Of a stretch of 64,000 bases of DNA, positions 1 through 64,000 are shown piece by piece. Positions within the stretch are counted from its first letter, which is position 1; each line of letters opens with the position of its first letter. The translations under genes were made by a program, and so were the position numbers. The notes below the pieces were generated by a model. It saw only the letters and a program-made list of their open reading frames with translations, had not been told where the DNA came from and did not search any database. The stretch is from Erysipelotrichaceae bacterium (lineage in GTDB: Bacteria; Bacillota_I; Bacilli_A; Erysipelotrichales; Erysipelotrichaceae): assembly GCA_017473265.1 (NCBI GenBank), contig JAFULQ010000006.1:62001-126000 (forward strand). The letters run 5' to 3'.

Positions 1-1237
1 TATATGGCATATTAGGTTTACCTATTAACTCAAGTCCTTCCAAAACAATATAGAGTATTACATCAATTGAACTATTAAGATTTAATTTCGTTTTTAGTAA
101 TGATTTCTTCAAAAGTTTTTTAACATAAACACCTAGATTAGAAATAGGATTATTACCAGTATTAGGATAAATATTATGCCTATTTTTTTCTTTTTCACAT
201 GCAATTTTACATGCAAACAATAAAATTTCACCAACAAGACACTCTTTTGAAAAAATAGAAGTATCTTGATTCACCAATCCATGACATATCATTGCATTAG
301 TATATACTCTCTCAAAATCTCTTGCTGACATATTCTTGCAAAGATTTGAAAGGATATCATCACATAAACTTGCATCTCCCTCATTAGAGAATAAATCAAA
401 ATAAGGTTTTAGTGTTATATTTATTGCTTCAATTTCTCCTTCACCGACACTTAATTTAAGGCGAAAATCAAAAAATTTTCTAACATATGACTCATATGAA
501 ACTTCTTTTCCAAACATTTTTTCAACATTGTTTCTTAATTGTTTATCATTAACCGCAATTACAGTTACCGAATGTTGCACTTTACCAAAAATATGGTGTA
601 ATCTTTCCAACGTTTTAATAGAATAATTTGGCAAGCATCTATCAATTTCATCCACAATAAACACTATAGGCATGCTTTTAGACACATTATTTAGAGCAGT
701 AATCACGGTTTTAATATCCTTTTCAACATTTTCCAAATAATTTGCAGTAAGCTCTTTTTTTAAATTTCCTTTAAAATCTTCATATATTTCCTTACTACGT
801 TTAGCAATTTCAATAACATCGATTCCAATTAGTTTTTTAGACATACTTTTTAAAGCGTCTTCTAAAATATCTTTAGTCTGGTTATACAACGTTTTGATTT
901 CAGCAGTAATAATATCATTAAGCATTATTTCATCATTTATTTGATTAATTAAAGTAATCATAATTGCCAATAAAGGTTCTTCATAATAATCTTTTTCCCA
1001 TGCATTATATTTAATTACTAAATAATTCGAATCATATTTTTTAGGAGTTTTTTCTACAGATAGATTCATACCTTTAATACTTTTTTCAACTTTATCTAAA
1101 ATCCAAGTTTTGCCGCAGCCCCATTCACCTTCGATTGAAAATGAAGAGTTCTTGTCCATTGCAATACATGTTTTAATAATTTCAACTATGTCTTTAACCT
1201 CTTGGTTTCTTATTAAATAATCACCATATATTTTCAT
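1..1237 (-). CDS. KAP-family P-loop NTPase (3' end outside window)
   Basis: This is a partial gene of 412 codons with no stop before base 1. The product has a Walker A motif GEWGCGKT at residues 37-44, a KAP-type segment KYNAWEKDYYEEP at 76-88 and a Walker B stretch IVFIVDEIDRC at about 191-201, the arrangement of KAP NTPases (Pfam KAP_NTPase). Such proteins are often membrane-associated and recur in phage-defence loci. I see no transmembrane segment in the part present. The ATG at 1235-1237 follows GAGGT at good spacing. It is the last visible gene of a minus-strand series that includes a helicase and a HEPN-like protein. The family call is firm; a defence role is inferred from context. Confidence 0.85.
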   Translation of the reverse strand, partial: MKIYGDYLIRNQEVKDIVEIIKTCIAMDKNSSFSIEGEWGCGKTWILDKVEKSIKGMNLSVEKTPKKYDSNYLVIKYNAWEKDYYEEPLLAIMITLINQINDEIMLNDIITAEIKTLYNQTKDILEDALKSMSKKLIGIDVIEIAKRSKEIYEDFKGNLKKELTANYLENVEKDIKTVITALNNVSKSMPIVFIVDEIDRCLPNYSIKTLERLHHIFGKVQHSVTVIAVNDKQLRNNVEKMFGKEVSYESYVRKFFDFRLKLSVGEGEIEAINITLKPYFDLFSNEGDASLCDDILSNLCKNMSARDFERVYTNAMICHGLVNQDTSIFSKECLVGEILLFACKIACEKEKNRHNIYPNTGNNPISNLGVYVKKLLKKSLLKTKLNLNSSIDVILYIVLEGLELIGKPNMPY

Positions 1238-1257
1238 AATATACCTCACTGACACAC

Positions 1258-1450
1258 ACATTATTTACATATAAATTGTAACATGTGATTCTACAATAAG
1301 GTATAAAATGAGCTATTAATATACAAAAATACAGTGAGAATATCTACTTTTTAATATACTCCATAAAACTAAAAAGAATGCACATCACTGTACATCCTTC
1401 TTCTCCACACACTTCAAAAACAGCCTCATATTAAAAGCACAATTGCTACT
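1258..1450 (-). repeat. Intergenic cassette copy A (promoter plus pyrophosphohydrolase 3' tail)
   Basis: This stretch is repeated, diverged, at 4372-4558. Read on the minus strand, both copies hold the last codons of a pyrophosphohydrolase-like gene, an AT-rich spacer, and a promoter-like block with CATGTTACAATTTATAT (extended -10 TGTTACAAT). Each copy stands directly in front of a large NTPase or helicase gene. It probably drives the KAP gene. Confidence 0.55.
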
Positions 1451-1564
1451 AGTCTTATTATTCTTAACAGTAATTACTTCTTCAACAGTAATACCATAAC
1501 AACCCTTAATAGCATCCAATACTTCTAATACATTAGCTATCTCTTTAATAACTTCATTTTTCAC
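1385..1564 (-). pseudogene. C-terminal fragment of MazG/PRA-PH-like nucleotide pyrophosphohydrolase
   Basis: This 59-codon reading frame starts at GTG (1562-1564) directly after an in-frame TAA. Its peptide contains IKEIANVLEVLDAIKGCYGI, then EEV, then NMRLFLKCVEKKD. This matches the pattern of the C-terminal half of phosphoribosyl-ATP/MazG-like pyrophosphohydrolases (E..DVLEV.dal, then a FxKR.FL tail). The metal-binding N-terminal half is missing, so no enzyme activity is expected. It lies 20 bases after the stop of the helicase gene and before the KAP gene. A second, shorter remnant of the same tail lies at 4486-4563. The family call comes from pattern recall, not a search. Confidence 0.55.
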
Positions 1565-1585
1565 TTACACAGTATTAGTTGAGTT

Positions 1586-4306
1586 TTAATTTTTTATTTT
1601 TTGGTTCAATATCCCTAAATCTTTTGAAGATTTATTTTCATCAAATTTATCAAAGATTCTATTTTGACTATCTGAACTCCAATATATCTTTAATTTCTCC
1701 TTTGCCCTTGTAATTGCAGTATAAAATATATTTTTTGTTATCCTGTCTTCTATATTGGATGTAATTATTATTTTAACACTTTTATATTCTAGACCCTGTG
1801 CTTTGTGAATTGAGATTGCGTATGATAAGTTAAAAGGAACAATGTGGTCATATACATTCTCATCATCATCTGCATCCTTAAATTCGTTTACTTTAAACTT
1901 AATTATTATTTTACCATCATTCGCACTCTCGAGTAGTTGTATGTCACCAGGAATATATTCTCTTCTAATTGAATTATCATCAATTTCTATTGAAAACCAC
2001 ATCGAATTTTCATCTTCTTCTATATTAGTTATTATCCCTTTCAAATTATTATAAAGAAAATTATTAAATCTTGGGCAATCATTAAATAAAACTGGATCAT
2101 CAATTTTGTAGGTATCTACCCCAAAATTAAATTCTCTATTTTTGTTAGAATGTTGCATAACTTTATTAATGTTATTAATACCGTACATTCCATCATAATT
2201 TAAACATAAAATAATCTCTTCAGATTCAGTTCTAGTAAAAATATTATTAGATACTTCTTCAGAATATTCCTTGCTACCTAAAATAGAAATAGCTCGTTTA
2301 TCATTTTTTCTAACAAAATTCCACAAAGCCAATAAATCTTCATCAGAAGTTCTATGCGTCATTTTCAATTCATAAGAAATTCCTTTTTTAAAATATCTAC
2401 TGCATATTTGAAACCAATTTCCATATTTAATTGATTCTATTTGATATATATCTCCCACCATTATAATTGCTTTATATTGTGCTTTATCTAAAATACTTAA
2501 CATATCCTTATTACTAACAGTGCTACATTCATCAATAATTAGAATTTCACATCCTCTATAATAATTATCTATGTATTTTTTTACCGTCATAATATTTAAA
2601 TTATCATCTTCTTCCATTCTATCATTCAGGTTGGAAACAGCGGTATTTGTATTAGCAATTATGCATTTTTCGTAATTATAAAATGCATTAGATAGTAATT
2701 CTATCATTTTTGTTTTTCCTGTTCCTGCTGGACCATAAATAAATGCTATGGAGCCATTTCTAAAAATATCTTTTAATATATTTTCTTTATCAGTTGATAC
2801 AGTACCATCAAACAAAAAATTTATGTAAAAATCAATCGATTCGTTCAAATCATAGTTTGTCCTTTGTGCATATTTATCCAATCGTTTAATAATCGCAATG
2901 GATTTTTTTTCATATTCTTTAATATAAAGGTAGTTATTCTCTAAAACCAATGTGCTGTCTGTATCAGATATTCTAGAACGAATCTTGTCATTAAACTTCT
3001 TTACAAGACTTGGAATATTATTAAAAAAACCGATGTCGCCTACAGGTGTATATAATTCATCATTATATTCAGTATTATTCCTTATATAAGAATATAATAA
3101 TTCATCTTCTCTATCTTCAACATCTATCGCTTTAATTAAATCATAGAATTCTGGATTATGATTATGAAGCGACATCGCAAAAGGCATAGCATCAAACATT
3201 CCACTCTTTGTATGAATATATAAATTACTCAAGTATATATGCGGTTTGTTCCCTATTTGATCTCTAATTACTGTGTTTACCATTTTTGAAGTCAAATATC
3301 TTATAACATTACTACCACTAACTTTATTTTTGATTATTTCTCTCAATTTCACTAACATGGAACTTATATAATGATTATCTGCACCGTATTTTACATTATC
3401 TAGAACTAAACTAAATTCATCATTTTCTAAACAAAGAATTTGATTAATTGAACATTGATTATTTGTTAAATATTCCATCAAATTACGATATTCTTTGAAT
3501 TCTTCACGAATATCGCGAATTTCTCCTAATATCTTAAAAAGATTTTTCAATTCACAAATACGTATCGCAACCTTATAAGAAGTAAGCACTTTAATTTTGA
3601 CTTTACCAACATTCAAATCTACAAAATCGTCTAACGTTGATATATTAATTGAATAATTATCGGGTATGTATTGCTTAGAATAAAAGGTTAATCTTTCAAA
3701 TTTATTGTTATAGTCTGTTGCTTTTGACAACGTTATTTCATAATATACATTTCCCCTAGAGTATATTGTATTAATCTTTTCAACATAAAATTTCCCTTTT
3801 AATGCTTTTCCTTTAGTGATATCAACATGCTCAATTTTATCACAAATAATATCATAATTCTCTTTCATAGATTTATCATCATACATAGGAAATAAATCTA
3901 TATTGTTAATAATATCCAAATTAAATTCTTCTTTTAGAAGTTTTTTTATTAAGCATATATACCTGAAATAATGTTTTACTAGTCGTTCTGCACTATCTTC
4001 ATTGGGTGTGTAATGAGATGCCGTTCCTTGTAAATAACTATGAAAGTCACACAGAAATTTGTATTTTTTAATTCCTTTTATTTCATCAAATGAATCCTTA
4101 ACATTTTCATAATGTGAATCTAAAGTTAAATTATTTAGTTTATTATTTAGAAGAATCACAACATCTTCAACTAAATTTCTTAATTGTGATAAAATGTTTT
4201 CAGACAAAAAACCTTTATCTTTAAGACATAAATCATAATAATATATATTTTTTTCAATCACTCTAGATATATAAGATATTTCTTTTTCTGGAGATATTCT
4301 AGCCAT
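1586..4306 (-). CDS. SF1 (RecD/UvrD-like) DNA helicase with long unknown N-terminus
   Basis: The product has 906 residues. The last 380 carry a complete SF1 helicase core: Walker A GPAGTGKT at 525-532, Walker B LIIDEC at about 589-594, motif III VGDIYQIE at about 613-620, a MTHRTS motif, and late motifs ISIHKAQGLEYKS and YTAITRAKE near 831-870. This late-motif arrangement is typical of RecD2-like ATP-dependent helicases. The first 510 residues match nothing I recognise. The start ATG follows AAAGGAGGAATTGTT, an excellent ribosome site. It sits between two pyrophosphohydrolase remnants, upstream of a KAP NTPase and downstream of a HEPN-like gene. A role in mobile-DNA defence is likely but inferred. 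Confidence 0.85.
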   Translation of the reverse strand: MARISPEKEISYISRVIEKNIYYYDLCLKDKGFLSENILSQLRNLVEDVVILLNNKLNNLTLDSHYENVKDSFDEIKGIKKYKFLCDFHSYLQGTASHYTPNEDSAERLVKHYFRYICLIKKLLKEEFNLDIINNIDLFPMYDDKSMKENYDIICDKIEHVDITKGKALKGKFYVEKINTIYSRGNVYYEITLSKATDYNNKFERLTFYSKQYIPDNYSINISTLDDFVDLNVGKVKIKVLTSYKVAIRICELKNLFKILGEIRDIREEFKEYRNLMEYLTNNQCSINQILCLENDEFSLVLDNVKYGADNHYISSMLVKLREIIKNKVSGSNVIRYLTSKMVNTVIRDQIGNKPHIYLSNLYIHTKSGMFDAMPFAMSLHNHNPEFYDLIKAIDVEDREDELLYSYIRNNTEYNDELYTPVGDIGFFNNIPSLVKKFNDKIRSRISDTDSTLVLENNYLYIKEYEKKSIAIIKRLDKYAQRTNYDLNESIDFYINFLFDGTVSTDKENILKDIFRNGSIAFIYGPAGTGKTKMIELLSNAFYNYEKCIIANTNTAVSNLNDRMEEDDNLNIMTVKKYIDNYYRGCEILIIDECSTVSNKDMLSILDKAQYKAIIMVGDIYQIESIKYGNWFQICSRYFKKGISYELKMTHRTSDEDLLALWNFVRKNDKRAISILGSKEYSEEVSNNIFTRTESEEIILCLNYDGMYGINNINKVMQHSNKNREFNFGVDTYKIDDPVLFNDCPRFNNFLYNNLKGIITNIEEDENSMWFSIEIDDNSIRREYIPGDIQLLESANDGKIIIKFKVNEFKDADDDENVYDHIVPFNLSYAISIHKAQGLEYKSVKIIITSNIEDRITKNIFYTAITRAKEKLKIYWSSDSQNRIFDKFDENKSSKDLGILNQKIKN

Positions 4307-4371
4307 AACAATTCCTCCTTTATAGTATTTATTAGATTATGAAACTTAAATTCTCATAAAATATTCATCCA

Positions 4372-4558
4372 CACAAGTAATACTTTATATAAATTGTAAC
4401 ATGCAACTATATAATAGGGTATGACATGAATATATTATTAATAAAATAAATTGAATAAATCTGTATTTTCAAAATAAAAATGGATGCACATCGCTGTACA
4501 TCCTTCTTCTCTACATATTCAAAAAACAACCTCTTATTAAAAGCACCATAACTACTAA
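4372..4558 (-). repeat. Intergenic cassette copy B (promoter plus pyrophosphohydrolase 3' tail)
   Basis: This is the diverged partner of 1258-1450. It carries the same GCATGTTACAATTTATATAA block (minus strand) close to the following gene, here the SF1 helicase, and the same tail with a shared GAGAAGAAGGATGTACAG. The rest of the 4307-4666 gap is AT-rich and shows no gene. Confidence 0.55.
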
Positions 4559-4563
4559 CTTTT
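4486..4563 (-). pseudogene. Remnant of pyrophosphohydrolase C-terminus
   Basis: On the minus strand this short stretch reads KVSSYGAFNKRLFFEYVEKK followed by DVQ. It aligns with the tail of the fragment at 1385-1564 and with the FxKRxF end typical of MazG/PRA-PH-like proteins. It has no start codon and no upstream half, and it reads on past the end of the other copy, so it is gene debris. Its position between the HEPN-like gene and the helicase repeats the layout seen at 1385-1564. Confidence 0.45.
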
Positions 4564-4666
4564 TATTCTATACTAGCAACCCACCCATAATACTTTTCAT
4601 GGCAATTTTAACATCAGTAACTCAAATAATTACGATTCTCATTGATGTTATATTATTATTATTTTT

Positions 4667-5704
4667 TTAATTCTTACTACCATAAACAAGTCGCTCTAAG
4701 GTTATCTCTAACCTTTTCAACACATTAGAAAACAGCAATGGCAATTCATCATTAACTTTCTTGTCTTGTGAAAAAAATCTTTTTCTATTTTTAAAAGTTA
4801 CTATTGTTCCTTCATCTGTAAAATCTGGTATCAAAATATACCGTTGTTTAACTTTTCCGTCCTCAATTTCTACAAACACTTTAACAAACATCTCCCATGT
4901 ACCATTATGAATAAGTTCATTGCGAAGATTTTCAAAAATAGATATTGTTCTACTTTTTTCAAAAATTGTACCTTTCTTTTCTATATTCAATTTCTTTTTA
5001 TCACCAAATAATATATCTTTAGATGCCATTTTAGTGTATTTATCTTCACATTCTCTTAAGTTTTCTAATTCGTATGCTATTTTAGTTGTGATATCAAAAA
5101 TTGAATAGATTTGGACAATAAAACTATATAAAAAACTATATGTTGATTGTACATCAGCCCCCGTAACACAAAATACTCCATCTTCGATTATTAAACTATC
5201 TACATTACATAAGAACTTATAAAAATTAATAAAACTAAAATATGTTCCAATTAACAATTGTTGTAATGTGTTAATTAAACTCTGACAATCCGCAACATAT
5301 GCATACATATATTTTTTATTATTTATTTCTTCGTATTGATTTAATAATTTTCCATCTTTAATTCCTAAAGAATTCATTTTATTATGTAAAAGTGTTTCAA
5401 AATTATTAATTAAACATTCTTTAGACATTGGAAAATCAGAATCCAAACCTGCTCTACTAATCCATTGAGGCTGTATATCAATATTCTTATTATATTCATC
5501 TTGAGAAGAAAAAACTTTTTCCTGAAATACATCATATAAATTTACGCACAATGCATCCAACGTATATTCCATTTCATCTCCAGGAAAAAAATATTTATTT
5601 ACTAAAGATGATGAATCCAAATTATCAACAATATAAAAATCATTATACTCTACCGGAAACTCTTCTACTGCAATACCTTTTTGAAGATAAAAAATATGTT
5701 TCAT
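4667..5704 (-). CDS. Uncharacterised protein with HEPN-like RxxxxH motif
   Basis: The product has 345 residues from the ATG at 5702-5704, which has GGAGAG 8 bases upstream. An in-frame GTG at 5711-5713 would add three residues and overlap the stop of the preceding Nudix fragment. The body is mostly helical, with no signal peptide. Around residue 260 it carries ENLRNELIHNG, an R-x4-H arrangement typical of HEPN RNases and Cthe_2314-like proteins. HEPN proteins often act as toxins or RNA-cutting effectors in defence loci. The match rests on one short motif, so the function is tentative. Confidence 0.5.
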   Translation of the reverse strand: MKHIFYLQKGIAVEEFPVEYNDFYIVDNLDSSSLVNKYFFPGDEMEYTLDALCVNLYDVFQEKVFSSQDEYNKNIDIQPQWISRAGLDSDFPMSKECLINNFETLLHNKMNSLGIKDGKLLNQYEEINNKKYMYAYVADCQSLINTLQQLLIGTYFSFINFYKFLCNVDSLIIEDGVFCVTGADVQSTYSFLYSFIVQIYSIFDITTKIAYELENLRECEDKYTKMASKDILFGDKKKLNIEKKGTIFEKSRTISIFENLRNELIHNGTWEMFVKVFVEIEDGKVKQRYILIPDFTDEGTIVTFKNRKRFFSQDKKVNDELPLLFSNVLKRLEITLERLVYGSKN

Positions 5705-5709
5705 ATATG

Positions 5710-5943
5710 TCACTCTCCAAACATTACCTCAATCAAAGGAATCAGCTCAATATCAGCTGGCAACCAATCAACACTATACAAAGTATCCTTAGTTAACCAC
5801 TTAGCACCCTCATGTTCCTTAAGAGCCAATTCACCAGATACAATACTACAAATAAAACAATCCATACTTAAATAAAACTTAGGATAATCATACTCAATTG
5901 TATGCAATAATTCATACACTTCTACAGTAACATTTAATTCTTC
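5710..5943 (-). pseudogene. Truncated duplicate of the Nudix gene 3' end
   Basis: This is an ungapped copy (offset 954, about 90 percent identical by eye) of the last 223 bases of the Nudix gene at 6670-7053. It encodes the C-terminal part with YDYPKFYLSMDCFICSIVSG and EGAKWLTKD. Homology stops sharply at EELN, right after an in-frame TAA, so the Nudix box is missing and no hydrolase can be made. Its stop overlaps the possible GTG start of the HEPN-like gene. It may survive as a translational leader. Confidence 0.85.
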
Positions 5944-5956
5944 TTAAAAAGTAAAA

Positions 5957-6002
5957 CTCTAGTTTCAACAATTCCCTGATAACAGGACGTCTATAACTAG
6001 AG
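5957..6002. other. Nested inverted repeat at the Nudix fragment junction
   Basis: Arms CTCTAGTT (5957-5964) and AACTAGAG (5995-6002) pair perfectly and enclose a second small hairpin CCTG-ATAA-CAGG at 5975-5986. It lies at the point where the duplicated Nudix homology ends. It could be a transcript structure or the footprint of an insertion; there is no T run to make it a classical terminator. Confidence 0.4.
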
Positions 6003-6048
6003 CGGAATTAATTATAATTAAATGATAACTAAAATTTAAATTATCATC

Positions 6049-6540
6049 TTACTCTTCTTCCAATCTATACGTTGTAATAACCTCAGAAGAATCTATCAAT
6101 CGATAAAGCCATTTATTATTTAAATATTCATCTTCAAAACAAATCCAATCTCCAGATGCATCTAAATAAAACGCCATTAACCTTATACCATTCTTATTTG
6201 CATCCGTAACTACTTTAACCGTTCGATTCACTCTATTAGCAATATATTTAACAATACTATCCTCAAAATCACTTAGATTATCAAAATCCCATTGTTGCCA
6301 TGAAACTTCATCATCTACACTTGCATATAAATAATCCTTACCTTCATACTTTTGCATGCATATTTCAAGTTTTAATTTGGGATAATCTTTAGATCCAGAA
6401 AAAGCAACTGATAAATCATCCATAATAAAATTATAACTACCACACTTTTGACAAATAGCACTATAAATCCTATAAAGACAATCTCTACTTTTTTTAACAT
6501 TTTCTTCACACATTTTGGAAGAATGAAATAGTTTTATCAT
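6049..6540 (-). CDS. Hypothetical protein, 163 aa
   Basis: I do not recognise this protein. It is acidic and soluble-looking, with no signal peptide or membrane segment. It has a CxxC pair (CQKCG) near residue 34, a tryptophan-rich middle SWQQWDFDN, and an acidic end RLEEE. A GGAGG site lies 10 bases before the ATG at 6538-6540. It sits between the intact Nudix gene and the truncated Nudix copy, as if it had been brought in between two copies of the same 3' end. That position suggests it is cargo of an insertion event. Confidence 0.7.
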   Translation of the reverse strand: MIKLFHSSKMCEENVKKSRDCLYRIYSAICQKCGSYNFIMDDLSVAFSGSKDYPKLKLEICMQKYEGKDYLYASVDDEVSWQQWDFDNLSDFEDSIVKYIANRVNRTVKVVTDANKNGIRLMAFYLDASGDWICFEDEYLNNKWLYRLIDSSEVITTYRLEEE

Positions 6541-6669
6541 TCAAATCTATCCTCCACCTGCTATCTTCTAATATATTATATCATGCGACCTGTCCACTCT
6601 TTAGACAATTAAAAGCTCAAAAAACAGTATACACTACTATCATTATAGACATCGCTATACACCTTCACA

Positions 6670-7053
6670 CTATAACATTCCCTCAATCAAAGGAATCAAC
6701 TCAATATCCGCTGGTAACCAATCAACACTATACAAAGAATCCTTAGTTAACCACTTAGCACCCTCATGCTCCTTAAGAATCAATTCACCAGATACAATAC
6801 TACAAATAAAACATTCCATACTTAAATGAAACTTAGGATAATCATACTCAACAGTATGTAAGAACTCTTTAATATCAATAGATACATTTAATTCTTCCAT
6901 AATCTCTCTTTTTAAAGCATCTTCAGTTGTTTCATTAGCTTCAACCTTTCCACCAGGAAACTCCCATCCACCTTTAAAGTCACCATATCCTCTTTGTGTC
7001 GCAAATACTTTATTATCATCTATAATGATAGCTGCTACAACTTTTACCATCAT
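6670..7053 (-). CDS. Nudix hydrolase (MutT/8-oxo-dGTP or CTP pyrophosphohydrolase type)
   Basis: The product has 127 residues and a textbook Nudix box running from GGKVEANE through REIMEELN (about residues 38-61), which binds the metal and cleaves nucleoside diphosphate-X bonds. The N-terminal KVVAAIIIDDNKVFATQRG is typical of small MutT-like (deoxy)nucleoside triphosphate pyrophosphohydrolases. It starts 7 bases after the stop of the DUF3427 helicase gene, so the two are probably co-translated. From memory, such Nudix genes are common neighbours of DUF3427 helicases. Its 3' 223 bases are duplicated at 5721-5943. Confidence 0.9.
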   Translation of the reverse strand: MMVKVVAAIIIDDNKVFATQRGYGDFKGGWEFPGGKVEANETTEDALKREIMEELNVSIDIKEFLHTVEYDYPKFHLSMECFICSIVSGELILKEHEGAKWLTKDSLYSVDWLPADIELIPLIEGML

Positions 7054-7060
7054 AATTCCT

Positions 7061-9844
7061 CTATTTCATTACTCCAAAATCATATTGTAAATAATCAGGA
7101 AGTTCATTTTCCATGACTATATCATACAAATATGTAATAACATCTCTTTTACGTTTTACATCATATTTAACTTGTTTACGTGGATTGGTCATCTTACCTT
7201 TACCTACATAAGTAAATGGAAGAACAATACCATTTTCATCAGCCATTTTACGTACAAATACATATGCACATTCACTATTTATTTGCATTCGCACATGTGA
7301 TTCAGGTACATCAGCCATACTTTCCCATTGGAAAACATTCTTTTCTAAGAACTTATCTTTATAATTTAAACGTTCTTCAATAGATGCATCTTTCTTTAAA
7401 GAAGAGAAGATAATAACCTTATTATCATAATAATAAGTACCTACCTGATTGTATCCAGGATTCTTTAAGAACATCGTTTGCACTTGATCCATACGATAAC
7501 TATGCCACAACTTAAATCCAGACTCATTACCAAACTCAACAAAATAACGAGTTAGTCCATAAGATAATAAATCAAACACATATTCTCTTAAATCATCATC
7601 TACTTTTACATTTAATACTAAAGAATCTTCTTCACTACTTACAAAACCCTTTTCATAAATAAAACGCAATGCATGATCAATTTCTTCTTTTCTGCAATCT
7701 ACTATATTTTCATATAAATATTCTTCTATTTTCTTAAGTTCAACTATACCTTTAAATAAACATTCAAATATTAAATATTCATGTTTTCTTACAAGAGGTA
7801 ATAGGCTAGAAAGGTAATTAATAAAAGCAACTTGTTCATCTGTAAATACTGGTAAGTTTTCTTCTTCAATACCTCTTAAGAAATTATAATATGATATATT
7901 CTTTTTGTTCTTAGTTTTAATATTCATAAACCTTAACAAATCAGGAGCACAATCATTATTTAAATAATCCATATGCTTAGGCGCAAATTCACAATTAATA
8001 TACTTCTTAAAATTAAAGTAATCTTGTTTCATATATGACAAACTATTAAAGTTTTCATTTTCAATATATTCTATAATTTCTTCTTTACTTAAATCATCAA
8101 TATGAATTTCTACACCATATTCTGCTAAACCTAGTGCAGAGAAATCATCACGCACTAATGATTGCATCAATTTCTTTTCCATAATTAGATTCTTAGACAA
8201 GCTACCTAAAGCAAATGCAATCTGTACGCTACGCTTATAACTATTACCAATAAAATCTAATACAGTTACATAAGATTTATTTTAATACTTACGCAAGAAA
8301 CGTCCTAATTGTTTAATAAAGATTGTACTAGATTCTGTAGGACGCAGGAAAAGAACCATATTCACTCCAGGAATATCTACACCTTCATTTAAGATATCTA
8401 CTGTAAATAGAATTTCTAATTCTGCAGAATCACTTTGTAAATCATTATAAGCACGTACACGTTCGCCTATTGTATTCTTACCAGTTAGATATGCAGTCTT
8501 ATACATACTAGACATTGCTTCACACATCATACGAGCATGAGTTACATTACGACAAAATGCTAACGCTTTTAATTTACCTTCTACTCTATGTTCTTCAATT
8601 TTACTAGAGATAAATTCTACATGTTCTTCACCAGCTAATTGGGCTACCAATTTTCTCTCTTCACTCTTTGTTAATCCATAATCTACCAATTGGTCTCGTA
8701 TACCATAATACTTAAATGGAACGACCAAATCATTCATAATAGCATCTCTTAGTCTTAATTCATATGGTACATTCTTATCAAATAATTCAAACACATCTTC
8801 ATTATCCATACGTTCTGGAGTCGCTGTTAACCCCAATAAAAACTCAGGTTCAAAATAACTAATAATTTGTTTATATGTTTCTGCAGTCGCATGATGACAT
8901 TCATCAATAATAATATAGTCAAATGCATCTCTAGCAAACAATTCTAAAGACTTACACATGGTAATATTCGTCGCAAATACAAAGTCCGCATCCATGTCTT
9001 TATGTTCACCAGTAAACAATCCATAACTTGAACCATTACCAAAAACATCCCTAAATGTTTCCATAGCTTTCTTCAAGATAGAACCTTCATGAACGACAAA
9101 TAATAAGCGTTTAGGATTAAAGTTTAAAGCATCAAAAGCTGCTAAATATGTTTTACCACTACCAGCTGCCGCTACTACTAATGCTCTATTCGTTCCTACT
9201 GCACGATAACGATTCAACTCTTTTAAAGCCTTTTTCTGCATATAATTAGGCTTTACTTTACCACTAGATAAATCATAGTCCATATCCCAACGATCAATCG
9301 CAAAGTTCAATTTATTAGCATACGTATTAATAAGTTCTTGATTTAATGAATATGTCTTCATCCATTTATCTTCAAACTCATTCATTGCATGTCTATATAC
9401 ACTAGGGATATCTTCAGAAACAACTACATCCCATTCAATATTCTTTAATAATGCATATCTAGTTATATTACTAGAACCTACAATTACTTCATAATGACTA
9501 TCAAACTCAAATAAATACCCTTTTGAATGATATCCAATCACAGAATACTGTGCACCACGAAAACTTTCATAATCTAAATGACATTCAAAGTTTTTATATT
9601 TATTCTGTAATTCAATAAAAGTCTTAAGAGATTCTATATCTGTAAAATTCTGATATGTAGAAGTAATAATACGCCCTTTAGCACCTCTTTCTACAGCAGC
9701 ATCAATATCTTTTATTAATAACACTAATCCAGCTTTCTTAATAAAACTAACAGAAAAGCAAAAAGACTTACATCTACGTAAGTTATCTTTCACTTTATCT
9801 AAAAATGTTATTTCTGTATAGTTTGTTAGGAATAGATTAGTCAT
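7061..9844 (-). pseudogene. PLD-DEAD/DEAH helicase with DUF3427, split by an in-frame TAA
   Basis: The first part (8282-9844, 520 codons) has a phospholipase D-like nuclease domain (HSKGYLFEFD and GSSNIT) and an SF2 helicase core (AAAGSGKT, IIDECHHA, LGLTATPE, EGVDIPG). It ends at TAA (8282-8284) just after QLGRFLRKY, where helicase motif VI sits. The same frame continues without a gap as KSYVTVLDFIGNSY and SLSKNL into 7061-8200, which has the C-terminal half typical of DUF3427 proteins. One base change (for example GAA to TAA) explains the split. ATG at 9842-9844 follows AAAGAGGT. A restart near 8200 could give a free C-terminal half. Intact homologues are restriction-like helicase-nucleases, so this system is probably disabled or needs readthrough. 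Confidence 0.9.
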
Positions 9845-10003
9845 ATATTACCTCTTTGTTATTATCTCAATTATACTCTTTGTACCAATATAAAAAAAGC
9901 TGGATTATTCACTAAATTTTTGTACTGCATATAAAGCAAGGAATAATTAATTTTATACTCAGTGCATTTCAATCGTAAAATATTGTATTTCATGCAAGAA
10001 AAA

Positions 10004-10029
10004 AAGATGTTACAAACAAGCAACATCTT
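10004..10029 (-). terminator. Terminator after mcrC
   Basis: Stem AAGATGTT / AACATCTT with a 10-base loop, followed on the minus strand by a T run. It lies directly after the mcrC stop and ends the McrBC transcript. The rest of the 188-base gap to the helicase holds no gene. Confidence 0.85.
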
Positions 10030-10032
10030 AAT

Positions 10033-11067
10033 CTAATCACTAAAACAATTATTAGCAATATTATCTAATTGTTTAGATATTTCAGAAAACTCTTGGTTCA
10101 AATCAAGCATTTTAACGCTAATTTTATTACCACTCATCATATACGTATGATTTAAATGTATATCCTCATCCGTTTTAGCATACAACAACATACCAGACAC
10201 TTCATGAGGTACATTTCTTAACTCATACTCTTTATTCTTTACATAAGCAAATATTTGGTACAAGTTATTGGATACTAGTTTTTCTGAATCAAAATGATAT
10301 TGTAAAGCATATTTATAAAACTTAGCATCAATAATTAACACTTTATTTCCTTTTGACAATGTAATATCTGTTTCCATCTTAGGTAATAGATCATCAAATC
10401 CATCATCTAATTGCCACTCTATTTGTTCTTTATTGCTGCTTAAATTTCCATGATGCTTTCTATAGTATTTTAGGATAAACTTCTCATATAAAGCAGCCAT
10501 ACTTTTATCACTTAAGAAATTCATCATTTTAACCGAACCATCTTGTTCTGTATGCAATAATCCTTTCATAATCAGCCAGCAAATAGATATTAATAATCTA
10601 TATGTTTGATTATTTCGATTATAGTTTATTCTCCAGTTGATTCGATTTTTATCTAATATATCTACTTCATTAAAGAATACCATCAACTTCTTTAATGCTT
10701 TCTTTTTATCTTTTCCTATATCTGTTTTTATTAATTCATATACAGTAGTTTTAATTATTTGATTCATATACGAATTAACTGAGAATTCATCATAAGAGCA
10801 CACCAATTGTTTCTTTAAAATACTATTGGATTTAATTGACTCTGTTATATTAATTTTACCTCTAACAGAAGACAATGTATTCTCTTCTCTAATATAGGAT
10901 TTATTTAATCCCTGTTTGATTTGACTAGATATTGCAGTAATTAATATTTCTGCGCACAAATCACTAACATTATCAAATGATTCTAATTCTATTTTCTTAT
11001 ACTTATCTTGCTTTAATGCATCAAATACATATGAAAGCATATAGTAAACATTTTTAACTAAAATCAC
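10033..11067 (-). CDS. mcrC: McrC-like nuclease subunit of modified-DNA restriction system
   Basis: The product has 344 residues. McrC is the nuclease partner that McrB GTPase rings activate to cut DNA carrying modified bases. Visible features are the conserved SSVRGKI stretch at 67-72 and a PD-(D/E)xK centre: METDITL with D234, then LIIDAKFYK with D247 and K249. The length is usual for McrC. The start overlaps the mcrB stop by 4 bases, which fits coupled translation. A hairpin terminator follows the stop. Confidence 0.92.
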   Translation of the reverse strand: MILVKNVYYMLSYVFDALKQDKYKKIELESFDNVSDLCAEILITAISSQIKQGLNKSYIREENTLSSVRGKINITESIKSNSILKKQLVCSYDEFSVNSYMNQIIKTTVYELIKTDIGKDKKKALKKLMVFFNEVDILDKNRINWRINYNRNNQTYRLLISICWLIMKGLLHTEQDGSVKMMNFLSDKSMAALYEKFILKYYRKHHGNLSSNKEQIEWQLDDGFDDLLPKMETDITLSKGNKVLIIDAKFYKYALQYHFDSEKLVSNNLYQIFAYVKNKEYELRNVPHEVSGMLLYAKTDEDIHLNHTYMMSGNKISVKMLDLNQEFSEISKQLDNIANNCFSD

Positions 11068-13214
11068 TTAATACTTCCTCTTAGTTTTTCTGACCATTCT
11101 CTAACGTTAGAAAGCTCATCAAACCAGTATTCTTTGATCATTGGGATTAATTCATACTCTACGATTTGTTTTAGTCTTTCATCATCTATATCTTTAGATG
11201 TGAAGTAACTATGACCAATGCAGAATCCTTCACCTAAAGATTCATCCTTAGTAATAACTTCATTTAATGATTCTACATATTCAATTAACTTATTAAATTT
11301 TGGATTATTCACTTCTTCTTTATGTTTTAAGAATCCTTCAGATCTAAACGCAGGTTTCATATCATAGAAAGCAAATCTTCTTCTCAATGCATAATCAAGC
11401 ATTGCTAAGCTTCTATCTGCAGTGTTCATCATACCAATGATATGTACATTCTTTGGCACTGAGAATCTTTCTTTGGAATACAACAACTGTAACTCATGCC
11501 CACGTTTATCAGCTTCAATTAACATGAATAATTCACCAAAAATCTTACTTAAATTACCTCTATTAATTTCATCTATAATAAAGAAATATGGATTTTCTTC
11601 ATCAATTTTTGCTTCTTTACAGAAGTTATAGAATACTCCCTTAGATAATTCAAATCCTGTATCATTTGGTCTATATCCTTCAATAAAATCTTCATAAGAA
11701 TAACTTTGATGAAATTGAACTAACATGACTCTACCTGTATTCTTTTCACCCATAATAGACCAAGCTAATCTTCTAGCCATATAAGTTTTGCCAACACCCG
11801 GTGCACCTTGAAGAATAATATTCTTTTTATTCTTTAACAATGAAACTAAACTATTATATTCATCTTTATCCATATACACTTCATTCAAGAAATCTTCTTC
11901 ATTATATTTTGCATACTTTGTTTCTTTTTCTTCGATTTCCTCAATTTTAGATTCTTCCTCAACAAAGAATGCATTTAGTTTATTTACATAATCTGGATAT
12001 GGTGTAATGTCTGTTAATGTTTTTACTATAGCATTACCTGGATGAGGCCATTCACCATTATGAGTCCAATCAACCGCACGAATATGTTTAAATCCATCTT
12101 CCTGTTCCGGATCATATTGATAATCAGATGTTACTACACCTCTACCAATTACTTTATGTAATCCTTTTTTAACAAAAACAACATCGCCAACTTTCATTTC
12201 ATGAACAAATTGCCAAATAGCATAACTTGGCCACTTAAAAGACCATTCAGGATTCACAGTTGCTTTTAACTTATCAATTATTTCTTGTTTACTCGTATAT
12301 TGAGTAGCATCTTCTATTTCTCCATACTTAAGTGCCATAATTCCTTTGTTATAGAATTCTTTCCACATAGCAGAACCATCTCCAGGAGAATAAATCCAAT
12401 AACGAGTACCAACATCAGAATCATCACCCATTGCGTTTTCCATATCGGCAGTTTTAATTTTCGCTTTTTCTAATTTATTTACTTCATTTGATTTTTTCCA
12501 CGCTTCACTAGAAACATCAACAAAATTTTCAAATCGATCATCAGTTTTAATATACTCTTTAATTGCATCTAATAATGCAAAATATTTGCTTGCTGCAATT
12601 TTAGATTCTATAACCGGTAATGATTTAACAAACTCTTGCGGGAAGGTATTTGCTTTATAGATAAACCACTCATTACGGCTATCTAAATTGATAAATACAT
12701 CTGGTGCAATCCAGAACAACCCCATAGTAATCTTACTATTGCCGTTGTATTTTAGATTTACACAATAGTCAAACCATTTAGATATTTCTGCTTTATTAAC
12801 CTCACTATCATCTTTAGCATACACCAAAGCACTCTCAAACAGGTTCCACAAATTATCAATATCTTGTTCTTTACGTTCATGAATAAATGGGAAAAAAGTA
12901 GCATTTTGATTATTCAAAACAGGTAAGCCATCTAAATTCGTAGGAGCCGGTGTGATTACACCAATTCGTTTACCTAATTCACTAGCAAGCAACTTACGTT
13001 TATCTTCAGTTATTTGTTTATTAAATAAACCAAACACAGTAAAAGGATCAATATCAACAATAACTCCGTCTTTATCAAGAGTAGCTAAATTAATCTTAGT
13101 CTCCTCATAAACCCTTTTAATGATATTAATTAGTTCTTCTCTATTATCCTTATACTTTAATAGCTTATCAGCAAATTCTTTATAGAATTCTATCCATGTG
13201 TATTTAATATTCAT
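11064..13214 (-). CDS. mcrB: McrB-like GTPase with N-terminal EVE/PUA-like region
   Basis: The product has 716 residues. The C-terminal AAA+ domain carries Walker A GAPGVGKT (about 470-477), Walker B FFIIDEINRG and the McrB GTP-specific motif MMNTADRS (about 595-602). Residues about 268-415 (from RYWIYSPGDG to TDITPYPDYV) look like an EVE/PUA-type modified-base reader, and the first 250 residues form a separate unknown domain. Together with McrC it should cut phage DNA containing modified bases. Its promoter (TATAAT at 13237-13242, minus strand) is overlapped by a dyad shared with two regulator regions. It follows hsdS' by 120 bases. Confidence 0.92.
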   Translation of the reverse strand: MNIKYTWIEFYKEFADKLLKYKDNREELINIIKRVYEETKINLATLDKDGVIVDIDPFTVFGLFNKQITEDKRKLLASELGKRIGVITPAPTNLDGLPVLNNQNATFFPFIHERKEQDIDNLWNLFESALVYAKDDSEVNKAEISKWFDYCVNLKYNGNSKITMGLFWIAPDVFINLDSRNEWFIYKANTFPQEFVKSLPVIESKIAASKYFALLDAIKEYIKTDDRFENFVDVSSEAWKKSNEVNKLEKAKIKTADMENAMGDDSDVGTRYWIYSPGDGSAMWKEFYNKGIMALKYGEIEDATQYTSKQEIIDKLKATVNPEWSFKWPSYAIWQFVHEMKVGDVVFVKKGLHKVIGRGVVTSDYQYDPEQEDGFKHIRAVDWTHNGEWPHPGNAIVKTLTDITPYPDYVNKLNAFFVEEESKIEEIEEKETKYAKYNEEDFLNEVYMDKDEYNSLVSLLKNKKNIILQGAPGVGKTYMARRLAWSIMGEKNTGRVMLVQFHQSYSYEDFIEGYRPNDTGFELSKGVFYNFCKEAKIDEENPYFFIIDEINRGNLSKIFGELFMLIEADKRGHELQLLYSKERFSVPKNVHIIGMMNTADRSLAMLDYALRRRFAFYDMKPAFRSEGFLKHKEEVNNPKFNKLIEYVESLNEVITKDESLGEGFCIGHSYFTSKDIDDERLKQIVEYELIPMIKEYWFDELSNVREWSEKLRGSIK

Positions 13215-13236
13215 AATACAGTACCGCCTTTTTTAT

Positions 13237-13281
13237 ATTATACAATATACAAACAATAAGAAATATACATAAAAATGTACA
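13237..13281 (-). promoter_or_regulatory. mcrB promoter with TATACA-N6-TGTACA operator
   Basis: On the minus strand a perfect TATAAT lies at 13237-13242, 23 bases before the mcrB ATG. A dyad at 13264-13281 (TATACAT, AAAA, ATGTACA on the plus strand) covers the -35 position. It is 17 of 18 bases identical to the dyad at 32532-32549 next to the WYL regulator. Confidence 0.6.
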
Positions 13282-13334
13282 ATTTTACACTTAAAATTCG
13301 CAAATATTTTTAATAAAACTTTTAAACTTCAATT

Positions 13335-14378
13335 TCAGAATTTGGTAATTAGCCGTGTAATTATATCTACACTAATAAATTTTGATTTGTCGGTCTGTTC
13401 AACGAAGGCTGCGAATTGATTTTGTAGCTCCATGATTGGAACCTTAATGTAGGTATTCTTAACCAAATCACTATTTAAGTTTTTCACCGTTGCACCATTT
13501 ACTTTACCACTAAACTGATACTGTATATCATCACTACGGATTGCATGATAAAGATAAAATTCATTAAATGTATCATTAAAATTAGACATTATTAACCAAC
13601 CGTCATGTACACAACCATTGATTCCGAGAATATAGGGTCTACCAAAGCTCATCGAGTTTGAAAGGATAAAATCGCCTGCATATACCATACGAGATTTTTT
13701 TGCACCTTCTCGTGTAATTTTCTCTTCTGTCTTTGTAATATACAGCGAATTTTCAGAAACATCTCCGATTTTAATCCAATTTACGCCATCTTCGTTGTCT
13801 GTAATGAACGCAGAAATTGGTCTTGGCGAGGCTCCTCTTGAGATAGATATTACATCACCAATACGCACCTCGTTTTTGCAATCACCAAACAGTTCGATAA
13901 ATCGGGATTTGATTAAACAATCTAGTAATTCTGCTTGCTTTTTCTTATTACTTATAGCTTTTTCAATTTTTTCTAATATACTTATTATCTCAATTTGCTT
14001 TTTCTTAGTTGGTAAGTTGAATTCTTCTTTTTTATAATCTTTAAAATAAATATGTGGAATAGTTGCTCCTGTATTGTATTTTTCTAGATGCATCGATTTA
14101 ACTGCATAATATAGATATTTTGGTTCTATCTCTTCTTTCGGAATTAAATATTGTAGTGTACCAATAATTGATGATTTTTCTGGCAAAAACATTGTTCTTC
14201 CGACTCCCGCTCCATCTTTAACTACTGCTACATACGCCTTTTCTTGATGATATTGATCTATGTATTTAATTAATCCACTTGCACCGAAAATTGGATAATC
14301 ACCACAAAGAAATTCTAAGTCCTTTTGCGCATATGATGAAGATTCTCTATTACATACTTCTTCAAGTGTTACTCGCAT
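13335..14378 (-). CDS. hsdS: Second type I specificity subunit (silent hsdS' cassette)
   Basis: The product of about 347 residues has two target-recognition domains joined by the conserved helix LLDCLIKSRFIELFGD and ends soon after FVEQTDKSK. The ATG at 14376-14378 has only GGGAAG touching it and the upstream frame is open into the recombinase 3' end, so translation start is poor. Its C-terminus lacks the IQKSIDELQQLFDSLMQEYF tail of the first hsdS. Both recognition domains differ from those of the active copy, while short DNA stretches at the start, centre and end are identical. These features mark a donor cassette rather than a normally expressed gene. Confidence 0.8.
   Translation of the reverse strand: MRVTLEEVCNRESSSYAQKDLEFLCGDYPIFGASGLIKYIDQYHQEKAYVAVVKDGAGVGRTMFLPEKSSIIGTLQYLIPKEEIEPKYLYYAVKSMHLEKYNTGATIPHIYFKDYKKEEFNLPTKKKQIEIISILEKIEKAISNKKKQAELLDCLIKSRFIELFGDCKNEVRIGDVISISRGASPRPISAFITDNEDGVNWIKIGDVSENSLYITKTEEKITREGAKKSRMVYAGDFILSNSMSFGRPYILGINGCVHDGWLIMSNFNDTFNEFYLYHAIRSDDIQYQFSGKVNGATVKNLNSDLVKNTYIKVPIMELQNQFAAFVEQTDKSKFISVDIITRLITKF
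13380..13400. repeat. hsdS 3' direct repeat, copy in hsdS'
   Basis: A 21-base identical match to 15515-15535, encoding part of FVEQTDKSK. Same orientation in both genes. Confidence 0.85.
13882..13915. repeat. hsdS central direct repeat, copy in hsdS'
   Basis: A 34-base identical match to 16023-16056, encoding IKSRFIELFGD, the helix between the two recognition domains. Recombination here would swap the second recognition domain. Confidence 0.9.
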
Positions 14379-14384
14379 CTTCCC

Positions 14385-14400
14385 TACAAACCCAAATTTG
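14385..14400. repeat. hsdS 5' direct repeat, copy before hsdS'
   Basis: TACAAACCCAAATTTG is identical to 16599-16614, just ahead of each hsdS start. The pattern TACAAA-N6-TTTG resembles the core of a tyrosine recombinase site. Confidence 0.75.
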
Positions 14401-14403
14401 AAC

Positions 14404-15396
14404 TTAAGCAATATACCTTCTATGAGACTGTTTAACATTATTTTGATCCACCATAGCATAATGCATAGTTGTATCAATTTTAGAATGTCCTAGCAATTGT
14501 TGCACCTGTTCAATTGGCATGCCTTTATCAATAGCTCTGGTTGCTAACGTTCTTCTAAATTTATGAGGATGCACTTTCTTTATTCCTAAATTTCTACCCA
14601 AAGATCTTAATCTAATTTCTACACCACTTATATCTAATCTATTATATGGTTTATTTAATGATACAAACAAAGCAGGATTATCATCATCTCTATTATTCAA
14701 ATAATTTCTTAAATGAATCTTTGTTCTAGCATCAAAATACACAGGTCTCTCTTTATTACCTTTACCAAAGACAACACATTCTCTATTCTCAAAATCAATA
14801 TCATTAATATTTAATCTAACTAATTCACCAACTCGCATACCTGTTGATGCTAACAAATCAATAATTGCTAAATCACGAATATTAGTAGCATTATCCCTTA
14901 ACATTTCCAACGCTTCATCAGAATATGTTTCCTTAACCGTTTTATCTGTTCTAATTTTATGTATACGTCTCATAGGACTTTTAATAATATAATTCTCTTC
15001 TTCTAACCATGAGAAGAAACTAGATATAATTCTTCTTATATTATCAATATTAACTCTAGTACAAGAATTTTTATCTTGATATCTAGATAAATAACATCTT
15101 AAATCATCTGTTGTCATATGTGTAAAATGAATAAAAGATGAATCAACAAGTCTGTCCAATGTAGATTTATAATATCTCATTGTCTTTTCACTACAGCCTT
15201 CTATTTTCTTAGCCGCAATGAAACAACTTATTAATTCATCATTTGTATATTTATATTCAACTATATTTTCTTTCTCATTAGACAGTTCCACTTTATCTAA
15301 TACTCTAACTATTGTTTGATGCAATAATTCCATTTGTGCATTATCTAAAAAACGCAACATAGATTGTTCAATTTCTTTAATTAAGATTTCTTTCAT
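14404..15396 (-). CDS. Tyrosine recombinase (XerC-like) inside the hsdS locus
   Basis: The product has 330 residues from the ATG at 15394-15396, preceded by AGAGAG; an in-frame upstream start would overlap hsdS. It has an N-terminal SAM-like core-binding domain and a catalytic domain with all expected residues: Arg in STGMRVGELVRL, Lys in GKGNKERPV, HKFRRT, the GHS motif of LLGHSKIDTT, and the nucleophile Tyr in MHYAMVD. Recombinases at this position shuffle hsdS cassettes in other type I systems. It lies between two hsdS genes in the same direction, with 46 bases before and 25 bases after. Its target is probably the repeats flanking these genes. Confidence 0.92.
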   Translation of the reverse strand: MKEILIKEIEQSMLRFLDNAQMELLHQTIVRVLDKVELSNEKENIVEYKYTNDELISCFIAAKKIEGCSEKTMRYYKSTLDRLVDSSFIHFTHMTTDDLRCYLSRYQDKNSCTRVNIDNIRRIISSFFSWLEEENYIIKSPMRRIHKIRTDKTVKETYSDEALEMLRDNATNIRDLAIIDLLASTGMRVGELVRLNINDIDFENRECVVFGKGNKERPVYFDARTKIHLRNYLNNRDDDNPALFVSLNKPYNRLDISGVEIRLRSLGRNLGIKKVHPHKFRRTLATRAIDKGMPIEQVQQLLGHSKIDTTMHYAMVDQNNVKQSHRRYIA

Positions 15397-15442
15397 GTTA
15401 ATAATCTCTCTTTCTTTATTAACACAAAATATATCATAAATA

Positions 15443-16591
15443 TTATCCAAAGTATTCTTGCATTAAACTATCAAATAATTGTTGTAATTCATCAATAGAC
15501 TTCTGAATTGCAACTTTTGATTTGTCGGTCTGTTCGACGAAAGTTGCAAACTCGTTTATATCTGCCATATTAGGCAATGGCAAACTAATTTTGTTAAGCA
15601 TATTTCCCGTTATTTGATTGATTGTCGTTGTCGCACCAGTAGCAATTTGCCGCCTAAATGCATCCATTTGAAAATAAGTCATCAAATACGGATAATATCT
15701 GCTCCTAATAATCATCATAAAGGCACCAAAGGTCATTGGTTCGGAAGGATTCTTTATAAGAGCAACTTTGCCAACTAATCTGGCACTACCATTTCTCGAA
15801 CACATTAAAATATCATTGTTCTTAACATAGAGTTTTTCCTTAATAGGGCAATCAACTCGTACTGTATCAACAAAATCTAACTGACTATTCTGTATATTAC
15901 TCGAACGAAGAACAACTGTGCCATCATTGGTAACATTATCAGGAGAATAAGTCAAACCATTAAAGTATTCTGCAATCTCGGAAAGCAATACCTTTTTGAA
16001 CCCTTTGGGATTGGTTTCTGGGTCACCAAACAGTTCGATAAATCGGGATTTGATTAGGTTATCTAATAAAGATAATTGTTTCTTTTTATCATCTAGTATT
16101 TTACTTATTTTATTCAGTTTATTAATAATATCACTTTGATGTTCAATACTTGATTCTGGTATATCCAAGTCTTTCATTTTCTTTTTGTTTATGAATTTTA
16201 CCGTTCCTCCACTCAATAGAGAATTAAATTTATTGTTTTTCAATAAATAATCAAAATAGTATTTTATATATTGTGGCTTATACTGCTCAATATCAACTCT
16301 TATTAAAAACAAATTCCAAGCAATTAAAAACTCTATATCGTCTTCAACCACTATTGATTTACCAATAGTACCTATGTTAGCTAATAAAATATCACCTTTT
16401 TGAGGATTGTATTTGTTAAAATATTTATTTTTATCAGAAATCCCTAAATATTTAACATCATCTAAATCTAGATAACCTGAAGTAATATTTTTTGACTGAA
16501 TTATAGGTGTTCCTACATTTTGATATTCAACTTTATCAGCAACTGTATTTATTCCTTGATGCATTTCTAAAGTTATATTACCTAACTTCAT
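15443..16591 (-). CDS. hsdS: Type I restriction specificity subunit HsdS (expressed copy)
   Basis: The product has 382 residues, with two recognition domains separated by LLDNLIKSRFIELFGDPE and a C-terminal conserved helix FATFVEQTDKSK to the end. HsdS reads the DNA target for both HsdM and HsdR. The ATG at 16589-16591 follows AAAGGAGA with only 1-2 bases of spacing; an in-frame TAA just upstream rules out a longer form. It follows hsdM by 57 bases and precedes the recombinase. Three stretches are exact direct repeats with the downstream hsdS' copy. Confidence 0.93.
   Translation of the reverse strand: MKLGNITLEMHQGINTVADKVEYQNVGTPIIQSKNITSGYLDLDDVKYLGISDKNKYFNKYNPQKGDILLANIGTIGKSIVVEDDIEFLIAWNLFLIRVDIEQYKPQYIKYYFDYLLKNNKFNSLLSGGTVKFINKKKMKDLDIPESSIEHQSDIINKLNKISKILDDKKKQLSLLDNLIKSRFIELFGDPETNPKGFKKVLLSEIAEYFNGLTYSPDNVTNDGTVVLRSSNIQNSQLDFVDTVRVDCPIKEKLYVKNNDILMCSRNGSARLVGKVALIKNPSEPMTFGAFMMIIRSRYYPYLMTYFQMDAFRRQIATGATTTINQITGNMLNKISLPLPNMADINEFATFVEQTDKSKVAIQKSIDELQQLFDSLMQEYFG
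15515..15535. repeat. hsdS 3' direct repeat, copy in hsdS
   Basis: Identical over 21 bases to 13380-13400, near the 3' end of the gene. Homology weakens just beyond, with alternating matches and mismatches. Confidence 0.85.
16023..16056. repeat. hsdS central direct repeat, copy in hsdS
   Basis: Identical over 34 bases to 13882-13915. Same direction, 2141 bases apart. Confidence 0.9.
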
Positions 16592-16598
16592 TCTCCTT

Positions 16599-16614
16599 TA
16601 CAAACCCAAATTTG
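16599..16614. repeat. hsdS 5' direct repeat, copy before hsdS
   Basis: Identical to 14385-14400. Here the following bases complete the dyad TACAAA-CCCAAA-TTTGTA (16599-16616). Confidence 0.75.
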
Positions 16615-16648
16615 TATGTCCACTCATTCGGGCTCTGCCTCCTTTCTA

Positions 16649-18148
16649 TTATTTATTTAATAGATTCTTTAATTCTAATAATTCTTTTTCAATTTCTTTA
16701 TCTAATTCAAAAATCTTAGCCAAGATTTCTTCTGTAGGAGGATACTCCACAGGTACATATTTAGTTTCTTTATATTTATTAATAGATAAATCATATTCAT
16801 TCTTAACAATTTCATCTTTAGTTACAAAGAAACTCTTATCAGTTCTTGCTCTTTCTTTTTCATTTTCTAAATGATTATATCTTTCGATAATGTCTGGAAT
16901 GTCATTTTCTTTCACTTCACTTCGTTTATCATCTAATGAATAACCATCTGATTCCATATTATAGAACCAAACATCTTTTGTACCACTTGGATCTTTAGTA
17001 AATACTAATACCGCAGTAGACACTCCAGCATAAGGTTTAAATACACCTGAAGGCATAGAAATAACTGCTTGTAACTTATTATTTTCTACAAGTTCTTTTC
17101 TAATCGATTTATGTGCTTTAGATGAACCAAATAACACCCCATCAGGAACAATAGCAGCGCATCTTCCACCCATTTTTAAAGACTTAATAAACAATGCTAA
17201 GAATAATAATTCCGTTTTCTTAGTTTTGCATAAAGCAGAAATATCTTTTGAAATATCTTCTTCAAATACACTACCAGTAAAAGGTGGATTGGCTAGAATA
17301 AGTGAATATGCTTCACGTTTCTTATTTTCATCAGATAATGAATCTTGACGTTTAATAGTAGGATTATCTACACCATGTAACAACATATTCATAGCCCCAA
17401 TACGCAACATAGATGGGTCTGTATCAAATCCGTAAAACATATTATTACTAAAGTGTTCAACATTTTCTTTCTTCAATAATTCTGTTTTATAGTTTTCTGT
17501 AATGTATTCAGACACACCCAATAAGAATCCTGCGCTACCCATTGCTGGATCCATTACAATATCATTCAATGTTGGTTTAACTAATTGCACCATCATATTA
17601 ATAATATGTCTAGGAGTTCTAAATTGCCCCAATGCACCAGCTGAAGACATTTTTCCTAAACAATATTCATAAGTATCACCCATGATATCTTTATTACTCA
17701 TATCAATTTCGCTTAATACGTCTACACAAACCGTTAATACTTTTGCGGATGGAATCAAGAATACTGCATCTTGCATAAAACTAGAAAAAGCAGTCTCTTT
17801 TTCTTCTCCATTTACTGTTTTAATAAATGGAAATACATAATTTCTAACAACTTCAAACATTTGAGTAGATTCTTTATGCTTAAAGTTTTGCCATCTCAAT
17901 TCTGTATATGGAATTGTCATTTTCCCTTCATCATCTACTGAGAAATCACCTTGTTTAAAAACTGTACTTTGATATTGCAAACCGAAAAGAGAAGCGTTAG
18001 CTTCTTTCTTCGTTTCAATATCATCTAATAATTTCATAAACATTAAATATGTAATTTGCTCTAAAACTGTAATTGGGCTAGAAATACCACCAGTCCAAAT
18101 CGTATCCCAAATCTTATCAATCTTAGACTTTAATTCACCTGTTATCAT
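16649..18148 (-). CDS. hsdM: Type I restriction-modification methyltransferase HsdM
   Basis: The product has 499 residues. It is the N6-adenine methyltransferase subunit that protects host DNA and also forms the core of the restriction complex. The N-terminal HsdM_N helical region (LKSKIDKIWDTIW) is followed by the SAM motif DPAMGSAGFL and the catalytic ANPPF motif. An FGSSKAHKSIRKELVENNKL stretch and the C-terminal coiled tail that contacts HsdS are also typical. It starts 4 bases after the hsdR stop, so the two are in one operon in the order R-M-S. Confidence 0.96.
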   Translation of the reverse strand: MITGELKSKIDKIWDTIWTGGISSPITVLEQITYLMFMKLLDDIETKKEANASLFGLQYQSTVFKQGDFSVDDEGKMTIPYTELRWQNFKHKESTQMFEVVRNYVFPFIKTVNGEEKETAFSSFMQDAVFLIPSAKVLTVCVDVLSEIDMSNKDIMGDTYEYCLGKMSSAGALGQFRTPRHIINMMVQLVKPTLNDIVMDPAMGSAGFLLGVSEYITENYKTELLKKENVEHFSNNMFYGFDTDPSMLRIGAMNMLLHGVDNPTIKRQDSLSDENKKREAYSLILANPPFTGSVFEEDISKDISALCKTKKTELLFLALFIKSLKMGGRCAAIVPDGVLFGSSKAHKSIRKELVENNKLQAVISMPSGVFKPYAGVSTAVLVFTKDPSGTKDVWFYNMESDGYSLDDKRSEVKENDIPDIIERYNHLENEKERARTDKSFFVTKDEIVKNEYDLSINKYKETKYVPVEYPPTEEILAKIFELDKEIEKELLELKNLLNK

Positions 18149-18152
18149 AGTT

Positions 18153-21100
18153 TTATTCTCCTTGTAGTGTTACACAATTATGCACAGTATTTACAATATT
18201 AACTACCAAAGTTGCTTTATTTCCAAACAAATCCAAAACTTGATAATTATTAAATGGAGCCTCATAAATCACAGTATTAGGAATAATATCACCATTTTCT
18301 CTAGCATAATTAATAATTGAATAAATAAATTCTTGTTGTTGTGCAGTCAAATAATTTTCATTCAAATATTCACCAAATTTCTTATTAACCGCTTCCTGTT
18401 CTATACCAACAATAGAACGAATAAAAACAGCTAAATTATCTAATTTAGTAAATTTATAATAGTCTTCCTTACTTCCTGTTTGTACCCATAAAATATTTTC
18501 CAATTCTTCAAAATCTTCATAAGTTAAGGTCTCAAGATTTTTAATCTTTTGAATTGTTTTATTGTGAGAATTTTCCATCAAGTAATCTACCACTTTTTCA
18601 TAGTAGGTTCTAATATCAATCAAACCGGAAAAGTTAGAATCCTTAGTAATGGTTTCATCGTCTGTATTAATAAAGGCTTTTGGATGATCTCCACCAGAAA
18701 TATATTTCATTAATCCTCTGATTGATTTACGATAATATTCCATATCCTCAACAGTAGGATTATTCCATACATTTCCATAACACAATTCATTTAAATCATC
18801 TCGTTTATCATAGATTTCTGAAATATTTGCAATTTGTAGAAGATATTTACAAAGATCTCTAACAACTTGAACTACATTTACTACAGTTTCAATAGAACCT
18901 GTTGTTAAGATTGCATATTCTATTTTTAACATCTTCAAATCAAATGAATATGATAAATAATTATCATGAATATCGCTATCTAATAATGATGTTAAATAAT
19001 ACTTAATTTCTTTCACATTTAGAACAGATAGTGCATCCCAACTGTTTATCGAACAGTATTTATCAACATAACTCATTTTATCTCTAACTGATGTTTTTCC
19101 TGATGAATTTTTAATACTCTCTATTTGTGAATGTAATAATTGTTTTAATTCTTTATAATATTGTTTTTCATAATCAACCACTTGGTGATCTATCTTTTGC
19201 AATTCCAATAACATATCTAATCGCATTTCAAATAGTTTTTGAGTGATAGATTTACCATTTGCACCATCAGAACCATCTGGATGGGTATCAAAATATTCGA
19301 AATTTCCACAATAATCAAATATTAAGAAATAACGTTTGTCATTTCCATCAATCAATCCAGAACATAGTCTTGTTCCTCTACCAATCATTTGAACAAACTT
19401 AATTTTAGATCTTACTTGTTTAAAGAATACTAAATTAAGTACACTTGGAACATCAATTCCAGTATCCAACATATCTACAGACACCGCAATTCTAAAGCCA
19501 TCTTCTGTTTCAAATCTCTCAATTAATCTTTCACTATTTTTTACTTGATTATCAATTAATTGACAATAATCAGGATACTGTGGATACATTTCATTAAATG
19601 TGTCTACAATCAATTTCGCATGCAAATGATTGTACGCAAAAATAATTGATTTACCTAATTTTTGACCACCTTCAATTTTCAAACCCTTTGTCATCAAATC
19701 TTCTAATACTTGTTTACATGTATCTTTGTTATAAATAATTTTAAATAATTTTGAACCATTAATAACTGATTCATCATCATATGATTCTTCAGTAATCAAA
19801 TCTACTTTTTGTTTATCCGCAATTGATAAATCTTTGTATTTAATACCAGATTGAATCAATTTCGTTGTTTTGTTAACAACTTTATACGGCACTAAATATT
19901 TATCTCTAACAGCTTCTTCTAATGAATAAACAAAGTTAGGTTCTCCACTATCACAATTAAAAAGTTCATACGTATTCGCATCCACATCTTCTTTTGGAGT
20001 GGCCGTTAATCCTACTAATAAAGAATCAAAATAACTAAAGATAACCCCATATTTATTAAAAATTGATCTGTGCGCTTCATCTATAATAATTAAATCAAAT
20101 CTACCAATTGTATATTCTAATTTATCTTCTGCATCAATTACATTAATCATCGTTTGATGAGTTGAGAATGTTATTCTAGCATTAGGTTCATTTGCCAATG
20201 ATTTATCAGATAATACGCAATATGTCATATCCGGTAAAAGATTTTTGAAATTCTTAAATGCTTGTCTAACCAAACTTGTTCTATCTGCTAAAAATAGCAC
20301 ATTTTTAATCCAATTATTTCTTGCTAATACATCAACTAAAGAAATTGCAACTCTAGTCTTACCAGTACCAGTTGCCATTACCAATAAACCTTTTCTTTGC
20401 ATACTATTAAAACGTTCACAAATCTTAGTAATCGCTATCTTTTGATATGGTCTATTTGTAATATTATCTTTTATTGAAATATCTGAAATTCGTTTTACAT
20501 CTCTATTATTAATTAATAATTCTAATTCAGAAATTGTATGAAATCCATTTACTACTCTAGCAGGATATTTTCCATCAACAATATACGTAGTGTATCCATT
20601 TGTATAATACAAAATCGGTATATACCCATATACCTTCTCCAAACACTCTCCATATTCTTTCACTTGGAATTGTCCCATACTTGGATCAATACTTGTTTTC
20701 TTTGCTTCTACTACTGCTAAAGGTTTCCCATCACGTCCATATAAAACATAATCACAGAATCCAACACCTGAAACATTTTGAATACCTTTGACAGGAATCT
20801 CACAACAAGCTTTTGCTGGTATAACTGAACCACACTTTACCTTATGACCATTAGAAAGAACATATTCAGAATCAACTGGAACCACTTCCCATCCTGCCTC
20901 TTGTAAGTATGTATCAATATAAACCTTTCTAGTTTCAGCCTCACTCATATGAGCTGGAGTAATAGCACTAATAGTAGCATTGTCTCCATCAACATTGCAT
21001 AATTTATCCTCTAAAAACTTAAGTAAATACTTAATATTATCACATGCAACTTCGGCTTGTTTTCTTTTAATCTTTCTTTCATGCAATGCATTATTTCCTA

Positions 21101-21350
21101 CAATACGAACAAAATGCAAAGAATCTAGTAAAACATCATTATTAAAAAATTGTTTAATTGTATCATTATTGATTAACTCTAACAAAGATGCACTTAGAGG
21201 TTTACGAACACTATAAAAATCAAAAACTAAATCAATAGCTTTTTCTAATACTTGTCTGCAAACGATAACAACATCACTATTGCTTTTATTATCTTTAGCT
21301 AAGTCAAAAATAGATTCCAAAACTTCTATCTTGTTTTTATAGTCACTCAT
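18153..21350 (-). CDS. hsdR: Type I restriction endonuclease HsdR (EcoEI-like)
   Basis: The product has 1065 residues from the ATG at 21348-21350, which follows GAAGGTGAAAAA; an upstream in-frame start lacks a site. Residues 1-115 look like DUF4145. Then a PD-(D/E)xK nuclease centre (CDYVLYGRDGKPLAVVEAKK), an SF2 motor (ATGTGKTRVA, IIIDEAHRS, GLTATP, a DTGIDVPSV motif and QMIGRGTRL) and a C-terminal EcoEI_R_C-like domain. It translocates and cuts unmethylated DNA as part of an R2M2S complex. It is the first gene of the hsd operon; a TATAAT-rich stretch lies just upstream. No disruption is seen. Confidence 0.95.
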   Translation of the reverse strand: MSDYKNKIEVLESIFDLAKDNKSNSDVVIVCRQVLEKAIDLVFDFYSVRKPLSASLLELINNDTIKQFFNNDVLLDSLHFVRIVGNNALHERKIKRKQAEVACDNIKYLLKFLEDKLCNVDGDNATISAITPAHMSEAETRKVYIDTYLQEAGWEVVPVDSEYVLSNGHKVKCGSVIPAKACCEIPVKGIQNVSGVGFCDYVLYGRDGKPLAVVEAKKTSIDPSMGQFQVKEYGECLEKVYGYIPILYYTNGYTTYIVDGKYPARVVNGFHTISELELLINNRDVKRISDISIKDNITNRPYQKIAITKICERFNSMQRKGLLVMATGTGKTRVAISLVDVLARNNWIKNVLFLADRTSLVRQAFKNFKNLLPDMTYCVLSDKSLANEPNARITFSTHQTMINVIDAEDKLEYTIGRFDLIIIDEAHRSIFNKYGVIFSYFDSLLVGLTATPKEDVDANTYELFNCDSGEPNFVYSLEEAVRDKYLVPYKVVNKTTKLIQSGIKYKDLSIADKQKVDLITEESYDDESVINGSKLFKIIYNKDTCKQVLEDLMTKGLKIEGGQKLGKSIIFAYNHLHAKLIVDTFNEMYPQYPDYCQLIDNQVKNSERLIERFETEDGFRIAVSVDMLDTGIDVPSVLNLVFFKQVRSKIKFVQMIGRGTRLCSGLIDGNDKRYFLIFDYCGNFEYFDTHPDGSDGANGKSITQKLFEMRLDMLLELQKIDHQVVDYEKQYYKELKQLLHSQIESIKNSSGKTSVRDKMSYVDKYCSINSWDALSVLNVKEIKYYLTSLLDSDIHDNYLSYSFDLKMLKIEYAILTTGSIETVVNVVQVVRDLCKYLLQIANISEIYDKRDDLNELCYGNVWNNPTVEDMEYYRKSIRGLMKYISGGDHPKAFINTDDETITKDSNFSGLIDIRTYYEKVVDYLMENSHNKTIQKIKNLETLTYEDFEELENILWVQTGSKEDYYKFTKLDNLAVFIRSIVGIEQEAVNKKFGEYLNENYLTAQQQEFIYSIINYARENGDIIPNTVIYEAPFNNYQVLDLFGNKATLVVNIVNTVHNCVTLQGE

Positions 21351-21551
21351 TTTTTCACCTTCATTTACATTGCATATATTATAATTATAAAACATAACAG
21401 TTATTTATAATAGTTTTATTTTTTCACATGCCCATACTACTTTATAATACTTTGGATTATTCCAGATCTCTTTACTCTATTATTCTCCACTATTCTTATT
21501 CCCACAAAACTATGCTAAAATACATATATAAACATAGAAAGGACATACACT

Positions 21552-21770
21552 ATGAACAATCAACCAAACAAAGAAACAATCATTAATGAAATCAAAGAAG
21601 AAATGAACGAACTAAAACAAGAAGTACAAGAAACTATCCAAGAACTAAAAGAACAACCACTTCTAGACAAAATCAAACAAGAAGGAAAAGAATTATTACA
21701 AGAAATGTTAGACGACTTCAAAGATGTAAAAGAAGAAGTCAAAGAAGTGATTAACGATTTAAAAGACTAG
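21552..21770 (+). CDS. Small charged coiled-coil protein, 72 aa
   Basis: The protein is almost entirely charged and helical, with heptad-like repeats such as EIKEEMNELKQEVQETIQEL, and no signal peptide or cysteines. The ATG at 21552 follows AGAAAGGACATACACT, a good ribosome site, and a hairpin terminator overlaps the stop, so this is a genuine independent gene. It is divergent from hsdR. I do not recognise a family; it could be a small structural or chaperone-like peptide. Confidence 0.75.
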   Translation: MNNQPNKETIINEIKEEMNELKQEVQETIQELKEQPLLDKIKQEGKELLQEMLDDFKDVKEEVKEVINDLKD

Positions 21771-21793
21771 TAGGTAACACACCTACTTTTTTT
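21770..21793 (+). terminator. Terminator of the 72-aa gene
   Basis: Stem GTAGGT / ACCTAC with loop AACAC, followed by seven T residues. The stem begins at the last base of the stop codon. Confidence 0.9.
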
Positions 21794-21829
21794 AACAACA
21801 AAAAACTACTTATCCTAAGACAAGTAGCT

Positions 21830-22093
21830 CTATTTATACACATCTTTTCTATGACCAACATCAATAATTAAAATAGTTAATACAAAATCATTAATTTCCG
21901 CAAACAATCGATAATCGCCAACACGATATCTCCAAATTCCTTTAAGATTACCCGTTAATGCTTTACCATGAACTCTAGGATCATCACAATCAACCAAATT
22001 CTTAACAATCCAATTCTTAAGTAAACGCACCGTTTGTTTATCTAATTTCTTTAATTGTTTGATTGCAAAATCTGTAAATTTAACTTGATACAC
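21830..22093 (-). CDS. RelE/ParE-type toxin
   Basis: The product has 87 residues and the RelE/ParE fold pattern: VKFTDFAIKQLKKLDKQT at the start, a central GNLKGIWRYRVGDYRLFAEI with the conserved basic and tyrosine residues, and a terminal VGHRKDVY. RelE-type toxins cut mRNA on the ribosome. It starts 4 bases after the antitoxin stop, the usual antitoxin-first order. No disruption is visible, so the pair is probably active. Confidence 0.92.
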   Translation of the reverse strand: MYQVKFTDFAIKQLKKLDKQTVRLLKNWIVKNLVDCDDPRVHGKALTGNLKGIWRYRVGDYRLFAEINDFVLTILIIDVGHRKDVYK

Positions 22094-22097
22094 AACA

Positions 22098-22322
22098 TCA
22101 AACCTCTAACATATTCCACACATCCGTATGATCATATGCATGTTCTTCTTTTGATTTTTTCAATGCATGAAGAATTCTATCCTCATCCATTTTCAAATCA
22201 TCTTCAATCCTATCCAAAATAGACTCACGAACAAACTGAGACAAATTCAAATGATTCATCTTCACATACTCATGCAACTGCTTTGCTTCCTCTTCAGACA
22301 TTCTAAAAGAAATAGTAGGCAT
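22098..22322 (-). CDS. RelB-like ribbon-helix-helix antitoxin
   Basis: The product has 74 residues from the ATG at 22320-22322, which has AAAGGAG 9 bases upstream; an in-frame upstream ATG lacks such a site. The N-terminus MPTISFRMSEEEAKQLHEYV and NLSQFVRESI form a ribbon-helix-helix DNA-binding domain, and the acidic tail should wrap the toxin. It should repress its own operon through the palindrome at 22339-22356. Confidence 0.9.
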   Translation of the reverse strand: MPTISFRMSEEEAKQLHEYVKMNHLNLSQFVRESILDRIEDDLKMDEDRILHALKKSKEEHAYDHTDVWNMLEV

Positions 22323-22338
22323 ATTCTTCGCTCCTTTA

Positions 22339-22356
22339 TGTATTACTTGTAATACA
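22339..22356. promoter_or_regulatory. Palindromic operator of the RelBE-type operon
   Basis: TGTATTAC-TT-GTAATACA is a perfect inverted repeat 16 bases upstream of the antitoxin ATG. Autoregulation by the antitoxin at such sites is usual for this family. Confidence 0.7.
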
Positions 22357-22400
22357 ATTTCATTATACATAACACTCCTCCTTTATTCAATAACTCCTAC

Positions 22401-22440
22401 ACTTATATATACGCCAACTTTTATAAAAACTCCTGCCCAA
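22401..22440 (-). repeat. Dispersed repeat, copy 1
   Basis: This is one of three copies of a roughly 40-base element. On the minus strand the core reads GGCAGGAGTTTTTATAAAAG then TTGGCGTATATATAAGT. It sits upstream of the antitoxin gene. Other copies are at 24607-24644 and 43821-43857. Confidence 0.55.
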
Positions 22441-22450
22441 ACACTAAAAA

Positions 22451-22470
22451 AGGACCATATACATGATCCT
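22451..22470 (-). terminator. Terminator of the XRE regulator gene
   Basis: On the minus strand AGGATCAT / ATGGTCCT pairs (one G-U) around a 4-base loop and is followed by six T residues. Confidence 0.8.
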
Positions 22471-22477
22471 AAATTTA

Positions 22478-23326
22478 CTAATGAAAATATAACTTTACTT
22501 GTTCTTCTATTTCTAATTTCATCCTTTCATAAGTACCATCATAATGAAAATGCTCCATGTCATTTCTAACCTGCTTTGGAAACAATTCTTCCATATCAAT
22601 TGGATAATAGATTCCATCTCGAGGATAATCACTAGCCAATACAAGATAATTCTCATTCACAATAAAACGATGCGGAATACTATATGCACTATTCAATTTA
22701 ATTTCATTATTATCTAAATAATAATTCTCCAATACTACCCAAGCATACACATAATATCGATCCTCTTTCTCTTCAATTAAATAGGTATGCATACTCACAA
22801 AACTATGCTCATTCTCATATTTCTTACTCAATGATTCTTCATTAAGCACATAATCCTTAATAGCCAAAGTAAGATACTCATCATTCAAATTTACAGGAGG
22901 AAAATAATCAATTCCCCAAGTACTAAATACCACCGGCTGATTATGATTCATACGATTCACATCAACTACAAACAAACAGAAACCTATTAGTAAAATCATA
23001 CCGATTGCGACTATAACTCTACGAAATACCTTCTTATTCTTTTGAATATGTAAATTCGAATACTTAATGGTTTCAACCACATTCTCTTCTAATTTTTGTT
23101 GATACAACTCTTCAGATAATCTTTCACCACTTAACAACTCATTCACTGAAACACCCAAAGCCTCACTAAGCGGCAACAACATCCCTAACTCAGGTAAGCC
23201 TCTACCATTTTCCCATTTACTAATCGCACGATCTGTAATTTGTAAGATTTGTGCTAACTCCTTTTGCGTTAACCCCTTTTCTTTTCGTAATAACGCAATA
23301 AACTTACCAATCTTTTCTTGATTCAT
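22478..23326 (-). CDS. Membrane-anchored XRE-family transcriptional regulator
   Basis: The product has 282 residues from the ATG at 23324-23326, preceded by GGGTGAG; an in-frame ATG three codons earlier touches the same site and is less likely. Residues 1-65 are a Cro/cI helix-turn-helix (KGLTQKELAQILQITDRAIS, KWENGRGLPEL). A single membrane segment (RVIVAIGMILLIGFCLFVVD) lies near residues 105-124, followed by an outward-facing domain of about 155 residues with no known match. This layout suggests a one-component surface sensor. A TGTACA-N6-TGTACA dyad lies in the upstream region. Confidence 0.85.
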   Translation of the reverse strand: MNQEKIGKFIALLRKEKGLTQKELAQILQITDRAISKWENGRGLPELGMLLPLSEALGVSVNELLSGERLSEELYQQKLEENVVETIKYSNLHIQKNKKVFRRVIVAIGMILLIGFCLFVVDVNRMNHNQPVVFSTWGIDYFPPVNLNDEYLTLAIKDYVLNEESLSKKYENEHSFVSMHTYLIEEKEDRYYVYAWVVLENYYLDNNEIKLNSAYSIPHRFIVNENYLVLASDYPRDGIYYPIDMEELFPKQVRNDMEHFHYDGTYERMKLEIEEQVKLYFH

Positions 23327-23401
23327 ACATCTCACCCACTTACATATTACACGATACTTTCCAAAGATACACCAAACGAACCGTAGAATTGTAAATATTA
23401 T

Positions 23402-23419
23402 TGTACAAAAATATGTACA
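23402..23419. promoter_or_regulatory. TGTACA-N6-TGTACA operator between XRE gene and small peptide gene
   Basis: TGTACA, AAAATA, TGTACA. The spacing equals that of the dyads at 13264-13281 (mcrB) and 32532-32549 (WYL). It lies 76 bases upstream of the XRE start and 18 bases upstream of the -35 of the small peptide gene. Confidence 0.55.
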
Positions 23420-23436
23420 CCACTACTTCACTTGAA

Positions 23437-23465
23437 TTAACAATACTATTAATTGGTTCTATACT
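23437..23465 (+). promoter_or_regulatory. Promoter of the 30-aa peptide gene
   Basis: TTAACA, 17 bases, TATACT: each box one mismatch from consensus, 28 bases before the ATG. Confidence 0.6.
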
Positions 23466-23492
23466 GTAATCGTAAAGAAACGAGGACTACCT

Positions 23493-23585
23493 ATGAATGG
23501 CTATGGTAAAATATTTATATTACTTGCATTATATATTATCTTTTTTCCAATCATAATTATTCTTCAACTATGTAAAAACTCTTAA
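23493..23585 (+). CDS. Small hydrophobic membrane peptide, 30 aa
   Basis: ATG at 23493-23495 opens a 30-codon frame ending TAA at 23583-23585. The peptide starts MNGYGK, is followed by a strongly hydrophobic segment IFILLALYIIFFPIIIIL, and ends QLCKNS. It has a good promoter 28 bases upstream and a GAGG site. The stop is 2 bases from the stop of the convergent ORF6N gene. Size and composition are those of type I toxin peptides or small membrane regulators, but there is no family match I can claim. It is below most gene-finder limits. Confidence 0.55.
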   Translation: MNGYGKIFILLALYIIFFPIIIILQLCKNS

Positions 23586-23587
23586 CA

Positions 23588-24592
23588 TTATTTCAACAGC
23601 AACAAAGGATTCAACAACAATTCTTGAATCATATTTTGAAAATTAGAAATATCTTGTACTTTCGCAATAGATGTAATCTTATTTCCAACATCTTTACTAG
23701 AAGCTCCACAATGATAAATCACTTCATCTGTTGTACCATAATCTAAAATAATATATCGGTCATGATACTTATTATTCGTAGTTTGAAAGCCAATATTCAC
23801 ATTAGGATATTGGCTTTTAAAATCATTAAATTCAACCATAGTTAAACCTTTACCTACATTATCAGAAAAAATAATTATCATTATAGAAGACACTATATTC
23901 TTTAAATGCACCAGTGTTCTTACACCAATATAATTATCAATGATATATATAGACTTTTTAGCCAAACCATAGATTTTCTCATATACTAAATCTGCAGAAA
24001 ACCTTTCACCATTAAGCAATAAATATTCATTCGTTTTAGTTGAACTAATAAACTCTTCCATAACTTCATCTAAATAGCTTTTGGTAACCATTTCTTTCTC
24101 ATGTTTTTGAACAACATTAGCAATATCATTCACCTGCATAGACAATCGCAAATAATCTTGATTCGTAATCATATTACGATTTTCAACTAAATAATGACGC
24201 ATCTCTTTAAAAGTTCGAATAATTAAAATGCTTTGTTTAACAGCTATATCACTTTTTAAAACTGTCGCTAGCATATAAACACCTTGTTCCGTAAAGACAT
24301 AAGGCAAGTATCTTCTTCCTCCATCCTGACCGCTAAATAACGAATTATCTTGTGAGGTCACAAATTGTGACCTCACAGTAATAAGTTCCTCCATATTCAA
24401 TTGAAACATAAAATCTTCAGGAAATCTTTCCATATTTCTTTTTACTTGCTGATTAAACTTCTTAGTCTCATAGCCATACAATAGTGCCAAATCACTATCC
24501 AGCATTACTTGAACACCACGAATTGTATAAATCTTTTTCACTATACCTTCCTTATTATTAATAATTTCATCTTTTAAGTCGATGTTTTCCAT
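23588..24592 (-). CDS. ORF6N-domain protein with PLD-like C-terminus
   Basis: The product has 334 residues. Residues about 17-130 form an ORF6N domain (IRGVQVMLDSDLALLYGYET, VKRNMERFPEDFMFQL, YVFTEQGVYML), a DNA-binding domain common in phages and their relatives. The C-terminal third has KYHDRYIILDYG followed by HCGASSKDVG, which resembles half of a phospholipase D-like site (H-x-D/K and GxxS). A long perfect palindrome is embedded in the codons for TVRSQFVTSQ, and a related one lies upstream of the ATG. It overlaps no other gene and is convergent with the small peptide gene. Confidence 0.88.
   Translation of the reverse strand: MENIDLKDEIINNKEGIVKKIYTIRGVQVMLDSDLALLYGYETKKFNQQVKRNMERFPEDFMFQLNMEELITVRSQFVTSQDNSLFSGQDGGRRYLPYVFTEQGVYMLATVLKSDIAVKQSILIIRTFKEMRHYLVENRNMITNQDYLRLSMQVNDIANVVQKHEKEMVTKSYLDEVMEEFISSTKTNEYLLLNGERFSADLVYEKIYGLAKKSIYIIDNYIGVRTLVHLKNIVSSIMIIIFSDNVGKGLTMVEFNDFKSQYPNVNIGFQTTNNKYHDRYIILDYGTTDEVIYHCGASSKDVGNKITSIAKVQDISNFQNMIQELLLNPLLLLK
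24351..24377. promoter_or_regulatory. 27-base perfect palindrome inside the ORF6N gene
   Basis: Arms TGTGAGGTCACAA and TTGTGACCTCACA are exact inverse complements around a single central base. Core GAGGTCA...TGACCTC is shared in part with 24660-24685. Confidence 0.6.
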
Positions 24593-24606
24593 ATAAATCC
24601 ACCTCT

Positions 24607-24644
24607 ACTTATATATACGTCAACTTTTTCAGAAATTCCTACCA
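24607..24644 (-). repeat. Dispersed repeat, copy 2
   Basis: On the minus strand: GGTAGGAATTTCTGAAAAAG then TTGACGTATATATAAGT, directly ahead of the ORF6N start. See 22401-22440 and 43821-43857. Confidence 0.55.
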
Positions 24645-24659
24645 TTTCATATACTATTT

Positions 24660-24685
24660 TTTGAGGTCAAAATTTTAACCTCAAA
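24660..24685. promoter_or_regulatory. 26-base near-perfect palindrome upstream of the ORF6N gene
   Basis: Arms TTTGAGGTCAAAA and TTTTAACCTCAAA pair at 12 of 13 positions. The GAGGTCA half matches the palindrome inside the gene. It lies 68 bases before the ATG and after the terminator of the preceding gene, so an operator is likelier than a terminator. Confidence 0.5.
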
Positions 24686-24723
24686 TATTTCCTTCTGTAA
24701 TCCTTTAATAAAACACAAAAAAA

Positions 24724-24740
24724 GATCACTACACGTGATC
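24724..24740 (-). terminator. Terminator of the 105-aa membrane protein gene
   Basis: Stem GATCAC / GTGATC with loop TACAC, then a seven-T run on the minus strand; it overlaps the stop region. Confidence 0.85.
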
Positions 24741-25046
24741 CTTATTACTCTTCCTATTTTTAAATGCTCCTACTACCGTTTGACTAATCAAACACAATCC
24801 ATTAATAACAATAGAAGCCATTGTACAACCCCATAACATCTTACTCATAGTAGGCATAACATCTTCTAATGCTCCCCAGTTTTGTTCAACTACCCATTTA
24901 GCTTCAGCACTATAACAAGCACATAGTGTACAACAAGTGAATGCCATACTAATAAATCCTACAATTAGTACTTTCTTACCCTTAAATGTTAATACGACAT
25001 TTAATATTGCAAATAGAATTGCTAATATACCAAAGACAAACCACAT
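24729..25046 (-). CDS. Small membrane protein, 105 aa
   Basis: ATG at 25044-25046 follows ACGGAGGTAGTGTGT; a GTG two codons earlier is possible but badly spaced. Three hydrophobic segments are visible (FGILAILFAILNVVL, VGFISMAFTCCTLCACYS, CTMASIVINGLCLIS), with a polar KNRKSNKDHV tail inside the cell. No family is recognised. It has its own terminator and is separate from the FabG-like gene upstream. Confidence 0.75.
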   Translation of the reverse strand: MWFVFGILAILFAILNVVLTFKGKKVLIVGFISMAFTCCTLCACYSAEAKWVVEQNWGALEDVMPTMSKMLWGCTMASIVINGLCLISQTVVGAFKNRKSNKDHV

Positions 25047-25097
25047 ACACACTACCTCCGTACTATATATGTATTATAACATTTGTTACATAAAAAA

Positions 25098-25117
25098 AGA
25101 GTAACAATTGTTACTCT
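25098..25117 (-). terminator. Terminator of the FabG-like gene
   Basis: AGAGTAACAA / TTGTTACTCT is a perfect 20-base inverted repeat followed by seven T residues on the minus strand; it covers the stop codon. Confidence 0.88.
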
Positions 25118-25862
25118 AGGTTCTAGCCATACCATCTACACTTAAGACAACTCCTGTAATATAACTAGCTTCATCCGAAGCAAGGAAAACAAATGCATTC
25201 GCAATATCTTCTGGTTGACCTAAACGTCTTAATGGAATTGTATTAATAAGTGGTTCAATCACTTCCTTAGGTACTGCTTTCATCATATCTGTTTCCGTAA
25301 TACCAGGAGCCACCGCATTCACACGAATCCCCTTAGGACCAAGTTCTCTAGCCAATGATACTGTTAAACCATTTACCGCAAACTTACTTGCAGGATATGC
25401 AAACCCACTTGGTTGACCAGAAATACTTACCATACTACTAGTAGAAAGAATAACCCCACTACCTTTAGCAACCATACATTCACTAGCTACTCGAGTCGCA
25501 TTAAATACACCCTTCACATTTAAATCCATCACTTTATCATAAGTATCTTCCGTATACTCCATAAACGGTGTTCTTTCCGATACCCCAGCATTATTCACCA
25601 AAATATCAATACAACCAAACTCTTTGATTGCCTTTTTAAACTCTTCACGCACCGAATCTAAACTTGCTAGATTGGGACTAATACCACCCACAATAGCATC
25701 CGGATACTTTTCTTTCAATTGTTTCACCGCTCTATCTGCACTTTCTTGTGTACTAGCTGTAATAATAACACGCGCACCCTCTTCTAAAAATCTATCTGCA
25801 GTGGCATATCCAATACCACGACTTCCACCTGTAATAATTGCCACTTTATTCTTCAATCTCAT
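25116..25862 (-). CDS. FabG-like short-chain dehydrogenase/reductase
   Basis: The product has 248 residues of the classical SDR type: cofactor loop GGSRGIG at 12-18, NNAG at about 87-90, catalytic Ser in STSSMVS, and YPASK at about 155-159. The closing SYITGVVLSVDGMA is the usual SDR end. Such enzymes reduce 3-oxoacyl or other carbonyl substrates with NAD(P)H; the substrate cannot be read from the sequence. Its start is followed upstream by CGACCTCC complement (GGAGGTCG), a strong ribosome site. It is divergent from the nuclease-helicase gene. Confidence 0.92.
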   Translation of the reverse strand: MRLKNKVAIITGGSRGIGYATADRFLEEGARVIITASTQESADRAVKQLKEKYPDAIVGGISPNLASLDSVREEFKKAIKEFGCIDILVNNAGVSERTPFMEYTEDTYDKVMDLNVKGVFNATRVASECMVAKGSGVILSTSSMVSISGQPSGFAYPASKFAVNGLTVSLARELGPKGIRVNAVAPGITETDMMKAVPKEVIEPLINTIPLRRLGQPEDIANAFVFLASDEASYITGVVLSVDGMART

Positions 25863-25989
25863 AACGCGACCTCCTTTATCTGTATCTATAGTATACCTTA
25901 AAACAGTCTCTACACCTATTTATTTGCCCTAATTAATTTTACAAATAAAGAATATATATTAAAATAAAAGTAAACATGGGAGGTACTAT

Positions 25990-27435
25990 ATGAAACCAAT
26001 CAACCTATATACTTATAAATCCACACACAATAGTTTAGATATGCAAACATTTATGAACTATTTACAACATGAATACCAAACCAATCAAAATAAACTAGAA
26101 ATCTTAGATACTATCCAATTTATCAATCAACTAGAAACTACAAACATGAAACTCTTTGATTACTACTATATTGGTTTTACCATCCCACAAATCTCTAAAG
26201 AATTTGACTTATTACGCATTAGTGATGAATACATCGTTAATATTGAATTAAAACACAAATGCACCAAAGCCAAAATCAAAAAACAACTACTACAAAATCG
26301 TTACTATCTAAAAGCTAGTCATAAAGCTTGTTATTGTTATAGTTATATTGCCAATACCAACAAACTATACAAACTTGTCAATAACTCTATCATAGAAACT
26401 AGTTTTTTGGATGTCATTGAAACCCTTCAAAACCAGCAAACATTTCCACCAATCAACCTTAATGCTATGTTTGCACCAATAAAGTATTTAATCTCACCAT
26501 TTAACGAACCACAAAAGTTCTTAAACAACGAATACTTTTTAACCAACCAACAAGCAGATATCAAAAAGAACATTACTAAACAACTACATAAACAAAACTT
26601 TATTGCCATTACTGGAGATGCAGGTACAGGAAAAACCCTATTAACCTATGATTTAGCCAAAGAATACCAAAACAAATATAAAGTAACCATTATTCATTGT
26701 GGTCCACTAAACCAAGGACAACAATACTTAATACAACAAGGATACAATATTGTACCACCAACAACACAAATTCAAGCAGACATCATCATTATTGATGAAG
26801 CACAACGCATGGAACCTGACATTTTACATACCCTTATCCAACAAGTACAACAACAAAATCTTACTTGTATTTTTTCCTATGACCCAAAACAAATATTAAC
26901 CAAACAAGAACAACAATGGAACCATGCCAAAACCATTGAACAACTCTGCACACAAACACACAAACTATCTGGTAATATTCGCACCAACCGTCAAATATTC
27001 GCCTTTATTACCAATGTATTCGATCTAACAAAACGTAATCCAAATTATCAATATGAACAAATATCGCTATCCCACTTTACCAATATTACAGATGCGAAAT
27101 CCTATATTAACTATCAAAAAAACAATCATTATACCTTTATCAATTATACGGGCACTAATTTTAATGACAATCCAGATATCATTGACCAACTACAAACCCT
27201 TCAACTCTATAATACCCATGAAGTCATTGGTCAAGAATTTAATAAAGTGATTATCGCCATTGATAAAACCTTCTATTACAACAAAAACAAATTAGAATCT
27301 AAACAATGGGAAAACATACCCTATGAACCAAGTAAAATGCTCTTTCAATTAATCACACGCGTAAGAGAACAACTATGTATTGTCATTATTGATAATCCAG
27401 AACTATTTACCAAAATCCTAAAAATCAAAGAATAA
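25990..27435 (+). CDS. Nuclease-helicase: PD-(D/E)xK-like N-terminus with SF1/DUF2075-type ATPase
   Basis: The product has 481 residues. Residues 70-90 read KEFDLLRISDEYIVNIELKH, a D73...E86-x-K88 arrangement like NERD and other PD-(D/E)xK nucleases. An SF1-type motor follows: Walker A ITGDAGTGKT (207-216), Walker B IIIIDEAQR (265-273), FSYDPKQIL as motif III, and late motifs HEVIGQEFNKVII and FQLITRVREQL. This resembles DUF2075-type helicase ATPases. ATG at 25990 follows GGGAGGTACTAT. It stands directly before the structured RNA and reverse transcriptase, on the same strand, 220 bases away. Possible partner of that RT; that link is inference. Confidence 0.8.
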   Translation: MKPINLYTYKSTHNSLDMQTFMNYLQHEYQTNQNKLEILDTIQFINQLETTNMKLFDYYYIGFTIPQISKEFDLLRISDEYIVNIELKHKCTKAKIKKQLLQNRYYLKASHKACYCYSYIANTNKLYKLVNNSIIETSFLDVIETLQNQQTFPPINLNAMFAPIKYLISPFNEPQKFLNNEYFLTNQQADIKKNITKQLHKQNFIAITGDAGTGKTLLTYDLAKEYQNKYKVTIIHCGPLNQGQQYLIQQGYNIVPPTTQIQADIIIIDEAQRMEPDILHTLIQQVQQQNLTCIFSYDPKQILTKQEQQWNHAKTIEQLCTQTHKLSGNIRTNRQIFAFITNVFDLTKRNPNYQYEQISLSHFTNITDAKSYINYQKNNHYTFINYTGTNFNDNPDIIDQLQTLQLYNTHEVIGQEFNKVIIAIDKTFYYNKNKLESKQWENIPYEPSKMLFQLITRVREQLCIVIIDNPELFTKILKIKE

Positions 27436-27498
27436 TTACCCAAAAAACTACCCATATGGTTAGTGTAAAAACAAGAAAGGATTTGCTAAACTAAAGAT

Positions 27499-27643
27499 GT
27501 AAAGGAGATATTATGCATTCATAATACTTGTAATGGGAAAAAGTATAGTACTAGATAGAGGGTTGTGCAAGTGGCCGTACTATATATGATCTTGTCGCAT
27601 TCGACTACGTCGATTCTTAATCGATCTCTCCTTTACTTTTTTT
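27499..27643 (+). ncRNA. Structured candidate RNA directly upstream of the reverse transcriptase
   Basis: The element is closed by a perfect long-range stem GTAAAGGAGA (27499-27508) / TCTCCTTTAC (27627-27636) followed by TTTTTTT. Inside are three further perfect hairpins: TATTATG-CATT-CATAATA (27509-27526), TATAGTAC / GTACTATA (27544-27551 with 27577-27584), and TCGAC-TAC-GTCGA (27601-27613). It ends 12 bases before the RT start codon. Retrons and several defence-associated RTs carry a structured template RNA at exactly this place. It also contains an SD-ATG mini frame (27513-27524). Alternative: a leader attenuator controlling the RT gene. Confidence 0.6.
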
Positions 27644-27655
27644 GTAGGTGATAAT

Positions 27656-28852
27656 ATGAGCATATTACAACAATTAAAAGACGACACAAAATGGCAAGCA
27701 TTTCTAAACAAAAAACTAGAAAGCCATTTACCAAACACCATTTTAGAACAATACAAAACCTTCATAAACAACAAACAATACCAACCACTCGTAGACAAAA
27801 TCATCAATGGTTCCTATACCTTTTCTACGCCAAGAAAAATCCTAATTGGCAAAATGGGAAAAACCAAAAAACGCACCGTCTACCTTTTTCAACATGATGA
27901 AAACTACATCTTAAAAATGCTAACGTATTTATTATATGAATACGATCATTTATTTAGTCCCAATCTATTCTCATTTAGACAAAACAGTGGTGTAAAAAAT
28001 GCCATTCACTATATTACACATCATAAAATAGATACTATGTATGGCTATAAAGTAGATATTCAAAACTATTTCAATAGCATCGATATCCAACTTTTATTAC
28101 CACAACTACAAAAAGACTTACAAGATGAACCACTCTACCAATTATTTCATCAAATACTAACCAAACAACAAACACTATATCATGATGAAATCATCAAAGA
28201 ACAAACAGGTGCTATGGCAGGCGTTCCTTTATCCACCTTTCTAGCCAATTACTATTTAAAAGATTTAGACGCATACTTTCATCAACAAGGTATTATTTAT
28301 GCTCGTTATGCTGATGATATCCTATTCTTTGCCAATACCTTAGAACAGTTATTGGAATATAAACAATATCTTATACAATATTTAAAAAACAAACACTTAA
28401 CTATTAATACTGAAAAAGAATATATCTATCAACCAAAAGAAAAGATTGAATTTCTCGGTTTTAGCTATGAAAATGGAACCATCGATTTAAGCGATAATAC
28501 CATCAAAAAAATGAAAGGCAAAATACGTAGAACCGCTAGAGGACTACGTAGATGGAAACTAAAAAAACAAGCAAGCAATGAAATTACACTTAAAGCCATG
28601 AACCGCAAATTTAACAAAAAATTCTATGGTAAAGAAACCACCGATTTAAGTTGGCAATATTGGTTCTTCCCAACAATTACCACTTCCAAAAGTCTAAAAA
28701 TCATTGATACCTATATGCAACAATGGCAAAGATACATCATTACAGGAAAACACAACAAAACCAATTACAAAAAAGTTCCCTATAGTTTCTTAAAGAAATG
28801 TAACTATATACCACTTGTTCATGCCTATTATACATACAAAGAGGAGAAATAA
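27656..28852 (+). CDS. Reverse transcriptase of uncertain lineage (not a group II intron protein)
   Basis: The product has 398 residues with all RT palm motifs: FSFRQNSGVKNAI (RT2), YKVDIQNYFNSID with D134 (RT3), GAMAGVPLSTFLANYYLKDL (RT4), RYADDILFF with YADD 218-221 (RT5) and KIEFLGFSY (RT6-7). It has no maturase or HNH part and no clear retron VTG motif. The C-terminal 130 residues are basic (KIRRTARGLRRWKLKKQ) and probably bind RNA. The length fits stand-alone defence RTs (DRT/unknown-group). ATG at 27656 has a modest AGGTG site. A structured RNA precedes it and a nuclease-helicase lies upstream. Confidence 0.93.
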   Translation: MSILQQLKDDTKWQAFLNKKLESHLPNTILEQYKTFINNKQYQPLVDKIINGSYTFSTPRKILIGKMGKTKKRTVYLFQHDENYILKMLTYLLYEYDHLFSPNLFSFRQNSGVKNAIHYITHHKIDTMYGYKVDIQNYFNSIDIQLLLPQLQKDLQDEPLYQLFHQILTKQQTLYHDEIIKEQTGAMAGVPLSTFLANYYLKDLDAYFHQQGIIYARYADDILFFANTLEQLLEYKQYLIQYLKNKHLTINTEKEYIYQPKEKIEFLGFSYENGTIDLSDNTIKKMKGKIRRTARGLRRWKLKKQASNEITLKAMNRKFNKKFYGKETTDLSWQYWFFPTITTSKSLKIIDTYMQQWQRYIITGKHNKTNYKKVPYSFLKKCNYIPLVHAYYTYKEEK

Positions 28853-28862
28853 TCTCCTCTTT
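28838..28862. terminator. Hairpin between the convergent RT and 86-aa genes
   Basis: Perfect 10-base stem AAAGAGGAGA / TCTCCTCTTT with loop AATAA, covering both stop codons. T runs are short, so it may be a weak two-way terminator. Confidence 0.6.
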
Positions 28863-29122
28863 CATTTAACAATAATTTCTTCCTTCATAGAGTTTACTAC
28901 ATCCAAAAATGCTTGTTCAATATCCCTATAATCATATGTATTCAACAACACCCGCATTTGCCTAGCAATCGACAACACCAAATGCAACTCATCAAACTTC
29001 ACCCGACTCATCACATACTGCACATCCAACAAATACTGCTGATACTGATAGGCACTATAGATTTCATCCTCCGTTAATTCAATTGTGACTTCTTTGTTAT
29101 CAATCATTCTAGAAATATACAT
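28862..29122 (-). CDS. Hypothetical protein, 86 aa
   Basis: The product is a soluble, acidic helical protein with EVTIELTEDEIYSAYQYQQY near the start and no recognised domain. ATG at 29120-29122 follows AGAGGTGGTTGT, a good site. It is convergent with the RT and lies 40 bases from the broken DUF3307 gene. The ELTEDEI-type start is common in small Firmicutes accessory proteins but names no function. Confidence 0.7.
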   Translation of the reverse strand: MYISRMIDNKEVTIELTEDEIYSAYQYQQYLLDVQYVMSRVKFDELHLVLSIARQMRVLLNTYDYRDIEQAFLDVVNSMKEEIIVK

Positions 29123-29162
29123 ACAACCACCTCTAGTGATAGTATATCTAGTTTTACATTAT

Positions 29163-29603
29163 CTACAGTTCCATTTTTGGGACATAAGACAGTTTATATA
29201 ATTTAATCGCTAAAGATATTGGTTGTATAACTACAATAACAATAAATAATAACCATATCCAAATACCTTCAACCACAAAATACGAATGATACATCCATAA
29301 AACAACAATATATAATAGTTGATCAATACAAAAATTCATAAAAATATATTTCTTATCACTTAACCATTTATCAAGATATTTCTTACCCATATCAATCAGC
29401 ATATGCGAAACAAATATAACCAGTAAAAATGCTACCCATTCGATAAGATCATATCCAAACAAAAGTACACTACCCATAAAAGGTAATACATAAATAAGTA
29501 CGTGTAATAATAGATACGCAAATGAAGTCTTCTTCAACTGAATCAACTGATTCCATTACAAATAATAATCACCAATAAAATGACACATCAACAACACTAA
29601 CAT
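29163..29603 (-). pseudogene. DUF3307 membrane protein, broken by an in-frame TAA at codon 16
   Basis: The frame opens at ATG 29601-29603, overlapping the end of the HAD gene. It reads CHFIGDYYL, then TAA (29556-29558), then WNQLIQLKKTSFAYLLLHVL and on to 29163 without a frame change. DUF3307 proteins begin with H-x-x-x-D-x-x-LQ, so the TAA replaces the conserved glutamine (CAA to TAA). The rest is a multi-span membrane protein with HMLIDMGKKY and FCIDQLLY. A TTG at 29544-29546 could restart translation but would lose the conserved N-terminal helix. Confidence 0.85.
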
Positions 29604-30016
29604 ACTTCAAACAACTCCAATACTCTTTCCATATCCTTAGCTATCAATCCATCCTTCATAGACGTATTCACAAAACGATGCTTTAATTTCTTAAAGAAAT
29701 AAATATCATCTAAAATAACCATTTCTTCTTCCGCAATATTATGTTCACTCATATATAACAACACTTGTTCTTCCCTTTGTAATTTACGATCCTTTGATGT
29801 AATACCTTCCCACAATGGAATACCATAACTTTCAAAACAATCTTTTAAATCCATAAGTGCATCATCAAAAAAACGCCAACTACTACTAATGATAATATGT
29901 ACATCACCCAAAGCATCACAAAGCTCTTTAAACACCTGTACATTTTGATCATCTAAAATAGTGCCACTTGTATAATTATTCAATACTCCATCAATATCTA
30001 AAAATATATACTTCAT
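29597..30016 (-). CDS. HAD-type hydrolase domain protein (RNA-repair-type HAD)
   Basis: The product has 139 residues. It opens with KYIFLDIDGVLNNY, the DxDG nucleophile motif, and has IIISSSWRFF as motif II and VILDDIYFF as the acidic motif. Small HAD proteins with an SSSWR motif form a family first described in polynucleotide-repair contexts (HAD_SAK-type); the exact substrate is unknown. ATG at 30014-30016 follows AGGTGA. Its last codons overlap the start of the DUF3307 frame, so the two genes were co-translated. Confidence 0.85.
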   Translation of the reverse strand: MKYIFLDIDGVLNNYTSGTILDDQNVQVFKELCDALGDVHIIISSSWRFFDDALMDLKDCFESYGIPLWEGITSKDRKLQREEQVLLYMSEHNIAEEEMVILDDIYFFKKLKHRFVNTSMKDGLIAKDMERVLELFEVC

Positions 30017-30090
30017 AAGCTTTCACCTAAATACATCATATCATATAAAAAGAAAAACAAACTATTAACTAAATTTCCATAATAAAAAAA

Positions 30091-30106
30091 AACCACTATT
30101 GTGGTT
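30091..30106 (-). terminator. Terminator of the Imm26-like gene
   Basis: AACCAC / GTGGTT stem flanked by long A and T runs on both sides; it can work in both directions. Confidence 0.8.
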
Positions 30107-30117
30107 TTTTAATCTAA

Positions 30118-31449
30118 CTATTTTTTATACGTTATTATTTTCTTTAAAATCTGTTCTTTCGACAATCCACCATATTTTCTTGCGAAATCATCAAAACTAG
30201 CATTTTTATCAAGTCCTAAACATACAAATAATTCTTCTTTAATATGTTTATTATACTCTTCAAGCAAATTGTTTTTCCAATAATATTTTGTCTTTCTTTC
30301 TTCTTTAGAAAGTAACCAATTATCTGCACGAATACTTATACTTACACCTGCATGAGGAGAAGTATAATTTGATAACAACTGTATCAAATTAGGGCTCAAA
30401 CTTGAATATGGAAGTTCTACAGATGCAGTCCCCCACTCTACATAAAGTGTATATTCCTCAAACTTTGGAAATAAGCCATCATTCCTAAAAGACTCCTCTG
30501 TAAACAAGGTAAAATGATCATTTGTAATAGTATGTTTGGTACACACTATATTAAATTCTAAATCTTCCTCATCTAATTCTTTATGTCCAATAATAGGATG
30601 CGTTCCCCAAATAATATCACAATCACTACAAATACTTAATCTATCCAATGGTACATTTAACAAATCTTCCACTGACAAATTACCATTTGTTGTCACTAAG
30701 TCATAATTTCGAACCATAATTGGAACTGTCATTAATGAGCGCAAACTATGCCGCTTTGGTAGTTCCTCCCATTTTCGAATCTTCGATATCTCACCAGTAA
30801 TAATTCCATATCCATAACGAAAACGATCTAATTCAATTCTAAAAATATCGCCTGGTTTATATTTCACAGTCACATGCTTTGAATTACGCATACGTTCAAT
30901 TCTTTCAAAATAATTTTCAGGACAAGTTTTTATATAATACTCCATAAAACTCTGAAATTCATCATTAGAGGTTATTTTATGAATTCTATCTTCTTCACCA
31001 ATAGCTAATTCCTGATTACTCCTAATATTTCTAACAAAAATATAAGCTTGTGGTCCTTCTTCATAATACCTTAATGTGTATTGAAACTCACAACCCATTG
31101 GATAAACGGCTAATACATTAGTTGCATTGACCTTTTTCTTTTTTCCACGAGAAGTTAGTGGTAATAAATACTCTCTATTTTCTGTCACCAATTGCGTATC
31201 ATGCTCCGTTAAAAATACAGATACTATACGACCATCATTTAACATTTTATACTCATCAACAACAACTTTTTTGATGATATTTTCACTCCAATACAATGTA
31301 ACACGTTTATAATTATAATTCGTTTTACTCAAAAAATGAGTAGTATCCCAAGTAGTATCCATTGCATTTATACCAAAATATTTTCTATGCAAATCATTAA
31401 TATTTAAAAAATGATTTTCACCAAATAGTTCATTCCAAGACCAAGCCAT
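30118..31449 (-). CDS. Imm26-like domain protein, 443 aa
   Basis: The product is soluble with no signal peptide. Residues about 198-310 read KYKPGDIFRIELDRFRYGYG followed by VPIMVRNYDL and a DIIWGTHPIIG segment, the pattern I associate with the Imm26 immunity-protein family. The first 190 and last 130 residues are not recognised. It has its own promoter region, a good GAGGTGATCATAT ribosome site and its own terminator. No toxin partner is adjacent. It may be an orphan immunity or phage-sensing protein; the family call is moderate. Confidence 0.5.
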   Translation of the reverse strand: MAWSWNELFGENHFLNINDLHRKYFGINAMDTTWDTTHFLSKTNYNYKRVTLYWSENIIKKVVVDEYKMLNDGRIVSVFLTEHDTQLVTENREYLLPLTSRGKKKKVNATNVLAVYPMGCEFQYTLRYYEEGPQAYIFVRNIRSNQELAIGEEDRIHKITSNDEFQSFMEYYIKTCPENYFERIERMRNSKHVTVKYKPGDIFRIELDRFRYGYGIITGEISKIRKWEELPKRHSLRSLMTVPIMVRNYDLVTTNGNLSVEDLLNVPLDRLSICSDCDIIWGTHPIIGHKELDEEDLEFNIVCTKHTITNDHFTLFTEESFRNDGLFPKFEEYTLYVEWGTASVELPYSSLSPNLIQLLSNYTSPHAGVSISIRADNWLLSKEERKTKYYWKNNLLEEYNKHIKEELFVCLGLDKNASFDDFARKYGGLSKEQILKKIITYKK

Positions 31450-31487
31450 ATATGATCACCTCTTTTTATAAATATAGCATATACAAT

Positions 31488-32456
31488 TTATTCATACTTC
31501 TTCAATGCCTTTGTTAAAACATCTACCATCTTACTTCTAAGTTCCCTTGGCTTTACAATCTCCATATATTCAGAATACTGCATAGCCAAATAGATAACAC
31601 CCTGTTCACTACTTTGAATCGTTGTTAAGAAATAATCTTCTCCAACTTTTTCAATAGGAATCTCTTTACCAAAAGTATCAATCATATCATCCAAAATACG
31701 ATTATGACACTTCAAAGTCACTTCCAACTCATCTCCACCATACATATACAATTTATTCTTCGCATACTCATATGGATCCTGTGTTTCTACTTTAATTACT
31801 GGCTTCTCTAACTTTTCAATATTCTGCATCTTATCAATACGATAATGCGATAACTCATTATACTTTTCATTCATACCAATTAAATAAGCTTTATCATGCA
31901 TATATACCAAATAATATGGATGCAACTCATATTTTTTATCACGCTTATTTACCAATTCTTTATTATGATTGTATTTCATATAATCAAACGAAATACACAC
32001 CTTTTGATCAATCGCTTCAAACAACGTTTGAAAATTTAAAAAGAACTCCTGATTCTCCTTCTTACGCAAATTCTTTAAATACACTGCATGATGATATCGT
32101 TCTTGAATATATTCACTTTGCGTTAATAACAACTTCTCAATTAAATCATTTGAATGTTTACTAGGTACAAAATGAGACGCATGAATCACATTACACAACA
32201 AAAGCACTTCCGGTAATTCCAATACACGATCTTCTAAATAATATCCTTTATTAGCTTCAGTATATTCACTAACTTCAATACCCAATTCTCTAAGCAACTT
32301 CAAATCTGAATACAACGTTCTTCGTTCAATTTGAACTCCATATTCACTATCTAACTTCGCTATAATTTCACTTGTACGCATTGGATGATTCTCATCACTA
32401 TACTTTTTAAGAATCAAATATACAGCAATTACACTTAACTTTTTATTATAATTCAT
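31488..32456 (-). CDS. WYL-domain transcriptional regulator
   Basis: The product has 322 residues from the ATG at 32454-32456, with AGGAGA 7 bases upstream; a TTG two codons earlier is less likely. It has an N-terminal winged helix (RTSEIIAKLDSEYGVQIERR, TLYSDLKLL), a WYL domain from about 135 (ISFDYMKYN, KYELHPYYLVY, YLIGMNEKY, SHYRIDKM) and a C-terminal WCX part. WYL regulators such as BrxR and CapW control defence systems by binding palindromic operators. A TGTACAT-AAAA-ATGTACA dyad lies 76 bases upstream, and the same dyad covers the mcrB promoter. Confidence 0.93.
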   Translation of the reverse strand: MNYNKKLSVIAVYLILKKYSDENHPMRTSEIIAKLDSEYGVQIERRTLYSDLKLLRELGIEVSEYTEANKGYYLEDRVLELPEVLLLCNVIHASHFVPSKHSNDLIEKLLLTQSEYIQERYHHAVYLKNLRKKENQEFFLNFQTLFEAIDQKVCISFDYMKYNHNKELVNKRDKKYELHPYYLVYMHDKAYLIGMNEKYNELSHYRIDKMQNIEKLEKPVIKVETQDPYEYAKNKLYMYGGDELEVTLKCHNRILDDMIDTFGKEIPIEKVGEDYFLTTIQSSEQGVIYLAMQYSEYMEIVKPRELRSKMVDVLTKALKKYE

Positions 32457-32531
32457 ATACAAATCTCCTGTACTTTTCTATGTACATAATACCAAATATT
32501 TCCAAACTTTGCTTACTTCTCATAAAAAAGA

Positions 32532-32549
32532 TGTACATAAAAATGTACA
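32532..32549. promoter_or_regulatory. TGTACA-N6-TGTACA operator near the WYL gene
   Basis: TGTACAT-AAAA-ATGTACA is a perfect dyad; a single TGTACAT also lies at 32481-32487 near the likely WYL transcription start. The dyad matches those at 13264-13281 and 23402-23419. Confidence 0.6.
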
Positions 32550-32562
32550 AGCATAAATATTA

Positions 32563-32634
32563 TTTACCTTTTAGGTTAATTTTTATTGACTAGCAATACA
32601 CTAAACTCTATAATAGATTTACCTAACAGGTAAA
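32563..32634 (+). promoter_or_regulatory. higBA promoter with two operators
   Basis: TTGACT (32586-32591), 17 bases, TATAAT (32609-32614) form a near-perfect promoter. Two copies of TTTACCT-N3-AGGTWAA, at 32563-32579 and 32618-32634, flank it, one before the -35 and one just after the -10. This is the usual layout for antitoxin autorepression. Confidence 0.85.
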
Positions 32635-32650
32635 TTCAAGAGGTGATTAT

Positions 32651-32947
32651 TTGAAAGTAACATACAAAAATAAAAATCTCGAAAAAACATGCACCGTGTA
32701 TGCCATTACTAAAAAATAATATGGTGAAAAAATGGCAATAAAAATTCACCAACGCATTACAGAACTTACTGCCGCTACATCCATTGAAGAACTAACAAAA
32801 AATAAAATTGGTCGTTGTCATCTTCTTAAGGGTAACAGAAAAAGTCAATATGCAATGGATTTAGAACATCCCTATCGACTTATATTTATAGAAGTTGAAA
32901 ACGAATTACAAATTGTTAAAGTCATTGAAATTGTTGATTATCACTAA
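32651..32947 (+). pseudogene. higB: HigB-type toxin broken by in-frame TAA
   Basis: A TTG start (32651-32653) after AGAGGTG opens the frame KVTYKNKNLEKTCTVYAITK K, then TAA (32717-32719), then YGEKMAIKIHQRITELTAA and on to the stop at 32945-32947. With one amino acid at the TAA the product would be a normal 98-residue HigB-type mRNase, including GNRKSQYAMDLEHPYRL and the VIEIVDYH end. The remaining 71-residue frame from 32732 lacks the first strand and helix, so the toxin is probably inactive while the antitoxin is intact. Confidence 0.88.
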
Positions 32948-32965
32948 TAGAAAGAAGGAAATAAG

Positions 32966-34018
32966 ATGCTTGAAAGTAGTCGTAATTATGTCGCAATACC
33001 TCCTGGTATGACAATAAAAGAATTATTACAAGATAGAGGAATCTCACAAAAAGAATTTGCTGTTCGTATTGGTGCTAGTGAAAAACATGTTAGTAAATTA
33101 ATTAATGGGGAAGTTCATCTTACAATGGATATGGCTAGGAAGTTAGAAACCGTATTGGGACCATCTACACAGTTTTGGTGCAATTTAGAATCTTTGTATC
33201 GGGAGAACCTCGCTTTAGCAAGCGAGGAAAATGCACTAGATGCTGATAAGAATATATTAAATATGTTTTCATATAATGAAATAGCAAATTTAGGTTGGGT
33301 AGAGAAAACAAATAATAAAACACAAAGAATCTATAATTTAAGAAAATTCTTTGAAGTAGCTCAATTATCATTTTTAAATGAGCAATTAATTCCTAATGTA
33401 ATTTATAGAAAACTATCATTAACAAATTCATCTGATTATAAGTTACTTGCATGGTGTCAAAAAGCCAAACTAGACGCAAGAAATATTTATACAAATAAAA
33501 TTAATATATCTCTATTAAAGAGAAAACTACCAGACATTCGTTATTTATGTAATCTAACTCCTAGTGAATTTTGTGATACTTTGGTATCAATACTAGCAGA
33601 ATGTGGTATTGCATTAGTGTTTTTACCACACTTAAAAGGTAGTTTTCTTCATGGTGCTACATTTTATGACAATCACAAAATTGTTGTTGGTTTAACTGTT
33701 AGAGGAAAAGATGCTGATCGTTTTTGGTTTAGTCTTTTTCATGAGCTAGGACATATTATTAATGAAGATTATTTACATGATGAATATTATGAAGATATCG
33801 AAAGAAATGCAGATACATTTGCACGCAATCTACTAATTAACGAAACTGATTATCAAAATTTTATCCTAAAAAATGCGATTACAGAAAAATCTATAATAGA
33901 TTTCGCAAATTCACAATCTATTGATCAAGGAATTGTTGTCGGTAGATTACAAGCAGATGAAATCATTCCATACTCATCTTATAATTATTTAAAGACAAAA
34001 TATGAAATTAATGAATGA
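32966..34018 (+). CDS. higA: HigA-type antitoxin fused to ImmA/IrrE-like metallopeptidase domain
   Basis: The product has 350 residues. Residues about 10-75 are a HigA-type helix-turn-helix (IPPGMTIKELLQDRGISQKE, EKHVSKLINGEVHLT). The C-terminal half has WFSLFHELGHIIN, a zinc HExxH site, followed by the third ligand region ERNADTFARNLL, as in ImmA/IrrE proteins. ImmA-type peptidases cleave repressors on stress. It follows the broken higB by 18 bases with a GAAAGAAGGAAATAAG ribosome site. It should still repress its promoter through the two TTTACCT operators. No disruption is visible. Confidence 0.9.
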   Translation: MLESSRNYVAIPPGMTIKELLQDRGISQKEFAVRIGASEKHVSKLINGEVHLTMDMARKLETVLGPSTQFWCNLESLYRENLALASEENALDADKNILNMFSYNEIANLGWVEKTNNKTQRIYNLRKFFEVAQLSFLNEQLIPNVIYRKLSLTNSSDYKLLAWCQKAKLDARNIYTNKINISLLKRKLPDIRYLCNLTPSEFCDTLVSILAECGIALVFLPHLKGSFLHGATFYDNHKIVVGLTVRGKDADRFWFSLFHELGHIINEDYLHDEYYEDIERNADTFARNLLINETDYQNFILKNAITEKSIIDFANSQSIDQGIVVGRLQADEIIPYSSYNYLKTKYEINE

Positions 34019-34037
34019 TGATAACCTATCATCATTC
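34013..34037. terminator. Two-way terminator between higA and SDR genes
   Basis: Perfect 10-base stem GAATGATGAT / ATCATCATTC with a 5-base loop, followed by TTTATTT; it covers the higA stop. Confidence 0.85.
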
Positions 34038-34796
34038 TTTATTTATATACATGATTACTTTACTACAAACACTATCAGGTAAAACCTTTACCAAAATACT
34101 TAATACTTTACTTTGCATATTACAATAAACAATTGCTTTATTTTTCAGTAATCCTTGATATCCCTTTAATGCTACTTCTTTTGCGGTAATTGCATAGTTT
34201 TCTTTTTTGCGTTTCATATTTGCACTTTGTTGAAACTGTGTCTTCACAGAAGGCGGACAAAGCGTTGTCACATGAATATTATGTGGTTTAACTTCTTCCC
34301 TTAATGCACTAGAAAACCTCGTCACAAACGCTTTAGACGCATAATACACCGACATCTTTGGACCACTACACAACCATGCCGTACTTGAAACATTTAATAT
34401 TTTACCACTGTTATTTTGTATCATATCCGGTAAAAATAGATGTGTTAATTGCATTAAAGACACAATATTCAACTGCACCATATCATATTGACGATCCCAA
34501 CTAGAACAAGCATATTCACCAAAATCACCAATACCTACATTATTCACTAAACAATCAATAGTTAAATTCATTTGTTTACAATCGTTATATACATCCATAG
34601 CCGCATCTTTCATTGTTAAATCTTTACAAACACAACAAACAGAAACAGCATATGCATCTTCAATTTCTACTTTTACTTTATGTAAATTCTCTTCATTACG
34701 AGCTACTAATACAAGATTATAACCATTAGACGCAAATACTTTAGCTAACTCTTTCCCAATACCCTGACTCGCTCCTGTAATTAAGGCATAAGACAT
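34032..34796 (-). CDS. Short-chain dehydrogenase (DltE-like)
   Basis: The product has 254 residues: cofactor loop GASQGIGKELA at 7-17, NNVG at about 89-92, Ser in VSSTAW and YYASKAF as the Tyr-Lys pair. The FSSALREEVKPHNIHVTTLC stretch is typical of COG0300 (DltE-type) reductases. The substrate is unknown. It marks the right border of the accessory region and is convergent with higA. A near-consensus site is not obvious before its ATG. Confidence 0.9.
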   Translation of the reverse strand: MSYALITGASQGIGKELAKVFASNGYNLVLVARNEENLHKVKVEIEDAYAVSVCCVCKDLTMKDAAMDVYNDCKQMNLTIDCLVNNVGIGDFGEYACSSWDRQYDMVQLNIVSLMQLTHLFLPDMIQNNSGKILNVSSTAWLCSGPKMSVYYASKAFVTRFSSALREEVKPHNIHVTTLCPPSVKTQFQQSANMKRKKENYAITAKEVALKGYQGLLKNKAIVYCNMQSKVLSILVKVLPDSVCSKVIMYINKE

Positions 34797-34829
34797 AAAA
34801 CCACCTCAACACTATGATACCACTAAAAA

Positions 34830-34856
34830 AAGTGATAAACATTACATTTATCACTT
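34830..34856 (-). terminator. Terminator of the MATE gene
   Basis: AAGTGATAAA / TTTATCACTT stem, 7-base loop, seven T residues on the minus strand; overlaps the stop codon. Confidence 0.88.
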
Positions 34857-36213
34857 AAGCTTCAACTGCTAACTTTTTCTTAACCTTACCCAAAACAAAT
34901 ACAAACGTTAGAATATGTAACCCAGCCGTAATTATCCAACTAATTGGATAAGAAATATATACGGTATCAATAATCGGATTCATTGGGAAAATAAAAGCAA
35001 TCCATACAAGTCTAAATACACACGCACCCATTAAAGACACAAACATCGGGAAAATAGAATATCCTAGACCACGCAATGTACCAACCATTACATCCATAAT
35101 GCCACATAAGAAATATACCTTACATACATAACTCAAACGAATCATACCCGCTTCAATAGAAGGTAACTCCGTCGTATAAATACCCAACAAAGGCTCCCCA
35201 AAATACCAAGCACCCATACCTGTAATCAATCCCACAACAATAACTAAGAACTGACAAGAAAATGCCGTCTTCAATACACGATCCATCTTCTTCGCACCAT
35301 AGTTTTGTGATGTAAAAGTTAAACAAGATTGATAGAAAGCATTCATCGCTACATATACAAAACCTTCAATGTTACTAGCTGCACCATTACCAGCCATAAC
35401 CGCAGAACCAAAACTATTTACTGTAGATTGAATAACTACATTACTCAAAGAGAACACACTACCTTGAATACCCGCAGGCAAACCAATCTTCATAATTTCT
35501 TTTAAACTAGGCCAATCAATCTTCATTTCATCCATAATCAATTGTGTAGGACCCGGTTCATTTTTCAAACAAGTAAATACCATATATGCAGAAATCACTT
35601 GAGAAACCGTAGTCGCAATACCAACACCAGCTACACCCATATGAAAGAAAATAACCAATACTAAATTTAATGCAACATTCACTACACCAGCAATCGCCAA
35701 AAAATACAAAGGTCTTTTTGTATCCCCTTTAGCTCTTAAAATACTAGCACCATAGTTATATAACAACATTGCCGTAATACCCGCAAAATAGATTTGTAAA
35801 TACAAAGTAGACAAATCAATAACATCACTAGGAACAGACATCAATTGTAATAAAGGTCTAGCCATCACAATACCAAATACCGTAAGAATCACACCACCAA
35901 CTAAACTCATACAAATAGCCGTATGCACCGTCTTACGCATTTCATCAAATTGCTTAGCCCCAATTTGTCTAGCAACCAATACATTCGTACCCACAGACAA
36001 ACCCATAAACAAGTTTACAATTAAGTTAACTAATGCACCAGTTGAACTAACAGCTGCCAATGCTTGATGCCCAGCAAAACGTCCAACAACAATAATATCT
36101 GCCGCATTAAATAATAATTGTAATAAACTACTTAACATCAATGGAAAAGAAAACAATAAAATCTTCGGTAACAAGCTACCTTCTGTCATATCCATACGAT
36201 ACGTCTTTGCCAT
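34855..36213 (-). CDS. MATE-family multidrug efflux transporter
   Basis: The product has 452 residues from the ATG at 36211-36213, with AAGGGG upstream; an in-frame start 11 codons earlier reads through the ribosome site. Twelve hydrophobic segments are visible. The start GSLLPKILLFSFPLMLSSLL and NAADIIVVGRFAGHQALAAV, with VLVARQIGAK, are typical of the NorM/DinF-type MATE family. These proteins export cationic drugs using Na+ or H+. It is a single-gene unit with its own terminator. Confidence 0.93.
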   Translation of the reverse strand: MAKTYRMDMTEGSLLPKILLFSFPLMLSSLLQLLFNAADIIVVGRFAGHQALAAVSSTGALVNLIVNLFMGLSVGTNVLVARQIGAKQFDEMRKTVHTAICMSLVGGVILTVFGIVMARPLLQLMSVPSDVIDLSTLYLQIYFAGITAMLLYNYGASILRAKGDTKRPLYFLAIAGVVNVALNLVLVIFFHMGVAGVGIATTVSQVISAYMVFTCLKNEPGPTQLIMDEMKIDWPSLKEIMKIGLPAGIQGSVFSLSNVVIQSTVNSFGSAVMAGNGAASNIEGFVYVAMNAFYQSCLTFTSQNYGAKKMDRVLKTAFSCQFLVIVVGLITGMGAWYFGEPLLGIYTTELPSIEAGMIRLSYVCKVYFLCGIMDVMVGTLRGLGYSIFPMFVSLMGACVFRLVWIAFIFPMNPIIDTVYISYPISWIITAGLHILTFVFVLGKVKKKLAVEA

Positions 36214-36267
36214 AACATCACCCCTTAAAGAAAATTGTACTCTCATTTGTTATGAATTCAATAAAAA

Positions 36268-36287
36268 AATAACTAGTACTAGTTATT
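36268..36287. terminator. Terminator of mscL
   Basis: AATAACTAGT / ACTAGTTATT is a perfect 20-base inverted repeat with T runs on both sides; it contains the mscL stop codon. Confidence 0.88.
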
Positions 36288-36686
36288 TTTCTCTTTCAAT
36301 AAATCACGAATTTCTGTTAATAAAACTTCTTCATTACTAGGTTTAGGAGCAGGTTTAGGCTCTTCCTCTTTTTTACGTTGTAAATTCCCCATCACACGAA
36401 TAATAATAAATATAGTAAGTGCAATAATTAAGAAATCCACAATATTTTGTAAAAACAAACCATATTTAATAGAAATAATAGCATCAGGGTTACTAGCATC
36501 CACTACATATTGTAAATCAGCCAAATTCTTATTACCAATTAACATACTTAATGCAGGCATAACTACATCATTCACAAGTGATGTCACAATCTTATTAAAA
36601 GCACCACCAATGATAACCCCAACAGCCATATCTACTACATTACCCTTTAAAGCAAACTTCTTAAAATCTTCAATAAACTTCTTCAT
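36279..36686 (-). CDS. mscL: Large-conductance mechanosensitive channel
   Basis: The product has 135 residues, the usual MscL length. The N-terminal amphipathic helix and first pore helix read EDFKKFALKGNVVDMAVGVI IGGAF, where the pore constriction lies. The second span is FLIIALTIFIIIRVM and the tail is a charged bundle (RKKEEEPKPAPKPSNEEVLL). It opens on osmotic downshock. ATG at 36684-36686 follows AGGAGATGTAAAT. It shares its neighbourhood with a DUF523 gene 11 bases upstream. Confidence 0.97.
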   Translation of the reverse strand: MKKFIEDFKKFALKGNVVDMAVGVIIGGAFNKIVTSLVNDVVMPALSMLIGNKNLADLQYVVDASNPDAIISIKYGLFLQNIVDFLIIALTIFIIIRVMGNLQRKKEEEPKPAPKPSNEEVLLTEIRDLLKEKNN

Positions 36687-36697
36687 ATTTACATCTC

Positions 36698-37150
36698 CTA
36701 CTTTTTATAGTACTTATCGTACCACAATTTTCCTTCATTTTCATCCATAACTACAATTCCATGTTCCAATAAAACATCTGTAGTAAAACCATTTCCCTCA
36801 CAGAAATTACCAGTAAAGGTACCATCATAGATTCTACCCTTACCACAACTTGGACTATCTGATTTAAGAATTGCATACTCAATTTCAAATTCTTGCGCAA
36901 TATTTAATGCTTCATATGCTCCAAATTCAAATTCTTCGGTAACATCTTTTCCTTCTTTACTCAAAACCAAATCTCCAACACGTTCACTAGGTACTCTAGG
37001 TGTATCCAATCCACCCATTTGTTCAGGACAAATACAAACCCCAATACCACGTTTTACTAGATCACATACATAATCAACTTTTTGACTTTTGCCATCATAA
37101 CGACAATTCTTACCTGCTAAACACGCAGAAACCAATAATTTATCTTGCAT
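36698..37150 (-). CDS. DUF523 family protein
   Basis: The product has 150 residues. It begins KLLVSACLAGKNCRYDGKS and has CPEQMGGLDTPRVPSE and KSDSPSCGKGRIYDG, the conserved cysteine motifs of DUF523 (YbbK-type). The cysteines suggest metal or cofactor binding; the function is not established. ATG at 37148-37150 follows AGGTGATAAT. It is 11 bases upstream of mscL on the same strand. Confidence 0.92.
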   Translation of the reverse strand: MQDKLLVSACLAGKNCRYDGKSQKVDYVCDLVKRGIGVCICPEQMGGLDTPRVPSERVGDLVLSKEGKDVTEEFEFGAYEALNIAQEFEIEYAILKSDSPSCGKGRIYDGTFTGNFCEGNGFTTDVLLEHGIVVMDENEGKLWYDKYYKK

Positions 37151-37180
37151 ATTATCACCTATTTCATTATATAAGAAAAA

Positions 37181-37200
37181 ACGGTAGTTTTCACTACCGT
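37181..37200 (-). terminator. Terminator of the iron-type ABC transporter operon
   Basis: ACGGTAGT / ACTACCGT stem with 4-base loop and a six-T run on the minus strand, touching the permease stop. Confidence 0.9.
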
Positions 37201-38846
37201 TAGAATGTAATTTCTTTTGTTTTTGATACCTTCATGAAGACTACCAAAGAAATAATAGTTGTTGCTGTTAAGATAGTTGCTAAAGCAGCAGCCACACCAT
37301 AGTTTCCTCTTGATACGTTTACATAAATCGCAAGAGTTAATGTAATTGTCTTCAAGTTATAAAGGATAATTGCCGTAGACAATTCAGTAATAATTGTAAT
37401 CCATGATAATATTGCACCTGATAAAATACCATTAGCCATCATAGGAACTGTAATTTTAAAGAATGCTTCAAGCTTCGTAGAACCCAAAGAAATCGCTGCC
37501 TCTTCAATTGACATCGGAATTTGTTGTAAAACCGCAACAGAAGAACGAATGGTATACGGTATTCTTCGGATAATTAGCGCAATAACCATGATTATAGCAG
37601 TACCCGCTAATACAATAGGTTTTTTATTGAATCCTAATACTAAAGCAATACCTACTACAGATCCAGGAATAATATATGGAACCATAGATAAAGTATCAAT
37701 AACTCTATTTAAGAAGTTATTTCTTCTAACAACTAAGTAAGAAATTAAAATCGCTAATACAATAACTAAAGCCAAAGCAATACCACCAATAATAAATGTA
37801 TTTTCAATAGCTTTACCCATAGTATCAAACGCTTTCTTATAACTCATTAAAGAATAACCTTCAACAAAGATCTTACCACTTGTATTTTGGAATGAAGTAT
37901 ACATTACATAAATTTGAGGCGCAAACGCTAACATTACAACACCCCAACAATAGATATTCATTAACCAGCTCTTCCAACCTTTGATTTGTTTACGTTCAAT
38001 TGGATGTAAAGCATTCATTGTAAATTGGAATTTGCTGTTAACCCATCTTTGTAAGAAGAAGATAACTGCAGTAACTAAAATCGCAATAACAGAAATTGCA
38101 GCACCAAAACTATGGTTATTACCAACTTCACCAAAGTAAGCATCATAGATAACAACTGGGAACGTACGATATCCTTCACCTAATAATAATGGAGTACCGA
38201 AATCCGCAAACGCTCTCATGAAAACCAACAATGTAGCCGCTAAAATTGTAGGCATACATAAAGGAATAATCACTTTAAAGAAACGCTTCACTCCACTACA
38301 ACCCATATTTTCACTAGCTTCTAGTAATGAATTATCAATATTTTTCAACGCACCTGAAACATACAAGAATACAAGTGGGAATAATTGTAAAGATAATACT
38401 AATAAGATACCGCCAAATCCATAAATTGTAGGCATTTGGAATCCAGTTAATTTTTCAATTAAAACAGTAATAATACCACTTCTACCTAATAACAAAATCC
38501 AAGAATACGCACCAATAAATGGAGCAGACATACTACACAAAATAATGATAACTTGTAAAAATGTCTTACCCTTAATTTCATACATTTGATAGAAATATGC
38601 TAGTGGCACACCAATAATCAAAGTAATAATCGTTGCACATATACTTACTTCAAATGAATTAAATATAGTTTCTAAATAATAATTTTTTGAGAAAAATTCA
38701 ACAAAGTTTTTTAATGTGAAAACGCCATCAATAACGACAGATTCTTTTAGTAATTGGAATAATGGATAAATAAGAAAAACTGCATATAATATAATGACAA
38801 CAATGGAAATCAGCTTCCAAACGTCTTTTTTATTTGTATTCACCAT
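37200..38846 (-). CDS. ABC transporter permease (FbpB-like, fused double domain)
   Basis: The product has 548 residues and about twelve membrane segments in two homologous halves. Each half has a coupling-helix motif (EASENMGCSGVKRFFKVIIP and EEAAISLGSTKLEAFFKITV). This fused layout is typical of ferric iron and related Fbp/AfuB/PhnV permeases. It lies 5 bases after the ATPase gene and ends at a strong terminator, so it is the last gene of a binding protein-ATPase-permease operon. Confidence 0.93.
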   Translation of the reverse strand: MVNTNKKDVWKLISIVVIILYAVFLIYPLFQLLKESVVIDGVFTLKNFVEFFSKNYYLETIFNSFEVSICATIITLIIGVPLAYFYQMYEIKGKTFLQVIIILCSMSAPFIGAYSWILLLGRSGIITVLIEKLTGFQMPTIYGFGGILLVLSLQLFPLVFLYVSGALKNIDNSLLEASENMGCSGVKRFFKVIIPLCMPTILAATLLVFMRAFADFGTPLLLGEGYRTFPVVIYDAYFGEVGNNHSFGAAISVIAILVTAVIFFLQRWVNSKFQFTMNALHPIERKQIKGWKSWLMNIYCWGVVMLAFAPQIYVMYTSFQNTSGKIFVEGYSLMSYKKAFDTMGKAIENTFIIGGIALALVIVLAILISYLVVRRNNFLNRVIDTLSMVPYIIPGSVVGIALVLGFNKKPIVLAGTAIIMVIALIIRRIPYTIRSSVAVLQQIPMSIEEAAISLGSTKLEAFFKITVPMMANGILSGAILSWITIITELSTAIILYNLKTITLTLAIYVNVSRGNYGVAAALATILTATTIISLVVFMKVSKTKEITF

Positions 38847-38851
38847 AATAT

Positions 38852-39976
38852 TTAATCTTTCTTATATTGATCTAAATCATTCTTTACACCAATAACTAAA
38901 TTACGTTTTCCATCTTCCGTAAAGATATTAATCTTTTCATCTTTAATCTTTAATGAAACCTTAGTGCCTCTAGGAATAATACTATCAATCTTTGACTCTT
39001 GAATAATTTCAACTTCTTCACCAGTTGTTAAATGAACAAAATAGTGAGTATTTAAACCTAAGAATACACTATCATCAATAATCGCTTCTACACCTTCACA
39101 AGAAGCTTCTTGCACTACGAATTCTTCAGGACGAATAGAAACAATAACATCTCTATCCTTCATTTCTTCTGGTTTAATTGTATCCACTTTAAATTCATAG
39201 CCATCAGGCAATACAACATATGCATTACCGTCTTTAACTGTTAATTTAGAGTTTAAGATATTTGTTCTACCAATGAATGTAGATACAAATAAATTACTTG
39301 GACGTTGATAAATATCTTTTGGAGTACCAATATGTTGAATATCTCCACCTTCCATAACCGCAATACGATCACTTACAGCCATCGCTTCTTCTTGGTCATG
39401 TGTTACATAAACTGTTGTAATACCAACGTTATGTTGAATATTCTTAATAACTGTACGCATTTCTACACGTAACTTCGCATCAAGATTTGATAAAGGTTCA
39501 TCCATCAACAATACATCAGGAGTAATTGCAAGAGCACGAGCTAACGCAACACGTTGTTGTTGACCACCAGATAAGCGATCAGGCATTCTATCACGATACT
39601 CATCAATTTGCATCAACTTCAAGAATTTATCTGTTTGTGATTGAATTACATCTGCAGGTAATTTACGGTTTTTCAAACCAAACGCTACGTTTTTTTCAAC
39701 AGTTAAGTTAGGGAAAATTGCATAGTTTTGGAATACCATACCAATATTACGCTTTGCAGGATCCATGTCATTAATTCGCTTATCATTAAAATAGAAATCT
39801 CCTCCTTCGATAGAGTTAAAACCAGCAATCATTCTTAATAGCGTAGTTTTACCACATCCAGAAGGACCAAGAAGGGTGAAAAACTCACCCTCCTTAATAT
39901 CTAATGATAAGTCGGAAATAATGGTATTGTCACCGTATCTTTTAACGGCATCTCTAATTTTAATATTAACACTCAT
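38852..39976 (-). CDS. ABC transporter ATP-binding protein (FbpC/PotA-type)
   Basis: The product has 374 residues. Walker A GPSGCGKTT is near 38-46, the signature LSGGQQQRVALARAL near 136-150, Walker B VLLMDEPLSNLD near 156-167, and the switch histidine in YVTHDQEEAM. A TOBE-type regulatory domain follows (IRPEEFVVQEA). It energises the neighbouring permease. ATG at 39974-39976 follows AAAGAGGCAAGGAAAT. It lies 27 bases after the binding-protein gene. Confidence 0.95.
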   Translation of the reverse strand: MSVNIKIRDAVKRYGDNTIISDLSLDIKEGEFFTLLGPSGCGKTTLLRMIAGFNSIEGGDFYFNDKRINDMDPAKRNIGMVFQNYAIFPNLTVEKNVAFGLKNRKLPADVIQSQTDKFLKLMQIDEYRDRMPDRLSGGQQQRVALARALAITPDVLLMDEPLSNLDAKLRVEMRTVIKNIQHNVGITTVYVTHDQEEAMAVSDRIAVMEGGDIQHIGTPKDIYQRPSNLFVSTFIGRTNILNSKLTVKDGNAYVVLPDGYEFKVDTIKPEEMKDRDVIVSIRPEEFVVQEASCEGVEAIIDDSVFLGLNTHYFVHLTTGEEVEIIQESKIDSIIPRGTKVSLKIKDEKINIFTEDGKRNLVIGVKNDLDQYKKD

Positions 39977-40003
39977 ATTTCCTTGCCTCTTTCAATTATA
40001 AAA

Positions 40004-41026
40004 TTATTGTTGTACTAAATCTAACCATTTTTGTTGCCATTCAGGTTTCTTTTCTGTACAGAAAGGAATATCTTCATAAACAACATTGATATCAGCAAAT
40101 GGAAGGATTTGTTCAGCTGTGTTAGTAATTGTTGGGATTACTGGACGAGCAGTTGTTTGAGCAACAGCTTTTTGACCTTCTTCAGATTGAACGAAGTCGA
40201 TGAATTTTTTAGCATTTTCTAAATGTGGAGCATTCTTAACGATTGCCATACCAGCTGGTAACCATACAGCACCTTCTTCAGGATATACTAATTTAACATT
40301 TGTAGCACCATCAACTAATAAAGATACACATGGGTCTTCATAAGAAACACCAACAGCATATTCACCAGAACTTGTACCTTTGTAGATAGCACTTGAAGAG
40401 TCAACGATCTTACCATCTAAGTTAGCGATAAATTGTTCAACCCATTCCCAAGCTTTATCATCATATGGTTCTTCACCCATAACTAATAACATATTTGTTA
40501 ATTCAGCCCAAGCAGAACTTGATTTAGCTGGGTTACCCATAGCGATTTGGCCTTTTAATGCAGGATTTAATAAATCATTATAACCTTTGAATTCATCTGG
40601 GTTTAATCCTAATTTTTTGAAAACGTCTAAATTTAATAATAATGCAGCTGATCCATCTAATGCGTAACGAGAAACAACACCTGCATAGTTTTGATAAGCT
40701 TCTGGTAAGTTTTTATCATTTGGTGATACATATTCTTCCCATAAAGTTGTATCATTTTCGTAGTTTGCAGGAGTCATTCCACCCCATTGAACATCCGCTT
40801 GTGGATTTTCTTTTTCTGATGCAATACGAGTTAAACAGTCACCTGTACCCAATGTCATAACTTGCACATCGATTTCATATTTTGCTTCGAATGCAGGAAT
40901 AACAGCTTCGATTAATGATTCTGAGTTTGGAGTATAGATAACCAAAACTGCTTCTTCTTCATCACCACAACCAACAAACATTGTTAGCGATAATAAAGCT
41001 ACTAATAATAATTTAAGAACTTTCAT
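40004..41026 (-). CDS. Extracellular solute-binding lipoprotein of Fbp-type transporter
   Basis: The product has 340 residues from the ATG at 41024-41026, which follows GAGGAGGAAAAC; longer in-frame starts have no site. The leader KVLKLLLVALLSLTMFVGC ends in a lipobox cysteine near residue 20. The mature part begins VLVIYTPNSESLIEAVIPAF and ends EQILPFADINVVYEDI, the pattern of Fe(III) and phosphonate-type periplasmic binding proteins. The ligand is uncertain; iron-binding tyrosines cannot be assigned with confidence. A cre-like site upstream suggests carbon-source control. Confidence 0.92.
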   Translation of the reverse strand: MKVLKLLLVALLSLTMFVGCGDEEEAVLVIYTPNSESLIEAVIPAFEAKYEIDVQVMTLGTGDCLTRIASEKENPQADVQWGGMTPANYENDTTLWEEYVSPNDKNLPEAYQNYAGVVSRYALDGSAALLLNLDVFKKLGLNPDEFKGYNDLLNPALKGQIAMGNPAKSSSAWAELTNMLLVMGEEPYDDKAWEWVEQFIANLDGKIVDSSSAIYKGTSSGEYAVGVSYEDPCVSLLVDGATNVKLVYPEEGAVWLPAGMAIVKNAPHLENAKKFIDFVQSEEGQKAVAQTTARPVIPTITNTAEQILPFADINVVYEDIPFCTEKKPEWQQKWLDLVQQ

Positions 41027-41047
41027 GTTTTCCTCCTCGATTACCAT

Positions 41048-41061
41048 TGTAACCGCTTTCT
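41048..41061 (-). promoter_or_regulatory. cre-like site (CcpA) upstream of the ABC transporter operon
   Basis: Minus strand AGAAAGCGGTTACA matches the Firmicutes cre consensus TGWNANCGNTNWCA (either orientation) at 13 of 14 positions. It lies 21 bases before the start codon, where CcpA binding would block transcription. Confidence 0.6.
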
Positions 41062-41262
41062 TTAATAATAGTTTACAACTTGATATACCTATTTTCAACC
41101 TTTTTTCGCTTTTTGTGAAAAATTTGTGTATTCTTCCCAAAAATACAATAAAAACAAAAATAAAACAAAAATATTCTATAAAAATAGTATACTAATTTTT
41201 AACATCACCACCCAAAATCAATTATACAATGACACACATGTAACGTAGAATTATGTCGAATC

Positions 41263-42342
41263 TTACACACTTAACACATCTACCACATCTTTTTTACATG
41301 CCAAATACGCAGGCGCAACACCAGCAATACTTCCAATACCCAAGCACATTAATAATAAATACAAACTCATTGAAATTGTTAGGTGAAAATGACTATCCAA
41401 ATACCAGCTAAATAGCAAAATACACAAAACAGACAAGACCATTCCCATCACATAACCAACCACACTCATCACACACACTTCCAATAAAAACTGTATAAAG
41501 ATTGAAAAATCACTAGCCCCCATTGCCTTACGAATCCCAATTTCACTCTTCCTTTGTTCAACACTAAAAAGCATCACATTTCCAATCCCCAACATACTCA
41601 CAACAAACGACACACAACCAATGATATATAACACCTTTTCCATTAGCTCTAATAACAATTTCATTGCCTCTTTAATCTGTGATTGACAAAAGATTTCATA
41701 CTCTATAGCATACATATCCAAATAATACGAGAGATATTGTTTCGTAAATACTTCATCTGTGCTTTTCATAAGCAGTTGTGTATGACTACTATCATAAAAA
41801 CGATAGGGAACAAACACACACGTATTATCATTTCCATAGAAACTTTCACTCACACTATCCAATATTCCAATCACGGTATACCATTGATTGTGATATAAAA
41901 TACGATCATGTAGTCGAAAGGTATTTGCCAAATCCTTTCCTACAACTACAACATGCTCATCTTCAAAATCATAAAACAAACGACCACTACCAATTTCCAT
42001 TTGATACAAATCAAAATATGAATTTTCCACAAACTTTAAATCATAGACATTTTGTTCAAAATAGAAGATATCACTACCAACAAAGCTATATCTATCTACC
42101 TCTCCATACTGTTCAATATCTTCAACAAAAGTATCTAATAAACCATCCGTACGATCCAAATACCCCATCAACAAATCCGTTCCCATCAAAGATACTTGTT
42201 CTAACAAAGCATTTTGTACAACATAGGAAATATACGAAATCAAACACATACACACAACCGCAATTGCCATACTTAAACAACACAATAACCACCGTAAACC
42301 ATACTTCTTACAATACAAATACAACCACTTTATATTTTGCAC
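41263..42342 (-). CDS. MacB/FtsX-type ABC transporter permease
   Basis: The product has 359 residues and starts at GTG (42340-42342) inside the end of the ATPase gene (13-base overlap). One N-terminal membrane segment is followed by an extracytoplasmic MacB_PCD-like domain (VEDIEQYGEVDRYSF, VVVGKDLANTF) and three C-terminal spans, with EQRKSEIGIRKAMGAS as the FtsX coupling motif. Such permeases power export with a membrane-fusion protein and do not themselves pump small sugars. It is the last gene of the exporter operon. Confidence 0.9.
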   Translation of the reverse strand: MQNIKWLYLYCKKYGLRWLLCCLSMAIAVVCMCLISYISYVVQNALLEQVSLMGTDLLMGYLDRTDGLLDTFVEDIEQYGEVDRYSFVGSDIFYFEQNVYDLKFVENSYFDLYQMEIGSGRLFYDFEDEHVVVVGKDLANTFRLHDRILYHNQWYTVIGILDSVSESFYGNDNTCVFVPYRFYDSSHTQLLMKSTDEVFTKQYLSYYLDMYAIEYEIFCQSQIKEAMKLLLELMEKVLYIIGCVSFVVSMLGIGNVMLFSVEQRKSEIGIRKAMGASDFSIFIQFLLEVCVMSVVGYVMGMVLSVLCILLFSWYLDSHFHLTISMSLYLLLMCLGIGSIAGVAPAYLACKKDVVDVLSV

Positions 42343-42995
42343 TCACAAACCATCCCATTATCTACCCTAAACAAACGATTCCCCAACGATTTATACCGCA
42401 AATCATGGGTAACCAATACAATCGTCATTCCACTACGATTCAATACCTTTAATAACTGCATAATCTGTTGAGCACTCTGATGATCCAAAGCACCCGTAGG
42501 TTCATCACACAAAAGCAACTTCGGTCGATTCATCAACGCCCGAATAATACATACCCTCTGTTTTTGACCACCACTCAATTGATGCGGTAAATGTTGTTTC
42601 CACAAATCCAACTGCAATACCTGTAAATACGACATAATTTGTGCTTCATGCTCTAAATGCTTTCCATACACTAATGGCAACTTAATATTTTCATATACCG
42701 ATAAATAAGGAACTAAATAAAACTGTTGAAACACAAAACCAATGGTATTGGCACGAAACATAGCCAATTGCTTGGCACTATATGAAAAAACATCCACTCC
42801 ATCTACCAAATACTTTCCACTATCCGCACTCAACAAACCACCTAAAATATGTAAAAGTGTACTCTTACCACTACCACTTTTACCAACAATCACCACAAAA
42901 TCACCATCATCAATACACATATTCACATTCTTCAAAGCCTGTACAACTCTACCCTTCATCACAAAATCTTTGGATACACCTTCTAATACAATCAT
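42330..42995 (-). CDS. MacB/LolD-type ABC ATPase
   Basis: The product has 221 residues from the ATG at 42993-42995, which overlaps the adaptor stop as ATGA and follows TTGGAG; a longer in-frame start is not supported. Walker A GKSGSGKSTLL, signature LSGGQKQRVCI, Walker B KLLLCDEPTGALD and VTHDLRY are all present. The EPTGALD form is typical of MacB/LolD/BceA exporters. It partners with the FtsX-type permease and the adaptor. Confidence 0.95.
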   Translation of the reverse strand: MIVLEGVSKDFVMKGRVVQALKNVNMCIDDGDFVVIVGKSGSGKSTLLHILGGLLSADSGKYLVDGVDVFSYSAKQLAMFRANTIGFVFQQFYLVPYLSVYENIKLPLVYGKHLEHEAQIMSYLQVLQLDLWKQHLPHQLSGGQKQRVCIIRALMNRPKLLLCDEPTGALDHQSAQQIMQLLKVLNRSGMTIVLVTHDLRYKSLGNRLFRVDNGMVCECKI

Positions 42996-43816
42996 ACATT
43001 TAGCTCCAACATTTCTTGAACAAATGACAACGACAACCCTTCTAATACACAAATAGCACCATGCAAATGACTTTCACACAAAATCACAGCATTACCATCC
43101 TCAATCCCCACAACCTCTACTTCAACTACATCATCCATCGTAAAATCCATCACATGATCCAACCAAGAATCCAATACGATATACTCCTTATCCCCACAAG
43201 CAACTACACTAGACACTGGTACTTTATATACCTCTTCATATTCCTGAATTGAAAATGTACATTCCACCTCTTCATGTAAAACAAAAGAAGCATCACCCTC
43301 CACATACACCTCATAATAATTCTCACCATTTTGATAATTCGCTATTGAAGAAATTTTAACCACTTTCCCCTTAACATCAGAAAGCTTCACCTCATCATTT
43401 TCACCAACAAATTCAATAAATCTCGAAGGTAATAACACCTTCAACCAAACCTCATCTTTTTTAGCTATTGATATATATGACTCTGTAATCTCCGTAATAA
43501 TGCCATCCATTTCACATAACAACGATTTCGTACCATTACCACTTGTATATTTCAACAATACCTCTTCCTTTTTCACCATATCCCCTACATTCACCAGCTT
43601 TTCAACAATCATACCCGCAATCGGATAACGCACCTCCTTTTTCGCCACCACAACCCCACGCGATTGATACAACTTCGTAAAAGACTCCTGTTTTACTTCA
43701 TGTAATGTTATCGACGCTAACAATTCTTGATTCGCTATACTCGTACACCCTTTCCATAGTCCTAACATCACCACTACAACAACTACTAAAATCACTACTT
43801 TTTTATTTACCTTCAT
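42992..43816 (-). CDS. Efflux adaptor (HlyD/MacA-like) subunit
   Basis: The product has 274 residues with an N-terminal membrane anchor VVILVVVVVVMLGLW. A biotinyl-lipoyl-like region (EVRYPIAGMIVEKLVNVGDM, LCEMDGIITEI) is followed by a beta-barrel segment, as in membrane-fusion proteins of Gram-positive MacAB-type exporters. A long alpha-hairpin is missing, as usual in Firmicutes. The ATG at 43814-43816 has no good ribosome site, but a dispersed repeat lies directly upstream. It is the first gene of the operon. Confidence 0.82.
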   Translation of the reverse strand: MKVNKKVVILVVVVVVMLGLWKGCTSIANQELLASITLHEVKQESFTKLYQSRGVVVAKKEVRYPIAGMIVEKLVNVGDMVKKEEVLLKYTSGNGTKSLLCEMDGIITEITESYISIAKKDEVWLKVLLPSRFIEFVGENDEVKLSDVKGKVVKISSIANYQNGENYYEVYVEGDASFVLHEEVECTFSIQEYEEVYKVPVSSVVACGDKEYIVLDSWLDHVMDFTMDDVVEVEVVGIEDGNAVILCESHLHGAICVLEGLSLSFVQEMLELNV

Positions 43817-43820
43817 ACTT

Positions 43821-43857
43821 ACTTATTCGCCAACTTTTGCTAAAAATCCTACCAAAA
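43821..43857 (-). repeat. Dispersed repeat, copy 3
   Basis: On the minus strand: TTTTGGTAGGATTTTTAGCA then AAAGTTGGCGAATAAGT, directly before the adaptor start. See 22401-22440 and 24607-24644. Confidence 0.55.
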
Positions 43858-43866
43858 CATAAAAAA

Positions 43867-43890
43867 AGTTATAAATTTTCATTTATAACT
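43867..43890 (-). terminator. Terminator of rmuC
   Basis: AGTTATAAA / TTTATAACT with a 6-base loop and seven T residues on the minus strand; overlaps the rmuC stop. Confidence 0.88.
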
Positions 43891-44953
43891 CTTCTTCTAC
43901 ATTCGATATACGCTCAAACCTATGCAAAATCTTATCCGAAGTAATCGATACACTTTGCATATCCTTATACAACTTATCATAATCCTTCATAATCGTATCA
44001 AAACGATTCGCAAACCGTTCAAACTCTACTGACAACTTTCCAAACTCCTGTTGCATCCACTCTACCTTTTCATTACGCTTTTGCCCCAAGCCAATCGCTT
44101 GAATCGCTGTTACATATGCCATCAACGTTGTAGGAGATACAATAAACACCCGATACTGATACGAAATTTGTACCACATCTTCCATTTGTCCATAAATATA
44201 CGCAAACACCGCTTCAGCCGGCACAAACATATAAGCAAAATCACCCGTTTCATCCGTTTGGACATACTTCACATGAATATCTTTAATATGTTTCACTACA
44301 TCCTGTTTAAATTGCTTCTGTACTTGTACTTTCTGTTGTGAACTCAAGCCTTCATCAAACATGCGATTATAATTCTCCAAAGGAAACTTCGAATCAATCG
44401 CAATCTTACCCAAAGGATGCGGCGCAAACAAAATCGCATCCGCAATCGTACCATTACTCAACTTATACTGTCTTTGATACAAATCATCATTCACACCATA
44501 AATTGCTTCCAAAATACCATACAACTGCACTTCACCAAAAATACCACGACTCTTTTTATCCGCTAAGATTGCTTGTAAACTCACCAACGAATTTGCCAAA
44601 TCATCCAAACCCTCTTGCGTCTTTTGAATTGAAACCATTTGTTTCATCACTTCTTGAAACGATTCATTCGTCAAACTCATATTTTTATATGCACTCTCAT
44701 GCATACGATTTTCCATTATCGCCAATTGATCCTTCATCGTTTGTGACATCTGAAACTCAAACTGCATCAACTCTTTTGTCATCTTTTCACGAAGCTCTAA
44801 TAACTCTTCACTAGTTTGTTGTTGCATGCGCAAAGCCATTTCCCCAACAGCCACATCCTTACGATTTCTAGCCTGCAAAAGAAGCACCAACAATACTAAA
44901 ATCAATACCACCAAAACAGCCACAACTACAGCCATCATTATATACTCATTCAT
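43883..44953 (-). CDS. rmuC: DNA recombination protein RmuC
   Basis: The product has 356 residues: an N-terminal membrane segment (VVVAVLVVLILVLLVLLL), a coiled coil to about 140, then the RmuC core with RGIFGEVQLYGILEA, KIAIDSKFPLENYNRM and FAYMFVPAEAVFAYI. RmuC limits DNA rearrangements and is predicted to be nuclease-related. ATG at 44951-44953 follows AGTGAGGATG. It is a single gene with its own terminator. Confidence 0.95.
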   Translation of the reverse strand: MNEYIMMAVVVAVLVVLILVLLVLLLQARNRKDVAVGEMALRMQQQTSEELLELREKMTKELMQFEFQMSQTMKDQLAIMENRMHESAYKNMSLTNESFQEVMKQMVSIQKTQEGLDDLANSLVSLQAILADKKSRGIFGEVQLYGILEAIYGVNDDLYQRQYKLSNGTIADAILFAPHPLGKIAIDSKFPLENYNRMFDEGLSSQQKVQVQKQFKQDVVKHIKDIHVKYVQTDETGDFAYMFVPAEAVFAYIYGQMEDVVQISYQYRVFIVSPTTLMAYVTAIQAIGLGQKRNEKVEWMQQEFGKLSVEFERFANRFDTIMKDYDKLYKDMQSVSITSDKILHRFERISNVEEEL

Positions 44954-44988
44954 ACATACATCCTCACTTGTAATAAGTATATCACAAA

Positions 44989-45447
44989 TTACTCATCCAA
45001 TAGATTGACTACCTCAAAATTTGTCGTGATTTGTTTTAAGAACATTCGACACCTTTTCAACTGTTTATACACCACACGATTACTTACCTCTAATTCCACA
45101 CTCTGATGATTTATAAAATGAACACGACATCCATGATCCAATACCGTCACCTTTTCCACATACTTCTCTTGAATCCAAACACAATCTTCACGCATAAAAC
45201 TTGTTGTAGGAAAAAAGATACACCCTTGGTAACGACACACTAAAACAGGTACCTTCTTTTCCACCTTCAACATACTTTTAAAAGCATCAATTCTACCTTG
45301 CATACTACTACCATGATGTAAACACATCAAATCTAAAAATGCATACGGCAACATATCCACTTCAAATACTTCATGATTCAAATCATACAACACTGTACAC
45401 TTCTTTTGACTATCATAACGAAACATATATACATTATATAAATTCAT
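44989..45447 (-). CDS. comK: ComK-like competence transcription factor
   Basis: The product has 152 residues. It has the ComK signature CLHHGSSMQGRIDAFKSMLK near 51-70 and FFPTTSFMREDCVWI near 104-118. ComK activates competence genes in Bacillus and relatives by binding paired AT-boxes. The length is slightly shorter than B. subtilis ComK. ATG at 45445-45447 follows CAGGAGGAGCTAGT, an excellent site. No competence genes lie nearby. The fold assignment rests on these motifs. Confidence 0.82.
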   Translation of the reverse strand: MNLYNVYMFRYDSQKKCTVLYDLNHEVFEVDMLPYAFLDLMCLHHGSSMQGRIDAFKSMLKVEKKVPVLVCRYQGCIFFPTTSFMREDCVWIQEKYVEKVTVLDHGCRVHFINHQSVELEVSNRVVYKQLKRCRMFLKQITTNFEVVNLLDE

Positions 45448-45520
45448 ACTAGCTCCTCCTGAAAATATTGTAGAGAAACTAGTTATATATTTGTAAAATC
45501 CAACAAAACAGACATAAAAA

Positions 45521-45540
45521 AATGCATGTGACCATGCATT
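45521..45540 (-). terminator. Terminator of the first Cof hydrolase gene
   Basis: AATGCATG / CATGCATT stem with a 4-base loop and a T run on the minus strand. Confidence 0.88.
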
Positions 45541-46354
45541 ATTTCAATAAATATTCATAAATTGCTTCCGCACAACCATCATGATTATTATCACAAACCA
45601 CTACATCCGCAATTTCAAGAACCTCTGGTTTCGCATTTTTCACCGCCACCGCCAAACCAGCAGCCTCCATAATTTGTAAATCATTATAAGAATCACCAAC
45701 CGAAATCGTTTGAGCAATATCTACCTTTAATAATTCACACAACAATTGTAAACCTTTTGCCTTAGAAACTCCCTTAGGAGAAAATTCCACTGAAGTTAAT
45801 TCCGCAAAAGACTTATCTACATCAATTGCTTTAGATGCTTCAAATGTTACCATCTTCGCATCCACCGTACGATGATACAAATTCATCTTCTCAAGATCAT
45901 ATTTATTCTCTTTCATAAAAGCATCTAAATCATAGATAGGATTCGAAGTACGATTAAACAAACCTTGATATTCACCCATCTCATAATCCTTCAAACGACG
46001 CAATTGATCTTCATATACATACGCACTACCATTCTTAAACCATTGAATCATAATATCTTGTTTCTTACTAAGTGCATAAATCTTCTCTACATCACTTGCT
46101 TCAAAACAATCCTTCACAACTACACATTGCTTTTGCCAATCATATAGCACAGCTCCACTTTCACCAATGATATAACTTACATCATCAAAATCCTTACGAT
46201 AATCTTCCAATTCTGAAATAGCACGCCCAGTCGCAATCACCACATATTTATTTTGTAACGCTGCTTCATGAATCGCTTTTTTACACTCTATACTAATTAC
46301 TTTATCTTCATTTAATAAAGTACCATCCATATCCAAAGTAATCATTTTGTACAT
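45539..46354 (-). CDS. Cof-type HAD phosphatase
   Basis: The product has 271 residues. Motif I KMITLDMDGTLLNEDK, the lysine in SPKGVSKAKGLQLL and motif IV SVGDSYNDLQIMEAAG mark a HAD-IIB (Cof/YwtE-like) phosphatase acting on sugar phosphates, FMN or similar. ATG at 46352-46354 follows GGAGGGGTAATAT. It is transcribed alone with a terminator. A homologous Cof gene lies at 54614-55435. Confidence 0.94.
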   Translation of the reverse strand: MYKMITLDMDGTLLNEDKVISIECKKAIHEAALQNKYVVIATGRAISELEDYRKDFDDVSYIIGESGAVLYDWQKQCVVVKDCFEASDVEKIYALSKKQDIMIQWFKNGSAYVYEDQLRRLKDYEMGEYQGLFNRTSNPIYDLDAFMKENKYDLEKMNLYHRTVDAKMVTFEASKAIDVDKSFAELTSVEFSPKGVSKAKGLQLLCELLKVDIAQTISVGDSYNDLQIMEAAGLAVAVKNAKPEVLEIADVVVCDNNHDGCAEAIYEYLLK

Positions 46355-46405
46355 ATATTACCCCTCCAAAACACACAGGACTATTATATGCAAAAACAAA
46401 TTGCA

Positions 46406-47077
46406 TTACAATGATTTTAAAGCAACTAATGCACGAACTCTTTGTTCACTAATAGCACTAGACCAACTACCATTTTCATGAGTAGTACTACCCACATGAA
46501 TTTCACAAGGTCTATACATTTCCACAAAATCTTTCACATTTTCTACCGTAATACCCGCACCAGCCATCACGATAACATTTGCACAAACCTCTTGAATATG
46601 AGCTAAATTCTTTGCACCATCAATCACACTTTTTTCATGACCACTGGTTAACATACGATCAATTGGTAATGTAGAAATATACTGTAACTCTTGTTCCATA
46701 TTATCACATTGATCAAACGAACGATTTAACGTAAAGGATAAATGTCCTTTATTCGCAATTACCTCATCAATCATTTCATGATTCAAACGTTTACCACACA
46801 AAGCCCCAAACACAATACCATGTGCTTTCGTCTTTTTAATCAACTCCAAATCACGCAAGATGACTTGCAAATCTTGATTATCCATTTGATAATCCTTACG
46901 CGTCTTCAACATCACATTCACCGGAATCGTACACTGACTTGTGACTGCTTCAATCAATCCCAAAGAAGGCGTTAATCCTCCTTCAGTAACCGCTGTTACC
47001 AATTCAATACGATCCACACCCAAACGTTCTAACTCCAACGCTTCCGATACCGTTGACGCAATTGCTTCAATTAACAT
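46406..47077 (-). CDS. cutC: Copper homeostasis protein CutC
   Basis: The product has 223 residues and the CutC TIM-barrel pattern: IEAIASTVSEALELERLGVD, RIELVTAVTEGGLTPSLGLI, HGIVFGAL, LTSGHEKSV and MAGAGITVENV. CutC proteins bind Cu(I) and affect copper tolerance, though the mechanism is debated. It starts one base after the histidine-kinase stop, so it is co-transcribed with the two-component system. Confidence 0.95.
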   Translation of the reverse strand: MLIEAIASTVSEALELERLGVDRIELVTAVTEGGLTPSLGLIEAVTSQCTIPVNVMLKTRKDYQMDNQDLQVILRDLELIKKTKAHGIVFGALCGKRLNHEMIDEVIANKGHLSFTLNRSFDQCDNMEQELQYISTLPIDRMLTSGHEKSVIDGAKNLAHIQEVCANVIVMAGAGITVENVKDFVEMYRPCEIHVGSTTHENGSWSSAISEQRVRALVALKSL

Positions 47078-47078
47078 G

Positions 47079-48557
47079 TTATTCTACCACTTTCCCAGGC
47101 ATCACAAAGTAGAAATCACTACCCTTACCATACTCACTAATCACACCATATTTCATTTTATGCGCATCCAAAATCGTTTTCACAATCGAAAGTCCCAAAC
47201 CAGAACCCGAAACTCCCATTTGATGATTTTTATCCACTTTATAATAACGATTAAAGATATACGGTAAATCTTCCTTCTTCACACCCATACCTTGATCAAT
47301 AATATCAATACGCAAATATCCATTCTCAAATGCTTGCTTAACCACAATTTTCTTACAATCCTTCGAATAATTCACTGCATTATTCAATAAATTATAAACA
47401 ACCTGTTGCATACGAATACGATCCACATACACTTCATAACAAGCATCATACACAAACTCAAATTCAAAATTCTGAGGTTTCAATAATTGTTGATAACGAT
47501 TCACAATATCCACCAACAACTCCGTAAAATTCACTTCCTCCAAATACAATTCATCCGCATTTGCCTGTAACTTCGAAATATCCAATAAATTATTCACCAT
47601 ACTCGATAAACGATTTGCTTCATCAATAATAATTTGCACATTCTCCGGCGTATTTTCACCAGGAATATCACGCATCACTTCCGCATAACCACTAATCATT
47701 GTTAAAGGCGTACGCAAATCATGCGATACATTCGCAATCAACTCTTGACGCAAACTATCAACTTTACCCAATTCCTTAGCCGCATAATTCAAAGTACCAC
47801 TTAATTCTTCAATTTCTTTATACCCTTTACCATCAAAAGTAACATCATAATTACCACTAGCCAATACTTTCGCATCTTCATTTATTTCATAAATAGGTTT
47901 CGCAATTAATTTTGACAAGAAATACGACACAACAAGCGAACACAAAACAATAATAGCCATGATATTCCACAATTGTTTTACCAATACATCACGCACAATA
48001 TGTACTGGACGAATCATCGTAGCCATAATCACCGCAATATCATTACCCGCCTGATCTTTCGTATTTTGGACATGAATTAATGTTTGTTGTTCTTCCTTAC
48101 GATATGCATCTTTTTCATCAAACATCGTAAAATCAACACTACCAGGCACAAAACTTGACCACTTACCACCATTTTCATCCGCAAACTGATATAAACGTTG
48201 TACATTCATACCACTTAAATTACGAATTGGACAATACGCATTCGTAGTCACCTTCACTTCAAAACCATTGGAAACATTACGAATCAAAGCACAAGCATCA
48301 TTTTCCATACTCAACGAATCCAATTGTGCATCAAACTCTTGTTTCATCGAAAAGTCAACACGCATATTTTGAATCGTACCCACAATATGATTCGAACTCT
48401 TTTGAATTGCATCTATTTTAATTCCACGATAAAAATTATCTAATAACACTACTTGAAATAGCCAAATGACAAGAAACAAAACAGCACAAAAAGAGACCAT
48501 AATCGCTAATATTTTAAAATGAATACTCGAAAACCACTCTTTCCACTTATTCTTCAA
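47079..48557 (-). CDS. OmpR-system sensor histidine kinase
   Basis: The product has 492 residues. A membrane segment near 13-33, an extracytoplasmic sensor of about 160 residues and a second span near 197-217 lead to a HAMP domain. The HisKA H-box is ELIANVSHDLRTPLTMISGY; the ATPase has an N-box VVYNLLNNAVNYS and G-boxes DQGMGVKKEDL and GSGLGLSIVK. The input signal is unknown. The start overlaps the response-regulator stop by 11 bases, and cutC follows. Confidence 0.95.
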   Translation of the reverse strand: MKNKWKEWFSSIHFKILAIMVSFCAVLFLVIWLFQVVLLDNFYRGIKIDAIQKSSNHIVGTIQNMRVDFSMKQEFDAQLDSLSMENDACALIRNVSNGFEVKVTTNAYCPIRNLSGMNVQRLYQFADENGGKWSSFVPGSVDFTMFDEKDAYRKEEQQTLIHVQNTKDQAGNDIAVIMATMIRPVHIVRDVLVKQLWNIMAIIVLCSLVVSYFLSKLIAKPIYEINEDAKVLASGNYDVTFDGKGYKEIEELSGTLNYAAKELGKVDSLRQELIANVSHDLRTPLTMISGYAEVMRDIPGENTPENVQIIIDEANRLSSMVNNLLDISKLQANADELYLEEVNFTELLVDIVNRYQQLLKPQNFEFEFVYDACYEVYVDRIRMQQVVYNLLNNAVNYSKDCKKIVVKQAFENGYLRIDIIDQGMGVKKEDLPYIFNRYYKVDKNHQMGVSGSGLGLSIVKTILDAHKMKYGVISEYGKGSDFYFVMPGKVVE

Positions 48558-49218
48558 AACGATAACCTACCCCTCTTAATGTCACAATAAACTTTTGATA
48601 TTCTCCCAAACGCTTACGCAACAATTTAATATGTGTATCCAACGTGCGATCATCACCAAAATAATCATAACCCCACACTTCTGAAATCAAACGTTCACGC
48701 GTTAAAGCAATTCCACGATTTCTCACCATAAAAAACAATAAATCATATTCCTTCGGTGATAAATCCACTACTTGATTATCCACCATCACAATACGCCCCG
48801 TAAAATCAATTGACAATCCTTCAAACACCAAGATTTCCTTACCTTGTTCATTCATAGCATTTGTACGCTTTAAAATCGCTTGAATACGCATCATCAATTC
48901 CTTCACTGAAAAAGGTTTAACAACATAATCATCAATACCCACTTCAAAGCCATGTATTTTATCATACTCTTCACCACGAGCACTCAACACAATAATTGGC
49001 GTTTGCGACATTTTACGAATTTCTTTACAAGCAGAAAAACCATCCAACTCTGGCATCATAATATCCATAATAATTAGATCAAACGAACGGTTTTGACACA
49101 TCTCAATCGCCTCAAAACCATTACTTGCTTCCACTATTTCATGTCCTTCATATACAGCATATTTCTTAATCATTGAACGAATTTTTTCTTCATCATCAAC
49201 TACTAATAATCTAGCCAC
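48547..49218 (-). CDS. OmpR/PhoB-family response regulator
   Basis: The product has 223 residues from the GTG at 49216-49218, which follows GGGGTGATTTT; longer in-frame starts have no ribosome site and add an unusual N-terminus. The receiver domain has DDEE, the phosphorylated Asp in LIIMDIMMPELDG and Lys in YVVKPFS. A winged-helix output domain follows (SPKEYDLLFFMV, DTHIKLLRKRLG). It acts with the overlapping histidine kinase. Confidence 0.95.
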   Translation of the reverse strand: MARLLVVDDEEKIRSMIKKYAVYEGHEIVEASNGFEAIEMCQNRSFDLIIMDIMMPELDGFSACKEIRKMSQTPIIVLSARGEEYDKIHGFEVGIDDYVVKPFSVKELMMRIQAILKRTNAMNEQGKEILVFEGLSIDFTGRIVMVDNQVVDLSPKEYDLLFFMVRNRGIALTRERLISEVWGYDYFGDDRTLDTHIKLLRKRLGEYQKFIVTLRGVGYRFEE

Positions 49219-49283
49219 AAAATCACCCCATTTTTTATTTATTTTATCATAATTCTTTATTGTGAACACCATGTGAATATTAG

Positions 49284-49312
49284 TTGAAAATCTTTCAAGT
49301 ACTATGTATACT
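49284..49312 (+). promoter_or_regulatory. Promoter of the LexA-like repressor gene
   Basis: TTGAAA, 17 bases, TATACT. The -35 is part of the dyad TTGAAA-ATC-TTTCAA (49284-49298), a possible autoregulatory operator. Confidence 0.75.
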
Positions 49313-49334
49313 ATAGAAAAAAGGAGGACTCTCT

Positions 49335-49934
49335 ATGTTTAGTGAAAATCTACGCTACTTACGCAAACAAGCACAACACTCACAAGAATACTTAGCTAAA
49401 CAATTAAACTATAAAAGCTTTACCACCATCCAAAAATGGGAAGATGGTACCAGCAAGCCCTCTTATGCCGTAATTGCCAAAATCGCAAGCATCTATAATG
49501 TCTCTGTCAATGATATCATGGAAAAAGATTTAACGATACAAATACCTACAGTTCCTATCCTAGGTACCGTACGCGGTGGAGAACCTATCTTTGCCCAACA
49601 ACAAATCCAAGGCTATGAACCAGTAGAACCCCAAGAAACCAACAATGGAGAATACTTCTATTTAGAAGTGGTTGGTGATTCAATGAAAGACGACCGTATT
49701 TTACCAGGTGATATTCTTTATGTACGCAAACAAAATACCCTAAATAATGGAGAAATTGGTATTGTTTTAGTTGATGATGAAGCCACTGTAAAACGTGTAT
49801 ACTTCAAAAATAATACGTTGATACTACAACCATCTAATGATAACTATCAACCATTAGTCTTTGATGAACAACAACTCCAACAACACCAAGTACAAATTCT
49901 TGGTAAAGTCATTCATAATAAGATTCGCTATTAA
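49335..49934 (+). CDS. XRE-S24 (LexA/cI-like) self-cleaving-type repressor
   Basis: The product has 199 residues: an N-terminal Cro/cI helix-turn-helix (SQEYLAKQLNYKSFTTIQKW) and a C-terminal S24 peptidase domain with GDSMKDDRILPGDIL (nucleophile Ser) and ATVKRVYF (general base Lys). The presumed cleavage region reads GTVRGGEP, so the usual Ala-Gly is Gly-Gly. It is not the winged-helix LexA of the SOS system but a phage-repressor-like regulator. ATG at 49335 follows AAAGGAGG. It has a strong promoter and terminator. Confidence 0.9.
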   Translation: MFSENLRYLRKQAQHSQEYLAKQLNYKSFTTIQKWEDGTSKPSYAVIAKIASIYNVSVNDIMEKDLTIQIPTVPILGTVRGGEPIFAQQQIQGYEPVEPQETNNGEYFYLEVVGDSMKDDRILPGDILYVRKQNTLNNGEIGIVLVDDEATVKRVYFKNNTLILQPSNDNYQPLVFDEQQLQQHQVQILGKVIHNKIRY

Positions 49935-49955
49935 AAACGCTATATGCGTTTTTTT
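49934..49955 (+). terminator. Terminator of the XRE-S24 gene
   Basis: AAAACGC / GCGTTTT with loop TATAT and a run of T residues. Confidence 0.88.
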
Positions 49956-49980
49956 CGTTCATACTACTAGTGGTGATATG

Positions 49981-50586
49981 ATGAAAACAAAATGGTTAAT
50001 CAGTATTTTACTCATTCTCTTACTACAACAACTCTTTCCTCTCATCCAACAAATCCTTCTACATCCCGATCCTATTCAACTACAACACTTTTTCCAATCC
50101 AACAATGGAATCGTTGTACTCTTTTTATTACAAGCCATACAAATCTTTTTATTCTTTATTCCAGCATTTCCTATACAAATTACTGCATCCCTAATTTATG
50201 GCTTTTATAAAGGAACACTCATCATTTATACAAGCTATCTTTTAACCAATATCCTTCTTTATTATGGTACCCAAAAAGAAAATATCTTATTTTCTAAACT
50301 CATTAAACGCTATCAATTTTTATCAAAACATCATTTTATGATCTATTTAATACCTACCATACCCAATCTAATCAAACCCTATATTACCAAAATCAACAAC
50401 TATTCATTTACACAATTTCTATATACCCTAAGCATTGCCTCTTTACCATCGATCCTATTATCAACATTAATCGGCACTTGTTTAAAATACCAATACTATG
50501 CTTATGCCATTTTATTTGCCTTTCTATTTCTTTTATTTACCATCAGCACCTATCTTTATCTATTTATCAAAAGCAAGAAACGATAA
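49981..50586 (+). CDS. VTT-domain (TVP38/DedA-like) membrane protein
   Basis: The product has about 201 residues from the second of two adjacent ATGs (49981-49983), which is better spaced from GGTG. Several membrane segments are visible, with FFIPAFPIQITASLIYGFYK as the re-entrant motif typical of VTT proteins (TVP38/TMEM64). These are thought to move lipids or small substrates across the membrane. It follows the repressor terminator and is followed closely by the cysteine-rich gene. Confidence 0.75.
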   Translation: MKTKWLISILLILLLQQLFPLIQQILLHPDPIQLQHFFQSNNGIVVLFLLQAIQIFLFFIPAFPIQITASLIYGFYKGTLIIYTSYLLTNILLYYGTQKENILFSKLIKRYQFLSKHHFMIYLIPTIPNLIKPYITKINNYSFTQFLYTLSIASLPSILLSTLIGTCLKYQYYAYAILFAFLFLLFTISTYLYLFIKSKKR

Positions 50587-50640
50587 ATGCCTATTCCCCT
50601 ACAATTTGAAATAATACGATGGATTGAAGGAGGATATGAT

Positions 50641-51075
50641 ATGACAAGAAGAATGATTGATAGAGAATATGCACCAGAAGAATGCGATGAAGTGTGCCAA
50701 GACATTTTAACTAAAGACCGTATCGAAATACGCGAACGTACCAATCGAAACAACTGTGGTTGTGAAAGAAGAAGATGCGAAACTAGATGTAATAACACCA
50801 ACGAAGTATTAAACCGTAGAACCAATTTCGCAACAGGAACACGTATCAGTGGTGAAGAATGCCCAGTGGAAGAAACCAATTGTAGTAATTGGGAAGATCC
50901 ATGCCGTTGTAGATGGAATACTTGTGGATGTCAACAATGGAATACTTGTGGATGTCAACAATGCAATCGTTGTGGATGCAGAAACAATCGTTGTGGCTAT
51001 ACCAGAGGTTTAAACTGCGATCGCAATCGTCGCTTACGTAGTTGTAAATGTAATTGTGGCTGTAATGAATACTAA
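50641..51075 (+). CDS. Cysteine-rich protein, 144 aa
   Basis: ATG at 50641-50643 follows GAAGGAGGATATGAT; a longer in-frame start at 50587 overlaps the upstream gene closely and has no site. The protein has 23 Cys in 144 residues, plus many Arg and Asn. Pairs such as CGC, CKC and CRC are frequent, and WNTCGCQQ occurs twice in tandem, with CNRCGCRNNRCG and CKCNCGCNEY at the end. No signal peptide is present. The pattern suggests a metal-binding or cross-linked coat-like protein. It has its own terminator. No family match is claimed. Confidence 0.8.
   Translation: MTRRMIDREYAPEECDEVCQDILTKDRIEIRERTNRNNCGCERRRCETRCNNTNEVLNRRTNFATGTRISGEECPVEETNCSNWEDPCRCRWNTCGCQQWNTCGCQQCNRCGCRNNRCGYTRGLNCDRNRRLRSCKCNCGCNEY
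50914..50961 (+). repeat. 24-base tandem duplication in the cysteine-rich gene
   Basis: Two adjacent identical 24-base units, starting TGGAATACTTGTGGATGTCA, encode the doubled WNTCGCQQ. Confidence 0.95.
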
Positions 51076-51099
51076 AGCAGAAATCATTTCTGCTTTTTT
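51074..51099 (+). terminator. Terminator of the cysteine-rich gene
   Basis: AAAGCAGAAAT / ATTTCTGCTTT followed by T residues; begins at the stop codon. Confidence 0.9.
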
Positions 51100-51132
51100 C
51101 ATTTTTACGTTATACTTATAGTGGTGATATAT

Positions 51133-52074
51133 ATGAACAATCCATTTCCATTATCTTTAGACAATAAACGATATCAAACATGGAACTACTACTTACAAAC
51201 AACCTTTCACACCAAAGTAGCCAAAGTACCGATTAATGCCTATTTCACTTGTCCAAATCGCGATGGTACCAAAGGTATAGGTGGTTGTACTTTTTGTAGT
51301 GGACAAGGTTCAGGAGACTTCCCAATCAACCCTGTAAAAGACTTACTTTTACAATTCGAACAAAGAAAAGAAGTCATGGAACACAAATGGCCAAACTGCC
51401 AAAAAATGGTCTACTTCCAAGCCTATACCAATACCTATGCACCACTAGAAACCTTAAAACAATTGTATCAACCATTTGTAGAAAAAGAGGATGTCATTGG
51501 TATTTGTATTGGTACAAGAAGCGATTGTTTATCACAAGAATGCATCGACTATTTAGCAGAAATCGCAAATAAAAAAGAAGTATGGGTAGAACTAGGCTTA
51601 CAAACCATTCATGATACAACATCTAAACAAATCAATCGCTGTTCAACCTATCAAGAATTTGAAGAAGCTGTACAAAAACTCGCAAAAACCAATATCAAAA
51701 TCTGTGTACATATTATTAATGGATTACCAAACGAAACCAAAGACATGATGCTAGAAACTGTAAAAACTCTAGCAAAATTACCAATCCATGCCCTAAAAAT
51801 TCATATGTTACATATTATTGATGGTTCACTTATGGCAAAAGACTACAAACAAAACCCTTGGCCATTATTAACACTAGAAGAATATATTGATGTTGTCATT
51901 GAACAATTGGAATACTTACCACAACATATCATTCTACAACGTTTAACTGGAGATGGTATGGAAGACATCTTATTAGCTCCAATGTGGACCAAAAAGAAAA
52001 CCATTGTACTCAATGAAATTGATAAAGAAATGGTAAGAAGAAATACCTATCAAGGAAAGAAGGTAAAAAAATGA
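51133..52074 (+). CDS. ytqA: Radical SAM protein, YhcC/YtqA family
   Basis: The product has 313 residues from the ATG at 51133-51135, with GTGGTGAT upstream. The radical-SAM cluster is in TCPNRDGTKGIGGCTFCSGQ (CX9-10CX2C-like spacing), followed by YFQAYTNTYAP and GICIGTRSDCL. This is the TIGR01212 arrangement. YtqA-type proteins occur next to a YtqB methyltransferase, as here, with a 4-base overlap. A tRNA-modification role has been proposed; I only assert the family. Confidence 0.93.
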   Translation: MNNPFPLSLDNKRYQTWNYYLQTTFHTKVAKVPINAYFTCPNRDGTKGIGGCTFCSGQGSGDFPINPVKDLLLQFEQRKEVMEHKWPNCQKMVYFQAYTNTYAPLETLKQLYQPFVEKEDVIGICIGTRSDCLSQECIDYLAEIANKKEVWVELGLQTIHDTTSKQINRCSTYQEFEEAVQKLAKTNIKICVHIINGLPNETKDMMLETVKTLAKLPIHALKIHMLHIIDGSLMAKDYKQNPWPLLTLEEYIDVVIEQLEYLPQHIILQRLTGDGMEDILLAPMWTKKKTIVLNEIDKEMVRRNTYQGKKVKK

Positions 52075-52616
52075 GACATATAACCATTACCCAAATGGCA
52101 CATCATTTAATTGATATTAATGTAACAGCAGAAAGCATTTGTGCTGATTTAACTGCAGGAAATGGTAACGATACCTTATATCTAGCCAAAAAAGCCAAAC
52201 ATGTATATGCTTTTGACATTCAAGCACAAGCTATTGAAAATACCAAAGAAAAAGTAAAAGAATATACGAATGTTACTTGCATTCTAGATTCTCATGTAAA
52301 GGTAAAAGATTATATTCAAGAAACACTGGATTTCGCAATTTTCAATTTCGGCTATTTACCAAAAGGTGATAAAAACATTACCACCATGAAAGAAACCAGC
52401 CTACAAGCTGTTCAAAATGTATTAGACATATTACACCCACAAGGACTATTATGTTTATGCTTCTATCCAGGACACGAAGAAGGCGCAAAAGAAAAAGACT
52501 ATGTACTAGACTACTTACTAAAACAAGAACAACTATTATTGTCACACTATCATACGTTACAACCATTTGCGCCTGAATTATATTTAATTTCAAAAAGAAA
52601 GGAAAAACAACTTTGA
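52071..52616 (+). CDS. ytqB: Class I SAM methyltransferase, YtqB family
   Basis: The product has 181 residues. The SAM-binding motif reads CADLTAGNGNDTLYLA, with FNFGYLPKGDKNITT as the substrate-side motif of rRNA-type YtqB methyltransferases. ATG overlaps the ytqA stop (ATGA). Crystallised YtqB-like proteins are RNA methyltransferases, but the substrate here is not known. It continues into the C26 peptidase gene with a TTGA overlap. Confidence 0.93.
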   Translation: MRHITITQMAHHLIDINVTAESICADLTAGNGNDTLYLAKKAKHVYAFDIQAQAIENTKEKVKEYTNVTCILDSHVKVKDYIQETLDFAIFNFGYLPKGDKNITTMKETSLQAVQNVLDILHPQGLLCLCFYPGHEEGAKEKDYVLDYLLKQEQLLLSHYHTLQPFAPELYLISKRKEKQL

Positions 52617-53305
52617 AACCAATTATCGGAATTACCGCAAGATACACTAAAGAAGACAACGGGCGCAAAAAGTATATAGTAAATCGATATTATTGTGATA
52701 AATTAACTCGCTTAGGGGCCATCCCATTTGTAATTGTACCTCAAGAAAATGAAAACTTAGATGAACTACTAGCACATGTAGATGGTATTTTAATTCCCGG
52801 TGGAGAAGATGCGGATCCAAAATACTTTAATGAAGAATTGCATCCTTCATGTACTATCGTCGATCCAATGATTGATGAACTAGATTTACATGTTATCAAT
52901 TACTGTTTAGAAAAACACATTCCATTATTAGGCATTTGTCGTGGTCATCAAATGATTAATATTGCACTAGGAGGTTCTTTATACCAAGACATTCCTTCAC
53001 AATATCCAAATGCAATTTCTCATTCACAAGAATTTGCAGAAATTCATCCACCACATCACATCATCTATACAACGGAACATTCCATCATCCAACAACTTGT
53101 TGGTAAAGAATATCCAGTAAACAGTTTCCATCACCAAAGTTTAAAAGACATTGGAAAAGGCTTAACAGTTACTGCAACAAGTTCTGATGGTATTGTAGAA
53201 GCCATTGAAGGAGATAAGATTCTAGCTTTCCAATTCCATCCAGAAATGATGTACAATGAAAAAAGTGATGCCTTGTTCACCTATTGGATTAACACTTGTC
53301 GCTAA
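52613..53305 (+). CDS. Class I glutamine amidotransferase-like peptidase C26
   Basis: The product has 230 residues and starts at TTG (52613-52615), overlapping the ytqB stop. The nucleophile Cys is in LLGICRGHQ and the His-Glu pair in FQFHPE. The opening PIIGITARY and DGILIPGGEDADPKYF match gamma-glutamyl-GABA hydrolase (PuuD)-type enzymes. It removes gamma-linked glutamyl groups; the substrate is unknown. It shares the operon with ytqAB. Confidence 0.92.
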   Translation: MKPIIGITARYTKEDNGRKKYIVNRYYCDKLTRLGAIPFVIVPQENENLDELLAHVDGILIPGGEDADPKYFNEELHPSCTIVDPMIDELDLHVINYCLEKHIPLLGICRGHQMINIALGGSLYQDIPSQYPNAISHSQEFAEIHPPHHIIYTTEHSIIQQLVGKEYPVNSFHHQSLKDIGKGLTVTATSSDGIVEAIEGDKILAFQFHPEMMYNEKSDALFTYWINTCR

Positions 53306-53320
53306 TATAGCGACTTTTTT
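53298..53320. terminator. Two-way terminator after the C26 gene
   Basis: GTCGCTA / TAGCGAC with loop ATA, followed by six T residues. The stem covers the end of the convergent VTT gene. Confidence 0.88.
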
Positions 53321-53838
53321 ATTAGATATTTTCCCAGTAACCAAACCATCACTCCAATAGAAAAGATATTGCCATATAACTCAAAATCAATGATTTTCCC
53401 CATCGTAAATATGCAATATCCGATAATTAAACTTCTTAATAACCTCGCCACACCATCAGCGAGTAAAAAAGGTATGATACTCATCTTCATCATACCTGCT
53501 ATATACGCCAATATAAAATCGGGTAATGGTGTAATCCCACCAATAAAAATTGCAATCACCCCATATTGATCAATCAACACTTGTGCCTTATGAATTTCTT
53601 CATCACTCACAAACTTCTGAATCAATCGATACCCATAATAATACGCTATCCAATAACCAATCAAACCACCCATACAAGTACCAATCGCCCCTTCAATTGC
53701 ATATATCCAATAACGACCTGGATTACTCGCACACAAAGGAACTAATAAAATCTCTAAAGATGGCAATGGTAAAAACGCTTTTAAACAAGAATAAACAATC
53801 AAACCAATATCCTGTAATGCATACAGAAATTGTAACAT
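53302..53838 (-). CDS. VTT-domain (DedA/YqaA-like) membrane protein
   Basis: The product has 178 residues with about five hydrophobic segments. FLPLPSLEILLVPLCASNPG and GGITPLPDFILAYIAG are the paired re-entrant motifs of DedA/YqaA proteins, linked to lipid transport and membrane homeostasis. It overlaps the convergent C26 gene by 4 bases. Its ATG at 53836-53838 lies just after the NagD-type gene on the same strand. Confidence 0.85.
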   Translation of the reverse strand: MLQFLYALQDIGLIVYSCLKAFLPLPSLEILLVPLCASNPGRYWIYAIEGAIGTCMGGLIGYWIAYYYGYRLIQKFVSDEEIHKAQVLIDQYGVIAIFIGGITPLPDFILAYIAGMMKMSIIPFLLADGVARLLRSLIIGYCIFTMGKIIDFELYGNIFSIGVMVWLLGKYLIKKSLY

Positions 53839-53842
53839 GTAC

Positions 53843-54610
53843 CTATCCTTTCCAGTCAGTCATCCTTTCAACTACATACGTTGGATGAATACCTAATCGT
53901 TCAATATCCTCTTTTTTATGAATACCTGTTAACACAAAAATGGTTTCTACACCAAATTTTACCCCTAATGCAATATCTGTTTCCAAATTATCACCAACCA
54001 CAATGACATCTTCTTTTTTCATATTCATAAACTTTAATGCTTCATCTAAAATTGGTTGATATGGTTTCCCGATTTTCACACTTTCCTTATCACAAACATG
54101 TTCAAACATCGCCACAATCGAACCATTACCTACATTTACACCCTTTTCACTTAGTAAAATACGATCATTATTGGTACCAACCAATACGGCACCATTTACC
54201 AAATGTTTTACAGCTTCAGAATACATTTCATAATTCGCATTACGATTTAAACCAACAAATACTACATCTGCCAAATCATCGGTACCATTCACAATGGTAA
54301 ATCCATTATCTAATAATGCTTGTTTCATACCCAATTCACCAATATAAAATGCCTTACGACCACTATAATGACTAGAAACATACGAAACACTTGCCATCGC
54401 AGATGTATAAAAATGCTTTTCTTCAATATGTTCAAACCCCATATCCAACATATGTTGAACAGCTTGAGCAGGTGTACGAGACGAATTATTCGTTAAAAAG
54501 ATAAAAGGAATATCCTGTTCAACTAAAGAATCAATCCACTCTTTAGCCCCTTCCACAATCTTCTTTCCATGAAACATCGTTCCATCCAAATCAATCATAT
54601 AACCCTTCAT
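53843..54610 (-). CDS. HAD-IIA phosphatase (NagD-like)
   Basis: The product has 255 residues. Motif I is MIDLDGTMFHG, followed by the FLTNNSSRTP motif, the lysine in VKIGKPYQPI and motif IV VVGDNLETDIALG. This is the NagD/TIGR01457 arrangement for nucleotide or sugar phosphate phosphatases. ATG at 54608-54610 follows GTGAGGAATAGTGT. It starts 3 bases after the second Cof gene, so the two are co-transcribed. Confidence 0.95.
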   Translation of the reverse strand: MKGYMIDLDGTMFHGKKIVEGAKEWIDSLVEQDIPFIFLTNNSSRTPAQAVQHMLDMGFEHIEEKHFYTSAMASVSYVSSHYSGRKAFYIGELGMKQALLDNGFTIVNGTDDLADVVFVGLNRNANYEMYSEAVKHLVNGAVLVGTNNDRILLSEKGVNVGNGSIVAMFEHVCDKESVKIGKPYQPILDEALKFMNMKKEDVIVVGDNLETDIALGVKFGVETIFVLTGIHKKEDIERLGIHPTYVVERMTDWKG

Positions 54611-54613
54611 ACA

Positions 54614-55435
54614 CTATTCCTCACTAAAAATATACTTTTGAATCACTTCTGCTAAAACACCTTCATTACAATCGGCATTAGTCACTACATCACACATGTT
54701 CTTAACATCACTCACCGCATTTTGTGCTGCCACACTCAATCCAGCAACCTTCAACATCGCCACATCATTGTAGTTATCACCACAAACAATGACTTCTTCA
54801 ATTGGAATATTTAACATATTCGCCAACCAGATTACCGCTTTTCCTTTATCCACACCCTTACGATTGAACTCCATATAACGATTACTAGAATAACTGACTT
54901 CAATATCCTTTGTTAAATGCTTCATCTTAGGTTCTAACGATTTTAAATACTCCGTATCACGATTCATATACAATATTTTAACAATCGGCGTATCCTTCAA
55001 AAACGATACATCTGCACTATCTAAATATACAAACTTCCCTGTAATATGATTTAAAATATTTTGTTCATAATCATTCACATTGTATACATACACTGCATCC
55101 TCCGTAAACAATTCTACACACACATCACAAGTTGTCGCAAATTGCATAATACCTTCCATATCTTCAAAAGGCATACCATCAAAATGCAACATCTTATTTT
55201 GATAGTTTTCTGTAATCATAGCCCCATTACCACTAATTACATATTCCTTTTCTACATTATATAACGCTAAATCTTGTAATATATCTGAAATCATTGCATA
55301 AATACGACCAGTAGCAGGCACAAAATAAACACCTTTTTCTCTAGCCTTTTTGATCCACTTAAGATTCTCACTACCTACTTTATGCTGACTATTTAATAAA
55401 GTTTCATCCAAATCACTTACAATCATTCGATACAT
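54614..55435 (-). CDS. Cof-type HAD phosphatase (second copy)
   Basis: The product has 273 residues from the ATG at 55433-55435, which follows GGGGGATTTGTA. Motif I RMIVSDLDETLLNSQHK has Asp-Glu-Thr in place of the usual Asp-Gly-Thr. Motif IV VCGDNYNDVAMLKVAG is normal. It belongs with the Cof/HAD-IIB family and is paralogous to 45539-46354. It heads a short operon with the NagD-like and VTT genes. Confidence 0.93.
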   Translation of the reverse strand: MYRMIVSDLDETLLNSQHKVGSENLKWIKKAREKGVYFVPATGRIYAMISDILQDLALYNVEKEYVISGNGAMITENYQNKMLHFDGMPFEDMEGIMQFATTCDVCVELFTEDAVYVYNVNDYEQNILNHITGKFVYLDSADVSFLKDTPIVKILYMNRDTEYLKSLEPKMKHLTKDIEVSYSSNRYMEFNRKGVDKGKAVIWLANMLNIPIEEVIVCGDNYNDVAMLKVAGLSVAAQNAVSDVKNMCDVVTNADCNEGVLAEVIQKYIFSEE

Positions 55436-55485
55436 ATACAAATCCCCCACAACTATTAGTCTAACATACTTTTAAACAACAAAAA

Positions 55486-55505
55486 AGGAAAGTTCAACCT
55501 TTCCT
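55486..55505 (-). terminator. Terminator of the zinc-ribbon/lipoprotein operon
   Basis: AGGAAAG / CTTTCCT with a 6-base loop and a run of T residues on the minus strand. Confidence 0.88.
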
Positions 55506-55515
55506 CTTTCTAAAA

Positions 55516-56079
55516 CTATTGACTATTTCGCAAGCTTTCCATCATTTGTTGTAATTGCTCAGAATTAATTTCCTCTCCACCATTTAATTCTTTTAAATCT
55601 TCCATCATATCCATTAATTCTTGCAATTCATTACCAGTAAATCCTTCTAACATTTGCCCAATTTCACTATCTTCATCAAACTCAAATCCACCAGTTTCAC
55701 TAATACGAATACCATTTTCTTCCATTACTTTAGTTACAACCACTTTCGCAACCAATCCAATCGCAAAGGAAACAAGCAAACCTATTACAATCAAAATAAC
55801 TGATGCTCTTGCAAAATTACGCTTATTAATCTTACGACATCCTCCAAGCGCCCAAACAAGTAACAAAATCCACCCTAAAACAGGAATACACATCAATAGC
55901 ATAGCTCCCAAAAATTCCCAAGTAGATACGATTGCATATTTACTGTTTTTTTCCGGTTGCTCATCTACAATCTTTTTAGATGGTATTAATGGTTTTCTTT
56001 CAAATTCTGTGCCACCACAAGATGTACAAAATTTAACATCGTCCTCAACTTCTACATGACATTGTTTACATATTTTCAT
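55516..56079 (-). CDS. Zinc-ribbon membrane protein, 187 aa
   Basis: An N-terminal zinc ribbon reads MKICKQCHVEVEDDVKFCTS C (CxxC...CxxC). Two membrane segments follow (LGAMLLMCIPVLGWILLLVW, ASVILIVIGLLVSFAIGLVA), and the C-terminal third is acidic and outward-facing (EIGQMLEGFTGNELQELMDM). Such zinc-ribbon membrane proteins are common in Firmicutes with unknown roles. It is the last gene of the operon, 18 bases after the metallophosphoesterase. Confidence 0.85.
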   Translation of the reverse strand: MKICKQCHVEVEDDVKFCTSCGGTEFERKPLIPSKKIVDEQPEKNSKYAIVSTWEFLGAMLLMCIPVLGWILLLVWALGGCRKINKRNFARASVILIVIGLLVSFAIGLVAKVVVTKVMEENGIRISETGGFEFDEDSEIGQMLEGFTGNELQELMDMMEDLKELNGGEEINSEQLQQMMESLRNSQ

Positions 56080-56097
56080 AACATTAACCTCTTTCTA

Positions 56098-57561
56098 CTA
56101 TAAAATTTCTACTCGTTTATTTGTTGTTTTATCTAAGTGTTGATGATTCATCAAGTATTCTTCAATTACATCTCTAGTGGATGTTGAAACAACGGTAATA
56201 GCCTTATTCTTCTTAATTTCTTCTAAAGAAATATCAAAGAAATCTTCAAAATTTAAATAATGATACTTTTCTAAACCAACTTTAAATAATTGTTCATCCG
56301 CAATTGATTGCTCATTATATATGAATGTAGTAATCTCTTTCTTATCTTTTTGATAGATAATTTTAAATCCTTTTGATAATTGATAAAACTCTGTGTGCTC
56401 ACCTGATAACGCTTCATCTCTTAACATAAACGTTAACATATGCTTTAATTGAGCTCCAGTTACAGTTAATAAATAGATTGGATCATCATATGGCATACAT
56501 TCTGTTAAATCTTTATAAGTAATAATTGGCCCAATTTCCTTAACACGCAATCCTCCAGAACCTAATAACATCAAATCCAAGGTTAAACTTTCCTTTAAAA
56601 TATCAGAGAACAAATTACCTAATTCAGTCTGCGTATTTCTGATTGGATGGGTCAGTTTTTGACGCAAACGAGTAACAATTCTGCCATATTTCTTATCTGT
56701 TTCTTTTTTATAATCATTAATAATTGTTTCAATCATTTCATCCTTTGGACAGTTTTCATCAGTAATCGGAACACATTTCCATGTATAGTTTTCAATCTTA
56801 TTTTCTTGAGTATCAATCACTAAATCAAATCGTCCAATTAAATCAGTGCCTGTTCCTGCTTGAACAATTACAATATCATTTACAATTTCCGGTTTTTCTA
56901 AAACTGTATGTGTATGTCCACCAATAATGATATCTACTCCCCATGCTGGATCTAATAATTGCGCTAATTGTTTATCTTCTTCAAAACCAATATGCGTTAA
57001 TAAAACTGTCAAATCAACGTCAGTCGCATTATACGCATTGCATATTTTACCTATTTCTTTAGCAGCTTCATGAATATCAACAAATGATCCGATTAATGCC
57101 TCTTTTTTGGTTTGTGCAATTACTTCTTCTGTAATAATCCCAATGAACAATACTTTCATTCCACCAATTTCAATGACAGCATGCGGTTTAAATAAACGCG
57201 CATAATTAGATTTAATATATAAATTCGCATTAATGATTGGAAACTTTGCACACTTCTCTAAGAACAATAAATGTGCTACTCCATAATCCACTTCATGATT
57301 GCCTAATGTTGCGATATCTGGGGATAGTGCATTCATAATTTCAATGGTACTTAAGCCACGATATTCGGTATCAATGATATTACCTTGAAACATATCTCCC
57401 GCTATACAATATAATGTATTTTCATGTTCTTGTCTAACTTTATCAATATAACCGGACAAACGGCTAACGCCTCCAACTAATTGATCCGCCACATTCTCTT
57501 CGTAAAAATCTCCATGCATATCATTTGAATGAAGAATTTTTAATTGTTTATATCGATTCAT
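56098..57561 (-). CDS. 5'-nucleotidase/metallophosphoesterase (UshA-like, no signal peptide)
   Basis: The product has 487 residues. Metal ligands are in ILHSNDMHGD, IAGDMFQGN, LGNHEVDYG and IGGHTHTV, the UshA/CD73-type metallophosphoesterase set, followed by a C-terminal 5'-nucleotidase domain (LTVTGAQLKHMLTF). It has no signal peptide, so it should act in the cytosol on nucleotides or cyclic nucleotides. The ATG overlaps the stop of the TPR lipoprotein gene (ATGA). Confidence 0.93.
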   Translation of the reverse strand: MNRYKQLKILHSNDMHGDFYEENVADQLVGGVSRLSGYIDKVRQEHENTLYCIAGDMFQGNIIDTEYRGLSTIEIMNALSPDIATLGNHEVDYGVAHLLFLEKCAKFPIINANLYIKSNYARLFKPHAVIEIGGMKVLFIGIITEEVIAQTKKEALIGSFVDIHEAAKEIGKICNAYNATDVDLTVLLTHIGFEEDKQLAQLLDPAWGVDIIIGGHTHTVLEKPEIVNDIVIVQAGTGTDLIGRFDLVIDTQENKIENYTWKCVPITDENCPKDEMIETIINDYKKETDKKYGRIVTRLRQKLTHPIRNTQTELGNLFSDILKESLTLDLMLLGSGGLRVKEIGPIITYKDLTECMPYDDPIYLLTVTGAQLKHMLTFMLRDEALSGEHTEFYQLSKGFKIIYQKDKKEITTFIYNEQSIADEQLFKVGLEKYHYLNFEDFFDISLEEIKKNKAITVVSTSTRDVIEEYLMNHQHLDKTTNKRVEIL

Positions 57562-60074
57562 TTTACCACCCCATTTACTTGTCTAGTAAATTCCATACCT
57601 GCTATATTAATCTTTATTTTTGTTGTTGAATTTAATGAATTTGAAAGATTACCATTATGTCTAGATGATTTAGTCTCTGTTTCTACCGCCCCAGAAATAA
57701 GCCCCCAACCTCCTCCATATGAGGTTTTGCGAACTCTTGATACATCCACTAATTCACCATCCGCATTATAGGTATAGACAGTACCACTGGTTACACTTTC
57801 TTCATAAGATGGTAGACCCCCCATTGCCTGTCCTTTCGCAAAACGATGTAATCCACTAAGTTTGCTAGCGTCTTTTCCATCGCCTACAAAGCCAAGAACT
57901 CCGCTAATATTATTAGCCAATTGACTTACCCCTGATAAGAATGTATGTGTTTTGGTTAATATTGCTTCAGTTGTTTCTCCTGTTTTTGAATTTCTCTCAT
58001 ACATAATGTCATGTCCAAAAGCTCCATATCCATACGTCAAATTATCACCATTCATACCAATATATACTTGTATAGGACTTAATGGTGGTAAGCCAAGTGT
58101 ATATGATTGTCCCCACTCTTGTTTTTCTGCTTGTGCCTTTGCCCATTTTGCTTCGATTGCTCGTGCTTCAATTTCTTTTGATTGAATATTGCTTTGAATT
58201 GAATATTGCTGATTTAAAGCATAATTGTAATACCATATTTCCATTTCAAACATATTTACATCCTCTATTTCGGCACCAGCCATTCCTAGAGGAATAACAA
58301 TTCCTTCTTCATTAATGGTATATAACACACGTTTTTCAAATCCTATTCGTGCTTTATCATTTGTTGTATAACCAAGAATTGCATTCATGCGTTGATAGTA
58401 TTCTTCTAATAATGGTTTTGTTATGGATTCATACCCTTGAATCTTCGCCAATTCCATTTTGATTAAAGCATCATGCCACATATCTCTTGCTGATTTAGCT
58501 GTTTCTATTTGCAACAACAATGTTTGTTCCATATATTCCGGAGCATTCTCAGCTAACCATAGTGCTTTTTCTTCAGCTATCGCCATCCAATCTGTACTAC
58601 TGTCAAATGGTGCAACTAATAATGCGCCTGTAGCCAAATAACCATTTTCAGCAACTTCTTGGTCCCATTTTGCAATTTGTGCTTCAACAGGTTCGTATAA
58701 TTCTTCGTAATCTTGCCAATATTGATTTTTTATGCGTTCAACTTCTTCACTCCATGCGCGTGATCCACACTTATTTTCAATTTCAAACTCATAAAATAAC
58801 ATATGAAATCTTAATAAAAATACATGTCTTGGATCATCCGTATACGCAGAGCCTTCATAATATTTATAATCACCATATAGATCTTCTATTTGCTTACGAA
58901 TTTGGCTAGCTTGATCCGCATAACTTTGTTGTGCAGTTAAAGCCATCGTAATATCTTGAGCTGGATGCGGTAAATTTACCTGATGTTCAATAGTATCTCT
59001 TCCATCACTAGTAGTTCCATAACTCGCTGCTTCCATAAAGATATCCAAGTGTTCTTTAGTAATTATCATTCTGTCATAGTTTTCCATGACTTCTTTGGTA
59101 TAAATATATAGCTCATTCATCAACTTTGTTGTTAATTCTGTCCAACATGTTTTAGCAGAACGAAAGAGTGATTCAATAAATAAGTCCCCATTCCCTTGAT
59201 TTGCATAGATACATGCCTGCAATAAATGCGCCAAACCAAAATCGCTTTGAGATGCAATAGCGACATCTGTATATACTAATGCGGTATTCATGTCACCTAA
59301 TTCATAGCAACACTCTGCCATATTAGTAAGAATCACTGGATTATTTGGGTCTGCTTCATCTGCAATTGACAACCAAGTTAAAGCTTCTTTGTATTGTTGT
59401 TGATCCATCAATAATGAACCATAATTATTTAACAAATAACTCGTTGGATATAATAAACACGCCGCTGCCATAGCACTTAATAAATTACCATCTACAGTAC
59501 TCGAAGCTTGTTGTAACGCTGCATAGTCTGCTAAATTGTATAAATACAACGCTCTAGTTTCATCATCTAAAGGTTCTAATTCTTTAGATAAATAATAAAT
59601 ATAATAATCGACACTATTTGCTTTATCTCTTTCATCATTAATAGGTTTCACTTTGATATAAGCAGTTGCTACTTTATCTTCACTAGTTGCTGTAATAATA
59701 CATTCGCCCGCTTTTTTAGCTGTAAAACGAATTATCTTTTTTGCTGTTTCATATTCAATAATCGACGCATCACTCACAGTAAATTCTGTTTGTTTTCCAC
59801 TAATAAATGGTGTCCAACTATCATCTTCTTTTTCTTCTAAAACAAAACTAACTGTATAATCTTCTTCATTTAATTCATATTGAACATCGTCTTTTTTAGC
59901 AGTTAATAATTGCACTATCTCCTTATTAGCACCAATTGATTTTTCATTTAGTTCTTCTTGCACTTCTTGTTGTTCATGAAATATTTCTTTTGCATTTTGT
60001 GTTTCACTATTTGTTTGTGAACATCCGGTCACCATAAAACAACAAGCTATAAGAATACAAATTATTCTCTTCAT
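57558..60074 (-). CDS. Large TPR lipoprotein, 838 aa
   Basis: The leader KRIICILIACCFMVTGC ends in a lipobox cysteine near 18. Residues about 70-140 look like a bacterial Ig-like fold (IIRFTAKKAGECIITATSED). TPR-like repeats cover about 200-310 (LLNNYGSLLMDQQQYKEALT, LTNMAECCYELGDMNTAL). The rest is helical with a C-terminal GGGWGLISGAVETE stretch. It is probably anchored outside the membrane and works with the neighbouring lipoprotein. No function is known. Confidence 0.85.
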   Translation of the reverse strand: MKRIICILIACCFMVTGCSQTNSETQNAKEIFHEQQEVQEELNEKSIGANKEIVQLLTAKKDDVQYELNEEDYTVSFVLEEKEDDSWTPFISGKQTEFTVSDASIIEYETAKKIIRFTAKKAGECIITATSEDKVATAYIKVKPINDERDKANSVDYYIYYLSKELEPLDDETRALYLYNLADYAALQQASSTVDGNLLSAMAAACLLYPTSYLLNNYGSLLMDQQQYKEALTWLSIADEADPNNPVILTNMAECCYELGDMNTALVYTDVAIASQSDFGLAHLLQACIYANQGNGDLFIESLFRSAKTCWTELTTKLMNELYIYTKEVMENYDRMIITKEHLDIFMEAASYGTTSDGRDTIEHQVNLPHPAQDITMALTAQQSYADQASQIRKQIEDLYGDYKYYEGSAYTDDPRHVFLLRFHMLFYEFEIENKCGSRAWSEEVERIKNQYWQDYEELYEPVEAQIAKWDQEVAENGYLATGALLVAPFDSSTDWMAIAEEKALWLAENAPEYMEQTLLLQIETAKSARDMWHDALIKMELAKIQGYESITKPLLEEYYQRMNAILGYTTNDKARIGFEKRVLYTINEEGIVIPLGMAGAEIEDVNMFEMEIWYYNYALNQQYSIQSNIQSKEIEARAIEAKWAKAQAEKQEWGQSYTLGLPPLSPIQVYIGMNGDNLTYGYGAFGHDIMYERNSKTGETTEAILTKTHTFLSGVSQLANNISGVLGFVGDGKDASKLSGLHRFAKGQAMGGLPSYEESVTSGTVYTYNADGELVDVSRVRKTSYGGGWGLISGAVETETKSSRHNGNLSNSLNSTTKIKINIAGMEFTRQVNGVVK

Positions 60075-60086
60075 GCTTTTGCCTCA

Positions 60087-61490
60087 TTAATAGAACATAG
60101 ATTCCGTTTCTGAAGCAACAACAAAATCCACACCATTTACATTTCCATCATAATTGAAATAACATCCATAATAGTAATTTCCATACTTAAAGATGGTTAC
60201 ATAATCCCCTTCAGTGGTTCCATATGGATATTCATCCCATTCTGTATAACCTTGATTTCTTAATGTATCAATATATGCATCATATTGATCTCTACTTACG
60301 CCTTGATATGACACCCATAATAAAATATATGGTGGAACTTCTTGATTCCCTTTGCCTGAAAAATCATATGTAAAATCAATTTCATTAAAATCTTCATCAT
60401 ATGCATAAATGATTCCATCATTAGCATCTTCATATTCAAATAATCCAAATGTTGGCATTAACACGCCTTCAAATTGTTGAGGGTATTCATAATCTAGTAT
60501 TGTCATATTACAATATACATTCCAGTCATAACCTTCTCTATCACTTTCATATAATACGTAATATAAATATACTGAACCATCTGTTAATGTAGCGTAAATA
60601 TGATTATTGTCTTCTTCTTTATTGCCAATATATCCATTATCTTGCAATGCTTGTTCAAATTGTAGCAATTGATCATTTGTTGCATCAAATGTTAATTGCC
60701 ATTGCTCAAAATTATAGTCATCAAAATATAAATCGCCAACTCTAGCACCTGATAAACGGTTTTCACATCCTTCAGCATAGTACCAAGTATCCTCTACCTT
60801 TACTCCAGGAATTTCTTTAGGGAAACTTGTAGGTAATACCTCACTATCCCATACACCATCTATGAAACCATAATCTTCTTTCCATACCCATCCTTCAGGT
60901 CCTTTTCCATCTTGTGGAAGATAGTCGGTAATATCAATTTCCAAATCCAAAGTAACATAACATAATGACAATTCTGCATTTTGTCCATCAATATTCAAAC
61001 TAAATTGCACATGCTTGTCTTTGTAATCATATAGCCACATAACTGAATAGAAAGAGTCAAAATAGGTAGCTTCACTATTAAAGCACGTTTCAAAATCTGT
61101 GTACGACGTTCCTTTTGAGATTGCTAAGGTATCCCAATCAATATTTTGTTGATATACTCCACCAATTTTTAGACATTCATTAAAATACGACTCAATAATT
61201 TCTTTACCATTTATTTCTTCATCATATGTATATTGAATATCTACATTATTTACTTTATTTGGGCTTGTTGCTTTAGTAATTGTAAATTTTAGTTCTTTAC
61301 TCATTTCTAATCCAAAGGCATCTTTTAATACAGCTTCATAATTGCTATCTGAAATATTTGCTATCGTAACTTCAGATTGTTTGTTTGTATCATTATCTCT
61401 AGTAGGCATATTAGCATCTTTATTGTCATTATTATTTGAACATGCTACTAAACATAGAATGATTGCAATTAAACTAATTATTCTCTTCAT
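60087..61490 (-). CDS. Lipoprotein with repeated domains, 467 aa
   Basis: The leader KRIISLIAIILCLVAC carries a lipobox cysteine at about 17, followed by a polar asparagine-rich linker. The mature part is acidic and aromatic (NIDWDTLAIS, GWVWKEDYGFIDGVWDSEVL, YYYGCYFNYDG). The stretch WQLTFDATNDQLLQFEQALQ resembles YVTFNTDFAAQAAIKQYGAV in the zinc-ribbon protein of the same operon, suggesting a shared domain. It lies 12 bases before the TPR lipoprotein gene. Confidence 0.82.
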   Translation of the reverse strand: MKRIISLIAIILCLVACSNNNDNKDANMPTRDNDTNKQSEVTIANISDSNYEAVLKDAFGLEMSKELKFTITKATSPNKVNNVDIQYTYDEEINGKEIIESYFNECLKIGGVYQQNIDWDTLAISKGTSYTDFETCFNSEATYFDSFYSVMWLYDYKDKHVQFSLNIDGQNAELSLCYVTLDLEIDITDYLPQDGKGPEGWVWKEDYGFIDGVWDSEVLPTSFPKEIPGVKVEDTWYYAEGCENRLSGARVGDLYFDDYNFEQWQLTFDATNDQLLQFEQALQDNGYIGNKEEDNNHIYATLTDGSVYLYYVLYESDREGYDWNVYCNMTILDYEYPQQFEGVLMPTFGLFEYEDANDGIIYAYDEDFNEIDFTYDFSGKGNQEVPPYILLWVSYQGVSRDQYDAYIDTLRNQGYTEWDEYPYGTTEGDYVTIFKYGNYYYGCYFNYDGNVNGVDFVVASETESMFY

Positions 61491-61513
61491 TTGGCATCCT
61501 CCCTAATAACCTA

Positions 61514-61544
61514 AAAGCGATTGGCAACATCAGCCAACCGCTTT
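61514..61544 (-). terminator. Hairpin between zinc-ribbon and lipoprotein genes
   Basis: AAAGCGATTGGC / GCCAACCGCTTT with one mismatch and a 7-base loop; only four T residues follow on the minus strand. Probably partial termination inside the operon. Confidence 0.65.
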
Positions 61545-61553
61545 GGTTGCTTT

Positions 61554-62438
61554 TTACTTCTTGAATAATCCTTTAAGTGCTCCAAAACCTTCTTTCAAAT
61601 CATCCAAATCCATTTTCTTTTCTTCTGGTTTAACATAATTAAATCCACCTGTTGGTTCTTGAATATTGAAATAAATAGTTGGACAGTCACTATCACCATC
61701 AAAACAATGTTCTAAATCAACATGATAACATTGGCCATTTACCATTTTATATAAATGACATTCTGTAGGATATTGACCTGCTGTTGTAAAACCATTTTCT
61801 TTTAATACTGCACCATATTGTTTAATAGCCGCTTGAGCCGCAAAATCCGTATTAAAAGTTACATAGAATCTTACATACTCACCTTCACATTCTAAACAAG
61901 GTTCCTTACCGCCTAAATCCCATTTAGGATAATTTGCTAGATGTGCATCCCATAACGCCCACACTTGAGCATCTCTTTGTGCTTGTTGTTGTTCTTCTTG
62001 AACAGCTAATGGTAATTTCGTACCACATTCTGCACAGAATCTTGTACCCACATCATTTTGTTTTCCACAACTTGGACATACAGCACCTTGTGCCAATGTT
62101 TCTTCAGGTAATTGTGTTCCACAAGTTGGACAGAATTTCTTGTCAGCAGAAACTGGTTGTCCACATCCTGGACACATTTTTACATTTTTACCAACTTCAG
62201 TCGCATATCCCATTACTGTTTTTTCTAAGTTTGCGAAAGCACCTTCTAATCCACCAAACACAGATGTTTTCGCTTCTTCTTTTTGTGCTTCTTTTTCAGC
62301 AACTTGTTCAATCGTAGAAGCTGCTTTATTAACAATTTGTGTAGCGGCTGGTTCAACTACTTCTTTAACTGCATCCCCAATCGCATCTCCAATTCCCTTA
62401 CGAATACTATCTTTTACCATATTTTTAAGAAAACTCAT
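61554..62438 (-). CDS. Double zinc-ribbon protein, 294 aa
   Basis: Two zinc ribbons occupy residues about 88-140 (CPGCGQPVSADKKFCPTCG and CPSCGKQNDVGTRFCAECG). The first 85 residues are helical (NMVKDSIRKGIGDAIGDAVK). The C-terminal domain (WDAHLANYPKWDLGG, YVTFNTDFAAQAAIKQYGAV) resembles part of the 467-aa lipoprotein. No membrane segment is seen. It starts 3 bases after the preceding zinc-ribbon gene. Function unknown. Confidence 0.88.
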   Translation of the reverse strand: MSFLKNMVKDSIRKGIGDAIGDAVKEVVEPAATQIVNKAASTIEQVAEKEAQKEEAKTSVFGGLEGAFANLEKTVMGYATEVGKNVKMCPGCGQPVSADKKFCPTCGTQLPEETLAQGAVCPSCGKQNDVGTRFCAECGTKLPLAVQEEQQQAQRDAQVWALWDAHLANYPKWDLGGKEPCLECEGEYVRFYVTFNTDFAAQAAIKQYGAVLKENGFTTAGQYPTECHLYKMVNGQCYHVDLEHCFDGDSDCPTIYFNIQEPTGGFNYVKPEEKKMDLDDLKEGFGALKGLFKK

Positions 62439-62441
62439 ACA

Positions 62442-62846
62442 CTATTCCTCCATTTTATGTCCACATTGACCACAGAATTTTGTCATCAATTCTAATGTTG
62501 CCCCACAACTAGGACAATACTTATGCGTTGGTTGTTCAACAGGTTTTGCTACTTCTATTGCTTCTACAACCTCTTCACCATTTTTAACTTTTTCAATTAA
62601 TGCTTTCGTTTCTTCAATCTTATCCATATGTGCTTTCGCACTTTCCATTACTGGCAAGATATCCGCACCAACCTCATTTCCTGCCACAAATAAATCATAA
62701 TAATACTTTCCAATTTTCTTAAGATCTTCTTTATGAGCATTTTCTTCCGATGCAATTTGTGCAGTATATTTCGCAATCTCAATTGCATCCCCTGTTTTAC
62801 TTTCAATATTCTTAGCAACCTTGTTCAATTTTTCGAAAAACACCAT
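62442..62846 (-). CDS. Zinc-ribbon protein, 134 aa
   Basis: The first 95 residues are helical and charged (KNIESKTGDAIEIAKYTAQI). The C-terminus is a zinc ribbon, YCPSCGATLELMTKFCGQCG. Similar small Firmicutes proteins pair a helical bundle with one ribbon. ATG at 62844-62846 lies 3 bases after the LuxR-type gene stop and has AAGGAGGG upstream. It is co-transcribed with the next zinc-ribbon gene. Confidence 0.87.
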   Translation of the reverse strand: MVFFEKLNKVAKNIESKTGDAIEIAKYTAQIASEENAHKEDLKKIGKYYYDLFVAGNEVGADILPVMESAKAHMDKIEETKALIEKVKNGEEVVEAIEVAKPVEQPTHKYCPSCGATLELMTKFCGQCGHKMEE

Positions 62847-62849
62847 AAA

Positions 62850-63131
62850 TCATCCCTCCTTACACACAAAATCTTTATAGGTAATCAAAAATTGCCTTCT
62901 ATTTGTAATATTTAATTTTTTATAAATGTTTTTACAATGAAAATGGACAGCAGAATGAGAAATACACAATTCATCCGCAATAGTAGTCAGTGTTTTATCC
63001 GATAACAACTGTTCAAATATTTCCATTTCACGAACAGATAAATACTTTAATTCTGGATAACATTCTACTAAAACTTGAAATTCTTCTCGAGCCATTTTTA
63101 TGTAGTCAAAATATTTAGATTGTTTCTTCAT
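62850..63131 (-). CDS. LuxR-type HTH regulator, 93 aa
   Basis: The product is essentially a stand-alone LuxR helix-turn-helix: LSVREMEIFEQLLSDKTLTT, IADELCISHSAVHFHCKNIY and KKLNITNRRQFLI. No receiver domain is attached. ATG at 63129-63131 is favoured; a GTG three codons upstream is possible. It is the first gene of the zinc-ribbon/lipoprotein operon and probably controls it. Confidence 0.88.
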   Translation of the reverse strand: MKKQSKYFDYIKMAREEFQVLVECYPELKYLSVREMEIFEQLLSDKTLTTIADELCISHSAVHFHCKNIYKKLNITNRRQFLITYKDFVCKEG

Positions 63132-63430
63132 AGGTATCACTTCTTTCTTATATTGTAAACGATTGTGATTCTTAATTTACTGCTTTATATCTCCACATTT
63201 CGATAGTCTCGTTATAGATTATGATAGTTAAACTACCCATTTTAGTAATTATTTATTTACTTACTTTTGAGATACATTTACAATTATTTTATAAAGTTAC
63301 TTAATTAGTAATATGTATTGTTTTGCTAGTTTTAATTACATGATATTTATCTTTACAAATAGATTTTATCTATATAAATCTAGTTTTCCTATCCCTTATT
63401 CAAGGGGTTTTATATCTAAGGAGGGTTTTT
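63132..63430. promoter_or_regulatory. Divergent intergenic region
   Basis: This AT-rich region separates the LuxR operon from the plus-strand membrane gene. It has an inverted repeat TAGATTT / AAATCTA (63360-63366 with 63376-63382) and a short hairpin CCCTT-ATTC-AAGGG close to the plus-strand ribosome site AAGGAGGG. No coding frame is supported. Confidence 0.5.
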
Positions 63431-64000
63431 ATGAGTCATTCTTTACTACAGGATAATCAAAACAAGCGATTAACCCTTTCATCTTTCAAATTAATTTGTT
63501 TTGCATTCTTTAATGCATGGCAAATGGGGTTTATTTATTTTATTGGAGTTTCTCTTTCAATTAATGGTAGAACACCATTACCGATTAATATGGATAATGT
63601 AACCACTATTATTGCTTTGGCCTATGTATTATGTATTATTTATATGTTCTTATTTCCAAAGCGTGTAGTTTGGGCAGAACGTATTACTTTATTATTTTCG
63701 TTATTTACTGCAATTGGTTTCTTTTTACCATTATCAGATGCATTATTACGATATTTAGTTTATGCTCATGTGTTTTTCTGTTGTTTTATGATTGGTTTTG
63801 AAAGTTTTATTATTGCGAATTATTTCTCTGAAGAAACAGCTATCAAACACTTAACATTAGCTTATGGTGTATCCCTTATTTTCGTAGCACTATTTCAAAA
63901 TGATATTCTTCCATTTACCTTCTCATCATTTAGAATTGCTATAATTATCATGATAGTATTGTTATTAATATTTGCATTTTCTTTACCAGCAAGTGCTTCT
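63431..64000 (+). CDS. Multi-span membrane protein (3' end outside window)
   Basis: ATG at 63431-63433 follows CTAAGGAGGGTTTTT. About 190 codons are present with no stop. The peptide begins MSHSLLQDNQNKRLTLSSFK and has at least five hydrophobic segments, including LICFAFFNAWQMGFIYFIGV and LVYAHVFFCCFMIGFESFII. It may be the N-terminal membrane half of a membrane-sensor LuxR regulator, a common Firmicutes layout beside LuxR genes; the missing C-terminus would decide. Confidence 0.7.
   Translation, partial: MSHSLLQDNQNKRLTLSSFKLICFAFFNAWQMGFIYFIGVSLSINGRTPLPINMDNVTTIIALAYVLCIIYMFLFPKRVVWAERITLLFSLFTAIGFFLPLSDALLRYLVYAHVFFCCFMIGFESFIIANYFSEETAIKHLTLAYGVSLIFVALFQNDILPFTFSSFRIAIIIMIVLLLIFAFSLPASAS

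Follow-up and report, generated by a model that had tools for sequence, protein, structure and literature searches.

A type I restriction-modification locus with probable tvr-like specificity switching at three types of short direct repeat

Main finding

The window, a 64,000-nucleotide stretch of an Erysipelotrichaceae contig (JAFULQ010000006.1), contains a type I restriction-modification locus that, judging from its sequence, probably switches specificity in a tvr-like manner. A tyrosine recombinase encoded between two hsdS genes would join sites of like type, cut out a circle bearing the recombinase gene and reinsert it.

The locus and its two hsdS genes

ORF and domain analysis of the window revealed the minus-strand order hsdR-hsdM-hsdS_A-tyrosine recombinase-hsdS_B, in which the recombinase gene lies between two hsdS units of the same direction. 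The HsdR, HsdM and HsdS homologues, identified with Pfam and PADLOC in one cluster, make up a complete type I system with two hsdS units. The genes are:

18153-21395, minus strand: hsdR, type I restriction subunit (Pfam ResIII, EcoEI_R_C and HSDR_N; PADLOC REase_I)
16649-18148, minus strand: hsdM, type I methyltransferase subunit (Pfam N6_Mtase and HsdM_N; PADLOC MTase_I, E 1e-181)
15443-16591, minus strand: hsdS_A, 382 aa, two recognition domains (TRDs), two Methylase_S stretches, normal tail (domain search, PADLOC)
14404-15396, minus strand: tyrosine recombinase, 330 aa, XerA-like (Phage_integrase, E 5e-37; Phage_int_SAM_4; NF040815)
13335-14378, minus strand: hsdS_B, 347 aa from its ATG, other TRDs, two Methylase_S stretches, short tail

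The recombinase scored 250 bits against the NCBIfam XerA-type model NF040815 (cut-off 220), and its gene is separated from hsdS_A by a 46-bp gap, in which no terminator-like site was found on the minus strand. At the DNA level the two hsdS genes are 53% identical in their N halves and 56% in their C halves, so their recognition domains differ; the coordinates and these identities confirmed the sequence-only reading, which had placed two same-direction hsdS genes with different recognition domains around a tyrosine recombinase. That reading had also held that the downstream copy lacks a proper start and the C-terminal tail. The first part did not stand, because hsdS_B has an ATG at 14376-14378, located directly behind the 5' repeat and preceded by the purines AGGGAAG, and the start of hsdS_A (AAAGGAGA-ATG) resembles it. 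The second part did, as hsdS_B is without the usual C-terminal tail, ending in FVEQTDKSKFISVDIITRLITKF, versus FVEQTDKSKVAIQKSIDELQQLFDSLMQEYFG in hsdS_A. The latter is presumed to be the expressed specificity subunit.

Direct repeats and candidate recombination sites

Three exact direct repeats are shared by the two hsdS genes: 16 bp at the start (16599-16614 and 14385-14400; spacing 2214 bp), 34 bp at the centre (16023-16056 and 13882-13915; spacing 2141 bp) and 21 bp at the tail (15515-15535 and 13380-13400; spacing 2135 bp). All three stretches, and an interval of 2.1-2.2 kb, had been noted before and were recovered here. When the 3.3-kb region was simulated 500 times with a first-order Markov model, direct repeats of at least 16 bp occurred in 6 of the simulated copies, and repeats of at least 21 or at least 34 bp in none. 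The presence of three repeat pairs at matching places of both hsdS genes is not due to chance. A 17-bp exact match in inverted orientation (12780 and 17230), comparable in length to the repeats, falls within coding DNA beyond the two hsdS genes and appears fortuitous.

An 18-bp site motif, CAAAT-N4-ATTTR-TCGA, was derived from homologous loci; it emerged unsupervised, as a single motif, from the repeats of 66 loci and is present at the 5', centre and tail positions. We then ranked 127,966 window positions with the motif learned without the window locus, and the four centre and tail sites took ranks 1-4 and the 5' sites ranks 6 and 7. The six candidate sites, each with its central 6 bp, are:

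16597-16614, minus strand: 5' site A, non-coding, in the interval between hsdM and the start of hsdS_A; TTTGGG; 16-bp exact repeat with 5' site B
14383-14400, minus strand: 5' site B, between the stop codon of the recombinase gene and the start of hsdS_B; TTTGGG; 16.1 bits, rank 6
16035-16052, minus strand: centre site A; TCCCGA; 25.7 bits, joint top of the 127,966 positions
13894-13911, minus strand: centre site B; TCCCGA; 25.7 bits
15511-15528, plus strand: tail site A, motif opposite to the hsdS strand; TTTTGA in motif orientation; 21.5 bits
13376-13393, plus strand: tail site B, motif opposite to the hsdS strand; TTTTGA in motif orientation; 21.6 bits

By score, 5' site A is weak (10.9 in its own orientation; 12.9 at 16601, in the other register). 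Score maxima of Markov sequences averaged 14.6 and reached 19.3, a range that includes both 5' sites (16.1; 10.9-12.9), which were assigned by position and exact repetition rather than by score. A motif-like match at 30672 (16.5 bits), inside a 443-aa ORF, also falls within the chance maxima and was rejected. The three site types occupy different contexts (5' non-coding, centre coding, tail coding on the other strand), and therefore protein constraint cannot account for the motif that they have in common.

Comparison of sites within each locus showed that the central 6 bp were identical in 30 of 30 centre pairs, 52 of 55 tail pairs and 6 of 6 5' pairs. Between centre and tail, 0 of 160 comparisons matched, and with random partners an average of 11.2 of 30 and 12.7 of 39 pairs matched. 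From these sequences, the central 6 bp apparently constitute an address code that separates the site types, and we infer that this spacer keeps the types apart.

These sites bear on inversion switching of the kind operating at pneumococcal ivr/cod. Relatives about 60% identical, such as those on Lactococcus, Enterococcus and Ligilactobacillus plasmids, are inverted, and at the window locus the tail motif is inverted with respect to the centre motif. However, the like-type site pairs here are all direct, with no inverted ones, the centre and tail spacers do not match, and an inversion between centre and tail would disrupt the gene, which makes inversion highly improbable.

Related loci

Footprints of exchange were found in related loci. 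L011 contained an exact cassette footprint of 561 bp from spacer to spacer, and in L017 and L021 one TRD lies on opposite sides of the recombinase, beginning at the spacer. Lactococcus plasmids whose recombinases are identical to one another carry different TRDs joined at GATAAATCATCATTTAG; their recombinase is 61% identical to that of the window, and these natural rearrangements at the motif come from the inverting branch. The direct junctions among relatives span different species, and imported DNA could be their source. Ligilactobacillus salivarius plasmids were rejected as junction evidence, since their divergence is too great for exact junctions, and three free-circle candidates (MT839915, MT838471 and MT840076, short phage-collection contigs with the recombinase), recorded as linear and unverified, were set aside.

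Homologous recombination between the repeats, through RecA or another pathway, might also exchange TRDs, leaving the recombinase incidental or a mere helper. The between-species TRD exchange requires DNA import, as this explanation would have it, and at tvr some shuffling and circle formation persist without TvrR, at long repeats (PMC6265443). The repeats of 16-34 bp are short for such a process, however, and in L011 and L017/L021 identity ends at the edge of the 6-bp spacer. The motif accompanies the recombinase in 66 loci but was missing (at least 15 bits) in 19 of 20 control hsdS stretches from genomes without the recombinase, which gave one match in 67,706 bases; some of these stretches overlap, and 10 of 30 hsdS loci were omitted from the set because their genomes hold the recombinase. 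We consider homologous recombination unlikely. The window locus is best explained by recombinase-driven hsdS exchange at direct repeats via a recombinase-bearing circle, in agreement with the sequence-only reading; the TRD exchange exactly between repeats in relatives and the Lactococcus junctions at the motif support this.

Among 96 related recombinases, the hsdS arrangement was direct for 50 and inverted for 24, and 11 lay too close to a contig end to be classed. Of 95 recombinase ORFs collected, 11 were merged as identical. In a tree, direct and inverted arrangements fell mostly into separate clades; the outgroup consisted of four short or distant pieces, three of them split-frame fragments of the same family, and the root is uninformative. 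The recombinase was patchily distributed, present in 18 of 272 genomes of the family and in one of four of the genus, the window's own. This patchiness, the split recombinase frames of some relatives (L052, L058) and the abnormal C-terminus of hsdS_B might suggest a dead locus, in which an old duplication left a relic recombinase and an hsdS_B pseudogene. Such decay is quite improbable, as every reading frame of the locus is open, a short tail is expected at the downstream position, and the repeats of each of the three pairs match exactly even though the TRDs that they enclose share 53-56% identity.

Predicted switching

The window recombinase probably acts at the six candidate sites, pairing like with like (5' with 5', centre with centre, or tail with tail), and would excise a circle of 2214, 2141 or 2135 bp, depending on site type, that carries its gene. 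Reinsertion at the site type of the excision would restore the original locus, and reinsertion at another type would permute the TRDs. A circle excised at 5' and inserted at the tail would swap the two hsdS genes, and 5' or tail combined with centre would produce either N_A/C_B or N_B/C_A. Four TRD combinations, presumably with four DNA specificities, would thus be open to the gene behind hsdM, and we infer that the switch alters restriction and methylation. The predicted joined genes are open (N_A/C_B, 371 aa; N_B/C_A, 358 aa; B with tail A, 356 aa). The earlier description of hsdS_B as a donor cassette needs refinement: the normal tail belongs to the position before the recombinase and not to the cassette, so that any incoming TRDs would regain it, and downstream of the recombinase a short tail is what one would expect.

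Comparison with known systems

The earlier statement that known phase-variable type I loci invert was contradicted by S. pneumoniae tvr (SpnIV), for which PMC6265443 (2018) demonstrated experimentally that hsdS is shuffled through excision and reintegration of circles at direct repeats, with circles detected. According to the same source, tvr resembles the window locus in being a type I system in which hsdS pieces flank a tyrosine recombinase, in its direct repeats and 2+2 arrangement, in the location of the recombinase on the excised part, and in having one short repeat in mid-hsdS and another at the hsdS end. As described there, tvr has two repeat types, an ~18-bp MPR and an ~70-bp TER, which share an 11-bp core in one orientation, whereas the window locus has three short types, the tail motif being opposite to the 5' and centre motifs. 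In that description the first TRD of tvr has no repeat on its 5' side and does not move, whereas the window locus has a 5' site; tvr also has tvrAT genes, an attenuator and toxin-antitoxin control, all absent from the window locus, where just the 46-bp gap precedes the recombinase. Compared by layout and repeats, the window locus is a variant that probably works like tvr; because of its three repeat types and the opposite tail motif, it was not filed as tvr proper.

According to PMC7096588 and PMC4948785, ivr/cod (SpnIII) with PsrA likewise has a dedicated tyrosine recombinase in a type I locus, a short hsdS-centre site and TRD exchange, but it uses inverted repeats and inversion, in contrast to the direct repeats found here; excised forms of cod at 11-bp direct repeats are also described (PMC4948785). 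The Lactococcus plasmids pJM1A, pJM2A, pUCCL627F and pUC073A (recombinase annotated xerA) have the site motif in common with the window locus and exchange TRDs there, but their arrangement is inverted and their four cassette sites carry the single spacer TCATCA, unlike the type-specific spacers of the window locus. A literature search for direct-repeat hsdS excision with a dedicated recombinase returned, in the available source text, only tvr, besides the excised cod forms. The REBASE survey of duplicated hsdS genes (PMC7394358) posed a similar question across many genomes; since it searched for inverted repeats only, loci like this one would have gone uncounted.

Discussion

On balance we lean towards a broader reading, in which one recombinase serves three mutually exclusive addresses within a gene. 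Common binding arms with type-specific 6-bp spacers at the 5', centre and tail positions would ensure that start, TRD 1, TRD 2 and tail are always reassembled in order and in frame, and the 5' address would free the hsdM-proximal TRD, which is fixed in tvr. This class would be widespread (Bacillota, Bacteroidota, Fibrobacterota), its recombinases would form clades separate from the inverting ones, and the excised circle would, in many species, include a cargo site occupied by toxin- or defence-like genes. The principle of excision and reintegration is already known from tvr; the three-address site layout and the wide spread look new.

For a family of recombinases at work in hsdS switches of both kinds, inverting and excising, a probable recombination site has been defined by sequence alone, and its motif lets such loci be recognised in any genome. 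The spacer identity suggests a simple rule by which very short sites keep protein modules ordered. Direct-repeat switching, invisible to an inverted-repeat survey, would be common in gut bacteria, and excision and reinsertion of the circle should change which DNA this gut bacterium attacks and marks.

The locus and its repeats

The locus lies in an assembly of 1.80 Mb (29 contigs), and its genes follow one another on the minus strand in the order hsdR, hsdM, hsdS_A, tyrosine recombinase and hsdS_B, with mcrB and mcrC next in line:

18153-21395, minus strand, hsdR
16649-18148, minus strand, hsdM
15443-16591, minus strand, hsdS_A
14404-15396, minus strand, tyrosine recombinase
13335-14378, minus strand, hsdS_B

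The four Methylase_S domains of this locus are the only ones found in the whole assembly. The sequence-only reading had claimed three exact repeat pairs shared by the two hsdS genes, of 16 bp (5'), 34 bp (centre) and 21 bp (tail), and all three were found where it had placed them. Among 500 Markov versions of the region, 6 carried a direct repeat of 16 bp or longer, and none carried one of 21 bp or longer or of 34 bp or longer.

Beyond hsdS_B, at 7061-13214 of the window, mcrB, mcrC and a type IV restriction-like ORF form a defence cluster. The ORF at 8282-9844 matches a type IV restriction enzyme model of 953 positions only from 31 to 545, and another ORF (7061-8200) lies immediately downstream; the gene is perhaps split in two.

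A common site motif

Homologous loci were screened for sequence repeated exactly within a locus over 15 bp or more, in either orientation and at any place. A single 18-bp motif emerged, CAAATTCTGATTTATCGA (418 stretches from 66 loci, this locus included), in the form of a near-palindrome, CAAAT-N4-ATTTR, plus an extension. The motif was re-learned after removal of this locus, from 412 stretches of 65 loci, and scored on 127,966 window positions, where ranks 1-4 fell to the two centre sites (both 25.7 bits) and the two tail sites (21.6 and 21.5 bits). The 5' sites ranked sixth and seventh (16.1 and 12.9 bits), and the top-scoring positions of 30 Markov windows had a mean of 14.6 and a maximum of 19.3, indicating that the 5' sites are significant through their place and exact repetition, not their score. 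An isolated motif-like match at 30672-30689 (16.5 bits), within a 443-aa ORF, is inside the chance range.

The 5' sites lie in non-coding DNA; KSRFIE is encoded at the centre site, and TDKSK at the tail site, where the motif is on the strand opposite to that of the other types. These differing contexts and strands rule out a shared protein constraint as the cause of the motif likeness. In a control of 20 hsdS stretches from genomes without the recombinase, one match of at least 15 bits was found in 67,706 bases.

Spacer identity between sites

The central six bases of the site, presumably the strand-exchange region as in tyrosine recombinases generally, were compared by script in 57 direct loci, in which the hsdS genes around the recombinase all face one way. 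Within loci they were identical in 30/30 centre pairs, 52/55 tail pairs and 6/6 5' pairs; across types they were identical in 0/160 centre-tail and 2/49 5'-centre comparisons. By inspection, the three tail mismatches (L040, L042) were 5' sites read from the other strand, and the two 5'-centre matches (L012, L019) were centre-type sites of half genes grouped as 5'. Centre spacers vary among loci (GCCCGA, TCGCAA, TCGCGG, TCCCGG and others), and random partners from different loci matched on average in 11.2/30 and 12.7/39 cases, so that the identity within loci goes beyond mere conservation. The spacers here are TTTGGG (5'), TCCCGA (centre) and TTTTGA (tail). These sequence comparisons point to an apparent address rule, by which like would join like through the central six bases.

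The site behind the recombinase, scored in 36 loci, was of 5' type in 10, centre type in 20 and tail type in 0. In seven loci, this one included, it had no same-type partner in the script's list; the upstream 5' site here was overlooked by the script, yet is an exact 16-bp copy.

Traces of exchange in relatives

L011 has two C-terminal recognition domains (TRDs) without a single difference across 561 bp, a stretch that opens with the first base of the centre spacer and closes with the final base of the tail spacer; its two N halves share 52% identity. L036 has N halves alike at 99% and C halves at 52%; in most other loci both halves are unlike. A TRD common to L017 and L021 (98.8% over 491 bp) starts at the spacer, and its side relative to the recombinase differs: one locus has it behind, the other in front. 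Among eight close-relative locus pairs compared, the clearest (L011/L063, L013/L014, L042/L047) keep high identity between the tail site and the site that follows the recombinase, and lose it in their TRDs; L012/L051 and L038/L039 gave a more mixed pattern.

Proposed switching mechanism

A circle bearing the recombinase would be excised through 5' x 5' (2214 bp), centre x centre (2141 bp) or tail x tail (2135 bp) exchange, and its reinsertion at a different site type would permute the TRDs. With the elements in the order 5' site, N, centre site, C, tail site, tail and recombinase, the normal tail would stay immediately before the recombinase throughout, so that the hsdM-proximal hsdS would be complete in each integrated state; the short tail would be a property of the downstream position. 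The predicted joined genes are open (N_A/C_B, 371 aa; N_B/C_A, 358 aa; B with the tail of A, 356 aa), and each cassette has its own start codon directly behind the 5' site. In all, the model predicts four specificities.

The excision and reinsertion proposed in the sequence-only reading rest on a real observation, and this mechanism is very probably right at this locus. It is not new in principle, as the same principle was shown by Kwun and colleagues in the pneumococcal tvr locus (PMC6265443). Compared with tvr as described there, this locus adds a third, 5' site type, has its tail motif oriented differently and lacks tvrAT-like genes (PMC6265443). Other sources state that direct repeats flank each TRD in tvr (a review, PMC7154626), that a REBASE survey counted inverted repeats alone (PMC7394358) and that PsrA inverts DNA at a 15-bp repeat (PMC7096588, PMC4948785). 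Our literature searches returned no published account of the general site, the apparent address rule or the breadth of the direct class, which are possibly the new part.

Cargo genes

Many direct loci from other species have extra genes between hsdS and the recombinase, namely L011, L006, L034, L038, L126, L032, L047 and L031, those of L006 and L034 being assigned just through ORF likeness to L011. The gaps of 11 other direct loci were scanned for ORFs, and a Pfam search was run on eight predicted proteins encoded in six of these loci. The matches were DUF3990 (two), DUF3791, Fic, zeta toxin, CAP12-type TIR and Schlafen/AlbA_2; one of the eight had none. These genes recall tvrAT and by this analogy are perhaps addiction or control genes. 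This suggests a cargo place on the excised circle, which is empty at this locus.

Distribution and arrangement

A scan across genome contigs identified 79 loci. Recombinase matches occurred in 18/272 genomes of the family, 11/15 of the order at a looser limit (5 of those 11 at 60% identity or more) and 19/395 of the class, and further matches in 17 plasmid records, 7 phage records and 2 viral contigs; only part of the matches was retrieved together with flanking DNA. The census set held 96 recombinase ORFs (at least 50% identity, identical ones merged). Fifty were flanked by hsdS genes all in one direction and 24 had oppositely directed hsdS nearby; the remainder had hsdS on one side only (7), had none (4) or were truncated by contig ends (11).

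The hsdS arrangement tracks the recombinase tree, on which 5 changes account for the 23 inverted rows, compared with 20.7 in shuffles. This locus falls in a direct clade, alongside Thomasclavelia and Holdemanella/Holdemania genome loci. A few rows are exceptions: L033 and L111 are direct inside inverting clades, and L111 may represent one state of a locus that inverts.

The recombinase frame is split or stop-bearing in some relatives (L052, 6938-7992; L058, 6983-7974; L087), which would lock the switch unless these are sequencing errors. On the archaeal Methanosphaera plasmid pNP174 (L118/L119), a 55% identical recombinase has no recognised intact hsdS adjoining.

Natural rearrangements in Lactococcus plasmids

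The plasmids pJM1A, pJM2A and pUCCL627F carry identical recombinases and differing TRDs at the same positions, joined at GATAAATCATCATTTAG, the same motif as derived from the hsdS loci; pUC073A is the same as pJM2A across the region. Rearrangement has occurred naturally at the motif here, albeit in a relative of the inverting kind. TRD exchange in the four plasmids (L112-L115) lies at one 17-bp site (~7277, 7925-7939, 9520 and 10180-10200). The dairy Lactococcus plasmids offer a ready-made set of natural variants for the inverting branch.

Follow-up and report, generated by a model that had tools for sequence, protein, structure and literature searches.

We found that the window (the 64,000-nucleotide stretch of DNA that was analysed), which comes from a gut bacterium, contains a reverse transcriptase (RT) of class UG26 immediately preceded by a structured noncoding RNA (ncRNA) related to the Rfam family RF03026, 'RT-5 RNA', and that these two form a genuine unit that is conserved. 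We consider it likely that the unit is a UG26 DRT in which the cognate, cis-encoded RT-5-like RNA serves as scaffold and template, with DNA synthesis probably primed on tyrosine and with a role in defence. The first-pass annotation had suggested an undescribed system. The conservation of the RT-RNA unit agrees with this in part, but UG26 is already a catalogued RT class, and RT-5, of which the RNA is a divergent homologue, a catalogued family; it is the pairing of UG26 with RT-5, and the function of this pairing, that is undescribed as far as the literature searched shows. In that literature no experimental work on any UG26 was found, UG26 being named in passing only, and there was no mention of 'RT-5 RNA' or RF03026. 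The features of the locus are as follows:

25990 to 27435, + strand: AbiO/Nhi-family nuclease-helicase, a neighbour (PADLOC AbiO, E 2e-151; Nhi, E 4.5e-148)
27499 to 27643, + strand: RT-5-like structured ncRNA, 145 nt (RF03026 match, model R1, fold)
27509 to 27526, + strand: stem-loop 1, TATTATG-CATT-CATAATA, equal to SL1 (helix 2) of the family (fold)
27527 to 27571, + strand: pseudoknot P3, CTTGTA at 27527-27532 with TGCAAG at 27566-27571 (6 of 6 pairs)
27535 to 27593, + strand: hairpin composed of a/a' (27535-27538/27590-27593), b/b' (27543-27551/27577-27585) and c/c' (27561-27564/27573-27576) (fold, covariation)
27552 to 27560, + strand: variable, unpaired joint within the pseudoknot, second-choice candidate for the template (its place is homologous to that of the variable loop in alignment A1)
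27601 to 27613, + strand: last stem-loop, TCGAC-TAC-GTCGA (RF03026 alignment, pairing)
27614 to 27626, + strand: single-stranded joint after the last stem-loop, preferred template candidate (position only)
27656 to 28852, + strand: UG26 reverse transcriptase, 398 aa, YADD (PADLOC RT_UG26, Pfam RVT_1, alignment)

The reverse transcriptase is a member of class UG26

The ORF list and the alignment bear out the earlier reading of a stand-alone RT with YADD at residues 218-221, and both this catalytic motif and the RVT_1 domain are intact (Pfam, alignment). The PADLOC model RT_UG26 covers residues 1-396 with a score of 498.7 bits (E 2.4e-150); the runner-up PADLOC models were the general RT (127.6 bits), UG4 (119), UG17/DRT10 (116) and UG27 (112), with lower scores for UG28/DRT9 (84) and DRT3a (79.5). 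The window RT is an ordinary full-length UG26 member. Its RT4 motif, GVPLSTFLANYYL, which had been singled out as unusual, is ordinary among UG26 homologues (consensus GAMAGVPLASFFANxYL). A group II intron RT was rejected, the TIGR04416 score being 118.5 bits against a cut-off of 300 and the window having no gathering-level Rfam match. On the question of class 2, the best-scoring models with studied members were UG17, UG28, UG3 and UG2 (PADLOC profile scores); DRT10/UG17, DRT9/UG28, DRT3a and DRT2 are class 2 systems with template RNAs (PMC12632851, PMC13174585).

Near the C terminus of the RT, Tyr376 and Tyr384 are invariant in 40 sequences, and Tyr391 is present in 36 of the 40. An AlphaFold2 structure predicted from the single sequence had a pLDDT of 35 and was not used.

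UG26 homologues at E below 1e-40 were found in 40 of 273 genomes of the family Erysipelotrichaceae. The window RT is 39-46% identical to most of these and 98% identical to a homologue in the same genus (locus L002). The UG26 class looks narrow, because wider sampling of the class and phylum added a single UG26 (genome G764, from another family of the same class). No close UG26 or partner protein (see below) was found in phage collections, plasmid collections or viral contigs. More distant UG26-like RTs, about 27-31% identical to the window RT, were present at four loci (L069, L070, L096 and L097) without an RT-5 match; at L070, the RT begins just where the gene before it stops, and therefore any RNA must be elsewhere.

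A divergent RT-5 RNA precedes the RT gene

The first-pass annotation had also drawn attention to a folded element upstream of the RT, and its description proved accurate. The element is 145 nt long and ends exactly 12 nt (27644-27655) before the RT ATG; it is closed by a perfect 10-bp stem, GTAAAGGAGA (27499-27508) with TCTCCTTTAC (27627-27636), followed by seven T residues at 27637-27643, and it contains the inner hairpins TATTATG/CATAATA (27509-27526), a 9-bp stem (27543-27551/27577-27585) and TCGAC-TAC-GTCGA (27601-27613). The minimum free energy of the 146-nt stretch was -35.9 kcal/mol, with a z score of -2.41 relative to dinucleotide shuffles. The folding energy alone is thus only moderately unusual, and the decisive support for the element is its conservation.

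RF03026 matched positions 27522-27628 with 37.5 bits (E 8.6e-6 genome-wide), which is below the gathering cut-off of 45.7 bits, and no Rfam family reached gathering level in the window; therefore, the window RNA is a divergent RT-5 homologue and not a curated member. It shares with RF03026 the place directly 5' of a UG26 RT, the order of the helices and a full-length model match, and differs in its sub-gathering score and in having other sequence in every stem. The RF03026 structure line printed by cmscan is without P3; cmscan may omit pseudoknots, and the Rfam seed was unseen. A covariance model (R1) was built from 29 RNAs, excluding those of the window and L002. Searched without filters against 3 kb, R1 found positions 27498-27643 of the window with 34.9 bits (E 8.7e-7), in agreement with the ends given above; with default filters on a larger set, the L002 RNA was reported at 36.4 bits and the window RNA was missed.

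The stems found upstream of homologous RTs covary, which is the check that the first-pass annotation had itself set. Over the 29 RNAs, the seven helices (44 pairs) were paired in 94.3% of cells, compared to 39-46% when the helices were slid, and 30 of the 44 pairs had changed on both sides, compared to 15 expected from shuffles. P3 (helix 3) crosses the a/b hairpin and so is a pseudoknot; 98.8% of its cells were paired, and four of its six pairs had changed on both sides. In the window taken alone, a helix of this length has a chance of about 0.1. The 5' strand of P3 is CTTGCA in L002, with pairing preserved. The joint past the last stem-loop is near-invariant as TTCAAAG in relatives (columns 119-125 of alignment A1) and is TTCTTAATCGATC in the window. 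A loop with the sequence CTTTG (columns 66-70 of A1) is complementary to CAAAG of this joint (columns 121-125) in 93% of cells, and so may form a further tertiary contact; the pair hardly varies, and no covariation was seen.

These features bear on two other readings of the RNA. It could act in cis as a regulatory leader (attenuator) for the RT, in which the closing stem and T-run terminate transcription 12 nt before the ATG, refolding controls RT expression, and the RT makes DNA untemplated. The T-run behind the closing stem, right before the ATG, is what such a leader would have, but a conserved pseudoknot, seven covarying helices and a near-invariant unpaired TTCAAAG are superfluous for a simple attenuator, and in the class 2 relatives that have been studied, RNAs of this sort act as templates (PMC13174585); we regard this reading as unlikely. 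The complementary terminal arms and the stem-loops beside an RT would also suit a retron, with the closing stem as a1/a2 and the RNA as msr-msd. However, the St85 model scored 62.8 bits relative to a cut-off of 235, the PADLOC retron models gave at most 70.7 bits, the conserved helices all lie within 145 nt of compact RNA in which a long msd hairpin is missing, and the RT has no VTG, as had been pointed out earlier. A retron is therefore very improbable, and retron identity was rejected on the low profile scores and the absent VTG.

The RNA is paired with UG26 RTs across genomes

RT-5 was found in 39 of the 273 family genomes, in 36 of them above the cut-off, and there were 37 matches above gathering in related genomes. 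Of the 40 RT-5 matches in the 273 genomes, all except one precede a UG26 RT encoded on the same strand by 15-53 nt, and, conversely, 39 of 43 UG26 RT loci have an adjacent RT-5. Therefore, RT-5 RNA and UG26 RT are paired near one-to-one. The four RT loci that have no adjacent RT-5 consist of a fragment on a split contig, two members of a distant sister group, and genome G039. The pairing also extends to a UG26 locus outside the family (L095), where RT-5 scored 66.9 bits.

In G039, an RT-5-like RNA (L101; G039:C12:16334-16434, - strand; 42.1 bits) is present 12 kb upstream of the UG26 RT. A pairing resembling P3 is present in it, its closing stem is quite different, and transposon-like ORFs follow; an insertion may have separated this RNA from its RT.

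The upstream AbiO/Nhi gene is separate from the RT-RNA unit

The genes flanking the window locus encode an SDR, AbiO and a small ORF. The ORF at 25990-27435 had been taken for a nuclease-helicase; an SLFN-g3/SF1 helicase domain is indeed present, but no nuclease matched in Pfam, and the PD-(D/E)xK part (FDLLRISDEYIVNIELK) was read from the sequence only. The AbiO/Nhi match is full-length (protein residues 1-479 against model positions 1-466/468; PADLOC). Members of the AbiO/Nhi family are catalogued as defence genes in their own right.

It had been proposed that this gene, the RNA and the RT together form a three-part system, which would fit with AbiO and the RT being on the same strand and 220 nt apart in the window. 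However, the upstream protein is a full-length member of a stand-alone defence family, and a tblastn search of the flanking sequence retrieved for 39 other loci, of which 37 are UG26 and two are distantly related, found no AbiO match. In the comparison with L002, positions 24714-25949 of the window align at 89% and positions 27419-28867 at 96%, and what L002 lacks between the aligned blocks is the AbiO gene alone. Because the L002 flanks match without AbiO, the gene came or went independently. A three-part system as a conserved unit is refuted by the 39 AbiO-less loci, L002 included, and the chance that the three parts nevertheless work as one system is very small; AbiO is separate from the RT-RNA unit and was inserted there by chance.

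AbiO is one of three defence-type genes near the window RT. The second, at 23588-24592 (- strand), is a full-length match to the PADLOC candidate PDC-S05 (E 8e-110), and most of this gene is also present in L002; the third, at 32966-34018 (+ strand), encodes an HTH and metalloprotease-like protein matching PD-Lambda-2_B (E 5e-39). In addition, an Imm26 domain (Pfam E 1.5e-17) is present in the 443-aa protein encoded at positions 30118-31449 (- strand).

Most UG26 loci encode a COG2852-type protein

In 35 of the 40 UG26 carrier genomes, a COG2852-like gene is situated directly upstream of the RNA. Its product has 129-231 residues, and its 3' end lies right before the RNA, at a distance of 144-188 nt from the RT ATG. 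The PADLOC model RTasCOG2852 matched 10 of 13 partner proteins (best E 4e-9), and at E 1e-6 the 273 genomes contained no copy of the C-terminal domain outside these genes. Searches of the partner protein against PDB and Pfam gave chance-level matches only. The N-terminal part is amphipathic and repetitive (MGLFDKLLKEG...SEENKEKA; for example, L046:4175-4828), and the C-terminal domain may be, judging by sequence, a degenerate PD-(D/E)xK fold. The COG2852-type protein is probably a third component of most UG26 systems.

No such partner is present beside the RT in the window or in L002, and a genome-wide search of G000 for a COG2852-like protein found none, a search in which the positive control was also silent. 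L095 has no partner, and at L100 the partner is broken. The window locus might thus be degenerate, because it is missing a partner kept by most relatives: the window copy would be a remnant in decay, its COG2852 partner lost, and would be retained by recent ancestry alone. The prevalence of the partner (35 of 40 carriers) and its absence from the window and L002 are in keeping with this, as is the broken partner at L100, another partnerless locus. However, the ORF and active site of the window RT and the pairings of its RNA are intact, the change in P3 between the window and L002 preserves pairing, and another family also has a UG26 locus that is without the partner and has a good RT-5 (L095). 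Decay is accordingly an improbable explanation of the window locus.

Proposed mechanism

We propose the following model for the likely reading given at the outset, in which the RT-5-like RNA is the scaffold and template of a UG26 DRT. The RNA would be transcribed from upstream and would fold into a closed, multi-helix, pseudoknotted scaffold, to which the RT would bind in order to copy a short single-stranded stretch repeatedly. The resulting cDNA, presumably repetitive and with a C-terminal tyrosine as its probable primer, would contribute to anti-phage defence. In most relatives, the COG2852-type protein would take part as a third component, and the window lineage would function without it beside the RT.

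This model is guided by what is known of related systems. The studied class 2 UG RTs turn cis-encoded RNAs into repetitive cDNA (PMC13174585), and a conserved cis-encoded ncRNA, a trait of class 2 DRTs, is present for UG26. DRT10 has a 137-nt RNA with the template after a stem-loop (PMC12632851), DRT9 primes with C-terminal tyrosines (PMC12483538), and the DRT2 RNA is pseudoknotted (PMC12039810). The preferred template would be the joint at 27614-27626, analogous in position to the templates of DRT9 and DRT10 (PMC12632851, PMC12483538), and the alternative would be the joint at 27552-27560 inside the pseudoknot; on positional grounds, the former of the two is the likeliest template.

A telomerase- or DRT10-like A-B-A' repeat past the last stem-loop was not above shuffles (p 0.24-0.91 per sequence), and in the variable joint, the mean A-B-A' was 1.69 observed compared to 1.91 shuffled (p 0.89). 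Because the A-B-A' repeat is not above chance, a DRT10-like product is not claimed.

A broader reading, which we put forward tentatively and with less confidence than the model itself, is that UG26 with RT-5 constitutes an uncharacterised type of templated DRT, in which the RNA is scaffold and template, the COG2852-type protein is an effector or regulator in most relatives, and the window lineage works with RT and RNA alone. If this is true, bacteria would have, in a pseudoknot enclosing the copied loop, a counterpart to the template/pseudoknot domain found in telomerase RNA.

Comparison with known systems

RNA-templated repetitive synthesis by DRT2, DRT9, DRT3a and DRT10 is actively studied for its link to telomerase, and the present results, by profile scores, would set an unstudied DRT class beside these systems. 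For the RT-5 RNA family, they supply a protein counterpart, UG26, in a one-to-one relation, together with a candidate role as scaffold and template that can be tested. With RT-5, UG26 and the COG2852 partner brought together, the class becomes directly testable; its smallest version, consisting of RT and RNA alone, is that of the window and would be the easiest to rebuild.

The window RT shares with the catalogued UG26 RTs a full-length match and the catalytic motif, and the window differs in the missing adjacent COG2852 partner and in the AbiO gene inserted upstream. This upstream gene is itself a full-length member of the known AbiO/Nhi family, apart from the RT-RNA unit.

DRT2 likewise combines a class 2 RT with a pseudoknotted ncRNA (PMC12039810), but the DRT2 ncRNA is 280 nt long with a 120-nt template, and because the window RNA of 145 nt is too small, the DRT2 mechanism does not fit it. 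DRT9 (UG28) has a structured ncRNA template, and its C-terminal priming tyrosines resemble the invariant ones of UG26 (PMC12483538), whereas the candidate joint in the window is without a poly-U template tract, and the DRT9 model scored just 84 bits.

DRT10 (UG17 with SLATT and an ncRNA) is similar in having a cis ncRNA of about 140 nt with a short unpaired stretch past the last stem-loop, and in most UG26 relatives there is likewise an extra protein. DRT10 identity was rejected: the RT scored 116 bits with UG17 and 499 with UG26, no SLATT is present among the locus genes, and A-B-A' is not above chance. The partner in the UG26 relatives is COG2852-like rather than SLATT, and the UG26 RNA, in contrast to that of DRT10, lies directly before the RT.
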